From assembly GCA_947589035.1 (NCBI GenBank), contig CANPYZ010000012.1, forward strand, positions 1 through 59,632: DNA of 59,632 nt, given 5' to 3'. The notes under the pieces were generated by a model that worked only from the letters and a program-made list of their open reading frames with translations, had not been told where the DNA came from and did no database searches. Each line of letters starts with the position of its first letter. The first letter of the stretch is position 1. Source of the stretch: an uncultured Clostridia bacterium (GTDB lineage Bacteria; Bacillota; Clostridia; Oscillospirales; Ruminococcaceae). Shown here one piece after another: positions 1-59,632 of this stretch. The position numbers and the translations under genes were made by a program.

Positions 1-170
1 ATGATTTTACTTTGTTATCTTTTTTTACAATTCTTTCTAAATTTATATGATATTATCCCTGCTTTGCCCAGTCCCTTTATTTTTTGGCGGAATTTTTTAA
101 ATTTTCCACTTAAAAGAAAATGTTTTAGTTAATATACAAAAAATAAAATTTATAATTATAATTTTATAAA

Positions 171-209
171 ATTAAGAAGAATACCCAAAAAGGATATTCT
201 TCCTAATTA
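171..209 (-). terminator. Probable terminator after pnkp
   Basis: An inverted repeat (GAAGAATA at 176-183 with TATTCTTC at 195-202, extended by AATTA/TAATT) lies just beyond the pnkp stop codon. On the minus strand it is followed by a very T-rich tract. The stem is AT-rich, so termination strength is uncertain. The remaining 1-170 region is AT-rich and shows no gene that I can support. Confidence 0.5.
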
Positions 210-215
210 AACTAA

Positions 216-2765
216 TTAAAGCCGAGGGTCAACGGGTTCACTTTCAAAGGCAAGCACTCCGAACACGCATTCATGCACCCGGTAAAGCGGTTCATTTTTC
301 ACAAAACGGTTCAAGGCTTCCATGCCGAGAGAAAATTCTTTCAGCGCAAGCGAGCGTTTCCGGTTCAGTGAACGGACTTTTAAACGGGCAAGATGTTCTT
401 TTTCTAAATATTCCGCTCCGTAAATAATTCTAAGATATTCCCTGCCACGGCATTTCACTGCCGGCTGTAAAAGATGAATCCCCTGTCGGGCAATGAACGT
501 TTCCGGCTTGACAACCATTCCTTCGCCGCCATTTCCGGTTAATTCCAGCCACCAGTCAACGCCTTCCTGTATGCTTTTTTCTGATTCAGTATCTACGAAA
601 AAATATGGCGTTTCCATGAAAATAGGGTCGTTTCCGTTGGTGATATATTTTTTAATGGTTTCCATATGCCAGAGATGTTTTTCTTCAGAGAAAACATGAT
701 TTTCACAGGCAAGAAGATGAAACGGCGCAATGCGGTAATCGTCAAGAGTTTTCACCGTCCAGCAATATTCCTGATAGGCGTGAATATACTGGTGAACATG
801 ATTCAGACGGGAACGGTAAGTTTCAGACAGATTTTGCAAAATTTCCTGTTGGGAATTTTCCGCAAATTCGGAAGCCTGTTCAAGCATTTGCACAGCAGCG
901 GAAAGTGCATGAACTCCAGCATTTCCAGTTGGGGCATACTGGGAAAATAATAAACCTTGTGCTTTTTCTGACCACGGCATGAGTTCCGTGTCAAGGCATA
1001 TCCATTCTGTTTGAAAATCTTCCCAGAATTTTGTTTTTGTTAATACTTGTTCTAATCTGTCTAATAATGCTGTTTCTGTTTGAACATCTCCGAAAAAATG
1101 CCTGCCTGTTCTGGTGTAAATAATTCCCCTTGTTCCGTCCGTAATGCCGAAACGTTTTCGGGCAGTTTCCGGAGTTCGGCAAAGAATGATTACTGCACGG
1201 GAACCCATATGCTTTTTTTCGCAAATGACGTTCTGAATGCCGTGTTTCCGATAATAGGAAAACGCCTGCAAAGGGTGTTCCAGATATTGTTCTAAAGGGC
1301 TTGTTTCGCATGGGGACATTGTCGGCGGAAGATAAATCAGCCAATGAGGGTCAGCGGCAAAACGAGACATAATTTCTAAAGCTGCCGCTGTCTGATTTTC
1401 ATGAATGTCAATGGACGGCAATAATTCTGTTTCAATGTGCAATTTTTTGCTGAAATCATCTGCTAAAAGCATATCCCCAATTTCAAAAAAGTTTATTTCT
1501 TCTAAAGGTTTTTCCGGTTCAAAATATTGCTGTAATGCCTCTACATCAACGAAAGTTCTTTCCGGATAACGGAAAGCCGTTAATTTTCCGCCGTACACAC
1601 AACCGGTATCAATGCAGAATGTTCCATTTTGTGAGCGGACTTCTTTTCCGGCAATATGCCCATAAATCATTGTTGCTCTTCCCCGGTAATCTGCTGTCCA
1701 GTCAAGGTGAACCGGCAAACCGTAAGAATCCGTTTCTCCGGTGATTTCCCCATATAAGCAGAAATCTCTTACTCTTGCGGAAGCCCTGCCAATATATTCC
1801 TGTTTCAATCCGGCATGAGTAATAATTAATTTCCCATCATCGAATACATAATGACTAACTAAACTATCAATGAAATTTTCTACTTCTTTTTTGAAGTCTT
1901 CACCAGCATTTTCTAATTCAGCAATTGTTTTATCTATGCCATGCGTCATAGAAATACTTTTCCCACGTAAATATTTCAATAATTTTACATCATGATTTCC
2001 GGGAACAGCAAAAGCATTCCCAGTTTTCACCATGTCCATAACAATTCTTAATACATCTGCGTTTCTGTTTCCTCTGTCGCAAAAATCACCTAAAAAAGCT
2101 GCTTTTCTTTTTTCAGGGTGCGTGTATACGCCCTGAATTTTCACATAGCCGAGTTTTTCCAGTAATAATTCCAATTCATCACAGCAGCCGTGAATATCGC
2201 CGATAATATCTAATGCGCCGTGTTCATCTTTTTTATCATTCCATAATTTTTTGCGGACAATTTCCACATTTTCCAATTGTTCCAAAGAATGAATCACATA
2301 AACAAACCGGAAACCTTCCCGTTTCAGTCCTTTTATACTTCGTTTCACGTCCCGGCAATGCTGACGGATTACCCGTTCAGGAAAATTCCTTTCCGGACGG
2401 GCTTTATTTCGTTCCTGAAGAAGATTTTCCGGAAGGTTCAACACAATAGCCGCTGCATGAACATTCTGTTCTCTTGCTAAATCAATAATTTTCTTCCTTG
2501 CGCTTGGTTGTGTGTTCGTTGCGTCAATTACTGTTAATTTCGGCTGATTCAGGCGTTTATTCGCTGCATAATACAGCAAATCAAAAGCTTCTGAAGAAAT
2601 ATTCAGATTATTTTCATCATCGCAAACCATTCCCCTGAAAAAATCAGAAGAAAGAACTTCTGTCGGCTTGAAATAACGATTGGCAAAACTGGTTTTTCCT
2701 GAAGAAGATGCCCCAATCATTGCCACAAGGCAAATTTCTGGTAATTCAATTTTAAATTTATCCAT
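216..2765 (-). CDS. pnkp: Bacterial polynucleotide kinase-phosphatase-ligase (Pnkp)
   Basis: Three-domain RNA repair enzyme of 849 residues, close to the roughly 870 of the Clostridium thermocellum enzyme. The N-terminal 5'-kinase has a P-loop (GASSSGKTS, residues 18-26). The central calcineurin-like 2',3'-phosphatase has GDIHG (189-193), GDFCDRG (226-232) and GNHD (256-259). The C-terminal ligase/adenylyltransferase has motif I KHMGSR (518-523), whose Lys would be adenylated. The family heals broken RNA ends and, with Hen1, seals them. The ATG start lies inside the 3' end of hen1 (8-bp overlap), so translation is coupled. Domains and neighbour agree with the characterised Pnkp-Hen1 pair; the natural RNA substrate in this organism cannot be read from the sequence. 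Confidence 0.95.
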   Translation of the reverse strand: MDKFKIELPEICLVAMIGASSSGKTSFANRYFKPTEVLSSDFFRGMVCDDENNLNISSEAFDLLYYAANKRLNQPKLTVIDATNTQPSARKKIIDLAREQNVHAAAIVLNLPENLLQERNKARPERNFPERVIRQHCRDVKRSIKGLKREGFRFVYVIHSLEQLENVEIVRKKLWNDKKDEHGALDIIGDIHGCCDELELLLEKLGYVKIQGVYTHPEKRKAAFLGDFCDRGNRNADVLRIVMDMVKTGNAFAVPGNHDVKLLKYLRGKSISMTHGIDKTIAELENAGEDFKKEVENFIDSLVSHYVFDDGKLIITHAGLKQEYIGRASARVRDFCLYGEITGETDSYGLPVHLDWTADYRGRATMIYGHIAGKEVRSQNGTFCIDTGCVYGGKLTAFRYPERTFVDVEALQQYFEPEKPLEEINFFEIGDMLLADDFSKKLHIETELLPSIDIHENQTAAALEIMSRFAADPHWLIYLPPTMSPCETSPLEQYLEHPLQAFSYYRKHGIQNVICEKKHMGSRAVIILCRTPETARKRFGITDGTRGIIYTRTGRHFFGDVQTETALLDRLEQVLTKTKFWEDFQTEWICLDTELMPWSEKAQGLLFSQYAPTGNAGVHALSAAVQMLEQASEFAENSQQEILQNLSETYRSRLNHVHQYIHAYQEYCWTVKTLDDYRIAPFHLLACENHVFSEEKHLWHMETIKKYITNGNDPIFMETPYFFVDTESEKSIQEGVDWWLELTGNGGEGMVVKPETFIARQGIHLLQPAVKCRGREYLRIIYGAEYLEKEHLARLKVRSLNRKRSLALKEFSLGMEALNRFVKNEPLYRVHECVFGVLAFESEPVDPRL

Positions 2766-4146
2766 TTTTCACGAATACCCCCATTTGTGTCGGTGCGCCG
2801 GTTTGTTCATCTTGTGCGCCAATTCCGGTAATTTCACAATGATAAGAAAATTTCCGGCAAATATGTTCTGCCCATGCTTGAAATTCTGCCCTTGTCCATT
2901 CAAAACGATGGTCTTCATGCCGGAGTTGATTTTCCTGCATGTTCACATAATGTTGATTATATTCTTTGTTGGGCGTGGTTAAAATTACCGTCTGCGGAGC
3001 GGCAAATTCAAACACTGCCCGTTCAAATGCCGGAATCCGCATAGGTTCAATGTGTTCAATTACTTCCACAATACAAGCACAGTCATAGCCTTCAAAACGT
3101 TTGTCTTTGTAAGTCAGGGAAGCCTGCATTAAAGTTAATTTATTTTTCCGGTAAGGCTGCATAGTGTCTAAATGTAATTTTCGGGCAGCTTTTTCCAGTG
3201 CGCTGATGGAAACATCGCAGGCAGTAATTTGTTTAATTTGCGGTTCGTTCAGTAATAAAGAAGTTAATTTCCCTTCTCCGCACCCGAGGTCAAGCACACG
3301 GGAAGCCCCGCTGGCAAGCACTGCATTTTTTACAGCTTCCATGCGCTGCGTATTCAAAGAAACAGTGATTTCTTTTTCTTTTTCCGGTAAACCGTCTAAT
3401 ATTTCCGGATTTACTTCTTCTGCTAAAAGCATTTCCAACGCTTTTCGGGCATAACTTTTCTTTGCGGTAAAATATCGGCGGGTGATTTTTTCTTTGTAGG
3501 GGTGTTCAGCAAGCCAGCCTTCACCATGATGTAATAATTTTTGTATTTCATCTTCAGCAATATAATAATGCTTTTGCTTATCAAAAACAGGAATCAATAC
3601 ATAAAGATGATTCAATAATTCTGAAAGTTTTACTGTTCCGTGAATGGTCAATGCAATATAGGGTGATTTCCCCCATTCCGGAAAGCGTTCATCTAATACA
3701 GAACGTTCCGTTTCCACGGTATAGCCCAACGGCACAAAAAGTTGTTCCGCAAGTTCCGTTTCGTGATGGTCTTTCAGGGCAAAAAGTTTCGCCGTAAGTG
3801 GTAAGGCTTTATTGGCAAGTTCTTGTTTCTGGGTACAGCGTCCACTCATTGCCGTTCCGAAAACTCTGGAAATTGCCGTACTCATCAATGAAGTTGCCGC
3901 ATAAGGTCTGTCATTGACATAATCGAATAAACCGCCTTCTTTGCTGCCGACTTTTCCCCTTGCAAGGTCAATCGGGTTAATATCCAATAATAACGCCGCT
4001 GTCGTGCGGTTTTCGCTGACTTCCGGATAAAATACATAAGCTTTGCCGAAATTTAATTCAAATTGCTGAACTTTTTCGGGGTGCTTATATAACAGAAAAC
4101 CTAATTCCTGCGTGTGTTCTCCTTCATAGGTAATTGTCAGTAACAT
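2758..4146 (-). CDS. hen1: RNA 3'-terminal ribose 2'-O-methyltransferase Hen1
   Basis: 462 residues, the usual size for bacterial Hen1. The N-terminal half (about 1-240) corresponds to the domain that activates the Pnkp ligase. The C-terminal half is a SAM methyltransferase with the glycine motif LDLGCGEGK (285-293) and the expected metal-binding set E361, E364, H365 and H413 (EVIEH and DHRFEW). Known function: it marks the 3' end of a cleaved RNA with a 2'-O-methyl group before Pnkp seals it, so the repaired RNA resists recutting by the same ribotoxin. It is the first gene of a two-gene operon with pnkp, preceded by a consensus promoter and a clear Shine-Dalgarno (AAAGGAG). Confidence 0.95.
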   Translation of the reverse strand: MLLTITYEGEHTQELGFLLYKHPEKVQQFELNFGKAYVFYPEVSENRTTAALLLDINPIDLARGKVGSKEGGLFDYVNDRPYAATSLMSTAISRVFGTAMSGRCTQKQELANKALPLTAKLFALKDHHETELAEQLFVPLGYTVETERSVLDERFPEWGKSPYIALTIHGTVKLSELLNHLYVLIPVFDKQKHYYIAEDEIQKLLHHGEGWLAEHPYKEKITRRYFTAKKSYARKALEMLLAEEVNPEILDGLPEKEKEITVSLNTQRMEAVKNAVLASGASRVLDLGCGEGKLTSLLLNEPQIKQITACDVSISALEKAARKLHLDTMQPYRKNKLTLMQASLTYKDKRFEGYDCACIVEVIEHIEPMRIPAFERAVFEFAAPQTVILTTPNKEYNQHYVNMQENQLRHEDHRFEWTRAEFQAWAEHICRKFSYHCEITGIGAQDEQTGAPTQMGVFVKNG

Positions 4147-4177
4147 AAATTTCTCCTTTCTGAATGCTTAACAGTTC

Positions 4178-4206
4178 ATTATAACATTTTTTGTTCTGAA
4201 TGTCAA
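4178..4206 (-). promoter_or_regulatory. Consensus sigma-A promoter for hen1-pnkp
   Basis: Minus strand: -35 TTGACA (4201-4206), 17-nt spacer, -10 TATAAT (4178-4183), about 30 nt upstream of the hen1 ATG. Both hexamers are perfect, suggesting strong basal transcription of the RNA repair operon. Confidence 0.85.
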
Positions 4207-4240
4207 GCGATTTTTTGAATATTTTTAACAATTGCATGAA

Positions 4241-4272
4241 AAATAAAAAACAGCCCTGTATCATCAGGACTG
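4241..4272 (-). terminator. Rho-independent terminator after the heptad-repeat gene
   Basis: Hairpin CAGTCCT/AGGGCTG (4251-4272) followed on the minus strand by a T-run (4241-4250). It ends the MMPL/heptad-protein operon just before the hen1 promoter. Confidence 0.8.
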
Positions 4273-4282
4273 CTTTATTGAT

Positions 4283-6253
4283 TTAATGCTTGAATAAATT
4301 TTTCAATTTCTGCCAGAAACTGAGATGTCCTTCTTCCTGAATTTCTTCTTCTGCCTGTTCCGGAATCTGAATTGCCTCTGTTTTAATGACAAACTGCACG
4401 GAAGAAACTTGTTCATTTTTTTCCGAAACGAAAGAAATTACTTCATCACTATTTCCGGAAATTTCCTGAATCATAGTATCAATTTTTTCTTCTACTTGGC
4501 TGTCCATGTCGGAAGTTTTTTCCTTAAGTTCTCCTGTTCCGTCAGACAAATCAGAAGAACCTGTGTTTAATTTTTCAAGACCGTCCTGTAAATCTTTTGC
4601 GCCGTCGTCTAAAGAAGATGCTCCGTCAACTAATGCTTTACTTCCTTCTGAAAGTGCGGAAACGCCGTCAAGCAATTGTGAATAGCCGTCTTTAATTTGG
4701 GCAACTCCTCCGGTGTAATCCTGAATGCCTGTGTCTAATGTGTTATACTGTTCCGAAAGCGTGTTAATCGCTGAAGCAAGGGTATTCAGTTGGGTTAGCA
4801 TTCCGGAAAGTTTATCCACTAAACCGGAAATTGCTGTGTCAAATTGCTGGTAGCCGTTTTCTAATTGTTTCGCTCCGGAAAGTAAATCTTCCGTTCCCTT
4901 TTCTAATGTGTTCAAATACGTTTCCGTTCCGGAAATTAACGCCTGATTTCCTGTGAAAAGCTGGACAAGCGTTTCTAAATTGGCAATTTGTGCGGTAAGC
5001 TGTGCGGTTTGTTCAGCGTATTCCGGAATAGTTTGTATTTGTGCTAAAGAAGTTTTCAATTCTTCAATTTGTGCCGTCAATGTCTGAATTGCCTGTGCAT
5101 TTCCCTGCTGTAAAACAGAAATGTCCAGTCCGTTTTGCTGCATAATTGCCTGATAAGCTGAATAACTGGTATTATTTTTCAGTTGTTCCGCTCCGGAAGT
5201 TAAAGCCGAAATGGCATTTTTCAATTGTCCGGAAGTTTCCGTTAAAGTTCGCAATTGCTGTGTATCTGCTGAAACAGAAGATAAAGCTGCTTGCATTTGC
5301 GAAAGAGCGTTTTTCACTTCAGCAGAACCTCCGGTTAAGTCGCCGGATTTACTGGTTAATTCTTCTAAACCTGCTTCAATCTGGTTTACGCCGTCGGAAA
5401 GTTGTAAAATTCCCTCATCTAAAGATGTTGTTCCGTCATATAAATCTTTCGTTCCGGTTTTCAGCGTGTCGCCGCCGTCTTTTAATTTTCCTGCTCCGTC
5501 ATGTAAATCTTTTGCGCCGTCGTCTAATTTCTGCACGCCATCAGTTAATTCTGAAATTTTATCTGTGATTTCCGTCCGGTCAACGTCAATCTCTAAATCT
5601 AAACGCACGCCATTAATGGCTACGGCATCCATTTCAAAATCATGCACATCAGCGGAAATTTCCGTGTGAATGCCTTTATTCGGCAAAATCGTATAAGTGA
5701 GTTGTTTTTTACTGCCGACATTGGCAACAGTTGCGCCTTCTGTGGAAATGTTTTCACAAAGTTTTGTATCTAATGTGAAAGAAGCCTGCAATGCATAATC
5801 AGCGTAAAATTCCGGATTAGCATTTAAATTCTCTTCCACGTTGAACTGAATGGAAAGTTTACCGCTTTTTCCGGCTAAATCTTCCGGCTGAATTTCTTTT
5901 CCGTCCAAAAAATACTGAATCTGAATTTTCCACGGAATTTCCGCATGAGGCATACTGCCCTGAAGATAAAGCTTTTCTTCATCACTTTCAAAAGTAATTT
6001 CATCGCCGTTCACGTTTACTTCTGCTTCAGCATTTAATAATTTGACTTCTTCATATTTTCCGTAATCGGTAATTTTCCCGCCGTTGTAAATATTCACGGC
6101 GTACACATCATTAACATTTGCACAAGCATCTGTCATGACGTAAATTACTTCTTCTTTAGGGGTGTTATTTGCTGCCAGAACCGGCATAGCCGTATTCATG
6201 GTCAGAAGTATTGCCGCTGCGGCGGAAATGCCTTTTTTGGTTATTTGTTTCAT
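4283..6253 (-). CDS. Secreted protein with X-X-X-Leu-X-X-Gly heptad repeats
   Basis: 656-residue exported protein. The N-terminus has a basic n-region, a hydrophobic stretch (about 9-24) and an AlaXAla-type cleavage region near residue 28. Two long tracts, about 230-300 and 525-595, consist of Leu-x-x-Gly heptads such as LDDGAKDLHDGAGKLKDG; this pattern is found in YhgE/Pip-like and MMPL-associated proteins. Between them is a Gln/Leu/Ala-rich, probably coiled-coil region. The C-terminus is short, basic and aromatic (FWQKLKNLF), with no obvious membrane helix. It follows the MMPL transporter in the same operon and has a good Shine-Dalgarno (GAAAGGAGC) located inside the transporter coding region. 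A periplasm-side or envelope partner of the exporter is the likely role; no enzymatic motif is visible. Confidence 0.8.
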   Translation of the reverse strand: MKQITKKGISAAAAILLTMNTAMPVLAANNTPKEEVIYVMTDACANVNDVYAVNIYNGGKITDYGKYEEVKLLNAEAEVNVNGDEITFESDEEKLYLQGSMPHAEIPWKIQIQYFLDGKEIQPEDLAGKSGKLSIQFNVEENLNANPEFYADYALQASFTLDTKLCENISTEGATVANVGSKKQLTYTILPNKGIHTEISADVHDFEMDAVAINGVRLDLEIDVDRTEITDKISELTDGVQKLDDGAKDLHDGAGKLKDGGDTLKTGTKDLYDGTTSLDEGILQLSDGVNQIEAGLEELTSKSGDLTGGSAEVKNALSQMQAALSSVSADTQQLRTLTETSGQLKNAISALTSGAEQLKNNTSYSAYQAIMQQNGLDISVLQQGNAQAIQTLTAQIEELKTSLAQIQTIPEYAEQTAQLTAQIANLETLVQLFTGNQALISGTETYLNTLEKGTEDLLSGAKQLENGYQQFDTAISGLVDKLSGMLTQLNTLASAINTLSEQYNTLDTGIQDYTGGVAQIKDGYSQLLDGVSALSEGSKALVDGASSLDDGAKDLQDGLEKLNTGSSDLSDGTGELKEKTSDMDSQVEEKIDTMIQEISGNSDEVISFVSEKNEQVSSVQFVIKTEAIQIPEQAEEEIQEEGHLSFWQKLKNLFKH

Positions 6254-8342
6254 GAAAATCTGCTCCTTTCGTGGTTATGCGAATCAATCCATCAAATACA
6301 TACAGCAGCCCAGGCAAGGCGAAAATGACTAACACTAAAGAACACAATGTTCCTCTTCCTAATAAAATGCCTAATTGGGCAATTAAGCCGTGTGTGGAAA
6401 ATTTCCCTAATAAAAATCCGACAATCGTTAATACACTTCCGGAAGTTAAAATTGATACAATACAAGATGAAACAGAAGAAATAATTGCTTGTAATTTTCC
6501 GGAATTTCTGCGGTTTTCTAAATAGCGGTCAGTCAGTAAAATTGCATAGTCTACTGTTGCGCCAAGCTGAATTGAACTGATAATTAAATACGCAATGTAA
6601 AAAATTGGCTGCCCTGAAAAATACGGGAAAGACAAATTCAGGAAAATTGCCGTTTCAATGCTTAACACTAAAATAAATGGCAAAGTCAATGATTTCATTG
6701 TGAATAATAATACAATGAAAACTGCCCCGACAGAAACGAAATTTACTTTGACCATGTCCGCTGTAACAGTGTTCATTAAATCGTAAGAAGAAACACCATT
6801 TCCGGCAAGATAATATTCTTCATAGGTATTCTGGGCAATATTCCGGATATTTTCCACTAAAGCGAATGTTTCTTCTCCTTCATAGTCTGTATCTAACTGG
6901 AGTACTAAACGAGTGTAATTTTCTGAAATTAATTTCGCTCTTGTTTCTTCGTCTAAATACGCTTCCGGAATTTCTGCTCCGACAGTGTCCACATAGGAAA
7001 GAATACTGCTGACTTCCGGCAAAGTGTGCAATTCGTCCGAAAGAATTTTCTGTAAAGCCTTATCCCCTTTCGGAACAAGTAAAACGTAAGTGTCATTTTT
7101 CCCGAATGTTTCTTCAATTAGTGCTGTATCTGCACCGACTTCTGTATTTTCTCCGAAAATATGAGAAGACCCATAATAATAGGTATTTGCATTCGAGGCT
7201 AAATAACTCGGAATTAAAATTAATGCCTGCAAACATGCAAACGGAATCATTAATTTTGAAATTAAACTTCCGAATTTCCCGAAATCCGGAACAAAACTCC
7301 GGTGACGGGTTTTGTCTAAAAACGGATACACGCAAAGAATAAAATTCGGCATTAACAAGAATACAGAAATTAAACTCAAGGCAACGCCTTTCGCTAAAAC
7401 AAGCCCTAAATCAGGACCAATTTTAAAACGCATTAAGCAAAGAGCAACAAAGCCAATGACCGTTGTCAAACCACTGGAAAGAATTGAACCGGTAGATTTA
7501 CATAATGCATCTGTCATTGCTTCACGGGCGGTTGGAAATTCTTTCCGGCTTTCTTCAAACCGGTGCAACAAAAATACAGAATAGTCTAAAGACACTGCTA
7601 ATTGCAGAATTGCGCCTGCGGCATTCGACACGAAAGAAATTTCCCCGAAAAGTAAATTCGTTCCGTTATTTAATAAGACTGCCACGCCTAACCCTAATAA
7701 AATGATTACAGGTTCTGCCCATGAATCTGTTGTCAAAATCAATACTAAAAATACAAAAATTACTGCAAATACTGCAATGCGGGCAACTTCTGAAACAGTA
7801 TTTTCCGTTGCAGCGGCTGTGGATACTGCTGAACCAGTCAAGGCAAATTCTTCTTTTTGTTTCGATTCGCCGACAGTTTCCTGAATGGCATTCACTCCGT
7901 CAAGAATGTGTTCTTCTTCCAAAGTAATGGAATACAACGCTGCGCCGTTCTTGTAGTAACTTTCTACAATATCTGTATCTGCTGTTTCCAGAGGAGCTGT
8001 AATTTCAATCTGGTCATCTAACCAGGTGACTTCTGTCACGCCTTCAATATTTTTTAATTTTTGCTTGAATTGCAACGCCTCCGGAATGGTAACATGATCA
8101 ATCATTAACCGAACATTCGGTATTCCTCCGTCAAATTCTTCCCCCATCACGTCAATTGCCACTGTGGACGGGCTGTCTTCCGGCAAATAATCGTTAATGT
8201 CATAATTCACCGAAACAAAACTACTTAACACGGCACAAATGACCGCCAACAAGAAAAATATGCTCACCAGTAATTTTGGTTTTGCCGTCACATGGGAATA
8301 AAATTTTCCGGCAGTGGTTTCATTTTGTTTCAAATTCTGCAT
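6165..8342 (-). CDS. MMPL/RND family transporter
   Basis: 725 residues from the ATG chosen here, which has an AAGGAGG Shine-Dalgarno 7-8 nt upstream; an ATG 60 nt further upstream lacks one. Topology is the RND/MMPL duplicate: one N-terminal helix, an extracellular loop, a six-helix sterol-sensing-like block (about 190-370), a second large loop, then a second six-helix block (about 550-700). Polar intramembrane segments such as LAVSLDYSVFLLHRFEE and QLGATVDYAILLTDRYLE match the proton-relay helix region of the family. Likely exports a lipid or hydrophobic compound together with the downstream heptad-repeat protein. The last roughly 30 residues lie over the start of the next gene in another frame (89-nt overlap), which is unusually long. 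Confidence 0.88.
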   Translation of the reverse strand: MQNLKQNETTAGKFYSHVTAKPKLLVSIFFLLAVICAVLSSFVSVNYDINDYLPEDSPSTVAIDVMGEEFDGGIPNVRLMIDHVTIPEALQFKQKLKNIEGVTEVTWLDDQIEITAPLETADTDIVESYYKNGAALYSITLEEEHILDGVNAIQETVGESKQKEEFALTGSAVSTAAATENTVSEVARIAVFAVIFVFLVLILTTDSWAEPVIILLGLGVAVLLNNGTNLLFGEISFVSNAAGAILQLAVSLDYSVFLLHRFEESRKEFPTAREAMTDALCKSTGSILSSGLTTVIGFVALCLMRFKIGPDLGLVLAKGVALSLISVFLLMPNFILCVYPFLDKTRHRSFVPDFGKFGSLISKLMIPFACLQALILIPSYLASNANTYYYGSSHIFGENTEVGADTALIEETFGKNDTYVLLVPKGDKALQKILSDELHTLPEVSSILSYVDTVGAEIPEAYLDEETRAKLISENYTRLVLQLDTDYEGEETFALVENIRNIAQNTYEEYYLAGNGVSSYDLMNTVTADMVKVNFVSVGAVFIVLLFTMKSLTLPFILVLSIETAIFLNLSFPYFSGQPIFYIAYLIISSIQLGATVDYAILLTDRYLENRRNSGKLQAIISSVSSCIVSILTSGSVLTIVGFLLGKFSTHGLIAQLGILLGRGTLCSLVLVIFALPGLLYVFDGLIRITTKGADFHETNNQKRHFRRSGNTSDHEYGYAGSGSK

Positions 8343-8366
8343 TGTGCATTCCTCCTTCAATTTAGT

Positions 8367-8395
8367 ATTATATTCAAAATTGAGAAAGTTTGCAA
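8367..8395 (-). promoter_or_regulatory. Promoter of the MMPL operon
   Basis: Minus strand: TTGCAA (8390-8395), 17-nt spacer, TATAAT (8367-8372), followed about 25 nt later by the MMPL start. Divergent from the thiS promoter. Two direct copies of AAATGAGTAAAA (8411-8422 and 8463-8474) lie between the two promoters. Confidence 0.7.
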
Positions 8396-8496
8396 CGGTC
8401 ATTTTCCCACAAATGAGTAAAAACCGGACAAGTGTGTGATTTTGATGAAAAAATTACTTTCTAAATGAGTAAAATTAAATTTTAACCGGAAAAGAC

Positions 8497-8525
8497 TTGC
8501 ATTTTCTCTGAAAATGTGCTATACT
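8497..8525 (+). promoter_or_regulatory. Extended -10 promoter of the thiSFGH-tenI operon
   Basis: TTGCAT (8497-8502), 17-nt spacer ending in TGc, TATACT (8520-8525). The resulting leader is only about 57 nt, enough for a small 8-bp hairpin (ATTTCTTT/AAAGAAAT) and an AAAGGTG ribosome site, but too short for a TPP riboswitch, none of whose conserved motifs I see. Confidence 0.8.
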
Positions 8526-8589
8526 ATAAACGAGCGTTAAATTTCTTTTTCATAAAGAAATCAAAATAAACAAGAAAGGTGCATTTCCT

Positions 8590-8784
8590 ATGATTAAAGT
8601 CAACGGAACAGAACAGGACGGTGCCGGAAAAACCGTTTCAGAACTGCTTTTATCGGAAAATTATCTTCCTGAAAGAGTTGCTGTGGAAATCAATGAACAA
8701 ATTCTGCCGAAAGCAGAATATTCCCATACATATTTGCACGATGGCGACAAAATCGAAATTGTTAGTTTCGTTGGGGGCGGTTGA
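8590..8784 (+). CDS. thiS: Sulfur carrier protein ThiS
   Basis: 64-residue beta-grasp protein with a C-terminal Gly-Gly-Gly, the hallmark of ThiS, whose terminal glycine is adenylated and then thiocarboxylated to carry sulfur into the thiazole ring. Size and the N-terminal MIKVNG strand fit the family. First gene of a five-gene operon; thiF begins immediately after its stop codon. Confidence 0.93.
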   Translation: MIKVNGTEQDGAGKTVSELLLSENYLPERVAVEINEQILPKAEYSHTYLHDGDKIEIVSFVGGG

Positions 8785-9423
8785 ATGCGTTACCCTACGA
8801 AACAAGAAATGTATGCCGCTTTAGAAGAACGCCACGGAAAACAATTGCAGGAAAAATTTTCACAGGCGAGTGTAGCCATTTGCGGTTTAGGCGGTTTAGG
8901 TTCGAATGTTGCAATCCATTTAGTTCGGGCAGGTGTCGGGAAACTTTTCTTATTAGATTTTGATCAAGTGGACATCACTAATTTAAACCGACAGCAATAT
9001 TTTCCTGACCAGCTCGGCGAATACAAAACAGATGCATTAAAGCACACACTCAGCCGGATTGCTCCCTATTGTCAGATTATGACTAAATGCGTAAAGCTGA
9101 ATGAACAGAATATTCCGGAATTGCTTGCGGAATTTCCGATTATTTGCGAGGCGTTCGACAAGCCGGAACAAAAAGCTATGTTAGTGAATACTGTTTTAGA
9201 AAAATTACCGGAAACGTTTTTAATTGCTTCTTCCGGTATGGCAGGACTGGACACGCCGAACACAATACGCACACGGAAAATTACGCCGAAATTTTATTTA
9301 TGCGGAGATGAAGAAAACGGCATAGAATCCGGAATAGGGTTAATTTCCGCAAGGGTTGCCGTTTGTGCGGCACATCAGGCAACAACAATATTAAGAATTA
9401 TTTCGGGGGAAAATTCCGCCTGA
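8785..9423 (+). CDS. thiF: ThiS adenylyltransferase ThiF (short clostridial type)
   Basis: 212-residue E1-like enzyme. The nucleotide-binding glycine motif GLGGLGSN (about 33-40), the following acidic strand LLDFDQVDITNLNRQ and the FDKPEQK segment are typical. It activates the C-terminus of ThiS with ATP. It is shorter than E. coli ThiF and lacks the classical zinc Cys-x-x-Cys pairs, as in the clostridial ThiF family. No gap separates it from thiS, so the two are translationally linked. Confidence 0.9.
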   Translation: MRYPTKQEMYAALEERHGKQLQEKFSQASVAICGLGGLGSNVAIHLVRAGVGKLFLLDFDQVDITNLNRQQYFPDQLGEYKTDALKHTLSRIAPYCQIMTKCVKLNEQNIPELLAEFPIICEAFDKPEQKAMLVNTVLEKLPETFLIASSGMAGLDTPNTIRTRKITPKFYLCGDEENGIESGIGLISARVAVCAAHQATTILRIISGENSA

Positions 9424-9481
9424 AATTAATTTTAAAATTTAAAAATTTAAAATAATTTATAGAAGAAAGGATGATTTCATT

Positions 9482-10258
9482 ATGCAAAATCATGATGACC
9501 CGTTAATGATTGGCGGACGGGAATTTCATTCAAGATTTATTTTAGGTTCGGGGAAATATTCCCTTGCCTTAATTCAAGCCGCCGTGCAGAACGCCGGAGC
9601 GGAAATGATTACTTTAGCCGTCAGAAGAGCCAACACCAAAGAACAGGAAAATATTTTAGATTATATTCCGGAAGGCGTAACGCTTTTGCCGAATACGTCC
9701 GGCGCAAGAAATGCAGAAGAAGCTGTGCGCATTGCACGCCTTGCAAGGGAATTAGGCTGCGGAGATTTCGTGAAAATTGAAATCATGCGTGACACGAAAT
9801 ATTTACTTCCCGACAACGCCGAAACAATAAAAGCTACGGAAATTCTTGCTAAAGAAGGGTTTATTGTTATGCCTTACATGTACCCAGATTTGAACACAGC
9901 AAGAGATTTAGTGAATGCCGGTGCAGCTTCTGTTATGCCGTTAGCGTCCCCGATTGGGTCGAATAAAGGTTTAGCGACAAAAGATTTTATTCAGATTTTA
10001 ATTGATGAAATTGATTTGCCAATTATCGTTGATGCCGGAATCGGAAAACCTTCACAAGCTTGTGAAGCGATGGAAATGGGTGCAGCAGCGGTGATGTCGA
10101 ATACAGCTTTAGCAACAGCCGGAAATCTTCCTCAGATGGCGGAAGCTTTCAAAAAAGCCGTTGAGGCAGGCAGGCAGGCTTATCTTTCCGGTTTAGGAAG
10201 AGTTCTCATGCGTGGGGCTTCTCCGTCTGACACTTTAACAGGATTTCTGCATGATTGA
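9482..10258 (+). CDS. thiG: Thiazole synthase ThiG
   Basis: 258-residue TIM barrel matching ThiG over its whole length: [17 protein letters not shown] at the N-terminus, the Schiff-base lysine in FVKIEIM (about residue 98) and the phosphate-binding [12 protein letters not shown] loop. It condenses DXP, ThiS thiocarboxylate and dehydroglycine into the thiazole. A GAAAGG ribosome site precedes the ATG. The 58-nt gap after thiF is AT-rich without evident structure. Confidence 0.96.
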
Positions 10259-10269
10259 GGTGAACATGA

Positions 10270-11523
10270 ATGAATCAAAATCAATTTTTCGTTGATGCGG
10301 AAAATTTATCAGAAGCCGCCCTCCGGAAAAAACATGAACTTGAAAATAATCCCTCCTGTCGTTCTGACTCAATGCAATACCAGAACGGACAAGAACAAAT
10401 TCAGTCGGAAATTTTCGAAAAAGTCATTTCCGCTATGAACAATTACCAGCCGGAAAATTATTCCGCTCTTGATGTGCAGAGGGCTTTACAGAAAGAAACA
10501 ATTTCTGTAGAAAATTTAAAGGCATTACTTTCTCCGGCAGCAGAACCATTTTTAGAACAAATGGCAGAAAAAGCACGTTTAGAAACAAGAAAACATTTCG
10601 GCAATACGGTATATTTATTCACGCCGTTGTATATTTCGAATTATTGCGAAAATTATTGCGTGTATTGTGGATTTAACTGCTATAATGCCATTCACCGCTT
10701 AAAATTAACTCCTGAACAAATCGAACACGAAATGAAAATTATTTCTGATAGTGGTATGGAAGAAATTTTAATTTTAACAGGTGAAAGTCATTCTCAAAGT
10801 GATGTTGCCTATATCGGGGAAGCCTGCCGCATGGCGAAAAAATATTTCCGCATGGTGGGAATAGAAATTTATCCGGTCAATGTGGAAGATTACCGCTTTC
10901 TGCATGAATGCGGTGTGGATTATGTAACAGTTTTTCAGGAAACATATGATTTAGAAAAATATGAACAATTACACCTTGCCGGACATAAGCGGGTTTTCCC
11001 TTATCGATTTGATGCACAGGAACGTGCTTTAATGGGCGGTATGCGTGGAGTAGCTTGTTCTGCCTTGTTAGGGCTTTCCGATTTTAGGAAAGATGCACTT
11101 GCTACGGCGTTACATGCGTATTATTTACAAAGAAAATACCCTCATGCGGAAATTTCTTTATCTTGTCCGAGACTGCGCCCAATTATCAACAACGGAAAAA
11201 TTCAGCCTATGGACGTAGGAGAAAAACAACTTTGTCAGATTTTGTGTGCTTATCGTCTTTTTTTGCCGTTTGCGGGGATTACTGTTTCTTCACGGGAAAG
11301 TGAAACATTCCGGAACGGCATTGTAAAAATTGCTGCCACGAAAATTTCCGCAGGCGTTTCCACGGGAATTGGCGACCATGAAAGCAAATACACCGGAACA
11401 CAAAACGCTGAACACGGTGACGAACAATTCGAAATTAACGACGGGCGGAATTTTCAGCAGATGTACAAAGACATGGAAAAAGAAGGTTTACAACCCGTGT
11501 TAAACGATTATTTATATGTATAA
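10270..11523 (+). CDS. thiH: 2-iminoacetate synthase ThiH (radical SAM)
   Basis: 417 residues. The radical-SAM cluster is C126-x3-C130-x2-C133 (NYCENYCVYCGF). It cleaves tyrosine to dehydroglycine for ThiG. The chosen ATG has GAGGTG about 9 nt upstream, overlapping the thiG stop. It is roughly 40 residues longer at the N-terminus than E. coli ThiH; an internal Met35 would give the usual length but has no Shine-Dalgarno. Presence of ThiH rather than ThiO fits an anaerobe. The 3' end overlaps tenI by 8 nt. Confidence 0.94.
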   Translation: MNQNQFFVDAENLSEAALRKKHELENNPSCRSDSMQYQNGQEQIQSEIFEKVISAMNNYQPENYSALDVQRALQKETISVENLKALLSPAAEPFLEQMAEKARLETRKHFGNTVYLFTPLYISNYCENYCVYCGFNCYNAIHRLKLTPEQIEHEMKIISDSGMEEILILTGESHSQSDVAYIGEACRMAKKYFRMVGIEIYPVNVEDYRFLHECGVDYVTVFQETYDLEKYEQLHLAGHKRVFPYRFDAQERALMGGMRGVACSALLGLSDFRKDALATALHAYYLQRKYPHAEISLSCPRLRPIINNGKIQPMDVGEKQLCQILCAYRLFLPFAGITVSSRESETFRNGIVKIAATKISAGVSTGIGDHESKYTGTQNAEHGDEQFEINDGRNFQQMYKDMEKEGLQPVLNDYLYV

Positions 11524-12085
11524 AATTATGTGTGAAAAATATATTATTACTAACCGGAAATTATGCCGTGAAGATTTTTTCGACCGTATCCGGAAAATTG
11601 CCCGTTCACGTCCAGACGGAATTATTTTACGGGAAAAAGATTTATCTGAACAGGAATATGTTCTTCTTGCGGAAAAAATAATTCCTATTTGTGAAGAATT
11701 TGCTGTACCATGCATTCTGCATAATTTTGTTCATGTGGCAATGCAGTTAAATCAGAAACAAATTCATTTGCCGCTGCCCGTTCTCCGGAATCTTTCACCG
11801 GAAGAGAAAAATTTTTTCTCCAGAATTGGTTGTTCCTGTCATTCCGTGGAAGAAGCTGAAGAAGCTGTTTCTTTAGGAGCGAATTATTTATTCGCAGGGC
11901 ATATTTTTGAAACGGACTGCAAAAAAGGTTTACCTGGCAGGGGGTTGAATTTTCTGGAAAATGTCTGTCAGGCGGTTTCCATTCCGGTGTATGCGATTGG
12001 CGGTATTACTCCGGAAAATCAGAATTTAGTTATGCAAGCCGGCGCAAAAGGCTTTTGCATAATGAGCCGAGCCATGCAAAATTAA
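11516..12085 (+). CDS. tenI: Thiazole tautomerase TenI-like (ThiE superfamily)
   Basis: 189-residue TIM-barrel protein. The segment GHIFETDCKKGLPGRG is the TenI signature, with the histidine used for tautomerisation, rather than the GPIFPT-type motif of thiamin phosphate synthase. IGGITPEN forms the phosphate loop. It would aromatise the thiazole made by ThiG. Starts are possible at the ATG overlapping the thiH stop or at Met5; the former implies coupling. No thiC, thiD or thiE proper is present in the window. Confidence 0.82.
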   Translation: MYKIMCEKYIITNRKLCREDFFDRIRKIARSRPDGIILREKDLSEQEYVLLAEKIIPICEEFAVPCILHNFVHVAMQLNQKQIHLPLPVLRNLSPEEKNFFSRIGCSCHSVEEAEEAVSLGANYLFAGHIFETDCKKGLPGRGLNFLENVCQAVSIPVYAIGGITPENQNLVMQAGAKGFCIMSRAMQN

Positions 12086-12091
12086 ATAAAA

Positions 12092-12125
12092 ATAAGCAGA
12101 TACTTCCGGAAAAGTATCTGCTTAT
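12092..12125. terminator. Terminator between convergent thi and ATPase/ClpP operons
   Basis: Perfect 14-bp stem (ATAAGCAGATACTT and its complement) around a short loop. The minus-strand side is followed by a T-rich tract, so it most clearly serves the operon to the right; it may act on both strands. Confidence 0.8.
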
Positions 12126-12133
12126 TGTGTGGT

Positions 12134-12367
12134 TTAGTCTGCGCTGCCGAATAATGCGTTGAATCTCCGTGACATTTCTTCCTCCATGGATAATTTTTCC
12201 TCTTCGGAAACAGACTCTTCGAAAAGCCATATGTCATCGTCCAGTAAGTCGAAATCATCTTCCTTTTCATCTTCTTCAGGGAGCTGCACTGCTTTTTTCG
12301 GCGGTGGTTTCAACGGTGCCTGAATTTCCCGAATGAATGCTTCACGGCGTTCTTTAATCGAAGACAT
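12134..12367 (-). CDS. Small acidic protein of the ATPase/ClpP operon
   Basis: About 77 residues, not recognised. A basic N-terminal helix (SSIKERREAFIREI) is followed by a Pro/Lys stretch (LKPPPKK) and a very acidic C-terminal half rich in Asp/Glu (EEDEKEDDFDLLDDD), ending with a possible short helix. Two in-frame ATGs lie at 12373 and 12367; the second has better spacing from the AAAGGAG site. It starts at the stop codon of the ATPase gene, so co-translation is likely. Charge layout suggests an adaptor or tail-like partner, but that is inference. Confidence 0.7.
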   Translation of the reverse strand: MSSIKERREAFIREIQAPLKPPPKKAVQLPEEDEKEDDFDLLDDDIWLFEESVSEEEKLSMEEEMSRRFNALFGSAD

Positions 12368-12372
12368 TAACA

Positions 12373-13653
12373 TTATCTCCTTTCCCGTTTTTCGGCTTTT
12401 TTAATCTGTTGTTCGTAGTGCTGCGTGATTTTCTGGTAAGTCTGGTTACTGAGAATATTATAACGCTGTGTCTGGATTGGTCTTTGTCCACGTCTGAAAA
12501 TCACTTCCGCCCCTAAAGGCATGTACAGCACATCTTCAAGCGGTAAATTCAGCCGTTCGCTGATGTTCCGACAAGTCTTAATATTCATGCCGCCCATGTA
12601 AATATATGTATCGCAATTGTCAATAATTGTCACTGCATCTTCATAGCCATACATGCGTTCGAGTTGGCTTTCCGACTGTAAAAATAACATCACGCTGATT
12701 TGTTTTTCCCGAAAAATGGAAATATATTCCGGAAAATTCAAAATTCGTGAACCCGTTGCAAAGTCGTCCGCAAGCACACTCACCGGAATGGGAAGTTTTC
12801 CGCTTGGGAGTGATTCCGCATATTCAAACAACTGTTTGAACATCTGTGCATAAAACATATTGATGAAACAATTCAATGCTGGATTTACTGCGGAAGTCGA
12901 AATGAACAGCACTGTTTTATGATTGGAAAGTTCTTCAAAGTCAACGTTGGCTTTATTAGAAATCATTTTCCGAAGTTCCGGTGAAAAAATCGTGTCAATT
13001 GTTGTGTTCATTGTACCATAAACGCAACTTGCAGTTTTAATTGGCAGAACTTTGAACGAGTTCCAACAAGTCGCTGCAAAACAATGTGAGTCTTTAGCGG
13101 TAATTTTAGCGAATTTAGCGTCTAAAGACGTTTCAATCCGGCTTCCGTCTTCGGAAACGGTCAGGCTGTCAACTAATTTCAGCACGTCCGCAAAAGTAGG
13201 ATTGTCCTCTGTCATCAATACATAGGCAATTAAAGCGGAAAGCAGACTTACGGAAGCTTCGTCCCAGTAGGGGTCAGCAGTAGTATTTTCTTTTCTGGGG
13301 TTAGCCTTCACGATAGATTCCGCCAGAAATGTAATATCTGAATAGCTTGTCACATAGGCAAGAGGGTCATAGGCGGCATTACTTTCCGTTGGATTGACAA
13401 AATTCAAATCAAGTACACGGTAACCTCTTTTAAGGAACATTTCCGTGTATTTTTCGACAATCCGCCGTTTCGTGCAGGTCACAATGAGACTGGAGTGGAA
13501 TGTTTCAATCAGCCTTGGTTCCATAATGGACATTGTTTTCCCACATCCGCTGCTTGCACAAACGAGGATATTATTATTCAATCCGGTAGCGTTACAGTCA
13601 GTGCTGAATACAGCATTCTGACCTTCTCCAAGAATCATTCTGTCTGCGTTCAT
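12373..13653 (-). CDS. Soluble VirD4/TraG-like coupling-type ATPase
   Basis: 426 residues of the FtsK-HerA/TraG class. Walker A is ASSGCGKT (33-40). A TraG-like block follows (YRVLDLNFVNP, YDPLAY, DPYWDEASVSLLSALIAY). Walker B is VSVLADD (291-297) with Asp where coupling proteins usually have Glu (LADDFA versus LLDEFA). A glutamine motif QSESQLE (326-332) is present. The N-terminal membrane helices of true VirD4/TraG proteins are absent, and no relaxase or mating-pore gene is nearby. It lies 1 nt downstream of a ClpP-like gene. It could be a remnant of a conjugative element or the motor of a separate ATPase-protease machine. Confidence 0.82.
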   Translation of the reverse strand: MNADRMILGEGQNAVFSTDCNATGLNNNILVCASSGCGKTMSIMEPRLIETFHSSLIVTCTKRRIVEKYTEMFLKRGYRVLDLNFVNPTESNAAYDPLAYVTSYSDITFLAESIVKANPRKENTTADPYWDEASVSLLSALIAYVLMTEDNPTFADVLKLVDSLTVSEDGSRIETSLDAKFAKITAKDSHCFAATCWNSFKVLPIKTASCVYGTMNTTIDTIFSPELRKMISNKANVDFEELSNHKTVLFISTSAVNPALNCFINMFYAQMFKQLFEYAESLPSGKLPIPVSVLADDFATGSRILNFPEYISIFREKQISVMLFLQSESQLERMYGYEDAVTIIDNCDTYIYMGGMNIKTCRNISERLNLPLEDVLYMPLGAEVIFRRGQRPIQTQRYNILSNQTYQKITQHYEQQIKKAEKRERR

Positions 13654-13654
13654 T

Positions 13655-14242
13655 TTATCCCTCCATTAATTGATCAAAAGTAACAATTTCATCAGCAAGC
13701 CCGAAATCAATACTTTCTTCCGGACTGTAATAATGGTCAAATCCTGTGGCTTCTTCAATTTCTTTCACCGTTTTTCCCGTGTGATGAGCAAGAATTTGAT
13801 TCATTTTGTTTCTGGTTTCCATCAGGCTGTCGGAAATAGAACGAATAGAAGAAGCATTTCCGCCAACTCTGTTTCCGAGAAGCGGTTCATGCAGCATTAA
13901 TTCACTGTGGGGAAACATATATCTGCCATGGCTTCCGCTGGCAAATAATAACGCTGCCATAGAATACGCCAAACCCATACAATACATGCGAATCGGCGTT
14001 TTACAGGACTGAATGCAATCATACATCAGCAAACCAGAAGAAATTTCTCCTCCTGGGCTGTTGATTAACACGTCAATTGGCTTGCTGCTGTCTTCTTTGC
14101 AAAGAAGAATAATCTGCTTGACAAAGTCACAAGCTTTTTCGTGGTTAATTTCGCCTTCAATGAAAACTTTCCGTTCCGCAAGGAGTCGTGTTTCTAAGGG
14201 CATAAGCGTAATTCCATTACTTGACTTTACTTGAATATTCAT
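13655..14242 (-). CDS. ClpP-like serine protease
   Basis: 195 residues, standard ClpP length. The catalytic triad can be placed: Ser94 (GLAYSMAAL, where ClpP has GQAASMAA), His118 (SELMLHEP) and Asp169 (TGFDHYYSPEE). The oxyanion INSPGGEISSG strand is present. It differs from housekeeping ClpP around the active site and in the N-terminal gate region. No ClpX, ClpA or ClpC gene is in the window; its neighbours are a YbjN-like protein (ATGA overlap upstream) and a coupling-type ATPase (1-nt gap downstream). Likely a specialised protease paralogue; substrate unknown. Confidence 0.85.
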   Translation of the reverse strand: MNIQVKSSNGITLMPLETRLLAERKVFIEGEINHEKACDFVKQIILLCKEDSSKPIDVLINSPGGEISSGLLMYDCIQSCKTPIRMYCMGLAYSMAALLFASGSHGRYMFPHSELMLHEPLLGNRVGGNASSIRSISDSLMETRNKMNQILAHHTGKTVKEIEEATGFDHYYSPEESIDFGLADEIVTFDQLMEG

Positions 14243-14958
14243 TCGTCAGTTTCGCCGCCTTTCTTTCCGAACAAATCTGTATGTATTTCCGGTTCTTCGT
14301 CACTGTTTTCTGTGTTTTCAGTAGAAGAAGTTTCTTCCGCATCTGAACCAAAACGTGCTGCAAGGCGTGCAATCATTGATTCAATGCCTTCACTTTCGGA
14401 AGAAGTTTCTTCTGCATCTGAATTTTCATTTCCGGATTCCAGCATTCTTTCCAGAATATCACGGAGTTGTGTTCTGTTTTTGGCTTCGCACTGTTCAACA
14501 GCCTCTTTTCCAGAAGTATGATTGAAAAGCACGCTGAGGATGCCGGAGCTGTAGCGTTCAAACATTTTCGCCGGGCAATAAATGCTTTTCTGAATCATTT
14601 CCGTAGTGGGAATAATTTCATTGCAGGGAACATGCACTTTAAAACGGATTTCCCCGTCGTTAAAGTCAAGTTCAAAATTGCCCATTCTCAAACCATAATT
14701 CGCACGGCAAATAAATTCTGCCATATTCGCCATAATGGTTTTGTCGTCTTCGTCTGCACCAAGGGGACTGATTGCATAGACAATATATTCGTTTCTTTCA
14801 ACATCAATAATATAATTGATTTTCTTCATTTTCCCTTTCAGATTGAGTGGGAATTTAAATATTCCGAGTTTTTCATCAAAAGAAAAACGCCAGTCATCTT
14901 CTTCAAGGAAAGTGTTGATTGCGTCGGCAATCGTTACGGAATAATGTTTATCATTCAT
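14239..14958 (-). CDS. YbjN-like protein with acidic tail
   Basis: 239 residues. The N-terminal about 145 residues fit the YbjN / type III chaperone-like fold: a short helix, strands around residues 24-60, and a conserved-looking ANYGLRMGNFELDFNDGEIRFK segment split here as ANYGLRMGNF and DFNDGEIRFK. The rest is acidic and Ser/Thr-rich, with two copies of SDAEETSS flanking an amphipathic IESMIARLAARFG helix. It heads a four-gene operon, has an AGGAGG site and follows a micro-ORF whose stop codon lies just upstream. A chaperone or adaptor role is inferred from the fold and context. Confidence 0.72.
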   Translation of the reverse strand: MNDKHYSVTIADAINTFLEEDDWRFSFDEKLGIFKFPLNLKGKMKKINYIIDVERNEYIVYAISPLGADEDDKTIMANMAEFICRANYGLRMGNFELDFNDGEIRFKVHVPCNEIIPTTEMIQKSIYCPAKMFERYSSGILSVLFNHTSGKEAVEQCEAKNRTQLRDILERMLESGNENSDAEETSSESEGIESMIARLAARFGSDAEETSSTENTENSDEEPEIHTDLFGKKGGETDE

Positions 14959-14974
14959 TCTAATCCTCCTGTTC

Positions 14975-15052
14975 TTATCGGCTTGTCAATCGGCATTGAC
15001 AACGGCTTTTATTGTTTTCATGCTGTCGAATGTTCAGAAAATTTTTACTCAT
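14975..15052 (-). CDS. Possible 25-residue leader peptide
   Basis: ATG-started frame of 25 codons with an AAGGAG site 4 nt upstream. The peptide begins MSKNFLNIRQ, is basic and ends with a Cys-x-Cys and several Arg (RCQCRLTSR). Its 3' end lies over a perfect 8-bp inverted repeat and its TAA is 7 nt before the AGGAGG of the YbjN-like gene, a layout seen in translationally controlled leaders. No homologue is known to me. Confidence 0.45.
   Translation of the reverse strand: MSKNFLNIRQHENNKSRCQCRLTSR
14983..15002. promoter_or_regulatory. Perfect inverted repeat before the operon ribosome site
   Basis: TTGTCAAT, a 4-nt CGGC centre, then ATTGACAA. In RNA it forms an 8-bp hairpin inside the micro-ORF, immediately upstream of the operon's ribosome-binding site; in DNA it could equally be a dimeric operator. 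Confidence 0.6.
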
Positions 15053-15383
15053 TCATCTCCTTATGTTTAACAAGTACGTTTGCGCCGCACTGTATTGTCA
15101 GGCGGAATACAGTCCCCGTTGCATAATCAGCACACTTCAGCAACTTAGTGTTAATATTCAATTTTCAAGATGCGTTTTGTCTTTCCCTGAAGTCTTATAT
15201 GACAAATAACCGCTGATTTCGTGGAAATTCACGAAATCAAAGCGCATTGTCTGCCTTGAATAACAAAAAGCCATCCTGCATTCCGCAGAGTGACCTATCA
15301 TTCATGCTGTAACTATTTTTCATCATTTTCATTTTATCGGACTTCTAATTTTTTCATATTCCGTAAAAAAATGGGGTATTTTT

Positions 15384-15412
15384 ATTATAGCACTTCTTTT
15401 TCACTCTGTCAA
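15384..15412 (-). promoter_or_regulatory. Consensus promoter of the ATPase/ClpP operon
   Basis: Minus strand TTGACA (15407-15412), 17-nt spacer, TATAAT (15384-15389). Both hexamers match perfectly. It starts about 40 nt after the end of the tRNA-like gene, so the two transcripts are independent. Confidence 0.85.
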
Positions 15413-15448
15413 GTGTTTTTCTAAAATTTTTTTGAAAAAAATAAAATA

Positions 15449-15519
15449 ATCCCTTTGGCGGAATTGAACCGCCGTCTCCAGCTTGCAGAGCTGGCATCCT
15501 CACATTGGACGATAAGGGA
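15449..15519 (-). tRNA. tRNA-like gene with abnormal anticodon loop
   Basis: A 71-nt cloverleaf can be drawn: acceptor TCCCTTA/AAAGGGA with a mismatched last pair; D-stem GTCC/GGAT; anticodon stem CCAGC/GCTGG with a 7-nt loop TCTGCAA; variable AGAC; T-stem GGCGG/CCGCC with loop TTCAATT; discriminator T. Symmetrical reading gives anticodon TGC (Ala) but with C instead of U at position 33, and the acceptor lacks the Ala G3-U70 pair. GCA (Cys), which would fit the U73 discriminator, is offset by one base. CCA is not encoded. The D-loop lacks GG. It has its own strong promoter. Either a decayed tRNA, an unusual tRNA, or an ncRNA with a tRNA-like 3' domain. Confidence 0.6.
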
Positions 15520-15587
15520 CAGCCGGACGGTAAAACCGTATCTCTTGCTGTGGACAAGTATTTTCCGTTTAAACTACCGACAAATTT

Positions 15588-15616
15588 AGTTTACCATATT
15601 TTTTCGGATTTGTCAA
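15588..15616 (-). promoter_or_regulatory. Promoter of the tRNA-like transcript
   Basis: Minus strand TTGACA (15611-15616), 17-nt spacer, TAAACT (15588-15593). It leaves a roughly 60-nt leader before the tRNA-like domain that contains an ACGGT/ACCGT hairpin enclosed by CAGC/GCTG. A T-rich run follows the acceptor 3' end and could end the transcript. Confidence 0.75.
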
Positions 15617-15782
15617 GAAAAATTTGATAGTTTTCAAAAAACATTTCAGAATGTGAACTTTCAATTTATATTAATAATCAGGAAATTCCGGAAAATTTAT
15701 CAAATTAACGTAAAATTGGCATTTACGCCGTTAAATTATTAAAAAGGTTTGTTGACAAACTGAAAACTTCATGAATATATGC

Positions 15783-15820
15783 AAAACAGCAGACAAATTT
15801 AAACTATTGTCTGCTGTTTT
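15783..15820. terminator. Terminator after the carbonic anhydrase gene
   Basis: Fourteen-base arms AAAACAGCAGACAA and its complement around a 10-nt loop, immediately 3' of the carbonic anhydrase stop codon on the minus strand. The region 15617-15782 to its left shows no gene. Confidence 0.75.
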
Positions 15821-15823
15821 ATT

Positions 15824-16339
15824 TTATATGTTAAAATTCACTTTTCCGGTTTTCAAATCATAAATTGCGCCGTATATGTTCAAATTTTCGGAATGAATTG
15901 CCTTCCGGAGTATGTCGCAGCAACGCTGAACGTTTAAACAACAGAGTTCAGTTTCTGATTCTGTTTTTCCGGAAGCGGAAATTTCCGACAAAATCGGAAG
16001 TAATAAACTTTCTTCACAATTCGTTGCAGCGGCGTGAACTGCTCCGCAATTCGTATGCCCTAACACAACAACCGTTTCCACGTTCAAATGCTCCACCGCA
16101 TAGAAAACACTTCCTAATTGTGGTTCATTCAGCGTGTTTCCGGCAACCCGTATGACGAATAATTCCCCTAAATCGGCTGAAAAAATTTTTTCAGGAATTA
16201 CCCTTGAATCTGAACAAGTCAGAATTACGGCATAAGGATTTTGTTTTTCCGTTAAACTTTGCAGAAGTTCCGGAGAAACATTTTTCACATAAGTTTCATT
16301 GCCTTGTTTTAATTTTTCCAAAATGTCAAAATTTTCCAA
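15824..16339 (-). CDS. Beta-class carbonic anhydrase
   Basis: 171 residues, a compact beta-carbonic anhydrase. The zinc ligands and catalytic dyad are visible: C42-S-D44-S-R46, H95 and C98 (GHTNCGAV). It interconverts CO2 and bicarbonate in the cytoplasm. The start is TTG, preceded at about 9 nt by AGAAGG; the gene begins 14 nt after the GH30 xylanase stop with no terminator between, so it is probably co-transcribed with the xylanases. No signal peptide. Bicarbonate supply for anaplerotic carboxylation or succinate formation during growth on xylan is a reasonable inference. Confidence 0.93.
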   Translation of the reverse strand: MENFDILEKLKQGNETYVKNVSPELLQSLTEKQNPYAVILTCSDSRVIPEKIFSADLGELFVIRVAGNTLNEPQLGSVFYAVEHLNVETVVVLGHTNCGAVHAAATNCEESLLLPILSEISASGKTESETELCCLNVQRCCDILRKAIHSENLNIYGAIYDLKTGKVNFNI

Positions 16340-16353
16340 AAAATTACCTTCTT

Positions 16354-18441
16354 TCAGCTTTGCAGCAAAAATTTCTGTAAAGCAATCACGTCAACAAGTT
16401 CTGCCTTGTCGCTGTCGTCCATGTCGGCATTTTTTTCCGAAAGTGGAGAAGTAAAGCCGTAAAGCAAGCCCTTTTTCGCTGAAACTAAATCGAAAATATT
16501 TACAATTCCGTCATTGTTCACGTCACCGGTAAGCAATTTCACCGGTTCTGCTCCGGAAATTTTCGTTCCGGCTTTTGCGCCGATTGCTTCATCTAAATAG
16601 AAATTATTCGTTGTTTCGGGCGTTTCCACGTAAATTTGCATATCAGCAGCATTTTCCGGAATGGTGTATTCTGCATTAGCCAGCTGAACCCACTGCCCTT
16701 TCAATGCGGTAGCTTCCGCAATGCTGTCATAATGCGTTTCGCCGCTTTCGTCAACATATTGCAGTTTTAAATTAAACTTGTCTGTTAAATTTTCCGCATC
16801 AAGGAACATGACATTCACGCTGAAACTGTAAGTTTTCCCCGGCTGGAAAATTTCAGGGTCTAAAACTTTCGTTGCGCCGTGCCATGCAGAAGAACGATTT
16901 TCCGTGAGTAATGCTTCCGCACCTTCATAGAATGTTCTTCCGGATAATTTCACATCGGCTTCACCTCTGCCTTTCCAGTTGAACACATCGCCTTCAAACG
17001 TATCACGGAAATAATAACCGTTTTCGTCGGGCTGGTGTTCTGTGGGTTCGGGTGTCGGCTCTGGTGTTGGTTCTGGAGTAGGTTCAGGAGTTGGTTCGGG
17101 CGTAGGCTCTGGAGTCGGTTCAGGTGTGGGTTCCGGCGTTGGTTCAACTTCTCCGTCCACTTTTACAACGAAAGTGGAAACACTGTTCGCCGGAAGCTGC
17201 GCCCAGAATCCTTCTTCCGTGCATTCCATATTATCCGTGAAAGCTAAATTTTCATTCGCAGATGTTCTGTAACGGTCAACTTCTGTAATCGCTTCCCCGC
17301 CGGATAAAGAAAATTTTTGTGAATATTCCGTTTCTCCTCCGTTCACGGCAACAATCGCTAAATTGCCATCTGCATTTTTAAACGCCGAAACGAAAACATT
17401 TTCTTCCGGTGATTCCGTTGCGCCGATTCGTACGGCATCAGGACGGACATATTTAGAATATTGTGCCATGCAATAACCACGTTTTGAAATTTTCCCATCT
17501 TCCGTCATTAAACCATAACTCCGGCGAATATACCACCATGTGTAAGCACTCATGTTTCCGACAGTCAACGCATTGTGAATATTTTCAGAAACTTGTATTG
17601 CTTCCGGAAAACGGTTCGCAGAATCTGCTTCACTGTTCGGAACGTAAACTTCCGTCATCCAGATTTCTTTTCCACTGTTTTCTAAAGCCGGAAAATCCAT
17701 CCATTCTCTTGCCGTGCCGTACATGTGCGTGCCGAATAAGTCGCAATTTTCCATTGCTTTCTGATTATTTAAAATTTTCGTGTAAAATTTTTTCCCGCCG
17801 TCATTGACCCATGATGCATTTTCTGGGGCATATTGGAAGGATTCCGGTGACATTAGTCTGGTACTGGTGATTTGGTCGCCGTATTCAGCTAAAAATTTCG
17901 TTGTTTCGTCAGTTGACCAGTAAGTCCATTCGCTGGCGTAATCTGGTTCATTCTGAACGGAAATGGAATATAAATCCACGCCCTGACTTTTCATGAAACT
18001 GCCGAAATCGTTCAAATGTTTTGCATATGCGCCGTAATTGGATTCCGGTAAATGCAATTTTCCATTACTTCCGCCGGATTCAGCTAAATTTGCAGGAGGT
18101 TCCCAAGGCGTAGCGAAAACCGTTGCGCCTTGGGAATAAGCATATTTAGCAGTGGGAACGCACAAATTCCATTTAGAGCTGTCCGGATTAACGTATACTC
18201 TTAAAATCGTCAGTCCGAGGTCATTTTCTCCGTTATTGAATGCCGTTTTCCGCTGTTCTTCAGTTAAATCAGAACCTTGCCATTCCGGCAGGCTGATGCC
18301 GCCGAAACCACGGATATGTTGAAATTCCTGTGTTGTATCAATGACACAAGTTTCCGCTGCCTGTGTGGGCAACACTGCCGAAAATCCGGAAAGCATTGCC
18401 ACAGCAGAACATAAAGCAATTGTTTTTTTCATCATATTCAT
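16354..18441 (-). CDS. Dockerin-bearing GH30 glucuronoxylanase with CBM22
   Basis: 695 residues, secreted (signal peptide about 1-28). Residues about 30-430 are a GH30 subfamily 8 catalytic module: acid/base E165 in SVQNEPD, nucleophile E264 in WMTEVYV, and the WWYIRRSYG segment whose arginines contact the glucuronic acid branch in characterised members. A Pro-Thr-Glu linker of nine tetrapeptides (432-467) leads to a CBM22-like module (about 474-625) and a C-terminal type I dockerin (about 637-695) with calcium loops DVNNDGIVNIFD and DMDDSDKAELVD. It would cleave glucuronoxylan on a cellulosome. Second gene of the xylan operon, 25 nt after the GH10 gene, with a GGAGG site. Confidence 0.95.
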   Translation of the reverse strand: MNMMKKTIALCSAVAMLSGFSAVLPTQAAETCVIDTTQEFQHIRGFGGISLPEWQGSDLTEEQRKTAFNNGENDLGLTILRVYVNPDSSKWNLCVPTAKYAYSQGATVFATPWEPPANLAESGGSNGKLHLPESNYGAYAKHLNDFGSFMKSQGVDLYSISVQNEPDYASEWTYWSTDETTKFLAEYGDQITSTRLMSPESFQYAPENASWVNDGGKKFYTKILNNQKAMENCDLFGTHMYGTAREWMDFPALENSGKEIWMTEVYVPNSEADSANRFPEAIQVSENIHNALTVGNMSAYTWWYIRRSYGLMTEDGKISKRGYCMAQYSKYVRPDAVRIGATESPEENVFVSAFKNADGNLAIVAVNGGETEYSQKFSLSGGEAITEVDRYRTSANENLAFTDNMECTEEGFWAQLPANSVSTFVVKVDGEVEPTPEPTPEPTPEPTPEPTPEPTPEPTPEPTPEPTEHQPDENGYYFRDTFEGDVFNWKGRGEADVKLSGRTFYEGAEALLTENRSSAWHGATKVLDPEIFQPGKTYSFSVNVMFLDAENLTDKFNLKLQYVDESGETHYDSIAEATALKGQWVQLANAEYTIPENAADMQIYVETPETTNNFYLDEAIGAKAGTKISGAEPVKLLTGDVNNDGIVNIFDLVSAKKGLLYGFTSPLSEKNADMDDSDKAELVDVIALQKFLLQS
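17042..17148 (-). repeat. 12-bp tandem repeat encoding the PTPE linker
   Basis: About nine imperfect 12-bp units coding for Pro-Thr-Pro-Glu between the GH30 and CBM22 modules. Third positions vary between units while the peptide is kept, showing selection on the linker protein sequence rather than a recent expansion. Confidence 0.9.
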
Positions 18442-18466
18442 AAAAATTTCTCCTCCTGAATTTTAT

Positions 18467-21400
18467 TTATTTCACAAAACTCCACGAATCCAAATCGGCT
18501 TCTCCTGAAAATACAAAATAAACATCTTTTGCACCTGTTACAGAATTTACCGGAACAGTAATTTCTGTCATTTTTCCGCCGGCTGGAATTTCCACATATC
18601 CAATAGCTTTTCCGGAAGCGGAATCTGTGCAGATTTTAATTGCTGCGCCGTTTTTAGAAGAAGCATTCAATGTGAAAGAAGATGCGCCTTTGAAGTCTAC
18701 GCCGGAAATTTTCGTCCAGCTGCCCTTTTCGCCATGAACAGTTGTATTCCCTGTTCCATTAACGGAAATGTTCGCCTGATTAGACATTGTTTCCGCCTGT
18801 ACAGTGGTATAAGGGTTGACAAGTTCTAACTGGTCAACGCTGGTCAAAGTGCCTTTGCAAGAAATATTCAAGCCATCAATGTTCACTTTGTCAATTTGCG
18901 GAGAACGGTAATTTTTATTCACGCCTTTCCGGTCTTCCACAATGCGGGAATGATACAGCATGTAATAATTATCTTTAAATTCCACTAAAGAATGATGATT
19001 ATTTCCGCCGCCGCCCATGTCGCCAGGATTCGGGAACATTGTTCCCTGATAGGTAAAGCCTTCTAAAGGGTTTTTACTTGTCATGTAGGCAATTTCAGCA
19101 TTCTTGAAACCGTAAGGGTTGCCGCCGGTATTCCAGTTCGTGCAGTAGCTGTAAACATAAGTATCCCCAATTTTATTAATTCCGGAATCTTCGAACAGAT
19201 ATGGCGGATTTAATTTCACCGGATTTCCGTCTAAAGAAATCATATCTTTTCCGAGTTTTACTGCTCTTGCCGTTCCAGGGTCAGCAGGGTTATTTTCAGG
19301 AACACCGCCGCCGAAATATAAATATCCCGTTCCGTCATCATCAACTAAAACAGCTGGGTCAAACATCCAGATAACATCGCTGCAATTCGCTGTTTGCCCT
19401 GTCACTAACGCATGTCCTAACGGGTCAGAAAATCCCTTTGTCGGGTCATCTGATTCTAAAACGCCAATCCCGCCGCCGCTGTTGGCAAAATACAGGAAAA
19501 ATTTTTCTTTCCCGTCAATAGTTTTATGGCAAGCTGCCGGAGCCCAGGAAGCGAACGCCCATTTAGCTGCACCATTTGCGCCTGCTGTCTGAATCATGCC
19601 GTGGTCAGTCCAGTTGACTAAATCAGAAGAAGAAATGACATCAATTTCCTGCACATCATAGGAATTATCTTTAATTTGTCCGTTGCTGTCATATTCAAAA
19701 TCATCATTTGTCATGTAGACATAAAGTCTGTCCTGATAGACCATGTAACCAGGGTCAGCCCCGAAACGCTGTGTGTATAATGGATTATTTTCTCCGTCTT
19801 TTTTTAAACTTTCTGCCGGTTTTACCGAGGAGAAAAGCGATTCCATTTTTGCGGTATCTACGGAAGTTTCCGCTTTAGGGAAATCACTGATTATGCCAAG
19901 TAAAAATTTTTGCAGAAGAATTACATCAGAAAGTTCTGTTTTTCCGTTGCCGTCAACATCAGCATTCGATTCAGACAAAGAACCAAAACCGGAAATTAAC
20001 CCTTTTTTCGCTGAAACTAAATCGAAAACATTCACAATTCCGTCATTGTTCACGTCGCCTTTAATGTTACTGCTGGAAGAAGGTTTCCCTGCGCCGGAAA
20101 TGCCTGTTCCGTCAACTGCGCCAATTGCTTCATCTAAATAGAAATCAACCGTTCCTTCAGCTGTTTCCACGTAAATTTGCATGTCGGAAGCATCTGCCGG
20201 AAGTAAATAACTGGTATTATTCAGTTGACCCCATTCGCCTTTGACGGCTTTTAATTCGTCAATTGTGGCGTATTGTGTTTCTCCGGAAGAATCCACATAT
20301 TGCAATTTTAAATAAAATGTTTCCGTATCGTTTCCGTCGTTGTATTTGACATTCACGCTGAAACTATATTTATTCCCAGGTTGAAATGCTCTTGTATTCA
20401 AGACAAAACTTGCGCCGTTCCAGGCGGATTCTCTGCCGCTGACAAACAACGACTGCTGTTCGATATAGGCTTCTGCATCACTTGCGGAAACTTTCGCTGA
20501 ACCTCTGCCGTTCCAGCCTTCTGTTTCTCCTTCAAAACGATGATGGAAATACCAGCCGTATTCATTCGGTTCTATGGGTTTAATTTCTCCACCAGAAGAA
20601 ACATTCCCGCCATCGCCCCATTCCGATTCCGGAATTAAAGAAGTTAATGCTGTGTATGCCGGTTTCGGCTGATTATTCTTGTCAAATAATAACGCATCTG
20701 AACCAGCTTTTAACCATGAATTAGCATCATTCGGTCCCCAAATGCAAACCGCTGTTACTCTGCCTTCACTTTGAGGGTTAGTGTTCCAATCCATTGCCGC
20801 CTGGAAAATGGCTTTATATTTATCTGCCTGGTCCTGAAGGGAATAATTCGCTCCGCCGTCATTCAGCAAAGAAATATCTAATTCTGTAATCTGCACATCA
20901 CACCCAATAGATAAATATTTCTTCATGGCATCTATATAGACATCTGTTCCGGCAAAACCGGTTGCATTTGCAGGCACATGTGACTGCATTCCCACGCCGT
21001 CAAGCAAGCCTTTTGCATATAAGTCTTTCGCCATAGCGTAAATATTATCTCGTTTGTGATCCCAGTATTCGTTGTAATCGTTGTAATATAAATCACAGCC
21101 TTCCGGAGCGTATTTTCTCGCATAGGTAAACGCTTTTTCAATAAAGCTGTTATCGCCGTAAACCTGCACCCATGCAGACTTTCCGCCCTGCACGGCATTG
21201 TCACCAGGTTCACGCCAGGAAATTCCCTGACTGCTTCTGCTCATGTCGTCCGTCATGCATTCATTGCAAACATCATACGCATATAAATTCAAATCCGGAT
21301 ACTGTGCTTTAATTGTGGAAAACATATTTTTAATATAGCTTTCCATTCGTGCGTCCATTGTGTTTTTATCCACCCAAGCACCATTAGCATCGAAATTTTC

Positions 21401-22261
21401 CTTGAAAAACCATACCGGTGTCTGACTATGCCATACAAACGTATGACCACGCATAGCAATATTATTTTTTGAACAAAAATCCATTATTGCTGCTGCACTG
21501 TCTAATTTTACGCCAATTTCCGTACCTTTGCACTGTGCCTGATTTAACGTTGCATCAGGTTTCATTTCATTTTCGCATTCAATTGAATTGAAATTTTTCA
21601 GCATATTGGCAGTAATTGCGGCATTCTGCACAGTTCCGCCATTTAAAATATTCCCAACACGGAAATAATCGGCAAATTCGTCTTTCAGTCCTTTTTCCGA
21701 AGAAGCCGCTGAAACAGTCAGTGTTGTTTTTTCTTCTGTGATGAGAACATCATCAAAATAAAAATCTTCCGTGCTGTCTGTCGTAATGGCTAATTCAAAT
21801 TCATATGCATTTTCCGGAGCTTGATATTTTGCGGAAAGTTCCGTCCATGTATCCGCATTCACTTCACGGCTGGTCAGTTCCGTGATTGTTTCTTCTCCGG
21901 ATTCCGCATCAATCGTCCGCAAAGACAAATGGAAATTTTCTTCTGTAGAACTTTTCACTTTCACAGAATAAGTATATTCCGTTCCTCCGTACAAGTAAAA
22001 GCCTTTAGAAGAAACTGCACCGTCTTTAGCAGAATTTCTTCCAGTGACATGCATTCCACGAGATTCACCAAAACCGGAAAATTCTTCCGCTGTAAGGGAA
22101 ACTGCATCTTGATTGCTGTGCCATCCTTCATAGCTGCGTTCAAAATTGTTGTTTACTGCTTCTGCCGCATAAACCGGAGCAGCCATTTCCGGAAATGCCG
22201 TCAGTGCGCCGGCACAACTTAATAAAGCTGTCAATGCCGCCGCAAGTTTTTTCATTTTCAT
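18467..22261 (-). CDS. Multimodular xylanase CBM22-GH10-CBM22-dockerin-GH43-CBM6
   Basis: 1264 residues with a signal peptide (about 1-33). Order of modules: CBM22 (about 36-180); GH10 endoxylanase (about 189-560) with acid/base E334 in DVCNE and nucleophile E460 in QITELDIS; second CBM22 (about 575-735); internal type I dockerin (about 745-800; DVNNDGIVNVFD, DVDGNGKTELSD); GH43 (about 815-1125) with the GADPGYMVYQD, MFDPAVLVDDDG and GGGGNNHHSLVEF segments; C-terminal CBM6 (about 1130-1264). It can cut the xylan backbone and trim arabinofuranosyl or xylosyl groups. The internal dockerin sits between two enzymes. Start chosen at the ATG with AAGGCGGG upstream. Confidence 0.95.
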   Translation of the reverse strand: MKMKKLAAALTALLSCAGALTAFPEMAAPVYAAEAVNNNFERSYEGWHSNQDAVSLTAEEFSGFGESRGMHVTGRNSAKDGAVSSKGFYLYGGTEYTYSVKVKSSTEENFHLSLRTIDAESGEETITELTSREVNADTWTELSAKYQAPENAYEFELAITTDSTEDFYFDDVLITEEKTTLTVSAASSEKGLKDEFADYFRVGNILNGGTVQNAAITANMLKNFNSIECENEMKPDATLNQAQCKGTEIGVKLDSAAAIMDFCSKNNIAMRGHTFVWHSQTPVWFFKENFDANGAWVDKNTMDARMESYIKNMFSTIKAQYPDLNLYAYDVCNECMTDDMSRSSQGISWREPGDNAVQGGKSAWVQVYGDNSFIEKAFTYARKYAPEGCDLYYNDYNEYWDHKRDNIYAMAKDLYAKGLLDGVGMQSHVPANATGFAGTDVYIDAMKKYLSIGCDVQITELDISLLNDGGANYSLQDQADKYKAIFQAAMDWNTNPQSEGRVTAVCIWGPNDANSWLKAGSDALLFDKNNQPKPAYTALTSLIPESEWGDGGNVSSGGEIKPIEPNEYGWYFHHRFEGETEGWNGRGSAKVSASDAEAYIEQQSLFVSGRESAWNGASFVLNTRAFQPGNKYSFSVNVKYNDGNDTETFYLKLQYVDSSGETQYATIDELKAVKGEWGQLNNTSYLLPADASDMQIYVETAEGTVDFYLDEAIGAVDGTGISGAGKPSSSSNIKGDVNNDGIVNVFDLVSAKKGLISGFGSLSESNADVDGNGKTELSDVILLQKFLLGIISDFPKAETSVDTAKMESLFSSVKPAESLKKDGENNPLYTQRFGADPGYMVYQDRLYVYMTNDDFEYDSNGQIKDNSYDVQEIDVISSSDLVNWTDHGMIQTAGANGAAKWAFASWAPAACHKTIDGKEKFFLYFANSGGGIGVLESDDPTKGFSDPLGHALVTGQTANCSDVIWMFDPAVLVDDDGTGYLYFGGGVPENNPADPGTARAVKLGKDMISLDGNPVKLNPPYLFEDSGINKIGDTYVYSYCTNWNTGGNPYGFKNAEIAYMTSKNPLEGFTYQGTMFPNPGDMGGGGNNHHSLVEFKDNYYMLYHSRIVEDRKGVNKNYRSPQIDKVNIDGLNISCKGTLTSVDQLELVNPYTTVQAETMSNQANISVNGTGNTTVHGEKGSWTKISGVDFKGASSFTLNASSKNGAAIKICTDSASGKAIGYVEIPAGGKMTEITVPVNSVTGAKDVYFVFSGEADLDSWSFVK

Positions 22262-22350
22262 TGAAAACCCGCCTTTCTTTCTTTTTACCCGTTTATCAAG
22301 TTAATCACAATGGAAACTGGCAAAATGCCAGAAACCCAAAACTTTATTTT

Positions 22351-22379
22351 AGTATAACATATATTCCCGCATTTGTCAA
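22351..22379 (-). promoter_or_regulatory. Promoter of the xylan operon
   Basis: Minus strand TTGACA (22374-22379), 17-nt spacer ending TGt, TATACT (22351-22356). The roughly 80-nt leader contains a CTGGCA/TGCCAG hairpin, a possible operator or RNA structure. No other gene is visible in 22262-22612. Confidence 0.85.
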
Positions 22380-22612
22380 GCGATACTATAAATATTACCA
22401 TACCACTTAAAACTTTTGTAAAAAACGCTGTAGAATAGCACATTATAGCCTGTTTTACAGTTTGCTTTTTTGCTATGACCGAAATATAACAATTTTTGCA
22501 TTCAAATCTGAATCCATTCTGCACGCAAAAATACTTTCTATTATGAGTCTATCTTTTTAGGAAAAAATGTTGTATAATTATATTAACATCAATAAAGAAG
22601 GAGGAATTTCAA

Positions 22613-22792
22613 GTGGAAGCAAATGAAAATAAATTCCAAATTAAAAAAGGCTATAATACAGTAACAAAAACCTTGCGTATTCCTGAACCATTAGCGGAAA
22701 AATTAGAAAAGCTCGCTGCTGAAAATCAAATTTCTATGAATCAATTGATTTTACAGTGTATAGAATACGCACTTGCACATTTAAATTTATAA
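22613..22792 (+). CDS. Small ribbon-helix-helix protein
   Basis: 59 codons from a GTG start, with an excellent AAGGAGG site 6-7 nt upstream and a TATAAT -10 at 22573-22578. The peptide has a strand TKTLRIPEPL followed by two helices (AEKLEKLAAEN and SMNQLILQCIEYAL), the Arc/CopG/HicB-type ribbon-helix-helix arrangement. Such proteins bind DNA as dimers or act as antitoxins. No toxin gene adjoins it. It lies divergent to the xylan operon and convergent to the protease gene, so control of either neighbour is possible but unproven. Confidence 0.75.
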   Translation: MEANENKFQIKKGYNTVTKTLRIPEPLAEKLEKLAAENQISMNQLILQCIEYALAHLNL

Positions 22793-22855
22793 TTATTTAA
22801 AATAATGAAAATTTCTGAATTTGCGCCTTACATAAAATTTAATTTTCAAGTTTTA

Positions 22856-22896
22856 AATAATCCCTGCCTTCTTAAAGAAAACAGGGATTATTTTTT
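22856..22896. terminator. Bidirectional terminator between the RHH and protease genes
   Basis: Eleven-bp stem AATAATCCCTG and complement (22856-22866 with 22882-22892), T-run on the plus side and A-run on the left that becomes a T-run on the minus strand. Confidence 0.85.
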
Positions 22897-22909
22897 AAAT
22901 TGATTATAT

Positions 22910-25252
22910 TTATTTATTGGAAAATAGTTTTATTTTCATCATCAGAAAATCATAAATATTTAAAATTTTATCTTGATATACATCACCAGCGGAAACATTT
23001 TCAAGCGGTTCAGCAGATAATAAATATTTTTGCATGGCAATTGCATCAGCTAAAGTAAATGCCCCGTCTGCATTGACATCTCCTGAAACAAAAGCATTTG
23101 TTTCATTAATTTTCAGGAACTTCAAAGAAAGTTTCCCCTGATTGGTAAGATATGCCGCATATAGAAAATCTTGATTCCGAACAAGAGCAGGCGTGTTGAC
23201 AATGCTGTCATCTAAACTGTTTCCGCATTTTTCGCCGTGAGCATCATAAACAGCAAGGTCATTTTCTTTTTGTGTGTTATATAAAATATACTGCTGGCTG
23301 GATTCCGGAACGGCAGAAAAACATTTTCCGGAAAGTTTCGGCATATTTTCGGAAAATAATTCTTTTCCGGTATAGTGATAAATATTTTCCGCCTCTCCTG
23401 TTACCGTAATGCAGACACTCTCCCCGTCAGAAGCAGCTGAAACTGCACTACATGGCAAATCAGAAAGTTTCTGTGCAGAAAATTTTCCGTTTTCTTCCGT
23501 GGCGAACATAGGCAAGTCGCCGGAAGAAATTTCCCTGTAAGCAACGGCAAATTTTCCATTTACAACAGAAATTGCCGGACTGCACGCACTTTCGGAAATA
23601 CTTTCCGGAAATTCAATCATTTGCTTTCCGGAAATTTCCGCAGCGTGCAGAATATAATTCGGATAATCCCCTGTTGTGAATAAAAATCCAGCTCGTTCTT
23701 CAGAAGCGGCTATCTCTGTATATTGCGCAAGCGTTTCACTTTCCCAGAGAAGTTCACAGTTTCCATTTTGATATGTACCTAAAACGGCAGAATATTCATT
23801 ATTTTGATATAAGAAATAAATTTCTTTCCCTTTTGCGGCTAATTTAATTTCATTCACTCCTCCGGAAGGCGTATATACTGCTTCTTGTGTGATTCCCTCC
23901 GGCGTTACCCGAAAGAAAATAATATTTTTACCGTCTTCCGCCGCAAGAAAAATATTTCCTTCAGAAGAAATCATGTCCACACTCCGGAAATTCCCTTCCG
24001 GTAAATCATTCACATTCTGCCATAATTCTGTATTATTAATTTCCGGAAATTCTGCATCAAATGTTAAATTTTCCGGCGTGAGGGTAATATTTTTCAACAC
24101 AATTCCGCTGTTCGTGCCGTCAGAATACACTAATGCCTCGTCAGCAACTCCGGCATTTTTTTCCGCTGAACCAATGAAATCCGGCGCATTTTCTCCTCCG
24201 TAACATGAATGATATAAATCCCCTTTTCCAGCGTTCAGTTCTGTTTCTTCCGGACGGAAAACATAAATTTCGTCTTGATTCTGGTTATGATTGCCAATTA
24301 CTTCCGTATTTACCCGATAAACAACCATGCCTGAACCGTAAATTTTCACGTCCATTTCTTCAGAATAGGGTTTTCCTGCCTGGCGATATTCCACAGCGAA
24401 AAATTCCGTATCAGACAAAGGCGTTTTCAACAGGTAACACCTGTTTCCTTCTGAAGAAGAAGCCGGCGAAAGCGTATAATGTCCGCTTTGAGTAATATTT
24501 TCTGTTTCCAGCCAACCGGAAACAGAAGAACGCAGATAAGCAAGCGGATACTGCACGAAAACAGAATTAGCTGCCATAATATCCCATAACCCAACTGGAA
24601 CACCGCTTTCCGTTCCCTGCCGGTAAAGGTCAGGATAGCCAATAGAATGCAGAAATTCATGACAAATTACCCCTGCACCGCCGGAAATTAAATTTCCGAA
24701 AATATCCCTGCTATTATGAACATTTACCATGCCGGAATTTTTCCCATTAATGGAATACCCACTTAACGAAAATGCGCACGGCTGAGTCAATGCATAAGCA
24801 GAATTATTTTCTCCGCAAAAAATCATCATGATATTATCAATAATATTGTCATGATTTCCGTCAAGGGGAATTTCTTCCGGAATGGTAAGAGATTCAAGCA
24901 CTTCCGCTGCTGCTGCCTGACAATCAACATAAGATTCCGGATTTTTAGAAAGTGTATACGGCTTAATTTTCCCCTGTTCAAGCTGTGGAAAATGACTTTC
25001 AACTTGCATTTTCCCGTAAGAAATTTGCCGGATATACCCGTCAAGGGAACGGCAAGTGTCTGCCTGATTACACATTTTGTCAATTTCTTCTGTTTTCCCG
25101 TCCATAAAAATTCCTTCATCTTCCGGAAAATTGATAAATAATACAAGATTATGCAATTTTTCCGGTAGTTCCTGCGCATAAGCCGTACAGGGCAAACAGA
25201 AAAAAATCATCAGCACAGCGCAAAAACAAGCAAAATATTTCTGAAAATTCAA
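22910..25252 (-). CDS. Secreted M6-type metalloprotease with C-terminal dockerin
   Basis: 780 residues. Signal peptide about 1-26. The zinc motif HEFLHSIGYPD (198-208) is the extended HExxHxxGxxD of the immune-inhibitor A (M6) and related families, followed by GLWDIMAANS (the Met-turn). The middle (about 400-700) is a beta-rich, probably propeller-like region. The C-terminal about 60 residues form a type I dockerin (DVNADGAFTLAD and a weaker second loop DVYQDKILNIYD). The start is TTG with AAGGAA upstream. It lies 14 nt after a lipoprotein gene. A cellulosome-bound protease is unusual in combination with the serpins encoded later in the window. Confidence 0.9.
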   Translation of the reverse strand: MNFQKYFACFCAVLMIFFCLPCTAYAQELPEKLHNLVLFINFPEDEGIFMDGKTEEIDKMCNQADTCRSLDGYIRQISYGKMQVESHFPQLEQGKIKPYTLSKNPESYVDCQAAAAEVLESLTIPEEIPLDGNHDNIIDNIMMIFCGENNSAYALTQPCAFSLSGYSINGKNSGMVNVHNSRDIFGNLISGGAGVICHEFLHSIGYPDLYRQGTESGVPVGLWDIMAANSVFVQYPLAYLRSSVSGWLETENITQSGHYTLSPASSSEGNRCYLLKTPLSDTEFFAVEYRQAGKPYSEEMDVKIYGSGMVVYRVNTEVIGNHNQNQDEIYVFRPEETELNAGKGDLYHSCYGGENAPDFIGSAEKNAGVADEALVYSDGTNSGIVLKNITLTPENLTFDAEFPEINNTELWQNVNDLPEGNFRSVDMISSEGNIFLAAEDGKNIIFFRVTPEGITQEAVYTPSGGVNEIKLAAKGKEIYFLYQNNEYSAVLGTYQNGNCELLWESETLAQYTEIAASEERAGFLFTTGDYPNYILHAAEISGKQMIEFPESISESACSPAISVVNGKFAVAYREISSGDLPMFATEENGKFSAQKLSDLPCSAVSAASDGESVCITVTGEAENIYHYTGKELFSENMPKLSGKCFSAVPESSQQYILYNTQKENDLAVYDAHGEKCGNSLDDSIVNTPALVRNQDFLYAAYLTNQGKLSLKFLKINETNAFVSGDVNADGAFTLADAIAMQKYLLSAEPLENVSAGDVYQDKILNIYDFLMMKIKLFSNK

Positions 25253-25266
25253 ATCAATACACTTCC

Positions 25267-26118
25267 TTAAATATTTCTTTCAAGAAAAGTTATGTCAAAA
25301 CCGGTAAATTCTTCTGTTGTTACTTCTTGCGTATCGTCCATAAAAGTATAAATGTGAGTTTCGCTTTCGTCATTTGTTGTGAATGCTGTGAAGAAACTTG
25401 CAAAATCAAGATAGGCAACGTTATATTTTTTCATGTACCAGTCAAATTCAGGATTATCATCAATAGAATATTCAAATTCTCCTGTATCTATCAAAAATTC
25501 CAAATGTCCTGAATGATCAATACCATACCATGTCATATTGCCTATATTCATATGTCCTTCGCATAAGACAACCTGATTGGCAACATAGTCATAACCGAAA
25601 GAAACATGTCCACCATGAAGTTCATCTGCAATCTGCACAAGTTCATGATTTTTATAAGTGTATATAGCTATCATGTAATCTGCTTCACAAGTGCCGTATT
25701 TAATAATAAGTTCTTTTATGGAATCATAATCCATGTCATAAAGTGCATAATCCATACTAATATATGTATCAGAAGTTCTTGCAGAAACCTTATCTATACA
25801 ATCCTGCAAAGCAATTTGATAAGCAGCAATCACTTCTTCTCTGGAAATTTCCTTTTCCGTAACGGATTCCGTCGGAATTTCTGTCTGTGGTTCAGTTGGT
25901 GGAATTGTTTCTGGAATAGTACTTTCAGGAATAGTTTCTGTTACAGTAGTTTGTATTATTTCATCTGAATTATTGATAATTTCTGAAGTCTGTACTTCTG
26001 AAAATTCTGAAATTTCAGAATCAGGTTTTGAAACAGCACTGTTTTCCTGAACCGGAGCTTGTCCGCAACCTGAAAGCAACAAAGAAGAAATTAACATGCA
26101 AAAGAGAATTTTTTTCAT
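25267..26118 (-). CDS. Lipoprotein with Thr/Pro-rich linker, function unknown
   Basis: 283 residues. Lipobox LLLSGC, so Cys18 is the expected lipidation site. A low-complexity region rich in Thr, Glu, Ile and Pro (about 45-95) spans the wall, followed by a compact domain (about 95-283) that I do not recognise; it contains a Met-Asp-Tyr pattern (YISMDYALYDMDYDSIKELI) resembling small secreted domains of rumen Firmicutes. The only strong ribosome-like site (AAAGGAGG at 26164-26171) is 45 nt from the ATG, with a hairpin in between that could bring it close. Probably co-transcribed with the M6 protease. Confidence 0.7.
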   Translation of the reverse strand: MKKILFCMLISSLLLSGCGQAPVQENSAVSKPDSEISEFSEVQTSEIINNSDEIIQTTVTETIPESTIPETIPPTEPQTEIPTESVTEKEISREEVIAAYQIALQDCIDKVSARTSDTYISMDYALYDMDYDSIKELIIKYGTCEADYMIAIYTYKNHELVQIADELHGGHVSFGYDYVANQVVLCEGHMNIGNMTWYGIDHSGHLEFLIDTGEFEYSIDDNPEFDWYMKKYNVAYLDFASFFTAFTTNDESETHIYTFMDDTQEVTTEEFTGFDITFLERNI

Positions 26119-26185
26119 AGAAAAGCAGCTACTTCTGAATGATTCAATGCAAAAATGCTGCTTCCTCCTTTCGTTGAACTATTAT

Positions 26186-27568
26186 TTATTCTATGATTGA
26201 CCCGCCCCATTCCACAACAGTGAAGCCTTTCCGTTCAAAACCGTTTAATTCTTGAGGTTGAATGCGAACGAATTGTTCTACGGGCTTGAATGCCGCAAAT
26301 ACCCGCAGTAAAGAATCCGGTTTCGGAGAAATGTTCAATTTAAAATGTTCTGTATAAACATCTGTCTGGAAAGAAATTAAATTATACGCATTATGTTCCG
26401 TCAGCGGTAACCAATACACAATAAATTCATTCATTTCTGATTCAGTCAATCCGAGAAGTGTTAATTTTTCCCGTAAAAATTTTTCCATGTCCTGTCCTTT
26501 AACACAGAAGCCTTTACTCATATCATAATTGAAATTCCCGACAGCATCCCAGAATAAATATTCATATGTGCAGTTGTCTGCTTTATTAACAATTTTCCCG
26601 TCAGGGTAAGCAGTCACATTCCAGCCGTCTTGATATTTCGGGTAAGTCGTGGACAATTCCGCATCAGTTAGTAAAAGTTTTACAGAAACATCTGTTTTCT
26701 TTTCGGGATAAAGATAAATTGCAGGTTTATATGATATTGTGTTCGGAAATTTAATCCATTTTTCTCCTGTTTCTGGGTCACGAGTTCTTAACCAACCGAA
26801 TTGCCCCTCAATGAATGCATATACCCAATTTTCATCACCTTCATTTGAGCCCATTTCCCTGAGTGTATCTCCGGCGGATAAAGTGCGAATCACCTCTGCT
26901 TCATCATCAGGAGATTTCCTCAATTCAAGTGTATCTGGAACTATGCTGAAAGTTCCATAGATTCCTCGGATTCCGGGCGGGGTAACTTCTGCTTCATTGG
27001 AAGGGGGAACAGTATCACTTAGAAAAGTTTCATCAATCCAGCCCCATTTTTCACCGCTGCCGACATATGCTTTAACTGCACCATCTTCTTCAACTACTTC
27101 AGCATAAATATCAACCGGTTCTCCATAACTTAAGTCTAAATAATAAATTTCATCATCTTCCATTGAATATCTTGATATAGAAGTATTCCCTCCAAGACGT
27201 GTATTAACATATGCTGTGCGGATATATTCAAGATATTCCGGTTCCATTTCTTCAAGTTTATAATCAGGTATAGCTTCTGTTTCTGTGACCGTTTCCGGCG
27301 GAAGTGTTTCAGGAATAGTTTCAATTACGGTGGTTGTTTCCGGTAAAGTGGTTGTCTGTTCTGTTGTCGTCGTTTCTGGTTTTGTGGTAGTCATTTTCGT
27401 GGTTGTCATTTCTTCTAAAGTAGTTGTTTGTTCTGTTGTCGTTGTCATGATATTTTCTGTAGTAATAGCAGAAGTGGACTGTTCATTTTCGGTTGTTTCC
27501 GTTTTTCCGCAGCCAGTCAGAACGCATAAAGAAAAACATATCAAGATCAGCATTTTCTTTTTTGTCAT
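26186..27568 (-). CDS. SH3-domain lipoprotein, KPAIYLYPE family
   Basis: 460 residues. Lipobox VLTGC. A Thr-rich tether (about 28-100) is followed by two bacterial SH3-like stretches (about 115-190 and 200-270, the latter with LELRKSPDDEAEVIRTL and GQFGWLRT) and a C-terminal domain beginning KPAIYLYPE, which I associate with uncharacterised cell-surface proteins of ruminococci. SH3-like domains often bind peptidoglycan. It is placed between thiI and another lipoprotein; its AAGGGG ribosome site is clear. Surface anchoring is well supported; the role is not known. Confidence 0.75.
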   Translation of the reverse strand: MTKKKMLILICFSLCVLTGCGKTETTENEQSTSAITTENIMTTTTEQTTTLEEMTTTKMTTTKPETTTTEQTTTLPETTTVIETIPETLPPETVTETEAIPDYKLEEMEPEYLEYIRTAYVNTRLGGNTSISRYSMEDDEIYYLDLSYGEPVDIYAEVVEEDGAVKAYVGSGEKWGWIDETFLSDTVPPSNEAEVTPPGIRGIYGTFSIVPDTLELRKSPDDEAEVIRTLSAGDTLREMGSNEGDENWVYAFIEGQFGWLRTRDPETGEKWIKFPNTISYKPAIYLYPEKKTDVSVKLLLTDAELSTTYPKYQDGWNVTAYPDGKIVNKADNCTYEYLFWDAVGNFNYDMSKGFCVKGQDMEKFLREKLTLLGLTESEMNEFIVYWLPLTEHNAYNLISFQTDVYTEHFKLNISPKPDSLLRVFAAFKPVEQFVRIQPQELNGFERKGFTVVEWGGSIIE

Positions 27569-27605
27569 GAAAACATACCCCTTTCTAAATTTAATATTTT
27601 AATAT

Positions 27606-28781
27606 TCAGGTGTGCTTGAATATTTTTCGTTCCGTGTGAGAAACGGCTTCTGCAAGCATTTCAGAAAAATTCCCTTTCTGCTGTGCCTGTTCCACGAGTT
27701 CAAGCTGTGGGCGGATTTTCGGGTGACGAGGTGTGAACACCGTGCAGCAGTCTTCATAAGGCTGAATGGAAATGTCAAATGTATCAATTTTTCGGGAAAT
27801 TTCGATAATTTCGGTTTTGTCCATGCCAACTAACGGACGGAAAACAGGCATATGACAAACGGCATCTGTGCAAACCATTGCCTGAAGAGTCTGACTGGCA
27901 ACTTGTCCAACACTTTCGCCTGTAATTAATGCAAGGGCTTTTTCTTCAGCGGCGATTTCCTGCGCAATTAACATCATCATACGGCGCATTAAAATTGTGA
28001 AATATTCTTCCGGACATTTACGTTTTAATTCTTCCTGAATTTCCGTGAACGGCACACAATAAAACATAATATCTCCGCAATAGGGCGTTAATTTTTCGCA
28101 AAGCTGCTCTACTTTCAGTCTTGCCCTGTCGGAAGTGTACGGCGGACTAACAAAATGAATTGCTGAAAGATGAATCCCCCGTTTCGCCATCATGTAACCA
28201 GCAACAGGGCTGTCAATTCCTCCGGAAAGTAATAATAAGGCTTTTCCGCTGCTGCCAACAGGCAAACCGCCTGCGCCTTTCATTTTTCCGGCGTGAATGT
28301 AAGCATTCGTATCACGGATTTCCACAATGACAGTAATTTCCGGTTGGTGTACGTCTACGTTCAAATTTGGGAAAGCCTCACAAATTGCGCTGCCGAGTTC
28401 CTGACAAATTTCCGGTGATTTCATAGGGAATTTTTTATCTGCCCGTTTGGCTTCTACTTTGAAACTTCCGGCTTCTTCGAGCATTTCCTGTAAATAAACA
28501 AGAGTTTGTTTGCGGATGTCTTCAAAATTTTTTTCACAGACACAAGCACGGCAAATTGCCGCTATACCGAAAATTTTCTGTAATTTTTCAATCACTTCAT
28601 CTAAATCAATTTCCGGTTCTTCCGGCTGAATGTAAATCGTAGACTGTGCGCAGCTGTATTGAAATTTTCCGAGTGATTTCAGACGGAATTTAATATTTTT
28701 CATTAAAATATCTTCAAAACCGGATTTATTCTGACCTTTCAGAGCCATTTCACCGAATTTAGCTAAAATAATTTCTTTCAT
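27606..28781 (-). CDS. thiI: tRNA 4-thiouridine synthase ThiI (no rhodanese domain)
   Basis: 391 residues: ferredoxin-like and THUMP domain (about 1-165) binding tRNA, then a PP-loop ATPase with LLLSGGIDSPVAGY (about 181-194). The C-terminal rhodanese domain of the E. coli protein is missing, as in most Firmicutes, where a dedicated cysteine desulfurase passes sulfur directly. The adjacent upstream desulfurase gene (25-nt gap) fits that model. It also potentially delivers sulfur to ThiS made elsewhere in the window. Confidence 0.94.
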   Translation of the reverse strand: MKEIILAKFGEMALKGQNKSGFEDILMKNIKFRLKSLGKFQYSCAQSTIYIQPEEPEIDLDEVIEKLQKIFGIAAICRACVCEKNFEDIRKQTLVYLQEMLEEAGSFKVEAKRADKKFPMKSPEICQELGSAICEAFPNLNVDVHQPEITVIVEIRDTNAYIHAGKMKGAGGLPVGSSGKALLLLSGGIDSPVAGYMMAKRGIHLSAIHFVSPPYTSDRARLKVEQLCEKLTPYCGDIMFYCVPFTEIQEELKRKCPEEYFTILMRRMMMLIAQEIAAEEKALALITGESVGQVASQTLQAMVCTDAVCHMPVFRPLVGMDKTEIIEISRKIDTFDISIQPYEDCCTVFTPRHPKIRPQLELVEQAQQKGNFSEMLAEAVSHTERKIFKHT

Positions 28782-28806
28782 GAATGAAAATCCTTTCTTG
28801 ATTAAA

Positions 28807-29949
28807 TTATTGATGAATTAAATTTTTCTGTGCCTCTTCGATTGCCTGCACAAGCTGGAAGAGTTCTTCTTCCGTGGTTTCTTCCGAAAAACTAACCCGA
28901 ATGGCACTGTCGGCGAGATTTTCCAGAATGGAATAAGCCGATAAAACATCGCTTTTCGCTCCTTTGGAACAAGCCGAACCGCTGGAAACATAAATTTCTT
29001 TTTGCTCGAGATAATGCAGCATAATTTCCGAACGAATGCCTTTCACTGAAAAATTCACAATATACGGTGAACTGAATGCATTTTCTCGTTCACTATTAAA
29101 ATAAATATCCGGTAAAGCGGATAATTTTTCCCAGAGAAACGCTTTTTTCTTTTGGGTATTGGTCAAACGTTCGGAAATATTTTTCTTCATCATGCTGACA
29201 GCTTCCCCGAACGCTGAAATTAACGGAACGGCTTCTGTTCCTGGACGTAAAGCATTTTCCTGTTTTCCACCTGTCAATAAAGGTTTCAGCCGTACAGATT
29301 TCCGGACGAATAATGCCCCTGTTCCCTTGATACCGTGAATTTTATGCGCACTAATGGAAAGTAAATCCGCCGAAAGTGTTTTCAGTTTGAACGGAATTTT
29401 CATATATGCCTGCACAGCATCACAATGCAAAATGATTTCCGGATAACGTTTCCGCACTTTCTGGAAAACTTCCTGCACGGGTAAAATTCTTCCTGTTTCG
29501 TTTTCCACAAGCATCATACTAATGAAAAATACTTGTTCATCAAGTTGTGATAGAAAATCTTCTGCATGAAATCTTCCCTGTGCATCAGGCTGAACCCGAA
29601 TAATTTCATAGCCCTGTTTTTCTAATTCGTCCAATGTATTCCGTACAGAGGCATGTTCAACAGCAGAAGTAATGATTTTTTTCTTGTTTCGTTTCCCATA
29701 AACAGAAGTAATTCCCCTTAATGCGAAATTATTACTTTCCGTTGCGCCGGAAGTGAAAATGATTCTTTCCGGTTCTGTGCCTAAAGATTCAGCAATTTGT
29801 TTTCTTGCCAAATCAATGTGAAGCTGTGCATTCAAGCCGAAACGATGTAAAGAAGAAGGATTTCCGAAATCCTGTTTCAGGCAAAGTTCTGCCGCATGAA
29901 TGGCACATTCTGCCGGTTTTGTCGTTGCGGCATTATCTAAATAAATCAT
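28807..29949 (-). CDS. Cysteine desulfurase (NifS/IscS-like, ThiI partner)
   Basis: 380-residue PLP enzyme. The PLP lysine lies in SISAHKIHGIKG; the sulfur-accepting Cys in SSGSACSKG. The N-terminus MIYLDNAATTKP is typical. It removes sulfur from cysteine for tRNA thiolation, thiamin or Fe-S assembly. Position directly before thiI matches the NifZ-ThiI arrangement of Bacillus. Shine-Dalgarno GAGAGG is present. No iscU or sufU is adjacent. Confidence 0.92.
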   Translation of the reverse strand: MIYLDNAATTKPAECAIHAAELCLKQDFGNPSSLHRFGLNAQLHIDLARKQIAESLGTEPERIIFTSGATESNNFALRGITSVYGKRNKKKIITSAVEHASVRNTLDELEKQGYEIIRVQPDAQGRFHAEDFLSQLDEQVFFISMMLVENETGRILPVQEVFQKVRKRYPEIILHCDAVQAYMKIPFKLKTLSADLLSISAHKIHGIKGTGALFVRKSVRLKPLLTGGKQENALRPGTEAVPLISAFGEAVSMMKKNISERLTNTQKKKAFLWEKLSALPDIYFNSERENAFSSPYIVNFSVKGIRSEIMLHYLEQKEIYVSSGSACSKGAKSDVLSAYSILENLADSAIRVSFSEETTEEELFQLVQAIEEAQKNLIHQ

Positions 29950-29993
29950 TATTATTCCTCTCTTAAAATAATTTTTAATTTTAAATTTTAAAT

Positions 29994-30173
29994 TTAATCA
30001 ATAATTTCAAACATACCCATTAAGCCATGTAATTTCGTGCCAATATCGCTCCCGAACGGCAAAAGCGCAAGCGCAACCGGAAATAATTCTTCATTTTCTG
30101 ATTCTGAATCTAAAATTTTCAGCTGTGCATAATCGCCTTGTATATCTATAATTTCATAATCATGCATTTCCAT
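29994..30173 (-). CDS. Conserved-looking 59-residue protein
   Basis: Frame of 59 codons with AGGAGT upstream, 12 nt after the recN stop and 44 nt before the desulfurase gene. The peptide (MEMHDYEIIDIQGDYAQLKI, then a short acidic stretch and ALALLPFGSDIGTKLHG) looks like a small beta-rich domain with codon use like its neighbours. I do not recognise it. Position inside an otherwise housekeeping operon argues that it is real. Confidence 0.65.
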   Translation of the reverse strand: MEMHDYEIIDIQGDYAQLKILDSESENEELFPVALALLPFGSDIGTKLHGLMGMFEIID

Positions 30174-30185
30174 AAAAAAATACTC

Positions 30186-31841
30186 CTATTCCTGATGATG
30201 AATTTTATTTAATTCTTCTTCTGCGTTTTTCAGCATGAGTTCGCTTGGGTTTTCGCCGCCCATAATTCGGGCAATTTCCTGAATTTTCCCTTGCTGATCT
30301 AAACTATGAACCTGTGTAACGGTTCTGCCCTGTTCTTCATGTTTTTCAATCATATAATGTGTATCTGCCATGACAGCAATCTGTGACAAATGCGTGACAC
30401 AAAGAACTTGCCTTTTCCGGCTGATTTCCCTTAATTTCACGCCAATTTTCTGTGCAGCTCTTCCGCTGACACCAGTGTCGATTTCGTCAAAAATTAACGT
30501 CGGAATATTATCTCTGTCAGAAATCACTGATTTCAATGCAAGCATAATTCTTGACAATTCCCCTCCGGAAGCAATTTTCGCTATTGGTTTCGGTTCTTCG
30601 CCCTTATTCGCTGAAATCCAGAAACTAATGGTATCTCTCCCCTGTATGGTTAATTTCCCCCGTTCCTGAACAACGGTCAAAACCACTTCCGGCATATCTA
30701 AAAATGCTAATTCTTCTGCCACTTGAGAAGAAAATTTTTTTCCGGTTTCTTCTCGATAAAGTGATAATGCATTGGCTTTTTCCGTGACATCGGCTAATAA
30801 TTCAGTTTTGCGCTTTTCGAGTTCGGCAATTTTTTCCGTGTCTTCATGCATGTTCTGCATTTCCCGTTCTGCCGTTTCGTAAAGGGCTAATAATTCGTCA
30901 TAATCGCAGAAAAATTGCTTTTTCGCCTGACTGATTGCCTGATAGCGTTGTTTCATCTGCTGTAATTTTTCTTCATCTAACTGAACTCCTAACGATAAAT
31001 TTTGCAAATCCTGCGAAATATCGTTTAATTCAATTAAACAAGACCGTAAACGGGATAAATTTTCCCCCACTCCGGAAAAAACGTCTTCAATTCCCTGCAA
31101 AAGTCCAATCGCTGACTGAATTTTTTCTTCTTCTGTGTGTAATACTTCCGCACTTCCGGCTAAAGCGGAAATAATTCTTTCAGCGTTTTCCGCCTGCATT
31201 AACGCATTTTCGAGTTCATCTTCTTCATTCGGCTTTAATTGCAATGCGCCAATTTCCTGTATTTGTTTCTGAAATAAAGCTTTTTTCTGAAGGCGTTCCT
31301 GTTCTTTTCGTTTTTGAATATTTAATTCTTTGGCAATTTTCTGCAATTCGTGAAATGCTTGCTGATATGCTGTCAGAAAAGAATCATTCCCGCCGTAATC
31401 GTCTAAAACTCGCAAATGATTTTCAGGATTTAATAAAATTTGATTATCATGCTGCCCATGAATTGAAATTAACAGCAAGCCAATTTCTTTCAATGTTGAA
31501 ACAGAAGAAGTTTTCCCGTTAATTCTGCCGATGCTCCCGCCGTCCGCACGGATTTCCCTTGTTAAAGTAATCTGATTTTCTTCACAGGAAATTCCAAGTT
31601 CTTCCAGTAAAGTTAAAACTTCACCAGAAAGTTTTGTGAATAATGCGGTAATTACTGCCCGTTCGCAGCCTGTCCGCACCCAGTCACGGGAAACTCTCTG
31701 CCCTAATACTGCTTGTATGCCGTGAATTAAAATTGATTTCCCAGCACCCGTTTCCCCTGTAAATACATGAAAGGCTTGTTCAAAATGAATACAGGCTTGT
31801 TCAATTACCGCAAGATTTTCAATATATAATTCTTCCAACAT
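30186..31841 (-). CDS. recN: DNA repair ATPase RecN
   Basis: 551 residues, SMC-like. Walker A GETGAGKSIL (about 30-39) in the N-terminal half, a long coiled coil (about 150-370), and the C-terminal half with the ABC signature ASGGELSRIML and Walker B TLIFDEIDTGVSG. It organises broken DNA ends for recombinational repair. It follows nadK by 10 nt. The argR gene that commonly sits between nadK/tlyA and recN in Firmicutes is missing. Confidence 0.96.
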   Translation of the reverse strand: MLEELYIENLAVIEQACIHFEQAFHVFTGETGAGKSILIHGIQAVLGQRVSRDWVRTGCERAVITALFTKLSGEVLTLLEELGISCEENQITLTREIRADGGSIGRINGKTSSVSTLKEIGLLLISIHGQHDNQILLNPENHLRVLDDYGGNDSFLTAYQQAFHELQKIAKELNIQKRKEQERLQKKALFQKQIQEIGALQLKPNEEDELENALMQAENAERIISALAGSAEVLHTEEEKIQSAIGLLQGIEDVFSGVGENLSRLRSCLIELNDISQDLQNLSLGVQLDEEKLQQMKQRYQAISQAKKQFFCDYDELLALYETAEREMQNMHEDTEKIAELEKRKTELLADVTEKANALSLYREETGKKFSSQVAEELAFLDMPEVVLTVVQERGKLTIQGRDTISFWISANKGEEPKPIAKIASGGELSRIMLALKSVISDRDNIPTLIFDEIDTGVSGRAAQKIGVKLREISRKRQVLCVTHLSQIAVMADTHYMIEKHEEQGRTVTQVHSLDQQGKIQEIARIMGGENPSELMLKNAEEELNKIHHQE

Positions 31842-31851
31842 TATTTCTCAC

Positions 31852-32703
31852 CTATTTAATCGACTGCATTAGTTTCCGGTTGACCGAATCAAAAAAACTT
31901 CCAGTGCTGATAAATGTCACTGTATGAGGAGATTTGCACACTTCTAACACATATCCTGCCGGAAAGGCAATCGGTTTTTCTCCGTCCGCACTTAAAAAAA
32001 TTTTTCTGGAATCATCTGCTGTATGCTGAATGAAAATTTTCCGTTCAGAAGATAATAATAACGGTCTGTTAAATAACGAATGCGGACAAATTAACGTGAT
32101 TTCCATGCAAGATAATTCCGGTTCCATTAAAGGACCGCCCGCCGAAAGGGCATACGCCGTTGACCCTGTGGGCGTACTGCAAACAACGCCGTCTGCACGA
32201 TACTGCCCGATTAAATCTTTGTCCGCCTTCACCGAAAAATCAAACACTTTCCCATAAACGCCGGAAATTACTATATCATTCAGGGCGTGAAAAGTGAAAT
32301 TCTGATTTCCTCCGGAAAGCGTCCCCTGCAAAAGCATTCGGTCAGAACGGTAATATTCCCCCTTGAATAAACGATTTAATTCATTCAGCTGGCTTGTTTC
32401 CAGTCCTGCCATAAAGCCTAAATGCCCTGTATTGATGCCTAACAAGCACGCCGAAGAACCAATCATTTTTCTTGCACAGCGCAGCATTGTTCCATCTCCG
32501 CCAATCGCAATAACAATATCTGCCTTTCGCACGGCTTCCGAAAATTCCGCATAATGCACATAGGCACAAGAAGAAAATTCTTTCCTGTAGGCTTCATCAA
32601 TCCAGATTTTTCCGCCGGATTTGTGCAGAATCTGACAAACGTCTAACGCACAAGGCAGTGCATGTTCTTTTTGAAAATTCGGATAAATCACAAAATTCAG
32701 CAT
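31852..32703 (-). CDS. nadK: NAD kinase
   Basis: 283 residues from the ATG chosen, which is 6 nt after GAGGA and overlaps the tlyA stop; upstream in-frame codons lie within tlyA. Family motifs: IGGDGTMLR, NTGHLGFMAG and GSTAYALSAGGP. Phosphorylates NAD to NADP in the cytoplasm. Confidence 0.95.
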   Translation of the reverse strand: MLNFVIYPNFQKEHALPCALDVCQILHKSGGKIWIDEAYRKEFSSCAYVHYAEFSEAVRKADIVIAIGGDGTMLRCARKMIGSSACLLGINTGHLGFMAGLETSQLNELNRLFKGEYYRSDRMLLQGTLSGGNQNFTFHALNDIVISGVYGKVFDFSVKADKDLIGQYRADGVVCSTPTGSTAYALSAGGPLMEPELSCMEITLICPHSLFNRPLLLSSERKIFIQHTADDSRKIFLSADGEKPIAFPAGYVLEVCKSPHTVTFISTGSFFDSVNRKLMQSIK

Positions 32704-33434
32704 GAGCATTCCTCTTTTTTTAAATATAATAAATATTCCTGATTTCCCGTTCCGCCCTCTATCGGGGAAATGCACGAATTAATTACGAAAAAACCCGTTT
32801 CCACGGCAAATTGTTTCATTTCCGCAAGAACTTGTTTCCGGATTTTTTCTGAACGGACAATTCCTTGTTTGTTCAGGGCTTTTTTTCCGGCTTCAAACTG
32901 TGGCTTGACTAAAGCGACACATTCAGATTGTTTTGCTAATAAGACAAACGCTGACGGAAGAATATATTTCAATGAAATAAATGATACATCTATACTGCAA
33001 AAATTCGGTATTAAGGAAAAATTTTCCTGTTTTAAATTCCGAATGTCCGTATTTTCTAAATTAATTACTTGTTGATTTTGGCGTAATGTTTCCGCTAATT
33101 GTCCATGACCGACATCAACAGCGTAAACTAATTTTGCGCCGTGTTTCAGCATACAATCCGTAAATCCTCCCGTTGATGCACCAATATCTAAACAAATTTT
33201 TTGCTGTAAATTAATGGAAAAATTTTCTAATGCGCCTTCTAATTTTAAACCGCCCCTTCCGACATAAATTAAATCTTCCACTTCTAAAATATCTTCTTCT
33301 GTTACTAATTGAGAAGGTTTCGTGCATAATTCATGATTCAGGAAAACTTTTCCGCTTGTTAAAAGCATTTTCGCCCGTGAACGGCTTTGACAAAGTTTCC
33401 GTTCCGTTAAAGCAATATCAATCCTTGTTTTCAT
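32697..33434 (-). CDS. tlyA: TlyA-family rRNA 2'-O-methyltransferase / hemolysin-like
   Basis: 245 residues: N-terminal S4 RNA-binding domain (about 1-62) and an FtsJ-like SAM methyltransferase (CLDIGASTGGFTDCML; DVSFISLK; VALVKPQFE). Known members methylate 16S and 23S rRNA. It overlaps dxs by 17 nt and nadK by 7 nt, a tightly coupled housekeeping operon. Confidence 0.93.
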   Translation of the reverse strand: MKTRIDIALTERKLCQSRSRAKMLLTSGKVFLNHELCTKPSQLVTEEDILEVEDLIYVGRGGLKLEGALENFSINLQQKICLDIGASTGGFTDCMLKHGAKLVYAVDVGHGQLAETLRQNQQVINLENTDIRNLKQENFSLIPNFCSIDVSFISLKYILPSAFVLLAKQSECVALVKPQFEAGKKALNKQGIVRSEKIRKQVLAEMKQFAVETGFFVINSCISPIEGGTGNQEYLLYLKKEECSC

Positions 33435-35319
33435 AGGCGTAAATATACCGGCAGACGGCTTGTGCAGATAATTCCGATTTTTCCAGTAAAGCCGGAACAG
33501 AGGCTTGTTTCAGGAAACAATCCGCTGAAACTCTTACATATCTGCCTTTAAATTCATATTGCGCAAGCAATGACCCGAAAATTGTTGAAATTCCCCCGTA
33601 GCCGCTGCTTTCCTCAAAAAACATCACAACCCGATAAGGCAAAGCTTTTTCTACTAATTCTTCCATTACGGGAAAAATTTTCGTTAATTTTAATAAACTC
33701 GTCGGACAGCCGCTTTTTTCACAAGTGCAATGCGCTTCCCATACTGCCTGGTATACTCTTCCGTAAGAAATTAGTAATATATCTTTTTCTGTTCCGATTT
33801 CTGTTAAAGTATAGTCAGCATTTAAATTTTCTTTCGGGAAAGTCATATTTTCGTCGTTTCCTCTCGGATAGCGGACGGCGGTTAAACCTGTTTCTTCATG
33901 AATTGCCTTATGCATACAAAGGCGTAATTCTTCATAGCATGACGGCGAATAAATCACCGCCCCCGGAATAGAAGTCAACATAGGAACATCAAATGTTCCC
34001 TGATGTGTTTCCCCGTCTTCACCAACAATTCCGGCTCTGTCAATGCCTAAGACAACATGTAATTTTCCAATGGCAACATCATGCAAAAGCTGGTCATATG
34101 CCCTTTGCAGAAATGTTGAATATACCGCAAATACAGGAATCATTCCTGCTGAAGCAAGCCCTGCTGAAAATGTCACCGCATGTTGTTCCGCTATGCCGAC
34201 ATCATAAAACCGTTCCGGAAATTGTTTCTGAAAATATTGCAGTCCCGTTCCGAATGTCATTGCCGCAGTAATCGCACAAATGCGCTTATCCTGTTTTGCC
34301 ATTTCCACGAGTTCTTTTCCGAAAATGTCCGAATAGCAACCATTTCCGGAAACTTCAGGATTTCCCGTTAAAATATCAAACTGTGACACGCCGTGAAACT
34401 GACTCGGATTTTTTTCTGCCGGAAGGTAACCTTTCCCTTTTATGGTTTTCACATGAATGAAAACCGGTGCTTCATAGCGTTTTGCCGTGCGGAGAACTTC
34501 TTCTAATTCCTGCATATTATGCCCGTCCACGGGTCCTAAATACACAAACCCGAATTGTTCAAACATTGTCGCCTGCTGAAGAACCATTCTTTTGAAACCG
34601 TCCTTTGTTTTTTTCAGCATTTTAACCGCATGAGAACCTAATTTCGGAGCAGTCATTAAATTTTTTTCTAATTGCTGTTTTTTCCGGACGTAAGTTTCAC
34701 TTTCCCGAATTGAACGCAAATAACCGGAAACTGCGCCAACATTACTGGAAATAGACATATTATTATCATTCAGAATAACAATTAAATTTTTCATTTTCTT
34801 TTTTCCGCCGTTGTTCAGCCCTTCAAATGCCATTCCTCCAGTTAAAGCCCCGTCGCCGATAATCGCCACAACATGATGATTATCTCCTTGTAAACGCATG
34901 GCTTCTGCTATTCCGCACGCCACGGAAATAGATGTGCTGCTGTGTCCACTGATAAAACTATCATGTTCGGATTCGTCCGGTTTCGGAAAACCTGCTATAC
35001 CGTTTTCTTTCCGGATTGTCGGAAATGCATTCAGCCTTCCGGTTAAAATTTTATGCGTGTAACACTGATGCCCTACGTCCCAGACAAATTTATCCTTTGG
35101 CGAATCAAAAACCCTGTGCAATGCCATTGTTAATTCTACTGTCCCTAAATTAGAAGCAAGATGCCCGCCGTTTTTAGAAATCACCCGTACCATTAACGAA
35201 CGAATTTCTTTCGCTAATTTTCTGCATTGGTAAAAATTCAGTTTTTTCAGGTCATTGGGAAGTGTTAATTCCTCAAGCCGATATTCTTTCATGTCTTGAT
35301 TTTGATTTGGTGTATTCAT
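33418..35319 (-). CDS. dxs: 1-deoxy-D-xylulose-5-phosphate synthase
   Basis: 633 residues; thiamin-diphosphate enzyme joining pyruvate and glyceraldehyde 3-phosphate. Motifs: the TPP-binding IGDGALTGGMAFEGLNN, the GPVDGHN segment, and the transketolase-like catalytic GIAEQHAVTFSAG. Start taken at ATG rather than the TTG one codon earlier; the ribosome site is weak. It feeds isoprenoid synthesis (ispA lies nearby) and the thiazole made by ThiG; thiamin is also its cofactor, giving a direct link to the thi operon. Confidence 0.96.
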   Translation of the reverse strand: MNTPNQNQDMKEYRLEELTLPNDLKKLNFYQCRKLAKEIRSLMVRVISKNGGHLASNLGTVELTMALHRVFDSPKDKFVWDVGHQCYTHKILTGRLNAFPTIRKENGIAGFPKPDESEHDSFISGHSSTSISVACGIAEAMRLQGDNHHVVAIIGDGALTGGMAFEGLNNGGKKKMKNLIVILNDNNMSISSNVGAVSGYLRSIRESETYVRKKQQLEKNLMTAPKLGSHAVKMLKKTKDGFKRMVLQQATMFEQFGFVYLGPVDGHNMQELEEVLRTAKRYEAPVFIHVKTIKGKGYLPAEKNPSQFHGVSQFDILTGNPEVSGNGCYSDIFGKELVEMAKQDKRICAITAAMTFGTGLQYFQKQFPERFYDVGIAEQHAVTFSAGLASAGMIPVFAVYSTFLQRAYDQLLHDVAIGKLHVVLGIDRAGIVGEDGETHQGTFDVPMLTSIPGAVIYSPSCYEELRLCMHKAIHEETGLTAVRYPRGNDENMTFPKENLNADYTLTEIGTEKDILLISYGRVYQAVWEAHCTCEKSGCPTSLLKLTKIFPVMEELVEKALPYRVVMFFEESSGYGGISTIFGSLLAQYEFKGRYVRVSADCFLKQASVPALLEKSELSAQAVCRYIYAYENKD

Positions 35320-35373
35320 CAATTTATCACTACTTTTTATTAATTATTGAATTTATCAAATTTATCATTAGAT

Positions 35374-35823
35374 TTATAAACTAACCGGCAGAAATGCGCC
35401 GATGAAAATTCCTAAAATCGCACCGCATACCACTTGTAAAGGCGTATGCCCTAAGAGTTCTTTAAATTCTTTTTCTTTTTCTTTGGAATTGCCCTGCGTG
35501 AATAATTTCTGCATAATCTGGTTTAATTGTTTAGCGTGTTTTCCGGCTTCAAGGCGGACGTTCGCCGCATCATACATAATAATTGCGGCACAAATGAACA
35601 TTACCGCAAATACGGACGAATCCCAGCCTTCCACCCGTCCAGCCATAATGACCGCCGCACAGACCATAGAAGAATGCGCACTCGGCATTCCTCCTGAACC
35701 GTAAAGCCGTTCCAGCTGTACAGACGCATTCTGAACGAAAAATAAAATAAATTTAATGACTTGTGCGATTGCCCAGCCAATGATCCCTGCACATAAAATT
35801 GGATTATATATCATGTTCTGCAC
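35374..35823 (-). CDS. DUF212 / divergent PAP2-like membrane protein
   Basis: 149 residues with about four membrane helices. The conserved GGMPSAHSSMVCA segment is the divergent PAP2 (YuiD-like) phosphatase motif with its Ser-Ala-His. Sits 7 nt after ispA, so it may act on isoprenyl phosphates, but no family member has a firmly established substrate that I can name. Confidence 0.88.
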   Translation of the reverse strand: MQNMIYNPILCAGIIGWAIAQVIKFILFFVQNASVQLERLYGSGGMPSAHSSMVCAAVIMAGRVEGWDSSVFAVMFICAAIIMYDAANVRLEAGKHAKQLNQIMQKLFTQGNSKEKEKEFKELLGHTPLQVVCGAILGIFIGAFLPVSL

Positions 35824-35830
35824 GCTTTCT

Positions 35831-36742
35831 TCACTGCATACGCACTAAAAGCGCATCTGTCAGTTCATGCAAAAATTCTGTAAATTCTGAATCAGGAAAT
35901 TGATTCAGCGTTTCATGGGCTTTTTGAGTTAATTCTACGGCACGCTGTTTCGCCTGTTCAATGCCCAGTAAAGTAACAAAAGTAGTTTTATTTTCCTGCG
36001 CATCACTGCCGACGGGTTTTCCTAATTGTTCAGAAGTGGAAATTACATCTAAAATATCATCAACAATTTGAAAGGCTAAACCTAAGGCTAAACCATATTC
36101 ACCTGCGGCGGAAACTTGAATTTCCGTTCCGTTTCCGCAAAGGCAGCCCATCTGGCAAGAAGCTTTCATTAAAGCACCTGTTTTCGCAAGGCACATTTTT
36201 TCAAGCAAAGGCAAATCAATTTGTGTTTCCGTTTCGAATTGCATATCTAACATCTGACCGCCGACCATGCCGGAAGAACCTTCTTGTTCGGCTAAAATGC
36301 GAATTAACTTCGTTTTCTGTTCTGCTGTTAAATTCGTATCAGCGGAAATCATTCTGAACGGTTCACAAATTAACCCATATCCGGCAAGAATTGCCGTTGC
36401 TTCCCCGAATGCCTTATGACAAGAAGGTTTTCCCCTCCGTAAATCATCGTTATCTAATGCCGGCAAATCATCAAAAATCAATGACGCTGTATGTGTCATT
36501 TCCATTGCTGCCGCTGAAGCGTCTGCCTGAATTAAATTTCCACCGCACGCCTCACAGAATGCGTAAATTAACGCCGGTCTGATTCGTTTCCCTCCGGCGG
36601 TCAGGGAATGTTTCATGGCAAGGAATAAATTTTCCGCTTGTGGTTCAGACATTTCCTGTTGCATTGCCTGAAGAATCTGTAATAAATATTGTTCTGCACG
36701 GCTTGCATAATCATTCAGCCGTGACTGATTTTTTTCATTCAT
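35831..36742 (-). CDS. ispA: Polyprenyl (farnesyl/geranylgeranyl) diphosphate synthase
   Basis: 303 residues. First Asp-rich motif LIFDDLPALDND, with Asn in place of the penultimate Asp seen in many homologues; second Asp-rich motif QIVDDILD. GGKRIRPALIY near the N-terminus. Condenses IPP with allylic diphosphates. Its ATG overlaps the xseA stop by 8 nt, leaving no room for xseB, which normally sits here. Confidence 0.94.
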   Translation of the reverse strand: MNEKNQSRLNDYASRAEQYLLQILQAMQQEMSEPQAENLFLAMKHSLTAGGKRIRPALIYAFCEACGGNLIQADASAAAMEMTHTASLIFDDLPALDNDDLRRGKPSCHKAFGEATAILAGYGLICEPFRMISADTNLTAEQKTKLIRILAEQEGSSGMVGGQMLDMQFETETQIDLPLLEKMCLAKTGALMKASCQMGCLCGNGTEIQVSAAGEYGLALGLAFQIVDDILDVISTSEQLGKPVGSDAQENKTTFVTLLGIEQAKQRAVELTQKAHETLNQFPDSEFTEFLHELTDALLVRMQ

Positions 36743-37652
36743 CGTTTATAAGCTCCTTTTTTTCTGCCCGAACTAAAAAATACCCGTCCGGCAGATAAAT
36801 TTTCAATTGTTCACCTTCTGTCACCTGATGAACAGAAATAATTTTTTGTTGATTTTCAGATAAAATTTTCGGATATTGTTCAGGGGAAACCAGTTCAGCA
36901 GCGGCGGAAGGCGTGGACGCTCGTATATCTGCCGCATAATCCGTCAAAGTGAAATCCGTTTCATGACCAACAGCGGAAATTACCGGTGTCTGACAGGCAT
37001 GAACTGCACGCACAATAGATTCCGCATTAAATAAATTCAATTCTTCTGCACTGCCTCCGCCACGCCCGAGAATTAACACATCACAGCCTTGTGTGTCTGC
37101 TTTTTCAAGTGCTGTGCAAATTTCTTTTTCCGCTTGTTTTCCCTGTACATGTGCCGGAAATACTACAACTTGTGCAGACGGCGAACGCCGTTCCAATATT
37201 TTCAGAATATCCTGCAAGGCAGCCCCGGAAGAAGAAGTAATTACGCCGATTTTATTTAAATTTTCCGGAAGTGGCTTTTTTTCAGATTCTGAAAATAATC
37301 CTTCTTCTGAAAGATTTTTTTCCCGTTCGATAAAGCCTTTCTGAATACTTCCGATTCCTTCCGGCAACATGTCTGTTACACGAAATTGAAATTCTCCTCT
37401 TGCGGAATAAAAGTCCGCACTTCCAGCTGCCACGACACATAAACCATTTTCAGGCGTGAACCGTAAATTTTCTGCAAGACGTTTCGGCATTAACGCTCTT
37501 ACCGTGCTTTTCTCATCACAAAGGGAAAAATATAAAAAATGTTCATGAGAACGCAAATTAGCAATTTCCCCTTCTATCAGCAAAAGTTTCAGCCGATAAT
37601 GTTTCCGGAGCAGTTCTTCCGCTCTCTGGTTAAATTCAGTAACACTCAGCAT
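36735..37652 (-). CDS. xseA: Exodeoxyribonuclease VII large subunit, lacking its coiled coil
   Basis: 305 residues against about 450 in E. coli or Bacillus. The OB-fold (about 1-100) and catalytic region (LNKIGVITSSSGAALQDIL, ILGRGGGSAEELNLFN, SAVGHETDFTLTDYAAD, RASTPSAAAELV) are intact. After residue about 262 the usual 130-150 residue helical coiled coil is absent and the chain continues straight into the C-terminal strand region (VTEGEQLKIYLPDGYF). Reading frame is open throughout, so this is not a frameshift. The start used has the LSVTEFNQRAEELL N-terminus of the family. The small subunit gene xseB is missing downstream. Confidence 0.9.
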   Translation of the reverse strand: MLSVTEFNQRAEELLRKHYRLKLLLIEGEIANLRSHEHFLYFSLCDEKSTVRALMPKRLAENLRFTPENGLCVVAAGSADFYSARGEFQFRVTDMLPEGIGSIQKGFIEREKNLSEEGLFSESEKKPLPENLNKIGVITSSSGAALQDILKILERRSPSAQVVVFPAHVQGKQAEKEICTALEKADTQGCDVLILGRGGGSAEELNLFNAESIVRAVHACQTPVISAVGHETDFTLTDYAADIRASTPSAAAELVSPEQYPKILSENQQKIISVHQVTEGEQLKIYLPDGYFLVRAEKKELINDE

Positions 37653-38580
37653 GACACAACGCCGCATAAATTGCCGTTCCTGCTGCATTATCACAGGAAA
37701 ATTCAACTTCTGCAAAAGCAGTTTCTGTTTCAGCAGATTTTTGTAATTCGTGCTGAATATACTGGTCTGCCATGACACCGCCTGCATATAAAACCGGAAT
37801 ATTTGCATAGTTTTCAGAAGCTCTTTTTGTCATTTCTTTCAACACTTCCGCAACTGCTGTCAAGCAAAATAAAGCCACATCACACGCTGAATCATTTTCT
37901 TTCTGCCATAGTGCGGAACATTGATTTTCAATTCCGGACAAACAGCAATCTAAATTTTTCATGACGGGCTTGTAATGGAAAATTTTTTTACTTTGCATAG
38001 CGAGTTTTTCCAGTTCTGCCCCACAAGGGAAAGTTAAGCCTAACATGATTCCCGTCCGGTCAATTAATTGTCCGGCTTTCAAATCCAAAGACCCCGAAAC
38101 AGGCGTAATCTTTAATTTTTCCGAACTTTGCACAGGCTGGCAAAATACACAGTCTGTTGTTCCTCCGCTGACATGAAACGCTAAAAATTCCCGTTCAAGC
38201 CATTTTAATTTGTTCGCCGAATATAACGCCGCTAAAATATGCCCTATCTGGTGACTTGTTTCATAAACCGGAATATGCAGACACTGCCCTAATAATTCCG
38301 CTGAAGTCTTTCCGCAAAGGAAACAAGGCATATACGAATCAGGAATATTTCTCGGACGAACAGAAACACCAATTCCTGAAAGTTCCGGAATTTCTAAATT
38401 TTTCATTACTTCCGGAAGTTGTGCAACATGATGAAAAACGGCATCACTCTGCCGAAGTCCTTTTTGCCCGGCTTTCACGGGAAGTAATTGTTTTGCCTGA
38501 ATAATTTGTTTCGTTTCAGAATTGTAAATCGCAGCAGAAGTGGTATAATTACTGGTGTCCAGTCCTAAAAAATTACTCAT
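37636..38580 (-). CDS. Kae1/TsaD-like (peptidase M22) protein
   Basis: 314 residues. ASKHA-fold relative of TsaD: LGLDTSNYTTSAAIY at the N-terminus, a metal-type SHQIGH (in TsaD HMEAH), FHVSGGTTDC (TsaD VSGGHT) and CDNAAGTAIYA near the C-terminus. It is shorter and more divergent than true TsaD, whose gene would lie elsewhere; members of this clostridial group commonly sit beside nusB and xseA. Its start overlaps the nusB stop by 8 nt. Exact activity is not established. Confidence 0.85.
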   Translation of the reverse strand: MSNFLGLDTSNYTTSAAIYNSETKQIIQAKQLLPVKAGQKGLRQSDAVFHHVAQLPEVMKNLEIPELSGIGVSVRPRNIPDSYMPCFLCGKTSAELLGQCLHIPVYETSHQIGHILAALYSANKLKWLEREFLAFHVSGGTTDCVFCQPVQSSEKLKITPVSGSLDLKAGQLIDRTGIMLGLTFPCGAELEKLAMQSKKIFHYKPVMKNLDCCLSGIENQCSALWQKENDSACDVALFCLTAVAEVLKEMTKRASENYANIPVLYAGGVMADQYIQHELQKSAETETAFAEVEFSCDNAAGTAIYAALCHAECY

Positions 38581-38986
38581 GATTCGCATTTTCCTGCTGA
38601 TTTCGGGCATAACTTCCTAAAACGCCGTTAATAAATGCAGTGTCTTCCGGTGTGGCATAAACTTCCGAAATGCGCACGGCTTCACTAATCACAACGCTAA
38701 CTGGCAAATCCGGAAAAGTTTGTAATTCATAAATTGCCATTCTTAATAACACTTTATTCACTGTAGCAATTCGATTCAAAGACCGTTTCCGGCTGTAAGC
38801 AGTAATAATTTTGTCAAGTTCTTCTGTTTGGGACATTACGCCTTTTACGAAATTCTGAATTTTTTCGGTGAGTTTAATTTCTCCGGTTTCTTCAGCTAAA
38901 GCGAATAATTCTTCCGGTGTGCTGTCCTGAAATGCTGATTCGAACAGCAATAAAAATGCATTTTCCCTGTATTGATTTTTACTCAT
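38573..38986 (-). CDS. nusB: Transcription antitermination factor NusB
   Basis: 137 residues, all-helical. SKNQYRENAFLLLFESAFQ at the N-terminus (kept short here) and NRIATVNKVLLRMAIYEL plus VVISEAVRISEVYATPEDTAFINGVLG segments are typical. It binds boxA RNA with NusE in rRNA antitermination. The tnpB element has been inserted between it and the Asp23-family gene, its usual upstream neighbour; a small inverted repeat ATATGGA/TCCATAT (39004-39025) lies just before it. Confidence 0.93.
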   Translation of the reverse strand: MSKNQYRENAFLLLFESAFQDSTPEELFALAEETGEIKLTEKIQNFVKGVMSQTEELDKIITAYSRKRSLNRIATVNKVLLRMAIYELQTFPDLPVSVVISEAVRISEVYATPEDTAFINGVLGSYARNQQENANHE

Positions 38987-39065
38987 GATACCTGCTACTC
39001 AAAATATGGACAAATATATCCATATGAGAAAATTCCTGCTTCAATCTGTATGCTTTTGAAAGTAA

Positions 39066-39230
39066 TAAATCACTATCTACTCACAAGTTCTTGTACAGTC
39101 CACAGGCGTAAATTCCCGTATAGCCTACGGTACTACATACTTATCATAGCATGTTCTATACTATTTGATAAGTCAGACAATCTCTTAAATTCAAGCTTGC
39201 ATTGAAATCCCTGTCCGCTGTGTAACCACA
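39066..39230 (-). ncRNA. Putative omega (reRNA) guide RNA of the tnpB element
   Basis: In IS200/IS605 elements the guide RNA overlaps the 3' end of tnpB and ends at the right end of the element. Here the 3' flank shares with the second tnpB end at 59.5 kb the minus-strand blocks CGGGAAnTTACGCCTnTGGA and GAGTAGATAnTGAyTT, the latter ending near 39066. A CCGTA/TACGG hairpin (around 39116-39130) and an ACAAG/CTTGT hairpin (39084-39095) precede the end. Bounds are estimates. Confidence 0.45.
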
Positions 39231-40340
39231 TTCAGAACAGTGATAAATTCTGTCAGATAGCTTTAAATCATGCTTAATATAGCCACATTGATGACAAGTT
39301 TTACTTGACGGATAAAACCTGTCTGCTAATCTTAATTCAATGCCGGATTCTTTGCATTTTGCAGTAAGCCTTGTTCTGAACTCAAAAAATTTCTGTTGTG
39401 CAATCGCTTTTGAAAGATGTCTGTTCTTCATCATTCTACTGACGTTCAGATTTTCAAGCGTAATCCAGGCTGGTTTGGTTTTCACCAGTTCAGAAATTAC
39501 TTTATTGAGGTAATCTGTTCTGATACAGTCAAGTTGATGATGAATTTTTTGTACTTTCAGCGTTTGTTTCCGGATATTTTGCCGAGTAGCTTCTCCTTTC
39601 AAATGATTTGGTAATTTTTTCAAACTTTCGTATTTCCTCGAAAGTTTTCTCTGCTGCCGTTTCAGATTTTTTTCTAATTTCCTGATTCGGACAGATTTGT
39701 TGATATTCGAAAAAATTCTACCGTCTGAACAGACTGCAAATTCTTTCACACCTAAGTCAATGCCAATTCCAAAATCATTCAGAACAGGCTTTTGTGGTTC
39801 TGGCTCTTCCACTAAAACAGAAACATAATATCTTCCGGCTTTCATGGAAATGCAGCCATTTTTAATGATATGTGTTTCTGAATTTGTTGGAATATAGCCT
39901 TTTTCTTTTATTCTTACCCAACCAAGAGTAGGAATTTTGATTCTGTGCCGTTCGCAGGAAATGAGACATGTTTTTCCATTTCTGACAAAATACATTTTCA
40001 CATCAGATTTTGACTTTTTCTTCCAGTTTGGAAAACCTGTTCTGTGTTCAAAAAAGTTTCTGAATGCCCCTTCAGCGTTCATGATGCTTTGCTTGACAGA
40101 TTTACTGCTGACTTCCTGAATCCATGAAAATTCTGGATTTTGCGGAAGATACTCATGATTTAGCCATTTTGAAAATTCATATCCTGAAACAAATCTTTCT
40201 TCTTTTTCATAGATTTCTTGATTATGCGCAATGTAAAAATTATAAACGAATCTGCACACACCGATTGTTCTGTGAATAATTTGCTTCTGTTCAGGTGTAG
40301 GGAAAATTTCAGTTTTATAACTTCTCAGCAATTTCTTCAT
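39156..40340 (-). CDS. tnpB: RNA-guided endonuclease TnpB (OrfB)
   Basis: 394 residues. The split RuvC site is complete: D195 (GIGIDLGVKEF), E296 (WITLENLNV) and D378 (TADRDFNAS). The zinc ribbon has C349, C352, C368 and C371. The N-terminal KTEIFPTPEQKQIIHRTIG segment is typical. It cuts DNA guided by the omega RNA transcribed from the element's end and helps the element persist. The ATG directly abuts an AAGGGAG site; an in-frame TTG three codons later would be better spaced. No frame damage is seen, so it is likely active. Confidence 0.93.
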   Translation of the reverse strand: MKKLLRSYKTEIFPTPEQKQIIHRTIGVCRFVYNFYIAHNQEIYEKEERFVSGYEFSKWLNHEYLPQNPEFSWIQEVSSKSVKQSIMNAEGAFRNFFEHRTGFPNWKKKSKSDVKMYFVRNGKTCLISCERHRIKIPTLGWVRIKEKGYIPTNSETHIIKNGCISMKAGRYYVSVLVEEPEPQKPVLNDFGIGIDLGVKEFAVCSDGRIFSNINKSVRIRKLEKNLKRQQRKLSRKYESLKKLPNHLKGEATRQNIRKQTLKVQKIHHQLDCIRTDYLNKVISELVKTKPAWITLENLNVSRMMKNRHLSKAIAQQKFFEFRTRLTAKCKESGIELRLADRFYPSSKTCHQCGYIKHDLKLSDRIYHCSECGYTADRDFNASLNLRDCLTYQIV

Positions 40341-40465
40341 CTCCCTTAATCTTAGTTTTGTATTTTCTTAACCCATAAATCCTGCAACTGAGTTCAAACA
40401 CTTTTATCAATGCTTACTACTCCAAAGCTGACGGCTGGTCACCGATTGCTTCACATTTTATTTTA

Positions 40466-40771
40466 TCACTCCCGAATACCGCAAATATTCACATGGACAT
40501 TTACGGCGGTTACTCCGGTCATGTCCTGAATACATTGTTTCACTGCCTGCTGTACTCGTAAAGCTACCGCCGCCGCACGGGTATCATTTTTCACAAAAAT
40601 AAAAATTTCCGCTGAAATTGCTCCGCCCAAATTGATGATATTCACAGGACAGTCTTCTGCAAGCCCTGCCACGCCGGAAACATCTTTTGCAGAAATTGCC
40701 GCTACTTTCTGTAAAACATTATCCGCAATGCGAATCGTCCGTTCAGAATGTTTCATGTTATCCATACTCAT
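40466..40771 (-). CDS. Asp23/Gls24 family protein (YqhY-like)
   Basis: 101 residues with the family strands (IRIADNVLQKVAAISAKDVSGVAGL, shown here in part) and the VNVHVNICGI C-terminus. In Firmicutes this gene sits before nusB and is linked to envelope and acetyl-CoA carboxylase control (YqhY in Bacillus). Own promoter upstream, terminator of spoIIIAH beyond that. The tnpB element now separates it from nusB. Confidence 0.88.
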   Translation of the reverse strand: MSMDNMKHSERTIRIADNVLQKVAAISAKDVSGVAGLAEDCPVNIINLGGAISAEIFIFVKNDTRAAAVALRVQQAVKQCIQDMTGVTAVNVHVNICGIRE

Positions 40772-40805
40772 TGAATACTGACTTCCTTTCGTTCATATAT
40801 ATCTT

Positions 40806-40834
40806 ATTTTAACACAAAATTGTTATCTTGTCAA
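40806..40834 (-). promoter_or_regulatory. Promoter of the Asp23-family gene
   Basis: Minus strand TTGACA (40829-40834), 17-nt spacer ending TGt, TAAAAT (40806-40811), 35 nt before the start codon. Confidence 0.8.
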
Positions 40835-40851
40835 TCCAAATTCAATGAAAA

Positions 40852-40882
40852 TTCACCCCCACAGAAAAAAAGTGGAGGTGAA
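40852..40882 (-). terminator. Terminator of the spoIIIA operon
   Basis: Eleven-bp stem TTCACCTCCAC/GTGGGGGTGAA with one G-T pair, 5 nt past the spoIIIAH stop, followed by a short T-run. Confidence 0.7.
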
Positions 40883-40886
40883 CGGT

Positions 40887-41432
40887 TTACTTCACTTCAA
40901 AAATGCGGATATTTTCCGCCGGAATTGTCACTTCTTCCAGAATTGTTTCTTTAATCATTGCCGCACTTCCGGAGTCAAGACCTTCCGTTTTCACAACAAC
41001 TTTTGCCGTGTTCCCGTCTAAATAGACAACACAATCAGAAAAGCCCTGTGATTTAATTAAGGATTCAATTGTTCCTTCATGTTCAATCATTTCTGCAACT
41101 TCTGTGGCATTTAATGCCGCTGTAACGGCTTCATCTTCCGTAACATCTCCGCCGCCAATCATGGTTTGTAAAGTTTGAACAGCTTCATCTCGGTTCATGG
41201 TTTTTTCTAAGCGTGCCTGTGCGAAATAATCCGCTGAAGGGTCTGCTTCCGCACTGACAAATTCTGTGTCGCCGTAATGGGGCGTTTCTTCCAGTTCTGT
41301 GACTGGCGTAACAGCAGGAATGTCTTGATTTTTCGTATAAGTATAGTTAATATACACTGCCGCCGCTAATAACACTGTTAAACAAGACAAAACTAATTGC
41401 TTTTTTCCAATAATCAATGAAGGCTTTTGCAT
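40887..41432 (-). CDS. spoIIIAH: Stage III sporulation protein AH
   Basis: 181 residues: short cytoplasmic start, one membrane helix (about 10-28), acidic linker, and a C-terminal ring-building domain with SDCVVYLDGNTAKVVVKTEG. In Bacillus the mother-cell SpoIIIAH pairs with forespore SpoIIQ to form the channel. Last gene of the operon. Confidence 0.93.
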   Translation of the reverse strand: MQKPSLIIGKKQLVLSCLTVLLAAAVYINYTYTKNQDIPAVTPVTELEETPHYGDTEFVSAEADPSADYFAQARLEKTMNRDEAVQTLQTMIGGGDVTEDEAVTAALNATEVAEMIEHEGTIESLIKSQGFSDCVVYLDGNTAKVVVKTEGLDSGSAAMIKETILEEVTIPAENIRIFEVK

Positions 41433-41456
41433 AATTCAAATCATCCTTTCCAAAAA

Positions 41457-41966
41457 TCACGCCGGAATATTTAATTTTGTGACATAAATCTGTGACATGC
41501 GCAGCCCACACGCAACAGAAACAGTCTGGTAAACAATTTCTTTAATAGTATTCGTTCCGCCCCCCTCACAGGCAACCACAACCCCTGTCACTGCCGGTAA
41601 AGATACTGATTCCACTAAGGCTTCTTTTTTCGAGCCGCCGACTGTCACATAACGGCTTTCCGCATCTTGCGCATAATGATAAGATTCACTCCCCTGTAAA
41701 GTCACTAATACTTCTGTTTTGCCTACGCCGTCAATTTGACTTAACATTTCTGAAAGTTGTTGCTGTAAAGCAATTCTGTAAGCCTCCTGTTCAGTTTCTT
41801 CCGAAACAGAAATTGTTTCTGTTTCGGGCGTTTCTGTTTTGTCTTCTTCTAAACAAGAAGATAACGCTATGCAGACAATGCCAAATAAACCAATCATCAC
41901 CAAAATATGCACGAGTAAATCTTTTTTCAGCTTATGTCTGTATTTATTCCAAAATCTGCGAAACAT
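41457..41966 (-). CDS. spoIIIAG: Stage III sporulation protein AG
   Basis: 169 residues from an ATG preceded by GGAGGAGG at 9 nt, overlapping spoIIIAF by 23 nt. Basic start, one membrane helix (about 19-37) and a periplasmic ring-building domain (ISQIDGVGKTEVLVTL-like segment and GVVVACEGGGTNTIKE). Component of the feeding-tube channel. Confidence 0.92.
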   Translation of the reverse strand: MFRRFWNKYRHKLKKDLLVHILVMIGLFGIVCIALSSCLEEDKTETPETETISVSEETEQEAYRIALQQQLSEMLSQIDGVGKTEVLVTLQGSESYHYAQDAESRYVTVGGSKKEALVESVSLPAVTGVVVACEGGGTNTIKEIVYQTVSVACGLRMSQIYVTKLNIPA

Positions 41967-42381
41967 CAATGCTGACCTCCTCCCCCAGAATCTGACGCAA
42001 AATTTTTCCTGCATTCTGTAAATTATCACAGGTCACACTGACATCACTAATAGATATGCAATTCTGTTCATTAATATGCAACTGTACGGAAATTTCCGAA
42101 CAAGAAATTTGATTTTCCAGTAAAATATGTTTAACTGCCTGTTTCACGCAATTTTCTGCTGCCTGTAAAGCGGACTGTTCCGCCTGTTCTGCTTGAATAT
42201 CTTCCAGCGATTCCGGAAAAGTAATATTCTTAAACGGCAAAATTAAACTAATGACAAATAATAATGAAATGAAAAATTTCACTTGTTTCTGTAAAGTGTT
42301 ATCCGGACAAATTAATAAACAAATTGCTACTGCAATACTTAACATACTGACCGCAAGAACGGCATTTTGCAACGCACCCAA
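41944..42381 (-). CDS. spoIIIAF: Stage III sporulation protein AF
   Basis: 145 residues with two N-terminal membrane helices (about 8-26, 34-49) and a small soluble domain, as in the family. Start is TTG with GGGAGG 6 nt upstream. Confidence 0.88.
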   Translation of the reverse strand: MGALQNAVLAVSMLSIAVAICLLICPDNTLQKQVKFFISLLFVISLILPFKNITFPESLEDIQAEQAEQSALQAAENCVKQAVKHILLENQISCSEISVQLHINEQNCISISDVSVTCDNLQNAGKILRQILGEEVSIDVSQILE

Positions 42382-42394
42382 AATTTTCCTCCCG

Positions 42395-43396
42395 TTACAG
42401 ACTTGTAAATGCAGATAAAAGCCCTGTACTCATGGTGAACATAATTCCGAAACTGACCGACACGGAAAACCCAACAGATAAAAGCATTTCCAAATGCTGA
42501 AATAAGCGTTTCAGGCGGTCTAACTGAAAAATTTCTGATAATGCTGCTGCTCCGGAAATGATGATTTTATATAATAATAATTTTCCAATTACTGGAACTA
42601 AAAGCATAAATAATGCAATAACTCCCGTCATGCCTGTTGTGGATTTCAGCACGTTCATGCTTCCTAATACTGCTGCATACGCATCTGAAACTGCTCCCCC
42701 GATGAACGGCACAAATCCGGAAATGGCATATTTCGCCGCTTTCGTGCTGATTTTGTCCGCCGATACGGCAACAACACTCTGCACAGAAAGAAACCCTAAA
42801 AATAATGTCATGATTAAGCCTAATATCCATACAGTCACTTTCTGCACTAACTGCAAAATTCCTGAAAGTGAAACTGCTGGATTTACCGCATCTGCCAAAC
42901 TCATTCCCATTCCCATTTTCAACAAGGGGAACAAAACTTTCACAGCGACTTGCAAAGCAATATTGCATAATAACAACACTGCCCCCTGATAACCGGCAGA
43001 AGCAGCAAGATTTCCCGTTACAGCTAAAATTCCCCCGTAAACACCTGAAAATGTTACCATGAAATTCGCTGAAGTGTTCAGCACTTCCACTGATTGCAGG
43101 AAAATTTCCGTTACTGGCTGAACTGCTGCCGCTCCGGCACAAACTACTGAAATTACTGAAAATACTTGCGAAATGCCGCCTTTCTGGTGTTGTAAATTTT
43201 CCGCTAATGCGGAAAGCAGAATTACTCCCGCCAATATGCCGAATAACTCCAGCGGAGCGGAAATTTCCGTTTTCAGCTTGTCCAGAATGCAAGAAAAAAA
43301 ATCATTGATTTTTAAATTAGTAAAATTTTCCGTTTCAGGATATTCTGCGGATAATAATTTCGATAATACTTCATCATAATTAAATTCTTCCATCAT
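42395..43396 (-). CDS. spoIIIAE: Stage III sporulation protein AE
   Basis: 333 residues, polytopic, with seven or so helices from about residue 48 on. The ATG overlaps the spoIIIAD stop (ATGA), with a second Met directly after. Bacillus SpoIIIAE is about 400 residues and begins with a signal-like helix; here the N-terminus is hydrophilic and no such helix is visible. Otherwise the membrane core (GYQGAVLLLCNIALQVA, SGFVPFIGGAVSDAYAA) fits. Confidence 0.9.
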   Translation of the reverse strand: MMEEFNYDEVLSKLLSAEYPETENFTNLKINDFFSCILDKLKTEISAPLELFGILAGVILLSALAENLQHQKGGISQVFSVISVVCAGAAAVQPVTEIFLQSVEVLNTSANFMVTFSGVYGGILAVTGNLAASAGYQGAVLLLCNIALQVAVKVLFPLLKMGMGMSLADAVNPAVSLSGILQLVQKVTVWILGLIMTLFLGFLSVQSVVAVSADKISTKAAKYAISGFVPFIGGAVSDAYAAVLGSMNVLKSTTGMTGVIALFMLLVPVIGKLLLYKIIISGAAALSEIFQLDRLKRLFQHLEMLLSVGFSVSVSFGIMFTMSTGLLSAFTSL

Positions 43397-43779
43397 GGCA
43401 TCATCTCCAGAACCGTTTCCGTTAAAGTCAAGAACAACGGTAAAGACAACAAAAGCATGAAAATTCTTCCGCATAATTCTATTGACGTGGCAAGGGCATT
43501 TTCTCCGCAGTCACGGCAAATATCTATTCCCATCTGCGTTAAGTAAGATATTCCTAAAGCTTTACACAATGTACTGAAATACATGCTATCCATTTGACTT
43601 TGTTCATAAATATTTCGGGCTGTCTGGAATATTCGTTCAATTTGCGGCAGTAAATTCCCCATGACCAGAATGCAAATTAACACGCTGACCAATACACCAA
43701 AGGCTTTATGATACTGTTTCAACACAAGAATCAAGATACACCCGATAATACTAATCAGCAGCAAAGATTCCAGTTTCAC
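43393..43779 (-). CDS. spoIIIAD: Stage III sporulation protein AD
   Basis: 128 residues with four membrane helices. The GTG start overlaps the spoIIIAC stop (GTGA). GISYLTQMGIDICRDCGENALA is the family core (shown in part: TQMGIDICRDCGE). Confidence 0.92.
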   Translation of the reverse strand: MKLESLLLISIIGCILILVLKQYHKAFGVLVSVLICILVMGNLLPQIERIFQTARNIYEQSQMDSMYFSTLCKALGISYLTQMGIDICRDCGENALATSIELCGRIFMLLLSLPLFLTLTETVLEMMP

Positions 43780-43970
43780 AGCCCGAACACCGCCTTCACT
43801 GTTTCGAATAATTCCCCGATTTGTTCAATAATCAGCATTAACACAACCACTAACCCTGCAAGAACTGTCATCATTGCTTGTTCTTCCCTGTCGGATTTTT
43901 TTAATACAATGCTTAACACAGAAACAATCATGCCGATTCCTGCAATTTTAAAAATTAAATCAATATCCAT
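43776..43970 (-). CDS. spoIIIAC: Stage III sporulation protein AC
   Basis: 64 residues, two membrane helices joined by a polar turn (LKKSDREEQA), as in all SpoIIIAC proteins. Shine-Dalgarno GGGGAG. Confidence 0.92.
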   Translation of the reverse strand: MDIDLIFKIAGIGMIVSVLSIVLKKSDREEQAMMTVLAGLVVVLMLIIEQIGELFETVKAVFGL

Positions 43971-43991
43971 TTTATTTTTCTCCCCCTGATT

Positions 43992-44480
43992 TCAGATGAA
44001 CAATATGATGAGCATTGCTCCCCCTAACCAGCCTAACGAACGGAAAAGACGGCTTTTCTTTCCGCATTCTGTCTGATAATTTTCCAGAACGTTCTGCATT
44101 TGCCGCTGATATAAGTCTAATATGGCAATTTGTCCTGAAATGTCTGTTTTCCCCAGTTCGTTTCCTAAATGAATTAAAATATTACAGGCTTCTTTCGGAA
44201 GATTACTTTCTGTCAATGCGTTTTCCCAGATTTGTTCCGGCAGATTGTCAAAATTGAATGTTAATTTTTCCCAGAAATCAAATTCCGGATAATGTTCAGC
44301 TAATTGTGCGAATAATTCCGGAAGTGGTAAATTCTGGTATCTGATGTAAATATCACAGTCTTTTAAAAATTGCATTAGCCTGCTGCAAATTCTGACTTGA
44401 TTTTTCACGGAATATCCCGCATATATTCCTGTTCCGGCGCAACAGCAGAATAACAGCACCATGCCGAATAATTTTAACAT
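43992..44480 (-). CDS. spoIIIAB: Stage III sporulation protein AB
   Basis: 162 residues from the ATG overlapping the spoIIIAA stop by 7 nt. One N-terminal helix, a helical GspF-like region and a C-terminal helix (LGWLGGAMLIILFI). Longer upstream frames lie inside spoIIIAA and are not used. Confidence 0.9.
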   Translation of the reverse strand: MLKLFGMVLLFCCCAGTGIYAGYSVKNQVRICSRLMQFLKDCDIYIRYQNLPLPELFAQLAEHYPEFDFWEKLTFNFDNLPEQIWENALTESNLPKEACNILIHLGNELGKTDISGQIAILDLYQRQMQNVLENYQTECGKKSRLFRSLGWLGGAMLIILFI

Positions 44481-45334
44481 AATTTTTGAATATTCTGAAT
44501 TTTTCCCTGATGAAGAAAAACTCCATACTGAAAAATTTTCGCTTCCAGAAGCGGCTGCAAAAATTCCCGTTTCCGTAATTCTTCTGAATTTCCGGCATGA
44601 CATGAGGCAATTAAGTTTACACCGCAACCGGAAACTTGTAAAATGGCTTTTACATCTTCCGGTGTGCTGATTTCATCACAAATAATATATTCCGGCGTTA
44701 ATACTCTTAATGCGGTTAAAATTCCGGCACTTCTGGGGTAATTATCTAATATATCTGTCATTTTCCCGACATCATGCAAGGCTTTCCCACGGCGGACAGC
44801 GGCGAGTTCCCCCCGTTCATCAATTAAGGCTGTCCTGTGCTGATTGCCAATAATCCGGCAAATATCCCTTAAATAAGTTGTTTTCCCACTTCCAACAGTT
44901 CCCGTAATTAACACACTTCCGGAAGTGTTTTTCTGAATTTCTTCTGAAATGCCGATATATTCCCCGGCTATGCGAAAATTCAAACTGCTGATATATTTCA
45001 GGGATTGAATTTTTTCGCCGTTTCTGACGGCACTGCCGCATATGCCTACCCGACAACCGCCCCGAATGGTAATATATCCCTCTGTGAGTTCCTGTTCATA
45101 GCTGTAAACGGAATAAGAACAAACCGCCTGAAATGTTTTCGATAAATCTTCAAATTCAAGAATTTGTTTTCCGGAATATTCTTTTCCGTTGCGTACAATT
45201 CCGAAAGGTTTTTGATTTCTGAGCCGGATTTCCTGAATTTGCATTTTCTGTTCACGGGGCATTTGCTGAATATATTCCCTGACTTTCATCGGAAGATAAT
45301 TCAGCACTTCCGCTAAACTTTCTGAAACTGTCAT
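44474..45334 (-). CDS. spoIIIAA: Stage III sporulation protein AA (ATPase)
   Basis: 286-residue secretion-type ATPase. Walker A LITGTVGSGKTTYLRD (about 147-162), then TALIDERGELAAV and EYIICDEIST. It powers the SpoIIIA channel from the mother-cell side. First gene of the eight-gene operon behind a sigma-E-type promoter; AAAGGAAG precedes the ATG. Confidence 0.95.
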   Translation of the reverse strand: MTVSESLAEVLNYLPMKVREYIQQMPREQKMQIQEIRLRNQKPFGIVRNGKEYSGKQILEFEDLSKTFQAVCSYSVYSYEQELTEGYITIRGGCRVGICGSAVRNGEKIQSLKYISSLNFRIAGEYIGISEEIQKNTSGSVLITGTVGSGKTTYLRDICRIIGNQHRTALIDERGELAAVRRGKALHDVGKMTDILDNYPRSAGILTALRVLTPEYIICDEISTPEDVKAILQVSGCGVNLIASCHAGNSEELRKREFLQPLLEAKIFQYGVFLHQGKIQNIQKLC

Positions 45335-45363
45335 ACTGCTGCACTTCCTTTCTGTGTTAATTC

Positions 45364-45393
45364 AGTGTATGTGCAGCCTGTCCGGAATATGAC
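45364..45393 (-). promoter_or_regulatory. Sigma-E-type sporulation promoter of spoIIIA
   Basis: Minus strand: GTCATATT (45386-45393), 14-nt spacer, CATACACT (45364-45371). This matches the mother-cell sigma-E consensus (a -35 with ATATT and a -10 CATACANT, 13-15 nt apart) and lies about 30 nt before spoIIIAA, a known sigma-E target in Bacillus. Confidence 0.8.
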
Positions 45394-45396
45394 AAA

Positions 45397-45420
45397 AAAA
45401 CCTGCCCGAAAGCAGGTTTT
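45397..45420 (-). terminator. Terminator of the sigma/serpin operon
   Basis: AAAACCTGC/GCAGGTTTT stem with a 6-nt loop followed on the minus strand by a T-run; 20 nt past the first serpin's stop codon. Confidence 0.85.
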
Positions 45421-45440
45421 TAAATTTGAAATTTAAATTT

Positions 45441-46943
45441 TTAATTTAATTTGTTTAAAATTCCCATGAATACCGGCAAGCATGTTTCCCTGTCCACAAT
45501 CATGTAAATGAATGGTCTGTCCAGAATAATGTTTTTCTCGAAAATTCTTACAGATTCAATTGTTATCTGTACAGAAGTTACAGCAGCAGCACTTGTGCCT
45601 TCCGGCGTAACATCAATATGTGTTTTATGCAGAACTTCACTGATATACAACTTATCTCCTAAATTTTCCGACATATTTGTGAAATCAGCATCAAACGTAA
45701 ATGCTTCTTCCATGCCCATTTCAGCTAATGCTGAATTAAGTTTAATTTCATAATCATAGCTGAATTTCGGCATCATCGTAAGCAAAGATTTACTTTCCGG
45801 ATTGGCAAGCATATTCTGTAAAGATTCTGCTGTTAAACCAGATAAATATTCTTCCGCTGTCATGCCCTCTTCCGGAAGTATTGCCGCAAAAGCATATTTT
45901 CCGCCGGAATACGGCTTGTAAAAGCCTTCTGCATGTTCATCAGACAAGTATTCATATTCATTTTCCGAATACAGCATTTCAGCGGTTTGTTCTGTGCCGT
46001 CTGCCGCTGTGAATGTTCTGCCGTCAAGCACATCAAAGTTTGAATCGTAAGGAATTTCCCATTTTCCGTCAAATGTGACTGCGTTAATTAAATACATCAT
46101 CGCATCTTCTGGAATTTCTTCCAATAATTGCGGAATCATGCCTTCTGTTTTGGTTTTGCACCAGTTGTTAATATCCGAAACTGTGGAATCATCAAATGGC
46201 GCACTGAATGCATCAGCCCCGTAATAATCCGCATTTTTCTGTAAAAATTCCGGTTTCACATCAAATTCCGGAAAATTATTCCTGTACCAAATGGAATTGA
46301 CTGTGTTCAGCTTGCATTTCTCGTCATTAGGAGTAGTTGTTCTTTGCGTGTATAAATATTGGTTCAGTTCGTCTAAAGGCAAACCGCCGAGGGCGTTTTC
46401 CATTCCGGTTTTCGTTGAACCGTTCGCACCGTTCGCCGTCATGGCTAACGCCTGCATAGCGGAATACGGCGAAATGAAAATATTTTCTTCCGGCGTTTCC
46501 TGTTCAGCTTTTTTGAACAAATTCAAGTAAAATTCCGTTTGTGCCTTGACGAATGGTTCATCAAGTGTTTTTCCGGAAACTTCCTGAGATTTTACTGCTT
46601 CACTTAAATTGACTGCCTTAGAAGTCAATTTTGATTCGTTCGGAATAATGCCGACAATTTTTTTCATGATGTCTAACGCATCTGCCGGAGTAACGTCTCC
46701 GTCTTTGTTGATATCTGCCATTTCCTGCTGCATATCTGAAAGTTTCGATTTCCCTAAAATTGACCGGTTCACCAGAATGACATCTCTGATGTCTATTGTT
46801 CCGCTTAAATCCGCATCTCCTGGATATACTAAACCGAGTGCAACGTCTTCTTTTGCTTCTTCCGCTGCGTAAGCGGAAAGAATTGTACCTTGCATACAGC
46901 AGAGGAAACTTGTCAGAATGGCTAATATTTTGAATAATTTCAT
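45441..46943 (-). CDS. Dockerin-serpin, shorter copy
   Basis: 500 residues, secreted (signal about 1-26). N-terminal type I dockerin (about 40-98; DADLSGTIDIRD, DINKDGDVTPAD), then a serpin domain (about 125-500). The serpin hinge EGTSAAAVTS (448-457) matches inhibitory serpins, followed by a 28-residue reach to DRPFIYMIVD. By the usual 17-residue hinge-to-P1 rule, P1 is Glu463 and P1' Ser464. Serpins on cellulosomes probably protect the complex from proteases. It lies 20 nt after a second serpin gene that is similar along most of its length. Confidence 0.93.
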   Translation of the reverse strand: MKLFKILAILTSFLCCMQGTILSAYAAEEAKEDVALGLVYPGDADLSGTIDIRDVILVNRSILGKSKLSDMQQEMADINKDGDVTPADALDIMKKIVGIIPNESKLTSKAVNLSEAVKSQEVSGKTLDEPFVKAQTEFYLNLFKKAEQETPEENIFISPYSAMQALAMTANGANGSTKTGMENALGGLPLDELNQYLYTQRTTTPNDEKCKLNTVNSIWYRNNFPEFDVKPEFLQKNADYYGADAFSAPFDDSTVSDINNWCKTKTEGMIPQLLEEIPEDAMMYLINAVTFDGKWEIPYDSNFDVLDGRTFTAADGTEQTAEMLYSENEYEYLSDEHAEGFYKPYSGGKYAFAAILPEEGMTAEEYLSGLTAESLQNMLANPESKSLLTMMPKFSYDYEIKLNSALAEMGMEEAFTFDADFTNMSENLGDKLYISEVLHKTHIDVTPEGTSAAAVTSVQITIESVRIFEKNIILDRPFIYMIVDRETCLPVFMGILNKLN

Positions 46944-46963
46944 TAGAAATTTCCCTTTCTGTT

Positions 46964-48856
46964 TTAATTTAATTCATTCAAAATTCCCATGAATACAGGC
47001 AAGCATGTTTCCCTGTCCACAATCATGTAAACGAACGGTCTGTTAAGTTCAATAATATGCTCAGGCATCGAAGCAGTGCAGTTTCGCATTTCCACGGAAG
47101 TCACAGCAGCAGCTTTCGTTCCGGATTCATTGACTTCAATATGCGTTTTATGCTGAACTTTACTAATGCAAAGCATTCCGCTTGCGGTTTCTGCCATGTT
47201 CGAAAAATCCGCTTTTTTAGGATTAAATGCCTCTTCCATGCCCATTTCAGCTAATGCTGGACTGAGTTCAATTTCGTAATCATAAGTAAATTTCGGAATG
47301 TAAGTCACCATTCCTGCAGATTTCGGGTTGGCAAGCGTATTTTGTAAAGATTCTGCCGTCAAGCCGGATAAATATTCTTCTACTGTCATACTTTCTTCCG
47401 GCAACAATGCCGCAAAAGCATATTTTCCGCCAGCGTAAGGCTTATAAAAGCCTTCTGCATGTTCATCAGACAAATATTCATATTCAGTGTCTGAATACAT
47501 CATTTCGGCTGTTTGTTCCGTGCCGTCTGCTGCTGTGAATATTCCGTCATGTACTGCAAATTCCGTATAGGCATCTTCCCATTTTCCGTCAAATGCAACT
47601 GCATTGATTAAATACATGACTGCATCATTGGGAATGGTTTGCAGCAATTGCGGAATCATGCCTTCTGTTTTGTCTTTGCACCAGTCGTTAATATCCGAAA
47701 CTGTGGAATCATCGAATGGCGCACTGAATGCATCAGCTCCGTAATAATCCGCATTTTTCTGCAAAAATTCCGGAAAAACAGTCATTCTGCTGGAATCGTC
47801 TCTGAACCAAATGGAATTGGCTGTGTTCAGCTTGCATTTTTCGTCATTAGGTGCATTAGTTCTTTGCGTGTATAAATATTGGTTCAGTTCGTCTAAAGGC
47901 AAACCTCCGAGAGCGTTTTCCATTCCGGTTTTCGTTGAACCGTTCGCACCGTTTGCTGTCATGGCTAATGCCTGCATAGCGGAATATGGAGAAACTAAAA
48001 TATTTTCTTCCGGCGTTTCCTGTTCAGCTTTTTTGAACAAATTCAAGTAAAATTCCGTCTGTGCCTTGACGAATGTTTCATCAAGTTCTTTTCCGGAAAC
48101 TTCCTGAGATTTTACCGCTTCACTTAAAGTGACTGCCTTAAACATGTCAAATAATGAGTCATCTCCGAAGTAGTCGTTTTCTATCAGCAACGTGACAAGC
48201 GTTTGTACATCAGCGTCATCAAGCCATGCACAGTTTCCTCCAAATTCGCATAACAAGATTTTATCTTCATTTCCGTTTTCATCTGTATACGGTAGATACA
48301 GGTAATCTTCACCATAATCTTCAATACCACCAAATTCCCACTTAATCATTTGTGCAGATTTCAGCTGATTAGCCTTTGCGTTCACCTTTTCCAGTTGGGT
48401 CAGAATATCGGGATTAGTAGTTAGTTGTTTATCTGTAATTTCATAAGAAGAATATTCTGTACTGTACCCGCCCGGTTCTGAAGAAGGATAAGTGCGTTCT
48501 TTCTCACATGCTAATAAAGTCTGTTCTTCCGGTTCGTCCTGAATAATGCCGACGATTTTCTTCATGATGTCTAACGCATCTGCCGGAAGAACGTCTCCGT
48601 CATGATTGAAATCCGCTGCCGCCTTCTGAGTTTCGGAAAGTGTTGATTTTCCTAAAATGGCACGATTTACCAGAATGACATCTCTAATGTCCAATGTTCC
48701 GCTTAAATCCACATCTCCTGCGCTGATAGTCACTTTCATATCAGCCAGAGGTTCTGTTGTGTCGGAAATGTCCTGCGCATACGCTGAAAACATTACCCCC
48801 TGCGCACAGCATAACCATGCTGTAATCCCTGCTAATAACTGATTTACCTTTCTCAT
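46964..48856 (-). CDS. Dockerin-serpin with inserted domain
   Basis: 630 residues: signal peptide, N-terminal type I dockerin (about 48-108; DVDLSGTLDIRD, DFNHDGDVLPAD), an extra region of about 125 residues (115-245) absent from its neighbour, then a serpin domain. The hinge is SGTKAAAVTS (578-587); predicted P1 Cys593, P1' Thr594. DNA identity with the adjacent serpin is evident over long stretches, so they are a tandem duplication. The insert (with QMIKWEFGGIEDYGEDYLY) is not recognised. First of the two serpin genes, 26 nt after the anti-sigma gene. Confidence 0.9.
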   Translation of the reverse strand: MRKVNQLLAGITAWLCCAQGVMFSAYAQDISDTTEPLADMKVTISAGDVDLSGTLDIRDVILVNRAILGKSTLSETQKAAADFNHDGDVLPADALDIMKKIVGIIQDEPEEQTLLACEKERTYPSSEPGGYSTEYSSYEITDKQLTTNPDILTQLEKVNAKANQLKSAQMIKWEFGGIEDYGEDYLYLPYTDENGNEDKILLCEFGGNCAWLDDADVQTLVTLLIENDYFGDDSLFDMFKAVTLSEAVKSQEVSGKELDETFVKAQTEFYLNLFKKAEQETPEENILVSPYSAMQALAMTANGANGSTKTGMENALGGLPLDELNQYLYTQRTNAPNDEKCKLNTANSIWFRDDSSRMTVFPEFLQKNADYYGADAFSAPFDDSTVSDINDWCKDKTEGMIPQLLQTIPNDAVMYLINAVAFDGKWEDAYTEFAVHDGIFTAADGTEQTAEMMYSDTEYEYLSDEHAEGFYKPYAGGKYAFAALLPEESMTVEEYLSGLTAESLQNTLANPKSAGMVTYIPKFTYDYEIELSPALAEMGMEEAFNPKKADFSNMAETASGMLCISKVQHKTHIEVNESGTKAAAVTSVEMRNCTASMPEHIIELNRPFVYMIVDRETCLPVFMGILNELN

Positions 48857-48882
48857 AAGATCACCTCATAATAATATTAAAT

Positions 48883-49875
48883 TTATTGAAGAATTTCAAA
48901 ATTTTGAATCATATTCTGAAATTCTTCTTCACTTAAATTTTCATTCCGGAACAGGTAATATTTCCCGTTTCCGAAATCTGCTGCAACAATTTTTTCAGGA
49001 GAAATCGTTCCAATAGTATACGCTTCTCCGACATGTTGAAAATTTTGCTGAACGCCGTCTGAATAATCAATTGTCAAATCAATTTCCTCAAACCACCCCC
49101 CTAAATTCATTTCTGAAATTGCAATTCCTGTTGTGTAGTAAACAAGTTCAGCTGCTGCCTCTGTTCCAGGGGAAACGTTATTTAATTCATCATTCTGTTT
49201 CATGTGTAAAATAATTCTCTCTGGAAGAAAATTCTCCGGACTGATGGATATTTCTGGTTTGGGGTCTTCTGATTCTGTGGTTGCAGAAAAATTTACTTCT
49301 TGCGAAAGCGTTTCCGTTGTTGCTGGATTTTCAGGTTCGGGTACAATTTCCGAAATGGTTTCTGACGGGGTAGCCGGAACGGAAACAATTTCTGTTTCCG
49401 GAATGATTTCTGTGACGGTTTCTGTTTTCGTTTCAGGCGGAATCAAATTCTGTTCAATTCTCAGCACGGTTTCCGGCAAAACAGTTTCTTCCGGAAAATG
49501 TTCAGGCTTTGTTGTTTCCGGAACAGATACAGAATTTTCTTCTTGTGAAATATTTTCTGTTATTGGTTCTGTAGAAGAAATTTTTCTTGTTTCCGTGAAA
49601 ATGGCAGTTGTTTCTGATTTCAGCGTTTCTGATGTATAAATTTTTTCTTCTGTCGTTAAAATTTTCTGATTCACTGTTTCTTGTTCGGAAATACTCGGCA
49701 CAGGAGGCATATTTTCTCTGTCCTGCCAGAATTTCAGCCCAATCACCACGGAAAACCCGAAACTTAATGCCACTGTCCCATAAATACGAAATAATTTTTT
49801 TCTGCGTTGTTGTTTTCGCAAATGCTGGTCACGGGCTTTCAGCACTTCATTTGCCATTTGTTGATAAGTCTTCAT
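48883..49875 (-). CDS. Membrane-anchored probable anti-sigma factor
   Basis: 330 residues. A short cytoplasmic segment (about 1-28, basic: HLRKQQRRKK), one membrane helix (about 29-47), a long Thr/Glu/Pro/Ser-rich extracellular tether (about 55-215) and a C-terminal domain (about 215-330) with DLTIDYSDGVQQNFQHVGEA. It overlaps the ECF sigma gene by 29 nt, the standard arrangement for sigma/anti-sigma pairs; the layout resembles the RsgI-type sensors of cellulosome regulation, although the cytoplasmic part is short and no known RsgI N-terminal domain is evident. The outer domain may sense substrate or wall stress. Confidence 0.62.
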   Translation of the reverse strand: MKTYQQMANEVLKARDQHLRKQQRRKKLFRIYGTVALSFGFSVVIGLKFWQDRENMPPVPSISEQETVNQKILTTEEKIYTSETLKSETTAIFTETRKISSTEPITENISQEENSVSVPETTKPEHFPEETVLPETVLRIEQNLIPPETKTETVTEIIPETEIVSVPATPSETISEIVPEPENPATTETLSQEVNFSATTESEDPKPEISISPENFLPERIILHMKQNDELNNVSPGTEAAAELVYYTTGIAISEMNLGGWFEEIDLTIDYSDGVQQNFQHVGEAYTIGTISPEKIVAADFGNGKYYLFRNENLSEEEFQNMIQNFEILQ

Positions 49876-50410
49876 GACTAACGCCTTCCTTTTCCAGTTC
49901 TATTTTCAGCGATTTTCGGGCATTAAACAGGAGATTTCCGATTTGTTTTTTGGTTTTATGCATAATTTTCGCAATTTCTTCATGATGAAATCCTTCAAAA
50001 TAAGATAAATAAATTGCTCGCTGATATTCTGGTTTCAGGCGGTGAATTGCCCGATGAATCAAAATTTTCTGTTCTTCTTTAAGGTAATCCTGTTCAAGAT
50101 TATGCATATCTGTTAATTCTGCGACTTCGTCAAGCGAAACATCATTTCTATGTTTTTTCAGTGCATCTATGGCAATATTCCTGCCGATAGTATAAAGCCA
50201 CGTTTTGAACGCACTTTCTTCACGAAACCGAGGTTTTTTCGTCACAAGCCGAATAAATGTTTCCTGCACACAGTCCTCTGCAAGGCTGAGATTATTGGTA
50301 AAACTATTCAGATATAATAACAGACCGTCTTTATAATCCCGTATAATTTCCACGATACCGTTATCATCTCCGTCAAGGAAACGGCGGTAGCTACTTGCAC
50401 CGTTGTCCAT
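49847..50410 (-). CDS. ECF-type RNA polymerase sigma factor
   Basis: 187 residues. Region 2 (LAEDCVQETFIRLV and FREESAFKTWLYTIGRNIAID) and region 4 (LKPEYQRAIYLSYFEGFHHEEIAKIM with a helix-turn-helix) are clear, with no region 1 or 3, which defines an ECF factor. AAAGGAGC precedes the ATG at 10 nt. No good sigma-A promoter is seen in the 135 bp upstream, so autoregulation is possible. It heads an apparent operon with the anti-sigma gene and two dockerin-serpins. Confidence 0.92.
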   Translation of the reverse strand: MDNGASSYRRFLDGDDNGIVEIIRDYKDGLLLYLNSFTNNLSLAEDCVQETFIRLVTKKPRFREESAFKTWLYTIGRNIAIDALKKHRNDVSLDEVAELTDMHNLEQDYLKEEQKILIHRAIHRLKPEYQRAIYLSYFEGFHHEEIAKIMHKTKKQIGNLLFNARKSLKIELEKEGVSHEDLSTNGK

Positions 50411-50545
50411 GTTTTTGAAAGCTCCTTTACTGGTTCTATTTATTAGACAGGTACAGAACGAGAAATTTCTAAGTATTTTTTCAAAAAATTTGAAAATTTA
50501 CGAAAAAGATAAATTTTTCAGAAAAAATCATTTATTTTTTGTGCA

Positions 50546-51574
50546 TTACGCAATAAACATCGCATCACCGAACGAAAAAAACCGATAGCGTTCGTTGACG
50601 GCTGTCTGGTAGGCTTCCAGAGTTTTTTCACGTCCCATGAATGCCGAAACTAACATAATTAGCGTCGATTCCGGCAAATGAAAATTCGTGATTAGTCCGT
50701 CAATAATCTGAAATTCATACCCGGGGTAAATGAAAATATCTGTGTCGCCTTCACAGGCTTGTAATGCCTTCCCGAAACGCTGTGCCGCTGATTCAAGCGT
50801 GCGGCAGGTCGTTGTGCCTACAGCAATTACTCTTCCGCCGTTTTGTTTCGTCTGGTGAATGAGATTCACTGTTTCTTCCGGTAACATGAAATGTTCTGAA
50901 TGCATATGATGCTTTAATACATCGTCTTCTTTTACGGGGCGGAATGTTCCCAGTCCGACATGCAGCGTCACATGTGCTAATTGAATGCCGTTATTGTTCA
51001 AATCAGCGAGCATTTCTTCCGTGAAATGTAACCCTGCTGTCGGGGCAGCCGCTGAACCTCTTTCTTTCGCATAAACAGTCTGATAGCGTTCTTTGTCGGC
51101 TAATTTTTCTTTAATATACGGCGGTAAAGGCATTTGACCAATTTCTTCTAAAGCCGTGTAAAAATTCCCCTCACAATTGAACTGCACAATTCTGTTTCCG
51201 TCTTCTTTCACCGCTAAAATTTCTGCTGTTAATTTTCCGTCCCCGAAAGTAAATTTCGCTCCTGGTTTGCATTTTTTTCCAGGTCGGCAAATAATTTCCC
51301 ATTGTTTTTCTCCTACTTGATGTAAAAGCAGAAATTCAACAAAACTGCCTGTTGTTGCTTTCGCTCCGTAAAGCCTTGCCGGCAGTACCCTTGAATCATT
51401 CACTACTAATAAATCCCCAGATTTCAGCCATTTTTTCAATTCGTAAAAATGCGCATGGCAGATTTCCCCTGTTTCACGGTTCACAACCATTAATTTTGAA
51501 GCGTTTCTCGGTTCTACTGGATGTTGGGCAATTAATTCTTCCGGTAAATCATAATAAAAATCAGATTTTTTCAT
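50546..51574 (-). CDS. queA: S-adenosylmethionine:tRNA ribosyltransferase-isomerase QueA
   Basis: 342 residues. Family landmarks: DFYYDLPEELIAQHPVEPR, the APTAGLHFTEEML segment, HVGLGTFRPVKEDD and TNFHLPESTLIMLVSAF (each in part). Converts preQ1 at the tRNA wobble position to epoxyqueuosine. AAAAGGAG precedes the ATG. Divergent from the lysine-controlled asd operon. Confidence 0.96.
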   Translation of the reverse strand: MKKSDFYYDLPEELIAQHPVEPRNASKLMVVNRETGEICHAHFYELKKWLKSGDLLVVNDSRVLPARLYGAKATTGSFVEFLLLHQVGEKQWEIICRPGKKCKPGAKFTFGDGKLTAEILAVKEDGNRIVQFNCEGNFYTALEEIGQMPLPPYIKEKLADKERYQTVYAKERGSAAAPTAGLHFTEEMLADLNNNGIQLAHVTLHVGLGTFRPVKEDDVLKHHMHSEHFMLPEETVNLIHQTKQNGGRVIAVGTTTCRTLESAAQRFGKALQACEGDTDIFIYPGYEFQIIDGLITNFHLPESTLIMLVSAFMGREKTLEAYQTAVNERYRFFSFGDAMFIA

Positions 51575-51620
51575 GAAAAATTCTCCTTTTCAAAAATTTT
51601 TAAAAATCTTGAATTTTAGC

Positions 51621-51649
51621 TTGACAAATTCAAAGATTCATGTTATGAT
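51621..51649 (+). promoter_or_regulatory. Promoter of the lysine riboswitch-asd-dapAB operon
   Basis: TTGACA (51621-51626), 17-nt spacer ending TGt, TATGAT (51644-51649), about 8-10 nt before the riboswitch. Confidence 0.88.
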
Positions 51650-51656
51650 AATAATT

Positions 51657-51835
51657 AGATAGAGGCGCAGTCGAAATAAGTCACCGGTTCTGAGAATGTT
51701 CAGTTCGCTGAAGTCCGGCAAAAGGTAAGACTGCCGAAGAAGTTCGACTTCCTGAACGGGTCTTTCTTCTGGTACTTGGCTGAATAAGCCCTGTACTGTC
51801 ATCATGTGCGATGGAGAGCTATCGGCAGTCAGCCA
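51657..51835 (+). promoter_or_regulatory. Lysine riboswitch (L box)
   Basis: About 180 nt with the conserved L-box elements in order: AGAGGCGC at the 5' junction, AAGTCACC, AAAGG then CTGCCGAAG, a GGGTCT/TGGCT helix, and TGGAGAGCTATCGG near the 3' end. It is followed by a terminator hairpin and precedes asd and dapA, lysine-pathway genes. Lysine binding should favour termination. Confidence 0.93.
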
Positions 51836-51859
51836 GTAATTCTATTATACCACATGATG

Positions 51860-51883
51860 AACCGGTTTGCAAGCCGGTTTTTT
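51860..51883 (+). terminator. Riboswitch-controlled terminator
   Basis: AACCGG/CCGGTT stem (extended by two pairs) with a TGCA loop and a run of T, 25 nt after the aptamer and about 90 nt before asd; the expression platform of the L box. Confidence 0.88.
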
Positions 51884-51976
51884 CCATATCCGCAGCGAAT
51901 GAAAACCGTTACGGAAATTCAGCAGCCACGCTTCCGGTTTTGCCGTATGCGTGGAAAACAAAGGAGAAATTGTTTT

Positions 51977-53056
51977 ATGAAACAGTATAATGTTGGTATT
52001 CTCGGCGCAACGGGCATGGTTGGACAGCGTTTTGCCACTTTGCTTGCCAATCACCCCTGGTTTCAGGTGAAAGTGTTAGCCGCTTCCCCCAGAAGTGCCG
52101 GAAAGACTTATGCAGAAGCCGTTGGTCAGAAATGGGCAATGACTTCCCCCATTCCCGAAAATCTGAAAAATTTAGTCGTGAAAGACCTGAACGCCGATAT
52201 GAACGACATCGTTTCTCAGGTGGATTTTGTCTTCTGTGCTGTTGACATGAAAAAAGACGAAATCAAAGCCCTTGAAGAACGTTACGCAAAAGCAGAATGT
52301 CCGGTTATTTCTAATAATTCTGCTAATCGTTTCACCCCTGATGTTCCTATGATTGTTCCTGAACTGAATCCGGAACATTTAGAAATTATTTCCAGCCAGA
52401 GAAAACGCCTCGGCACGAAAAAAGGCTTTATTGCCGTTAAATCGAACTGTTCCATTCAAAGTTATGTGCCGGCTTTACATCCGCTGAAACAATTCGGCTT
52501 GAAAAATGTTCTTGCCTGCACCTATCAGGCAATTTCCGGTGCGGGAAAAACATTCGAAACATGGCCTGAAATGGTAGACAATTTAATTCCGTTCATTGGC
52601 GGTGAAGAAGAAAAATCTGAACAAGAACCCCTCAAAGTATGGGGAACAATTCAGAACGGCGAAATTGTTAAAGCAAATACGCCTTCCATTACAACGCAAT
52701 GCTTGCGTGTTCCGGTTTCTGACGGACACACAGCAGCCGTATTTGTTTCTTTCGAACAAAAGCCCTCTAAAGAAGAAATTCTCAAACTTTGGGAAGAATT
52801 TCAGGGCGAACCGCAGAAACTCGCTTTACCTTCTGCCCCGAAACAGTTTATTCATTACTTCACGGAAGACAACCGCCCACAGGCAAATCTTGACCGTAAT
52901 TTAGAGGGCGGAATGGCGATTTCCGTTGGGCGTTTGCGTGAAGATACGCAATATGATTACAAATTCGTTTGCTTGTCCCATAATACCCTCAGAGGGGCTG
53001 CCGGCGGCGGTGTGTTATTAGCTGAACTGCTTGCCGCAAAAGGATATTTTGACTGA
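51977..53056 (+). CDS. asd: Aspartate-semialdehyde dehydrogenase (archaeal/fungal-type)
   Basis: 359 residues from the ATG with AAAGGAG upstream; the longer upstream frame runs through the riboswitch and is not coding. NADP-binding GILGATGMVGQRF and catalytic C158 (KSNCSIQ). The sequence resembles the archaeal/fungal branch rather than E. coli Asd. Makes aspartate semialdehyde for lysine, threonine and methionine. Confidence 0.95.
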   Translation: MKQYNVGILGATGMVGQRFATLLANHPWFQVKVLAASPRSAGKTYAEAVGQKWAMTSPIPENLKNLVVKDLNADMNDIVSQVDFVFCAVDMKKDEIKALEERYAKAECPVISNNSANRFTPDVPMIVPELNPEHLEIISSQRKRLGTKKGFIAVKSNCSIQSYVPALHPLKQFGLKNVLACTYQAISGAGKTFETWPEMVDNLIPFIGGEEEKSEQEPLKVWGTIQNGEIVKANTPSITTQCLRVPVSDGHTAAVFVSFEQKPSKEEILKLWEEFQGEPQKLALPSAPKQFIHYFTEDNRPQANLDRNLEGGMAISVGRLREDTQYDYKFVCLSHNTLRGAAGGGVLLAELLAAKGYFD

Positions 53057-53082
53057 TTCCATTCAGAGAAAGGTGTTTGCTG

Positions 53083-53985
53083 ATGAAAAATACAATTTTT
53101 ACTGGTGCGGCTGTTGCCATTACCACACCGTTCAATCTTGACGGTTCAATTAATTATGAAGGTCTGGGAAAAAATATTGATTACCAGATTGACAACGGCA
53201 CAGATGCCATTGTCGTTTGCGGAACAACTGGTGAATCTTCTACAATGTCCGATGAAGAACACCGTGAATGTATTAAATTTGTTATTGAATACACTAATCA
53301 CAGAGTTCCTGTAATTGCCGGAACAGGCAGCAACGACACTCGTTACGCCATTGAACTTTCCGTGGAAGCTGAAAGACTCGGTGCAGATGGGCTTTTACTG
53401 GTTACGCCCTATTATAATAAAACCACACAAGCCGGATTGCTTGACCATTTCACAATTATTGCCAATAGTGTGAAAACGCCGATTATTTTATATAATATTC
53501 CCGGCAGAACCGGAATGAATATTTCCGTTGAAACAATGGAAAAATTAGCCCATCATAAAAATATTGTCGCTGTTAAAGAGGCTTCCGGCAATATCAGCTA
53601 TACAGCACAGCTTGCTGCTACATGTGGGGAATTAATTGACATTTACAGCGGAAATGATGACATGATTGTGCCGATTATGTCCCTCGGCGGTAAAGGGGTA
53701 ATTTCCGTTCTGTCTAACATTCTCCCGAAAGAAACACATGAAATTGCACAGCTTTGTTTAGATAACGATTTCCGGAAAGCCGGAGAACTTCAGCTGAAAT
53801 ACATGGAATTAATTAATTCCCTGTTCTGTGAAGTCAACCCGATTCCCGTTAAAGAAGCCATGAATCAACTCGGTATGGATGCAGGTTCCTGCCGTATGCC
53901 TTTAACGAAAATGTCCGCTAATAACGTTGCCCGCCTGATGTCCGCTATGCAAAGGCTCGGTATGCCTGTTTCCGTTGTGGACTGA
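53083..53985 (+). CDS. dapA: 4-hydroxy-tetrahydrodipicolinate synthase
   Basis: 300 residues. Schiff-base K165 (VAVKEASGN), Y137 (LYNIPGRTG) and GTTGES motif. ATG chosen over a TTG two codons earlier because AAAGGTG lies 7 nt upstream. Condenses pyruvate with aspartate semialdehyde, 26 nt after asd. Confidence 0.96.
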   Translation: MKNTIFTGAAVAITTPFNLDGSINYEGLGKNIDYQIDNGTDAIVVCGTTGESSTMSDEEHRECIKFVIEYTNHRVPVIAGTGSNDTRYAIELSVEAERLGADGLLLVTPYYNKTTQAGLLDHFTIIANSVKTPIILYNIPGRTGMNISVETMEKLAHHKNIVAVKEASGNISYTAQLAATCGELIDIYSGNDDMIVPIMSLGGKGVISVLSNILPKETHEIAQLCLDNDFRKAGELQLKYMELINSLFCEVNPIPVKEAMNQLGMDAGSCRMPLTKMSANNVARLMSAMQRLGMPVSVVD

Positions 53986-54010
53986 TTTGCAGAGTGAATG
54001 AGGTAAAGCA

Positions 54011-54772
54011 ATGGAACAAATTAAAATTTTAATTTCCGGTGCTTCCGGTAAAATGGGTCACGCTGTCGCTGATGCCGCTAAAGAACATGCAGATTGCGTG
54101 ATTTGTGCCGGAATAGACTTGCAAACAGAATCTTATGCAGATTTTCCGATTTATTCCCGATTTTCTGAACTTCCGGAAAAACCTGATGTGATTATTGATT
54201 TTTCTAATCCGGCAATTTTAGGGGATTTGCTGAATTATTGCCTTGTCAATGGCGTGCCTTGCGTGCTTGCCACAACGGGCTATTCTGAAACGCAAATTGC
54301 CGAAATTAAAAAAGCCGCTGAAAGTATTCCCGTATTTTTCACGTTCAATCTTTCGCTTGGCATTAATTTATTAGTGCAGTTAGCGAAAAAAGCCGCTGCC
54401 ATTTTAGGAAATCAATTCGATATTGAAATTATCGAAAAACACCACAACCAGAAAATTGATGCTCCCAGCGGAACGGCGTTAATGCTTGCCGATGCAATTA
54501 ATGATTCTTTAAATCACCCGTATCATTATATTTACGACAGGCATTCCCAACGCCGGAAACGGGAAAAAACGGAAATTGGTTTACATGCCGTTCGGGGCGG
54601 AACAATTGTCGGTGAACATGATATTATTTTCGCCGGTCATGATGAAGTGATTACCCTTTCGCACAGTGCCGCTTCAAAAAGCGTTTTCGCTGTCGGGGCA
54701 GTCAATGCCGCAATTTTCCTCACTCACCAGAAAGCGGGCATGTATGACATGAGTGCATTAATGGCTGACTAA
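54011..54772 (+). CDS. dapB: 4-hydroxy-tetrahydrodipicolinate reductase
   Basis: 253 residues. NAD(P)-binding ISGASGKMGHAV, catalytic block EIIEKHHNQKIDAPSGTA (His-His and Lys). Third gene of the lysine-controlled operon, GAGG upstream. Leads to diaminopimelate for peptidoglycan, and to lysine and spore dipicolinate. Confidence 0.95.
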   Translation: MEQIKILISGASGKMGHAVADAAKEHADCVICAGIDLQTESYADFPIYSRFSELPEKPDVIIDFSNPAILGDLLNYCLVNGVPCVLATTGYSETQIAEIKKAAESIPVFFTFNLSLGINLLVQLAKKAAAILGNQFDIEIIEKHHNQKIDAPSGTALMLADAINDSLNHPYHYIYDRHSQRRKREKTEIGLHAVRGGTIVGEHDIIFAGHDEVITLSHSAASKSVFAVGAVNAAIFLTHQKAGMYDMSALMAD

Positions 54773-54788
54773 AATAGAAACTTTTCAG

Positions 54789-54817
54789 GGCAGTATGTTC
54801 CGCACATACTGCCTTTT
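54789..54817 (+). terminator. Terminator after dapB
   Basis: GGCAGTATGT and its exact complement around a 5-nt loop, followed by TTTT. Confidence 0.82.
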
Positions 54818-54880
54818 CGCATGTTTTGCGCTGAACAAGCATACACTTCATTAGAATTTTATCCGAAAGGATTTGACCTA

Positions 54881-56386
54881 ATGAAACGTAATATTCTGAA
54901 AGATACGCTTTTATTGACTTTCATTCAGCTATTTCTTGACGGAATAGGGCTTTTGCTTAATTCGTTCATGACGAAACATCTCGGCGCAGAAGCAATTGGC
55001 ATTTTCACGCTGACGAATAGTTTTTTCCAGCTTGCCTCAATGATTGCCGGAGGGAATGTTTTTCTTTGTGCAAGCAGGTTTATTTCTGAAGAATTAGGAA
55101 AACCTTCCCGAAATCCCCGAAAAGTATTAGCCTACTGTTTAGAAACAAGTTTAGTCTTAAGTTTAACGGTTAGTTTGCTAATAATTCTTTTTGCGCCGTG
55201 GTGCGGAAGGCAATTTCTGCATGATTCCGGACTGACAAGCCCGATTCGGTTAATGGCAATTTCTTTGCCGTTAGTGACATTAGTTTCCTGTTTTAAAGGC
55301 TATTTCAACGCTTGCTGTAAAACAGGAATTTGCGCCGCTGCTGATGCGATTGATTTTTTAGTTCATGCAATTTTAACAATGGGAATGATTTATTTTTTCC
55401 CACCGAAAACGAACGCCGGAATTTGTTTCATGATGGCATTCTGCACAATTAGCTGTGAATTAATTACACTAATTTTTCTGTTGTGTTGTTTGCCGTTCTG
55501 CCAGACTGAAACAACCGGAAAAGTTTCACTTTCTTTGAAAAAATATATTTTTTCCGCCGTGCCTGTTATGGCTGGTTCAGCATTAACTTCTTTTTTAAGT
55601 GCCGCTAATGATGCACTCGTGCCAATCACGCTGAAACAATCCGGAAATTCTAATGCAGAAGCATTAAGTCAATTCGGCATTTTTGAAGCAATTGTCATTC
55701 CGGTATTATTTTTTCCGTCAACCATTTTCGTTTCGCTTTCGGGAATACTCGTCACGGAAACCGCAAGGGAAAACGCTGCCCATCATCACGCCCGAATTAC
55801 CTGTATTGCTGAAAAAGCCGTTCAGAAAACTATTCTGTTTGCCGTATTCGTCACGGAAATTTTCATTTTATTCGGAAATGAAATCGGTGAATGGCTCGGC
55901 GGCGGAGTTGCTGCCGGAAAAACAATTGCCTTTATTGCGCCTGTTGTGCCATTTATTTATTTAGAAATTATTCTCGAAAGTATAATTAAAGGCATTGGCT
56001 CACAAGCATTTTCTTCATTGAATTATCTTGCGGAATATGTTGTCAGAATTTCCTGCGTGTTAATTTTCATTCCGATATTAGGATTTTACGGAATTGTTCT
56101 TTCTTATTATGCAAGTAATATTTTCGGTAATGTCAGCAGAATCATTCATGTAATCAAAAAAACCGGAATGGAATTTTCTTTTGTGAAATTTTTAGGGATT
56201 CCCTTATTTTCAGCCGTTCTTTCCGGAGAATTTATGATCATGATTTTTCATGTTCTGCATATTCCGCCGGAAACAAATTTATTCAGTATGATATGTTTTA
56301 TTTTATTATGCTGTCCGGTTTACTTAATGATTCAGAAAGAATTATTCTCCCTATCTCCCACACCGGAAAAAAGCCGCCTGCATTAA
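54881..56386 (+). CDS. SpoVB/MATE-like lipid flippase
   Basis: 501 residues from the ATG after GAAAGG, with about 12-14 membrane helices. Belongs to the MOP flippase group: the N-terminus LLTFIQLFLDGIGLLLNSFM and GAEAIGIFTLT match SpoVB-like proteins, which handle lipid-linked peptidoglycan precursors during spore cortex or wall formation. A polysaccharide flippase role is the alternative. It follows dapB after a terminator and probably has its own promoter. Confidence 0.82.
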   Translation: MKRNILKDTLLLTFIQLFLDGIGLLLNSFMTKHLGAEAIGIFTLTNSFFQLASMIAGGNVFLCASRFISEELGKPSRNPRKVLAYCLETSLVLSLTVSLLIILFAPWCGRQFLHDSGLTSPIRLMAISLPLVTLVSCFKGYFNACCKTGICAAADAIDFLVHAILTMGMIYFFPPKTNAGICFMMAFCTISCELITLIFLLCCLPFCQTETTGKVSLSLKKYIFSAVPVMAGSALTSFLSAANDALVPITLKQSGNSNAEALSQFGIFEAIVIPVLFFPSTIFVSLSGILVTETARENAAHHHARITCIAEKAVQKTILFAVFVTEIFILFGNEIGEWLGGGVAAGKTIAFIAPVVPFIYLEIILESIIKGIGSQAFSSLNYLAEYVVRISCVLIFIPILGFYGIVLSYYASNIFGNVSRIIHVIKKTGMEFSFVKFLGIPLFSAVLSGEFMIMIFHVLHIPPETNLFSMICFILLCCPVYLMIQKELFSLSPTPEKSRLH

Positions 56387-56398
56387 ACAGACGGCTTT
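56370..56398. terminator. Convergent terminator
   Basis: AAAGCCG-CCTG/CAG-CGGCTTT hairpin that contains the SpoVB-like stop codon and touches the stop codon of the opposing membrane-protein gene. Serves both convergent transcripts. Confidence 0.72.
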
Positions 56399-56942
56399 AT
56401 GTTTTCTTTCCAGTAATTCTGGGTTTTAATACTTTCCGGTAAAATACACATAACCCGTCAAGCGATGTATCATACATTAAGAAAAACGGATTCAGCAGAA
56501 GAAGAATTATTTTTCCGGCATGTTTGCCATATTCCTGAAATTCTTCCAGCATTTCCTGCATACCGAAAAGATAAGTATTCACATAAAAATAAATCATCAT
56601 GCTGAAATTGAAAATACATAATTTCAGTAGAATTTTCAAAGGTTTGCAGTGTAATTTTTCCAGATAATACCGGATTAACGGGAAACTTCCGAAAAATAAA
56701 ATGAAAATCAATGCGGCTTCTTTATCATAAGTCACAAACAAAGATAATAAACTAATTGCCGTGTATGTGACCCACGCCCATTCAATGCCAACTTCCATCA
56801 CAACAATTAATAATAAAATTCCGGCAATCATTGGCAAAGTTAAATATAATAACGGAAATACCCCCGTTAAAAACATACTCATTAAACAAAATGCGGAAAT
56901 AATTCCTCCGAGGGCTACCTGATAACTTTTCTGGTGCATCAT
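56397..56942 (-). CDS. Multipass membrane protein, unknown
   Basis: 181 residues from the ATG that overlaps the luxS stop (ATGA). Five or six hydrophobic helices, a basic C-terminus (RKVLKPRITGKK) and no recognised motif; a tyrosine- and phenylalanine-rich helix about residue 110. It could be a small transporter subunit of the ECF S-component sort, but this is a guess. Position after luxS is its only functional clue. Confidence 0.72.
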   Translation of the reverse strand: MMHQKSYQVALGGIISAFCLMSMFLTGVFPLLYLTLPMIAGILLLIVVMEVGIEWAWVTYTAISLLSLFVTYDKEAALIFILFFGSFPLIRYYLEKLHCKPLKILLKLCIFNFSMMIYFYVNTYLFGMQEMLEEFQEYGKHAGKIILLLLNPFFLMYDTSLDGLCVFYRKVLKPRITGKKT

Positions 56943-57409
56943 TCTGACGGATAACGTAAATTTTCCGGTGTCCAATTCTTCAAAACTTCCAGCATATCAG
57001 CGGCAGTTTCTTTCGCTTCAGGAAGGTTATGCAGAAGATATTGACCGCATTCTTTCCGTTGACTTCCTGGAATTTCGCCTTCAAAATTCAAAATATAGTC
57101 AAAACTGTTTCTGACTAACTGAATCGCTTCCTGTTCAGTAAGCGTTTCACGGAACAAAACATAAAAACCTGTCTGGCAGCCCATGGGACCTACATAAATT
57201 ACTTGATTTGTGTAAACGCTGTTTCTCATGAAAGTTGCCATTAAATGTTCAATTGTATGTGCGCACGCCGGAGAAAGATAATCTTTCTCCGGATTATTTG
57301 GCTTTTTCATGCGAATGTCATAAGTCATGACATCACCGTCTTTACGGGAAATGTACATGCCTTTTTCCAGAATGTCATGATTGATTGTAAAACTTGCAAT
57401 TGTTTTCAT
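56939..57409 (-). CDS. luxS: S-ribosylhomocysteine lyase LuxS
   Basis: 156 residues. Metal ligands H51 and H55 of HTIEH plus C121, and catalytic C78 (GPMGCQTG). Recycles S-ribosylhomocysteine, releasing homocysteine and the AI-2 precursor. GAGGG site 7 nt before the ATG. Overlaps the downstream gene and follows purB by 10 nt. Confidence 0.96.
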   Translation of the reverse strand: MKTIASFTINHDILEKGMYISRKDGDVMTYDIRMKKPNNPEKDYLSPACAHTIEHLMATFMRNSVYTNQVIYVGPMGCQTGFYVLFRETLTEQEAIQLVRNSFDYILNFEGEIPGSQRKECGQYLLHNLPEAKETAADMLEVLKNWTPENLRYPSE

Positions 57410-57419
57410 GATTTTGCCC

Positions 57420-58859
57420 TCACACATTAATTTCGGCTTTATCGTCCGAAACGCCGTTCGCCTCTAAAACAGGCTGAACACAATTGGAAATAAATTCTTC
57501 CACTTGCTGCGGACATCTGCCAATGAAATTTTCCGGTTTCATAATAGCATCTAATTCTTGCTTAGTCATATTAAACATTGGTTCAGCAAGAATTAATTCA
57601 CATAAATTATTGTCAAGCCCTTCCTGTTTCACACGTTTTCCGGCAATCATGGAAAGTTCACGGATTTTTTCGTGTAATTCCTGACGGTTTCCGCCTTTTT
57701 GAACAGCGTCCATCATAATATTTTCAGTTGCCATGAAAGGTAATTCTGCCATTACACGCTTTTCAATGATTTTTTCGTAAACGACAAGACCGTTTTCAGG
57801 GTCAGTGACATTCAGCATAATATTTAAAATTGCATCTACGCCGAGAAATGCTTCTGCTACGGCAATTCGTTTATTAGCGGAGTCGTCAAGTGTCCGTTCA
57901 AACCATTGTGTTCCGGCGGTGAATGCCGGATTCAGCACATCACACATCACATATCTTGACAAAGAAGTAATCCGTTCATCACGCATAGGATTTCGTTTGT
58001 AAGCCATTGCAGAAGAACCGATTTGATTTTTTTCAAAAGGTTCTTCCATTTCTTTGAAACTTTGCATTAAACGAATGTCATTGGAAAATTTACTTGCTGA
58101 CTGGGCAATGCCTGCTAAAACAGAACATACCTGATAATCTATTTTTCTTGAATACGTCTGCCCCGATACAGGAACAACAGATGTAAAACCCATTTCTTCC
58201 GCAATCATCTGTTCTAATTGCTTAATTTTTTCAGTGTCGTTGTGGAATAATTCCATGAAAGAAGCCTGCGTTCCGGTTGTGCCTTTGGAGCCGAGTAATT
58301 TCAGCGATTTCAACCGGAAATCTAAATCTTCTAAATCCATGAGTAATTCATTACACCAGAGAGTAGCACGTTTCCCGATTGTCGTCAGTTGTGCCGGCTG
58401 TAAATGCGTATACGCTAAACAAGGTAAAGCCTTATATTTTTCAGCGAATTTTGCAAGCTGGGCAATTACTTTAATTAATTTTCTTTTCACAACCTGAAGT
58501 GCATCACGCATAATAATAATATCTGTGTTATCTCCGACATAACAGGAAGTTGCCCCTAAATGAATAATTCCTGCTGCTTTCGGGCATACTTTCCCGTAAG
58601 TGTACACATGCGCCATCACATCATGACGGACTAATTTTTCCCGTTCAGCAGCGACGGCATAATCAATATTTTCCACATTAGCTTCTAATTCGTCTACTTG
58701 TTCCTGAGTAACATTCAAGCCGAGTTTCATTTCTGCACGGGCTAACGCAACCCATAATTTCCGCCATGTGGTGAATTTTTTATCAGCGGAAAATAAATAT
58801 TGCATTTCCTGACTTGCGTAACGGGTGCAGAACGGGCTTTCATAACTTTGTGTTGACAT
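57420..58859 (-). CDS. purB: Adenylosuccinate lyase
   Basis: 479 residues from the ATG with GGAGG 8 nt upstream. Fumarase-superfamily signature GSSAMAYKRNP, and IIHLGATSCYVGDN. Acts in IMP and AMP synthesis. Confidence 0.95.
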   Translation of the reverse strand: MSTQSYESPFCTRYASQEMQYLFSADKKFTTWRKLWVALARAEMKLGLNVTQEQVDELEANVENIDYAVAAEREKLVRHDVMAHVYTYGKVCPKAAGIIHLGATSCYVGDNTDIIIMRDALQVVKRKLIKVIAQLAKFAEKYKALPCLAYTHLQPAQLTTIGKRATLWCNELLMDLEDLDFRLKSLKLLGSKGTTGTQASFMELFHNDTEKIKQLEQMIAEEMGFTSVVPVSGQTYSRKIDYQVCSVLAGIAQSASKFSNDIRLMQSFKEMEEPFEKNQIGSSAMAYKRNPMRDERITSLSRYVMCDVLNPAFTAGTQWFERTLDDSANKRIAVAEAFLGVDAILNIMLNVTDPENGLVVYEKIIEKRVMAELPFMATENIMMDAVQKGGNRQELHEKIRELSMIAGKRVKQEGLDNNLCELILAEPMFNMTKQELDAIMKPENFIGRCPQQVEEFISNCVQPVLEANGVSDDKAEINV

Positions 58860-58881
58860 GACAAATTCCTCCAAATTTAAT

Positions 58882-59367
58882 TTATTCCGGCATAAATACT
58901 AAAACCGGACTCATTCCGTCATATTTCCGGATAATGTCCGGATGCTGACGGGCATAGGCAAAAACTTTTCCGGCGAGTTCTTCCCGGGCAAACTCCAAAA
59001 GAAACTGAAACGGCTTCTTCATCACGATTTCACAGAGAGGAGAAAGAACAAGCCCGATATGATTATCAATTTTCATGACCTGAAACGGGTAAATCTGACA
59101 TTCAAACGGTTTTTCTTCTCCGAGAAGACAACCTGTTTCCGAGTCTAAAAGCGGACAAAGAAATAAATCTTCCGGATAGTCTTCCCTGATTCGAAATATG
59201 CAAGATTCTTTCCCTTTGGAAACAAAACGGCTTTCCGGAATTAACTTTTCTGCCTTCTGGCGGTTTTCCGGATTCAATGCAGGCTGTTCCCATGTGTCAT
59301 AACGGCTGAATACACAGCATTCTTTACAGTTTGCACAGGCTTCATGTGTCAATATTTTGGATAACAT
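58882..59367 (-). CDS. YkgJ-type cysteine-cluster protein
   Basis: About 161 residues. Cysteines in CANCKECC at the N-terminus, a later FLCPLLDSETGCLL and FECQIYPFQV; this is the zinc/iron-chelating CxxCxxCC (YkgJ) family of unknown role. Start uncertain: Met at 59367 keeps the cysteine box near the N-terminus, Met at 59421 (after ACAAGGA) adds 18 residues and an ATG at 59460 lies inside the flanking tnpB element end. 22 nt before purB. Confidence 0.78.
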   Translation of the reverse strand: MLSKILTHEACANCKECCVFSRYDTWEQPALNPENRQKAEKLIPESRFVSKGKESCIFRIREDYPEDLFLCPLLDSETGCLLGEEKPFECQIYPFQVMKIDNHIGLVLSPLCEIVMKKPFQFLLEFAREELAGKVFAYARQHPDIIRKYDGMSPVLVFMPE

Positions 59368-59454
59368 ATTCCCGTTACTGAAAACTGATAAAAAGTGATA
59401 AAGCAAACTTTTCTGTTTCATTCCTTGTTCATTGTGTCCACTTTTGATATGACA

Positions 59455-59632
59455 AGTCATTATCTACTCGTAGTTGATATGACACTCCAAAGGCGTAACT
59501 TCCCGACTAACGTATCAGTACACACCAATTGCATTTGTTTTGGCTATGCAATGAATTTTTTGTATCGCATTAAATTCACACTTGCCTGAAAATCTCTGTC
59601 AATCACAAGTCCACATACAGAACAATGATAAA
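59455..59632 (-). ncRNA. Right end and putative omega RNA of a second tnpB element (partial)
   Basis: Shares with the 39-kb element the minus-strand blocks CGGGAAnTTACGCCTnTGGA and GAGTAGATAnTGAyTT; the latter ends at about 59455, taken as the element boundary. An ATTGCAT/ATGCAAT-type inverted repeat (about 59528-59553) overlaps the tnpB stop. Confidence 0.42.
59544..59632 (-). CDS. tnpB: TnpB, C-terminal end (partial, runs off window)
   Basis: The last 28 codons are visible: YHCSVCG, the second zinc-ribbon pair, then VIDRDFQASVNL with the third RuvC Asp, and a basic end (RYKKFIA). The usual Asn after DRDF is Gln here. It aligns with the end of the 39-kb TnpB but is clearly diverged, so this is a different element, not a recent copy. 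Confidence 0.85.
   Translation of the reverse strand, partial: YHCSVCGLVIDRDFQASVNLMRYKKFIA

Follow-up and report, generated by a model that had tools for sequence, protein, structure and literature searches.

The window analysed here, 59,632 nt of a contig from an uncultured Clostridia bacterium, carries on its minus strand, between positions 12134 and 15412, a tight operon encoding a YbjN-like protein, a ClpP-like protein, a soluble VirD4-like ATPase and a small acidic protein. Its features, in the direction of transcription, are:

15384..15412, minus: promoter TTGACA-17-TATAAT with TG ahead of the -10 (12/12 consensus positions)
14959..15377, minus: untranslated leader, ~420 nt
15213..15240, minus: 10-bp perfect palindrome around a 6-nt spacer, within the leader (operator-like element or hairpin)
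15155..15171, minus: leader element ATCTTGAAAATTGAATA; the L092 and L093 leaders contain close copies
14239-14958, minus: ybjN-like ORF, 239 aa
14242..14289, minus: C-terminal end of the YbjN tail, motif HTDLFGKKGG
13655-14242, minus: clpP-like ORF, 195 aa, 4-nt overlap with ybjN
13963-13961, 13891-13889 and 13738-13736, minus: catalytic Ser94, His118 and Asp169 of the ClpP-like protein
12373-13653, minus: virD4-like ORF, 426 aa, starting 1 nt past clpP
13557-13534, minus: Walker A of the VirD4-like ATPase
12774-12760, minus: Walker B (DD) of the VirD4-like ATPase
12134-12373, minus: small-protein ORF, 79 aa, 1 nt common to virD4
12091..12126, minus: terminator-like hairpin past the last gene (16 pairs, then a T-rich stretch)

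The initial annotation had described four overlapping or abutting genes behind one consensus promoter and a long leader, and the coordinates (overlaps of 4 nt and 1 nt, a gap of 1 nt) and the promoter agree with this, the leader length following from the promoter position (15412-15384). Equally in line with that description, inspection of the window's ORFs by eye revealed neither a relaxase nor a mating-pore or Clp ATPase gene; thiamine genes (ThiF, ThiG, a radical SAM protein with a BATS domain and TMP-TENI) lie downstream of the operon, and a tRNA-like gene and a carbonic anhydrase gene upstream. Weaker promoter-like sites in the region were near shuffle level (16 found, 9.4 expected from shuffles), the fold of the leader had a z-score of -1.8, and the upstream tRNA was the sole match in an Rfam search. 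The core of ATCTTGAAAATTGAATA, an element that we take to resemble the rRNA boxA, occurs as a single exact copy in its own genome, and the leader palindrome had no exact copy in the loci of other genomes.

The ClpP-like protein matches the Clp protease family PF00574 (E 4.5e-49, 167.2 bits, cut-off 20.2) and stays below the ClpP equivalog level of TIGR00493 (146.4 bits, cut-off 308.6). Its Ser-His-Asp triad, reported as intact from the outset, is indeed present, and all three residues are kept in 36 of the 38 ClpPs that are paired with a VirD4-like ATPase and included in our tree, the exceptions being L119, without His and Asp, and L189, which has Asn; in L090 and L091, which are not part of the tree set, Asn replaces the Asp. 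The position equivalent to R192, which serves ClpX docking, is Arg in 25/25 other ClpPs and neither Arg nor Lys in any of the 38 paired ClpPs, the position of E. coli F82 is Tyr in 25/25 other ClpPs as opposed to Ser, Ala or Gly in 31/38 paired ones, and R170, beside the catalytic Asp, is replaced by Phe or Tyr in 28/38. The docking site for the IGF loop (R192 plus an aromatic pocket) is therefore not kept in the 38 paired ClpPs. According to PMC7112951, the R192K substitution in E. coli ClpP abolished ClpX binding. Loss of R192 would also fit a ClpP that works without any ATPase.

The ATPase matches T4SS-DNA_transf (PF02534; E 7.4e-37, 127.7 bits, cut-off 20.1), and among NCBIfam models it scores best against the conjugative CD1115 family (NF045973), at 243 bits just under the cut-off of 250. 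VirD4/TrwB proteins are best known as DNA-transfer motors. The initial description of this one as soluble is borne out: an N-terminal membrane segment was present in 0/42 paired ATPases, compared to 39/45 unpaired ones. Walker B has Asp in place of Glu in 42/42 paired ATPases, a conserved change that could slow ATP hydrolysis. The structure model (pLDDT 89.7) resembles Cag-beta (8dol, E 2.3e-18) and TrwB (1e9r, E 1.4e-13) and fits the cytosolic part of both, with nucleotide-binding and all-alpha domains; it is also similar to HerA of defence complexes, more weakly than to TrwB. No IGF-like tripeptide stood out, by eye, in the ten positions separating the paired ATPases.

In 32 of the 34 scan loci the virD4-like gene is preceded by a same-strand clpP gene; the other two loci are cut by a contig edge. 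The two ORFs overlap or are at most 142 nt apart, except in L098, L100, L107 and L116 (214-501 nt). In the VirD4 tree, 39 paired and 3 contig-edge rows fall across one branch (SH-aLRT 98) from 46 rows representing ATPases without ClpP in the flank. On this sequence evidence the arrangement is not due to chance, because the pairing, the close spacing and the single VirD4 branch coincide. The ClpP tree likewise separates the 38 paired ClpPs, by a branch with support 99, from 25 further ClpPs from the genus that we assume to be housekeeping ones. Partner distances were correlated between ClpP and ATPase (r 0.93, n=38, with a contribution of shared host ancestry), a value reached in 0/9999 permutations. 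The pair occurs in 11/38 genomes of the genus and at three places in two further genomes of the class; its presence is patchy and its genomic places are varied. Hosts include gut and rumen bacteria. A transposase gene interrupts the ATPase gene in L120, and the ATPase gene of G031:C45 is split. Targeted literature searches found no paper describing the pair.

The conserved core is this clpP-virD4 pair and not the four-gene set that had been put forward as the unit: ybjN adjoins clpP in nine loci and is absent from 10 of the 18 close loci for which upstream sequence was covered, and the small acidic protein, counted initially as part of the set, turned out to be a rare extra, whose sole intact copies are those of L088 and the window. 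The small protein, with a basic start and an acidic body, matched no Pfam family; it carries FIREIQAPL near its start and RRFNALFG near its end (FIRELRAPL and QKRFDELFGP in L088), and L092 holds a remnant or frameshifted copy (FIREIRSPL). The YbjN-like protein of the window stays under the cut-off of 22 for YbjN (PF10722; E 0.018, 15.7 bits), and its counterpart in L098 passes (24.9 bits). The model of the window's YbjN-like protein (pLDDT ~90 up to residue 160, <50 over most of the tail) best matches DR1245 (4h5b), YbjN (6vu7) and AmyR (5fr7) in the PDB (E 2e-4 to 1e-3), and we predict a fold like that of type III secretion (T3SS) chaperones followed by a disordered acidic C-terminal tail. 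When the printed last 22 residues were read by eye, some rows being fragments, [DEN]LF was seen near the C-terminus in 9/9 YbjN copies adjoining clpP and in 0/26 other rows. Since the fold is chaperone-like and the LF motif is confined to clpP-adjoining copies, YbjN is likely an adaptor, as the initial annotation had proposed.

The pair could be a leftover or helper of conjugative elements, the ATPase bringing relaxase-DNA to the channel of another element and ClpP trimming or clearing transfer proteins. The membership of the ATPase in the coupling-protein superfamily, with a score so close to the CD1115 cut-off, speaks for this, as do seven diverged loci in which a small membrane-type protein precedes clpP and a relaxase over cut-off somewhere in 17/33 pair genomes. 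According to PMC7434980, pIP501 also has coupling proteins without a membrane domain, and small membrane proteins act as partners of some proteins of this kind. However, 15 transfer-region proteins (VirB4, VirB6, PrgI, PcfB, Maff2 and others) matched in 0/34 pair loci and in 0/16 further, partly overlapping pair stretches, as opposed to 24/28 positive-control loci, and the pattern named initially as refuting, the genes as scattered conjugative pieces beside full transfer modules, was not found in these loci and stretches. Of 33 relaxase sites over cut-off in the 33 pair genomes, with contigs matched on size, none was on the pair's contig, and the lack of a membrane segment in all 42 paired ATPases points the same way. 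No best match in the plasmid or phage collections reached 60% identity (at most ~32% among the matches listed, which were conjugal transfer proteins where annotated), and no relative was found in viral contigs. The conjugative role, raised initially as an alternative, is thus disfavoured, and we regard the helper reading as improbable.

A defence role had been named alongside it, and this idea gained some support. Three of the 34 loci (L088, L099 and L104) have a type III CRISPR locus at most 8 kb from the pair, sharing its contig and strand. Chance alone should give <0.1 such neighbour, as roughly estimated by hand with 20-28 kb allowed for each RAMP cluster, although the test was prompted by L088. 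In L088 one CARF-HEPN gene follows ~200 nt past the small gene and precedes CARF, Cas10 and Cas5/Cas7-type genes; L104 has the same order (pair, two small genes, then CARF-HEPN-like, Cas10-like and Cas5/7-like genes); in L099 RAMP genes lie ~6 kb upstream, with a Cas_APE2256 gene in between, and a four-repeat CRISPR array stops ~120 nt ahead of clpP. RAMPs were found in 8/33 genomes searched and, within the genus, in 4/11 pair genomes versus 2/27 others. Because three pairs lie by such loci, defence, by clearing foreign proteins, is a possible use. In a more specific form, the VirD4-like hexamer would be a translocase that senses DNA or phage and activates a ClpP effector, without feeding it, in a two-gene defence or abortive-infection system that some lineages use as a type III CRISPR arm; the patchy presence, the varied genomic places and the similarity to HerA are consistent with this. 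Yet no RAMP was found in the window's own genome or on 31/34 pair contigs, none lies near a pair in the genus (the nearest ~44 kb off, on G008:C83), the only PADLOC match among the four proteins was a weak one of the ATPase to mad8 (E 0.04), and neither a CARF nor a SAVED domain was found in the four proteins; we consider the sensor-effector arrangement rather unlikely. That the ClpP is an accessory one, forming mixed rings or served by host ClpX or ClpC beside a functionally unrelated ATPase, seems scarcely credible: the catalytic residues are kept and ClpP paralogues sharing ATPases exist, but the changes at the R192, F82 and R170 positions argue against it and the strict pairing would be left unexplained.

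At the level of sequence, our results show a gene pair of one-branch origin on both trees, whose ATPase has no membrane anchor and whose ClpP has lost the docking arginine and kept the catalytic residues. Because of the strict pairing, the single branch in each tree, the missing anchor and the lost arginine, the proposal that the ATPase is the dedicated partner of the protease gains support. We therefore favour, with a probability of roughly 0.58, an ATP-dependent protease driven not by a Clp/Hsp100 AAA+ protein but by a soluble member of the type IV coupling protein (VirD4/TrwB) family of ATPases, with YbjN as adaptor in the window and the relatives nearest to it. ClpP-like subunits would form the closed chamber usual for their family; the VirD4-like hexamer would dock on it through a contact other than an IGF loop, unfold proteins and thread them inside. 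In that adaptor role the YbjN-like protein may bind clients, its acidic tail, ending T-D-L-F-x-x-K-G-G, tethering it to the ATPase or the protease.

To our knowledge, all ring-shaped ATP-dependent proteases have AAA+ motors, and a ClpP driven by a VirD4/TrwB-type ATPase, if real, would represent a different motor class. More speculatively, and somewhat short of even odds, coupling-protein ATPases may be true unfoldases, one lineage of which left the conjugation channel to become a ClpP motor with a secretion-chaperone-like adaptor, distinct from AAA+ Clp, Lon, FtsH, HslU or proteasomal motors, with at least three lineages taken into type III CRISPR as a proteolytic arm. Trokter and Waksman (PMC5826034) showed that T4SS substrates have to unfold and described the unfoldase responsible as still unclear; the pair, if it works as we propose, would offer a soluble, direct test of that question. 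For a coupling-protein relative that feeds ClpP, standard degradation assays would suffice and no membrane channel would be needed. Should the CRISPR neighbourhood be functional, it would constitute a new proteolytic arm of type III defence.

HerA ATPases carry effector enzymes in defence (DUF4297; Sir2). Akin to HerA with DUF4297, the pair places a ring ATPase of the FtsK-HerA/VirD4 group beside an effector-enzyme gene, although the enzyme here is a ClpP protease and the ATPase is closer to TrwB than to HerA. SAVED-Lon is an ancillary protease of type III CRISPR, and L088, L099 and L104 likewise have a protease gene by type III genes, whereas no CARF or SAVED domain and, on 31/34 pair contigs, no RAMPs were found. 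The YbjN-like protein shares the predicted alpha/beta chaperone fold of the YbjN family (DR1245, AmyR, YbjN) and class I T3SS chaperones; unlike the genomes' other YbjN copies, which lack an acidic LF-ended tail, the clpP-adjoining ones mostly have an acidic tail of ~50-80 residues (shorter in L098) with an LF end. With the CD1115 family, TrwB and Cag-beta, its best structural matches, the ATPase shares nucleotide-binding and all-alpha domains, and it differs in lacking the N-terminal membrane domain, in a Walker B with D-D instead of D-E, and in adjoining clpP with no transfer genes found nearby. As soluble coupling-type ATPases, TraI and TraJ of pIP501 are similar, but they belong to a conjugative plasmid (PMC7434980), whereas the paired ATPases stand apart from transfer genes. 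As in ClpXP and ClpCP, finally, a ClpP fold with a Ser-His-Asp triad, likely a 14-mer chamber, is partnered by the gene of a ring ATPase; the paired ClpPs differ in having lost the ClpX-docking arginine and the aromatic residue at F82, and their partner is a VirD4/TrwB-type ATPase (PF02534) in place of an AAA+ Clp protein.

The initial annotation had described an operon of a ybjN-like, a clpP-like, a virD4-like and a small gene behind one promoter and a long leader (window 12134-15412, minus strand), and this description proved correct in its parts when ORFs, promoter, leader and junctions were re-derived:

15412-15384, minus strand, perfect extended promoter (from sequence)
between promoter and ybjN-like gene, minus strand, leader of ~420 nt (from sequence)
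14958-14239, minus strand, ybjN-like gene (ORF)
14242-13655, minus strand, clpP-like gene (ORF)
13653-12373, minus strand, virD4-like gene (ORF)
12373-12134, minus strand, gene for a 79-aa protein (ORF)
12126-12091, minus strand, terminator-like hairpin after the last gene

The ybjN-like and clpP-like ORFs overlap by 4 nt, the clpP-like and virD4-like ORFs are 1 nt apart, and the virD4-like ORF overlaps that of the 79-aa protein by 1 nt. Thiamine genes in opposite orientation are the downstream neighbours; on the upstream side lie a tRNA-like gene and a carbonic anhydrase. The tRNA-like gene (15449-15519, minus strand) scored 47.9 bits with the Rfam tRNA model, yet was not called by ARAGORN; it shares 84% identity with a tRNA-Ser(gct) of 75 nt (G000:C27:1975-2048) and has an altered anticodon loop, 71-75 nt being short for a tRNA-Ser. 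Integration at this gene was rejected, as the end of the tRNA is not directly repeated on the far side; when thiE was used to look for an empty site, 34 of 38 genomes gave matches. Rfam detected no known RNA besides tRNA in the leader region, the fold of the leader had a z-score of -1.8, and a leader palindrome considered as a shared operator was rejected since it was not found in relatives. Three operon leaders have in common the element ATCTTGAAAA(T/C)TG(A/T)ATA (window 15155-15171, minus strand; L092:6225-6240 and L093:7197-7212 in related loci), which we take to resemble the rRNA boxA antitermination signal and whose core occurs once in the window's own genome. Two relatives carry an extra small gene 5' of ybjN (L088:232-609, 126 aa; L092:6346-6675, 110 aa; 54% identical) that has no match in the window and, for the L088 copy, no Pfam family.

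Using the ATPase as query against one genome per species (84,980 species), we retrieved 34 loci with identities of 33-85%, in MAGs labelled Ruminococcus, Oscillospiraceae, Christensenellaceae, Lachnospiraceae, Clostridia and, once, Synergistaceae. A clpP-like gene lies 5' of the ATPase gene on the same strand in 32 of these, and in the remaining two (L097 and L121) the contig begins at the ATPase. The two ORFs overlap or are at most 142 nt apart, except in L098, L100, L107 and L116 (214-501 nt); L107 has a 121-aa ORF without Pfam family between them and an additional C-terminal ATPase piece upstream of clpP (L107:6490-6756). The clpP reading frame is broken in L110, and the paired ATPase gene is split by a DDE transposase gene at L120:1076-3997 and is likewise split at G031:C45:8081-9276. 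Within the window's genus the pair occurs in 11 of 38 genomes, a close type in four (window, G022, G030 and G031) and a diverged type in eight, with both present in G031; ~650 nt separate the ORFs in G008, and two more VirD4s of paired type sit at contig ends (G012 and G021:C71). Across the class it occurs in at least 3 of 291 genomes (the window's, G191 twice, and G330), a lower bound given that six candidates were scored per genome and 30 loci fetched. Flanking genes vary from locus to locus; the neighbour scans covered 107 of 121 ORFs of at least 90 aa near the pairs of 19 of the 34 loci (seven YbjN copies, five antisense ORFs and two very large ORFs being left out) and returned the first 25 of 123, 156 and 354 families, from which the absence of a family is not inferable. 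A TIR-Sel1 gene lies 3' of the pair at L106:9392-10633 and a protein-kinase gene 5' of it at L101:6124-7296. The ATPase of the Synergistaceae-labelled MAG (L099, JAFTCP010000142.1) is 65% identical to that of the window, reflecting either cross-phylum transfer or a binning error.

Phylogenetic analysis set the paired proteins apart from their relatives. In a VirD4 tree of 88 rows, one branch (SH-aLRT 98) split 39 paired and three contig-edge sequences from 46 without ClpP in the flank, the latter being conjugative-type by size and kin. Because the label 'unpaired' or 'conjugative' stands for no ClpP match in the fetched flank, this absence is a matter of definition; what the tree adds is that the label tracks a single branch. 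The tree was built by a quick method with long branches flagged, L037 was entered as paired and L032, L053 and L097 as contig-edge by hand, and L090, L091 and L093 are absent from both trees. Bit scores do not separate the groups, as the unpaired G116 sequence (336 bits) outscores the paired ones of G034 (325) and G330 (306). A ClpP tree of 63 rows likewise split 38 paired ClpPs from 25 others of the genus, taken as housekeeping, with support of 99, and the distances of the VirD4 and ClpP partners correlate with r 0.93. At the level of sequence, the two trees show one origin for each partner and a gene pair with matched histories.

The predicted model of the ATPase (pLDDT 89.7) corresponds to the complete cytosolic body of a coupling protein, its best structural matches being Cag-beta (8dol) and TrwB minus its membrane portion (1e9r, 1gl6). 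A hydrophobic segment at the N-terminus is present in 0 of 42 paired versus 39 of 45 unpaired rows, so that the paired ATPases lack an anchor of their own to a membrane channel. In Walker B, the second acidic residue is D in all 42 paired and E in all 45 unpaired rows (L127 not counted), and the Walker A lysine is present in 41 paired rows, with a gap in the remaining one. With this lysine kept, the Walker B residue exchanged and the hydrophobic segment gone, the clade looks active but altered. No IGF-like loop was seen by eye among the ten positions that set the paired ATPases apart.

The ClpP partner has Ser, His and Asp in 36 of the 38 paired sequences; in the tree set, L119 lacks two of these residues and L189 has Asn for Asp, as do L090 and L091 outside it. 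At the position of E. coli F82, which presumably lines the docking pocket, all 25 other ClpPs of the genus have Y, whereas 31 of the 38 paired ones have S, A or G. R170, adjoining the catalytic Asp, is R in 25/25 others and F or Y in 28/38 paired ClpPs. A passage in PMC7112951 describes E. coli R192 as required for ClpX binding, with even R192K failing; the equivalent residue is R in 25/25 others, whereas no paired ClpP among the 38 has R or K there. These three changes argue against ClpX or ClpC as partner and, judged by its docking residues, show the paired ClpP to be unfit for Clp ATPases; they do not by themselves prove that the VirD4-like ATPase is the new partner.

The window's YbjN-like protein falls under the Pfam cut-off. 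Its model matches DR1245, YbjN and AmyR, followed by type III secretion chaperones such as ExsC and CesT (E 2e-4 to ~1e-2), matches weaker than ~1e-2 being chance hits; a passage in PMC3575483 presents YbjN proteins as resembling such chaperones and as possible protein stabilisers. Read by eye, a C-terminal [DEN]LF motif ends the YbjN of nine loci in which it adjoins clpP (window, L088, L090, L091, L092, L094, L095, L096 and L098; L096 is counted as adjoining with an ORF overlap beyond the automated limit) and none of 26 other YbjN rows, some of which are also flagged under a looser criterion (F preceded by L, I, V or M). These 26 include the first tandem copy at L090:6185-7404, where only the second copy has the LF tail. 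The end is mostly T-D-L-F-x-x-K-G-G (T-E-L-F in L092, N-L-F in L098), preceded in eight of the nine by a poorly conserved acidic tail, and the small protein has a like motif (RRFNALFG in the window's copy and QKRFDELFG in that of L088), making these ends candidate docking peptides. In seven diverged loci (L109-L113, L115 and L117; L110 by eye) the gene 5' of clpP instead encodes a small protein containing hydrophobic segments, a possible membrane tether for the machine.

We consider it somewhat probable (roughly 0.58) that the pair is an ATP-dependent protease with the coupling-type ATPase as its motor. The ATPase hexamer would cap the ClpP chamber and thread clients into it, and in some lineages YbjN would deliver them. 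According to a passage in PMC5826034, T4SS substrates need unfolding and the responsible unfoldase is unknown, which makes a motor role for the ATPase plausible. A phage head-maturation protease is disfavoured: PHROGs match the ClpP part, but no phage gene was seen by eye beside the window operon, in keeping with the initial annotation, and a scan of viral contigs revealed no relative of the ATPase. The conjugative role that the same annotation had allowed for gained no support, and a conjugative remnant is disfavoured by flank tests, relaxase locations and element collections alike. Fifteen transfer-region proteins (VirB4, VirB6, PrgI, PcfB, Maff2, CD1107, CD1108 and others, plus lysozyme and recombinase) matched 24 of 28 control loci, most with ~1.5 kb of flank, and matched 0 of the 34 loci and 0 of 16 further, partly overlapping stretches, which are not independent (L192 repeats L093, L193 and L194 overlap L039 and L033) and include the contig-edge cases L032 and L195. 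Relaxases above the cut-off occurred at 33 places in 17 of the 33 pair genomes searched, none on a contig matching that of the pair in length, and plasmid and phage collections held distant relatives only.

The chief rival to a motor-driven protease is a sensor-effector defence pair in which the ATPase does not feed the protease, a reading we regard as rather unlikely. The two differ in mechanism, and a defence role fits both. In L088, a CARF-HEPN gene lies ~200 nt 3' of the small gene on the same strand, followed by a gene for 589 aa that no PADLOC model matches, one encoding a CARF protein, an unknown one, Cas10 and a gene of Cas5/Cas7 type; a second CARF-HEPN gene was not borne out in this locus. 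In L104 the pair and two small genes precede, on the same strand, relatives of L088's CARF-HEPN, Cas10 and Cas5/7 genes. In L099, RAMP genes lie ~6 kb upstream of the pair on the same strand; the interval contains a Cas_APE2256 gene and a four-copy CRISPR array (L099:6992-7275; L212:16044-16327) that ends ~120 nt before clpP, and three further small arrays of the same repeat are on the contig. RAMPs thus share the contig of the pair in 3 of 34 loci and occur in 8 of 33 genomes overall, against a hand-estimated chance expectation of <0.1 that carries less weight because L088 prompted the test. The defence role raised at the outset gains some support from these three loci near type III CRISPR systems; against it stand the window's own genome, in which no RAMP was found, and the pairs of the genus, none of which has one nearby. 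We take the proximity to reflect a tendency linked to defence in some lineages and not a fixed partnership.

Among the matches listed from the open-access literature, which leaves most subscription journals and all preprints outside, none describes the pairing of a ClpP with an ATPase of coupling type. We know of no other case in which a coupling-type ATPase is the motor of a compartmental protease; if the mechanism is true, the pair would be a compartmental protease with a motor of a new sort.
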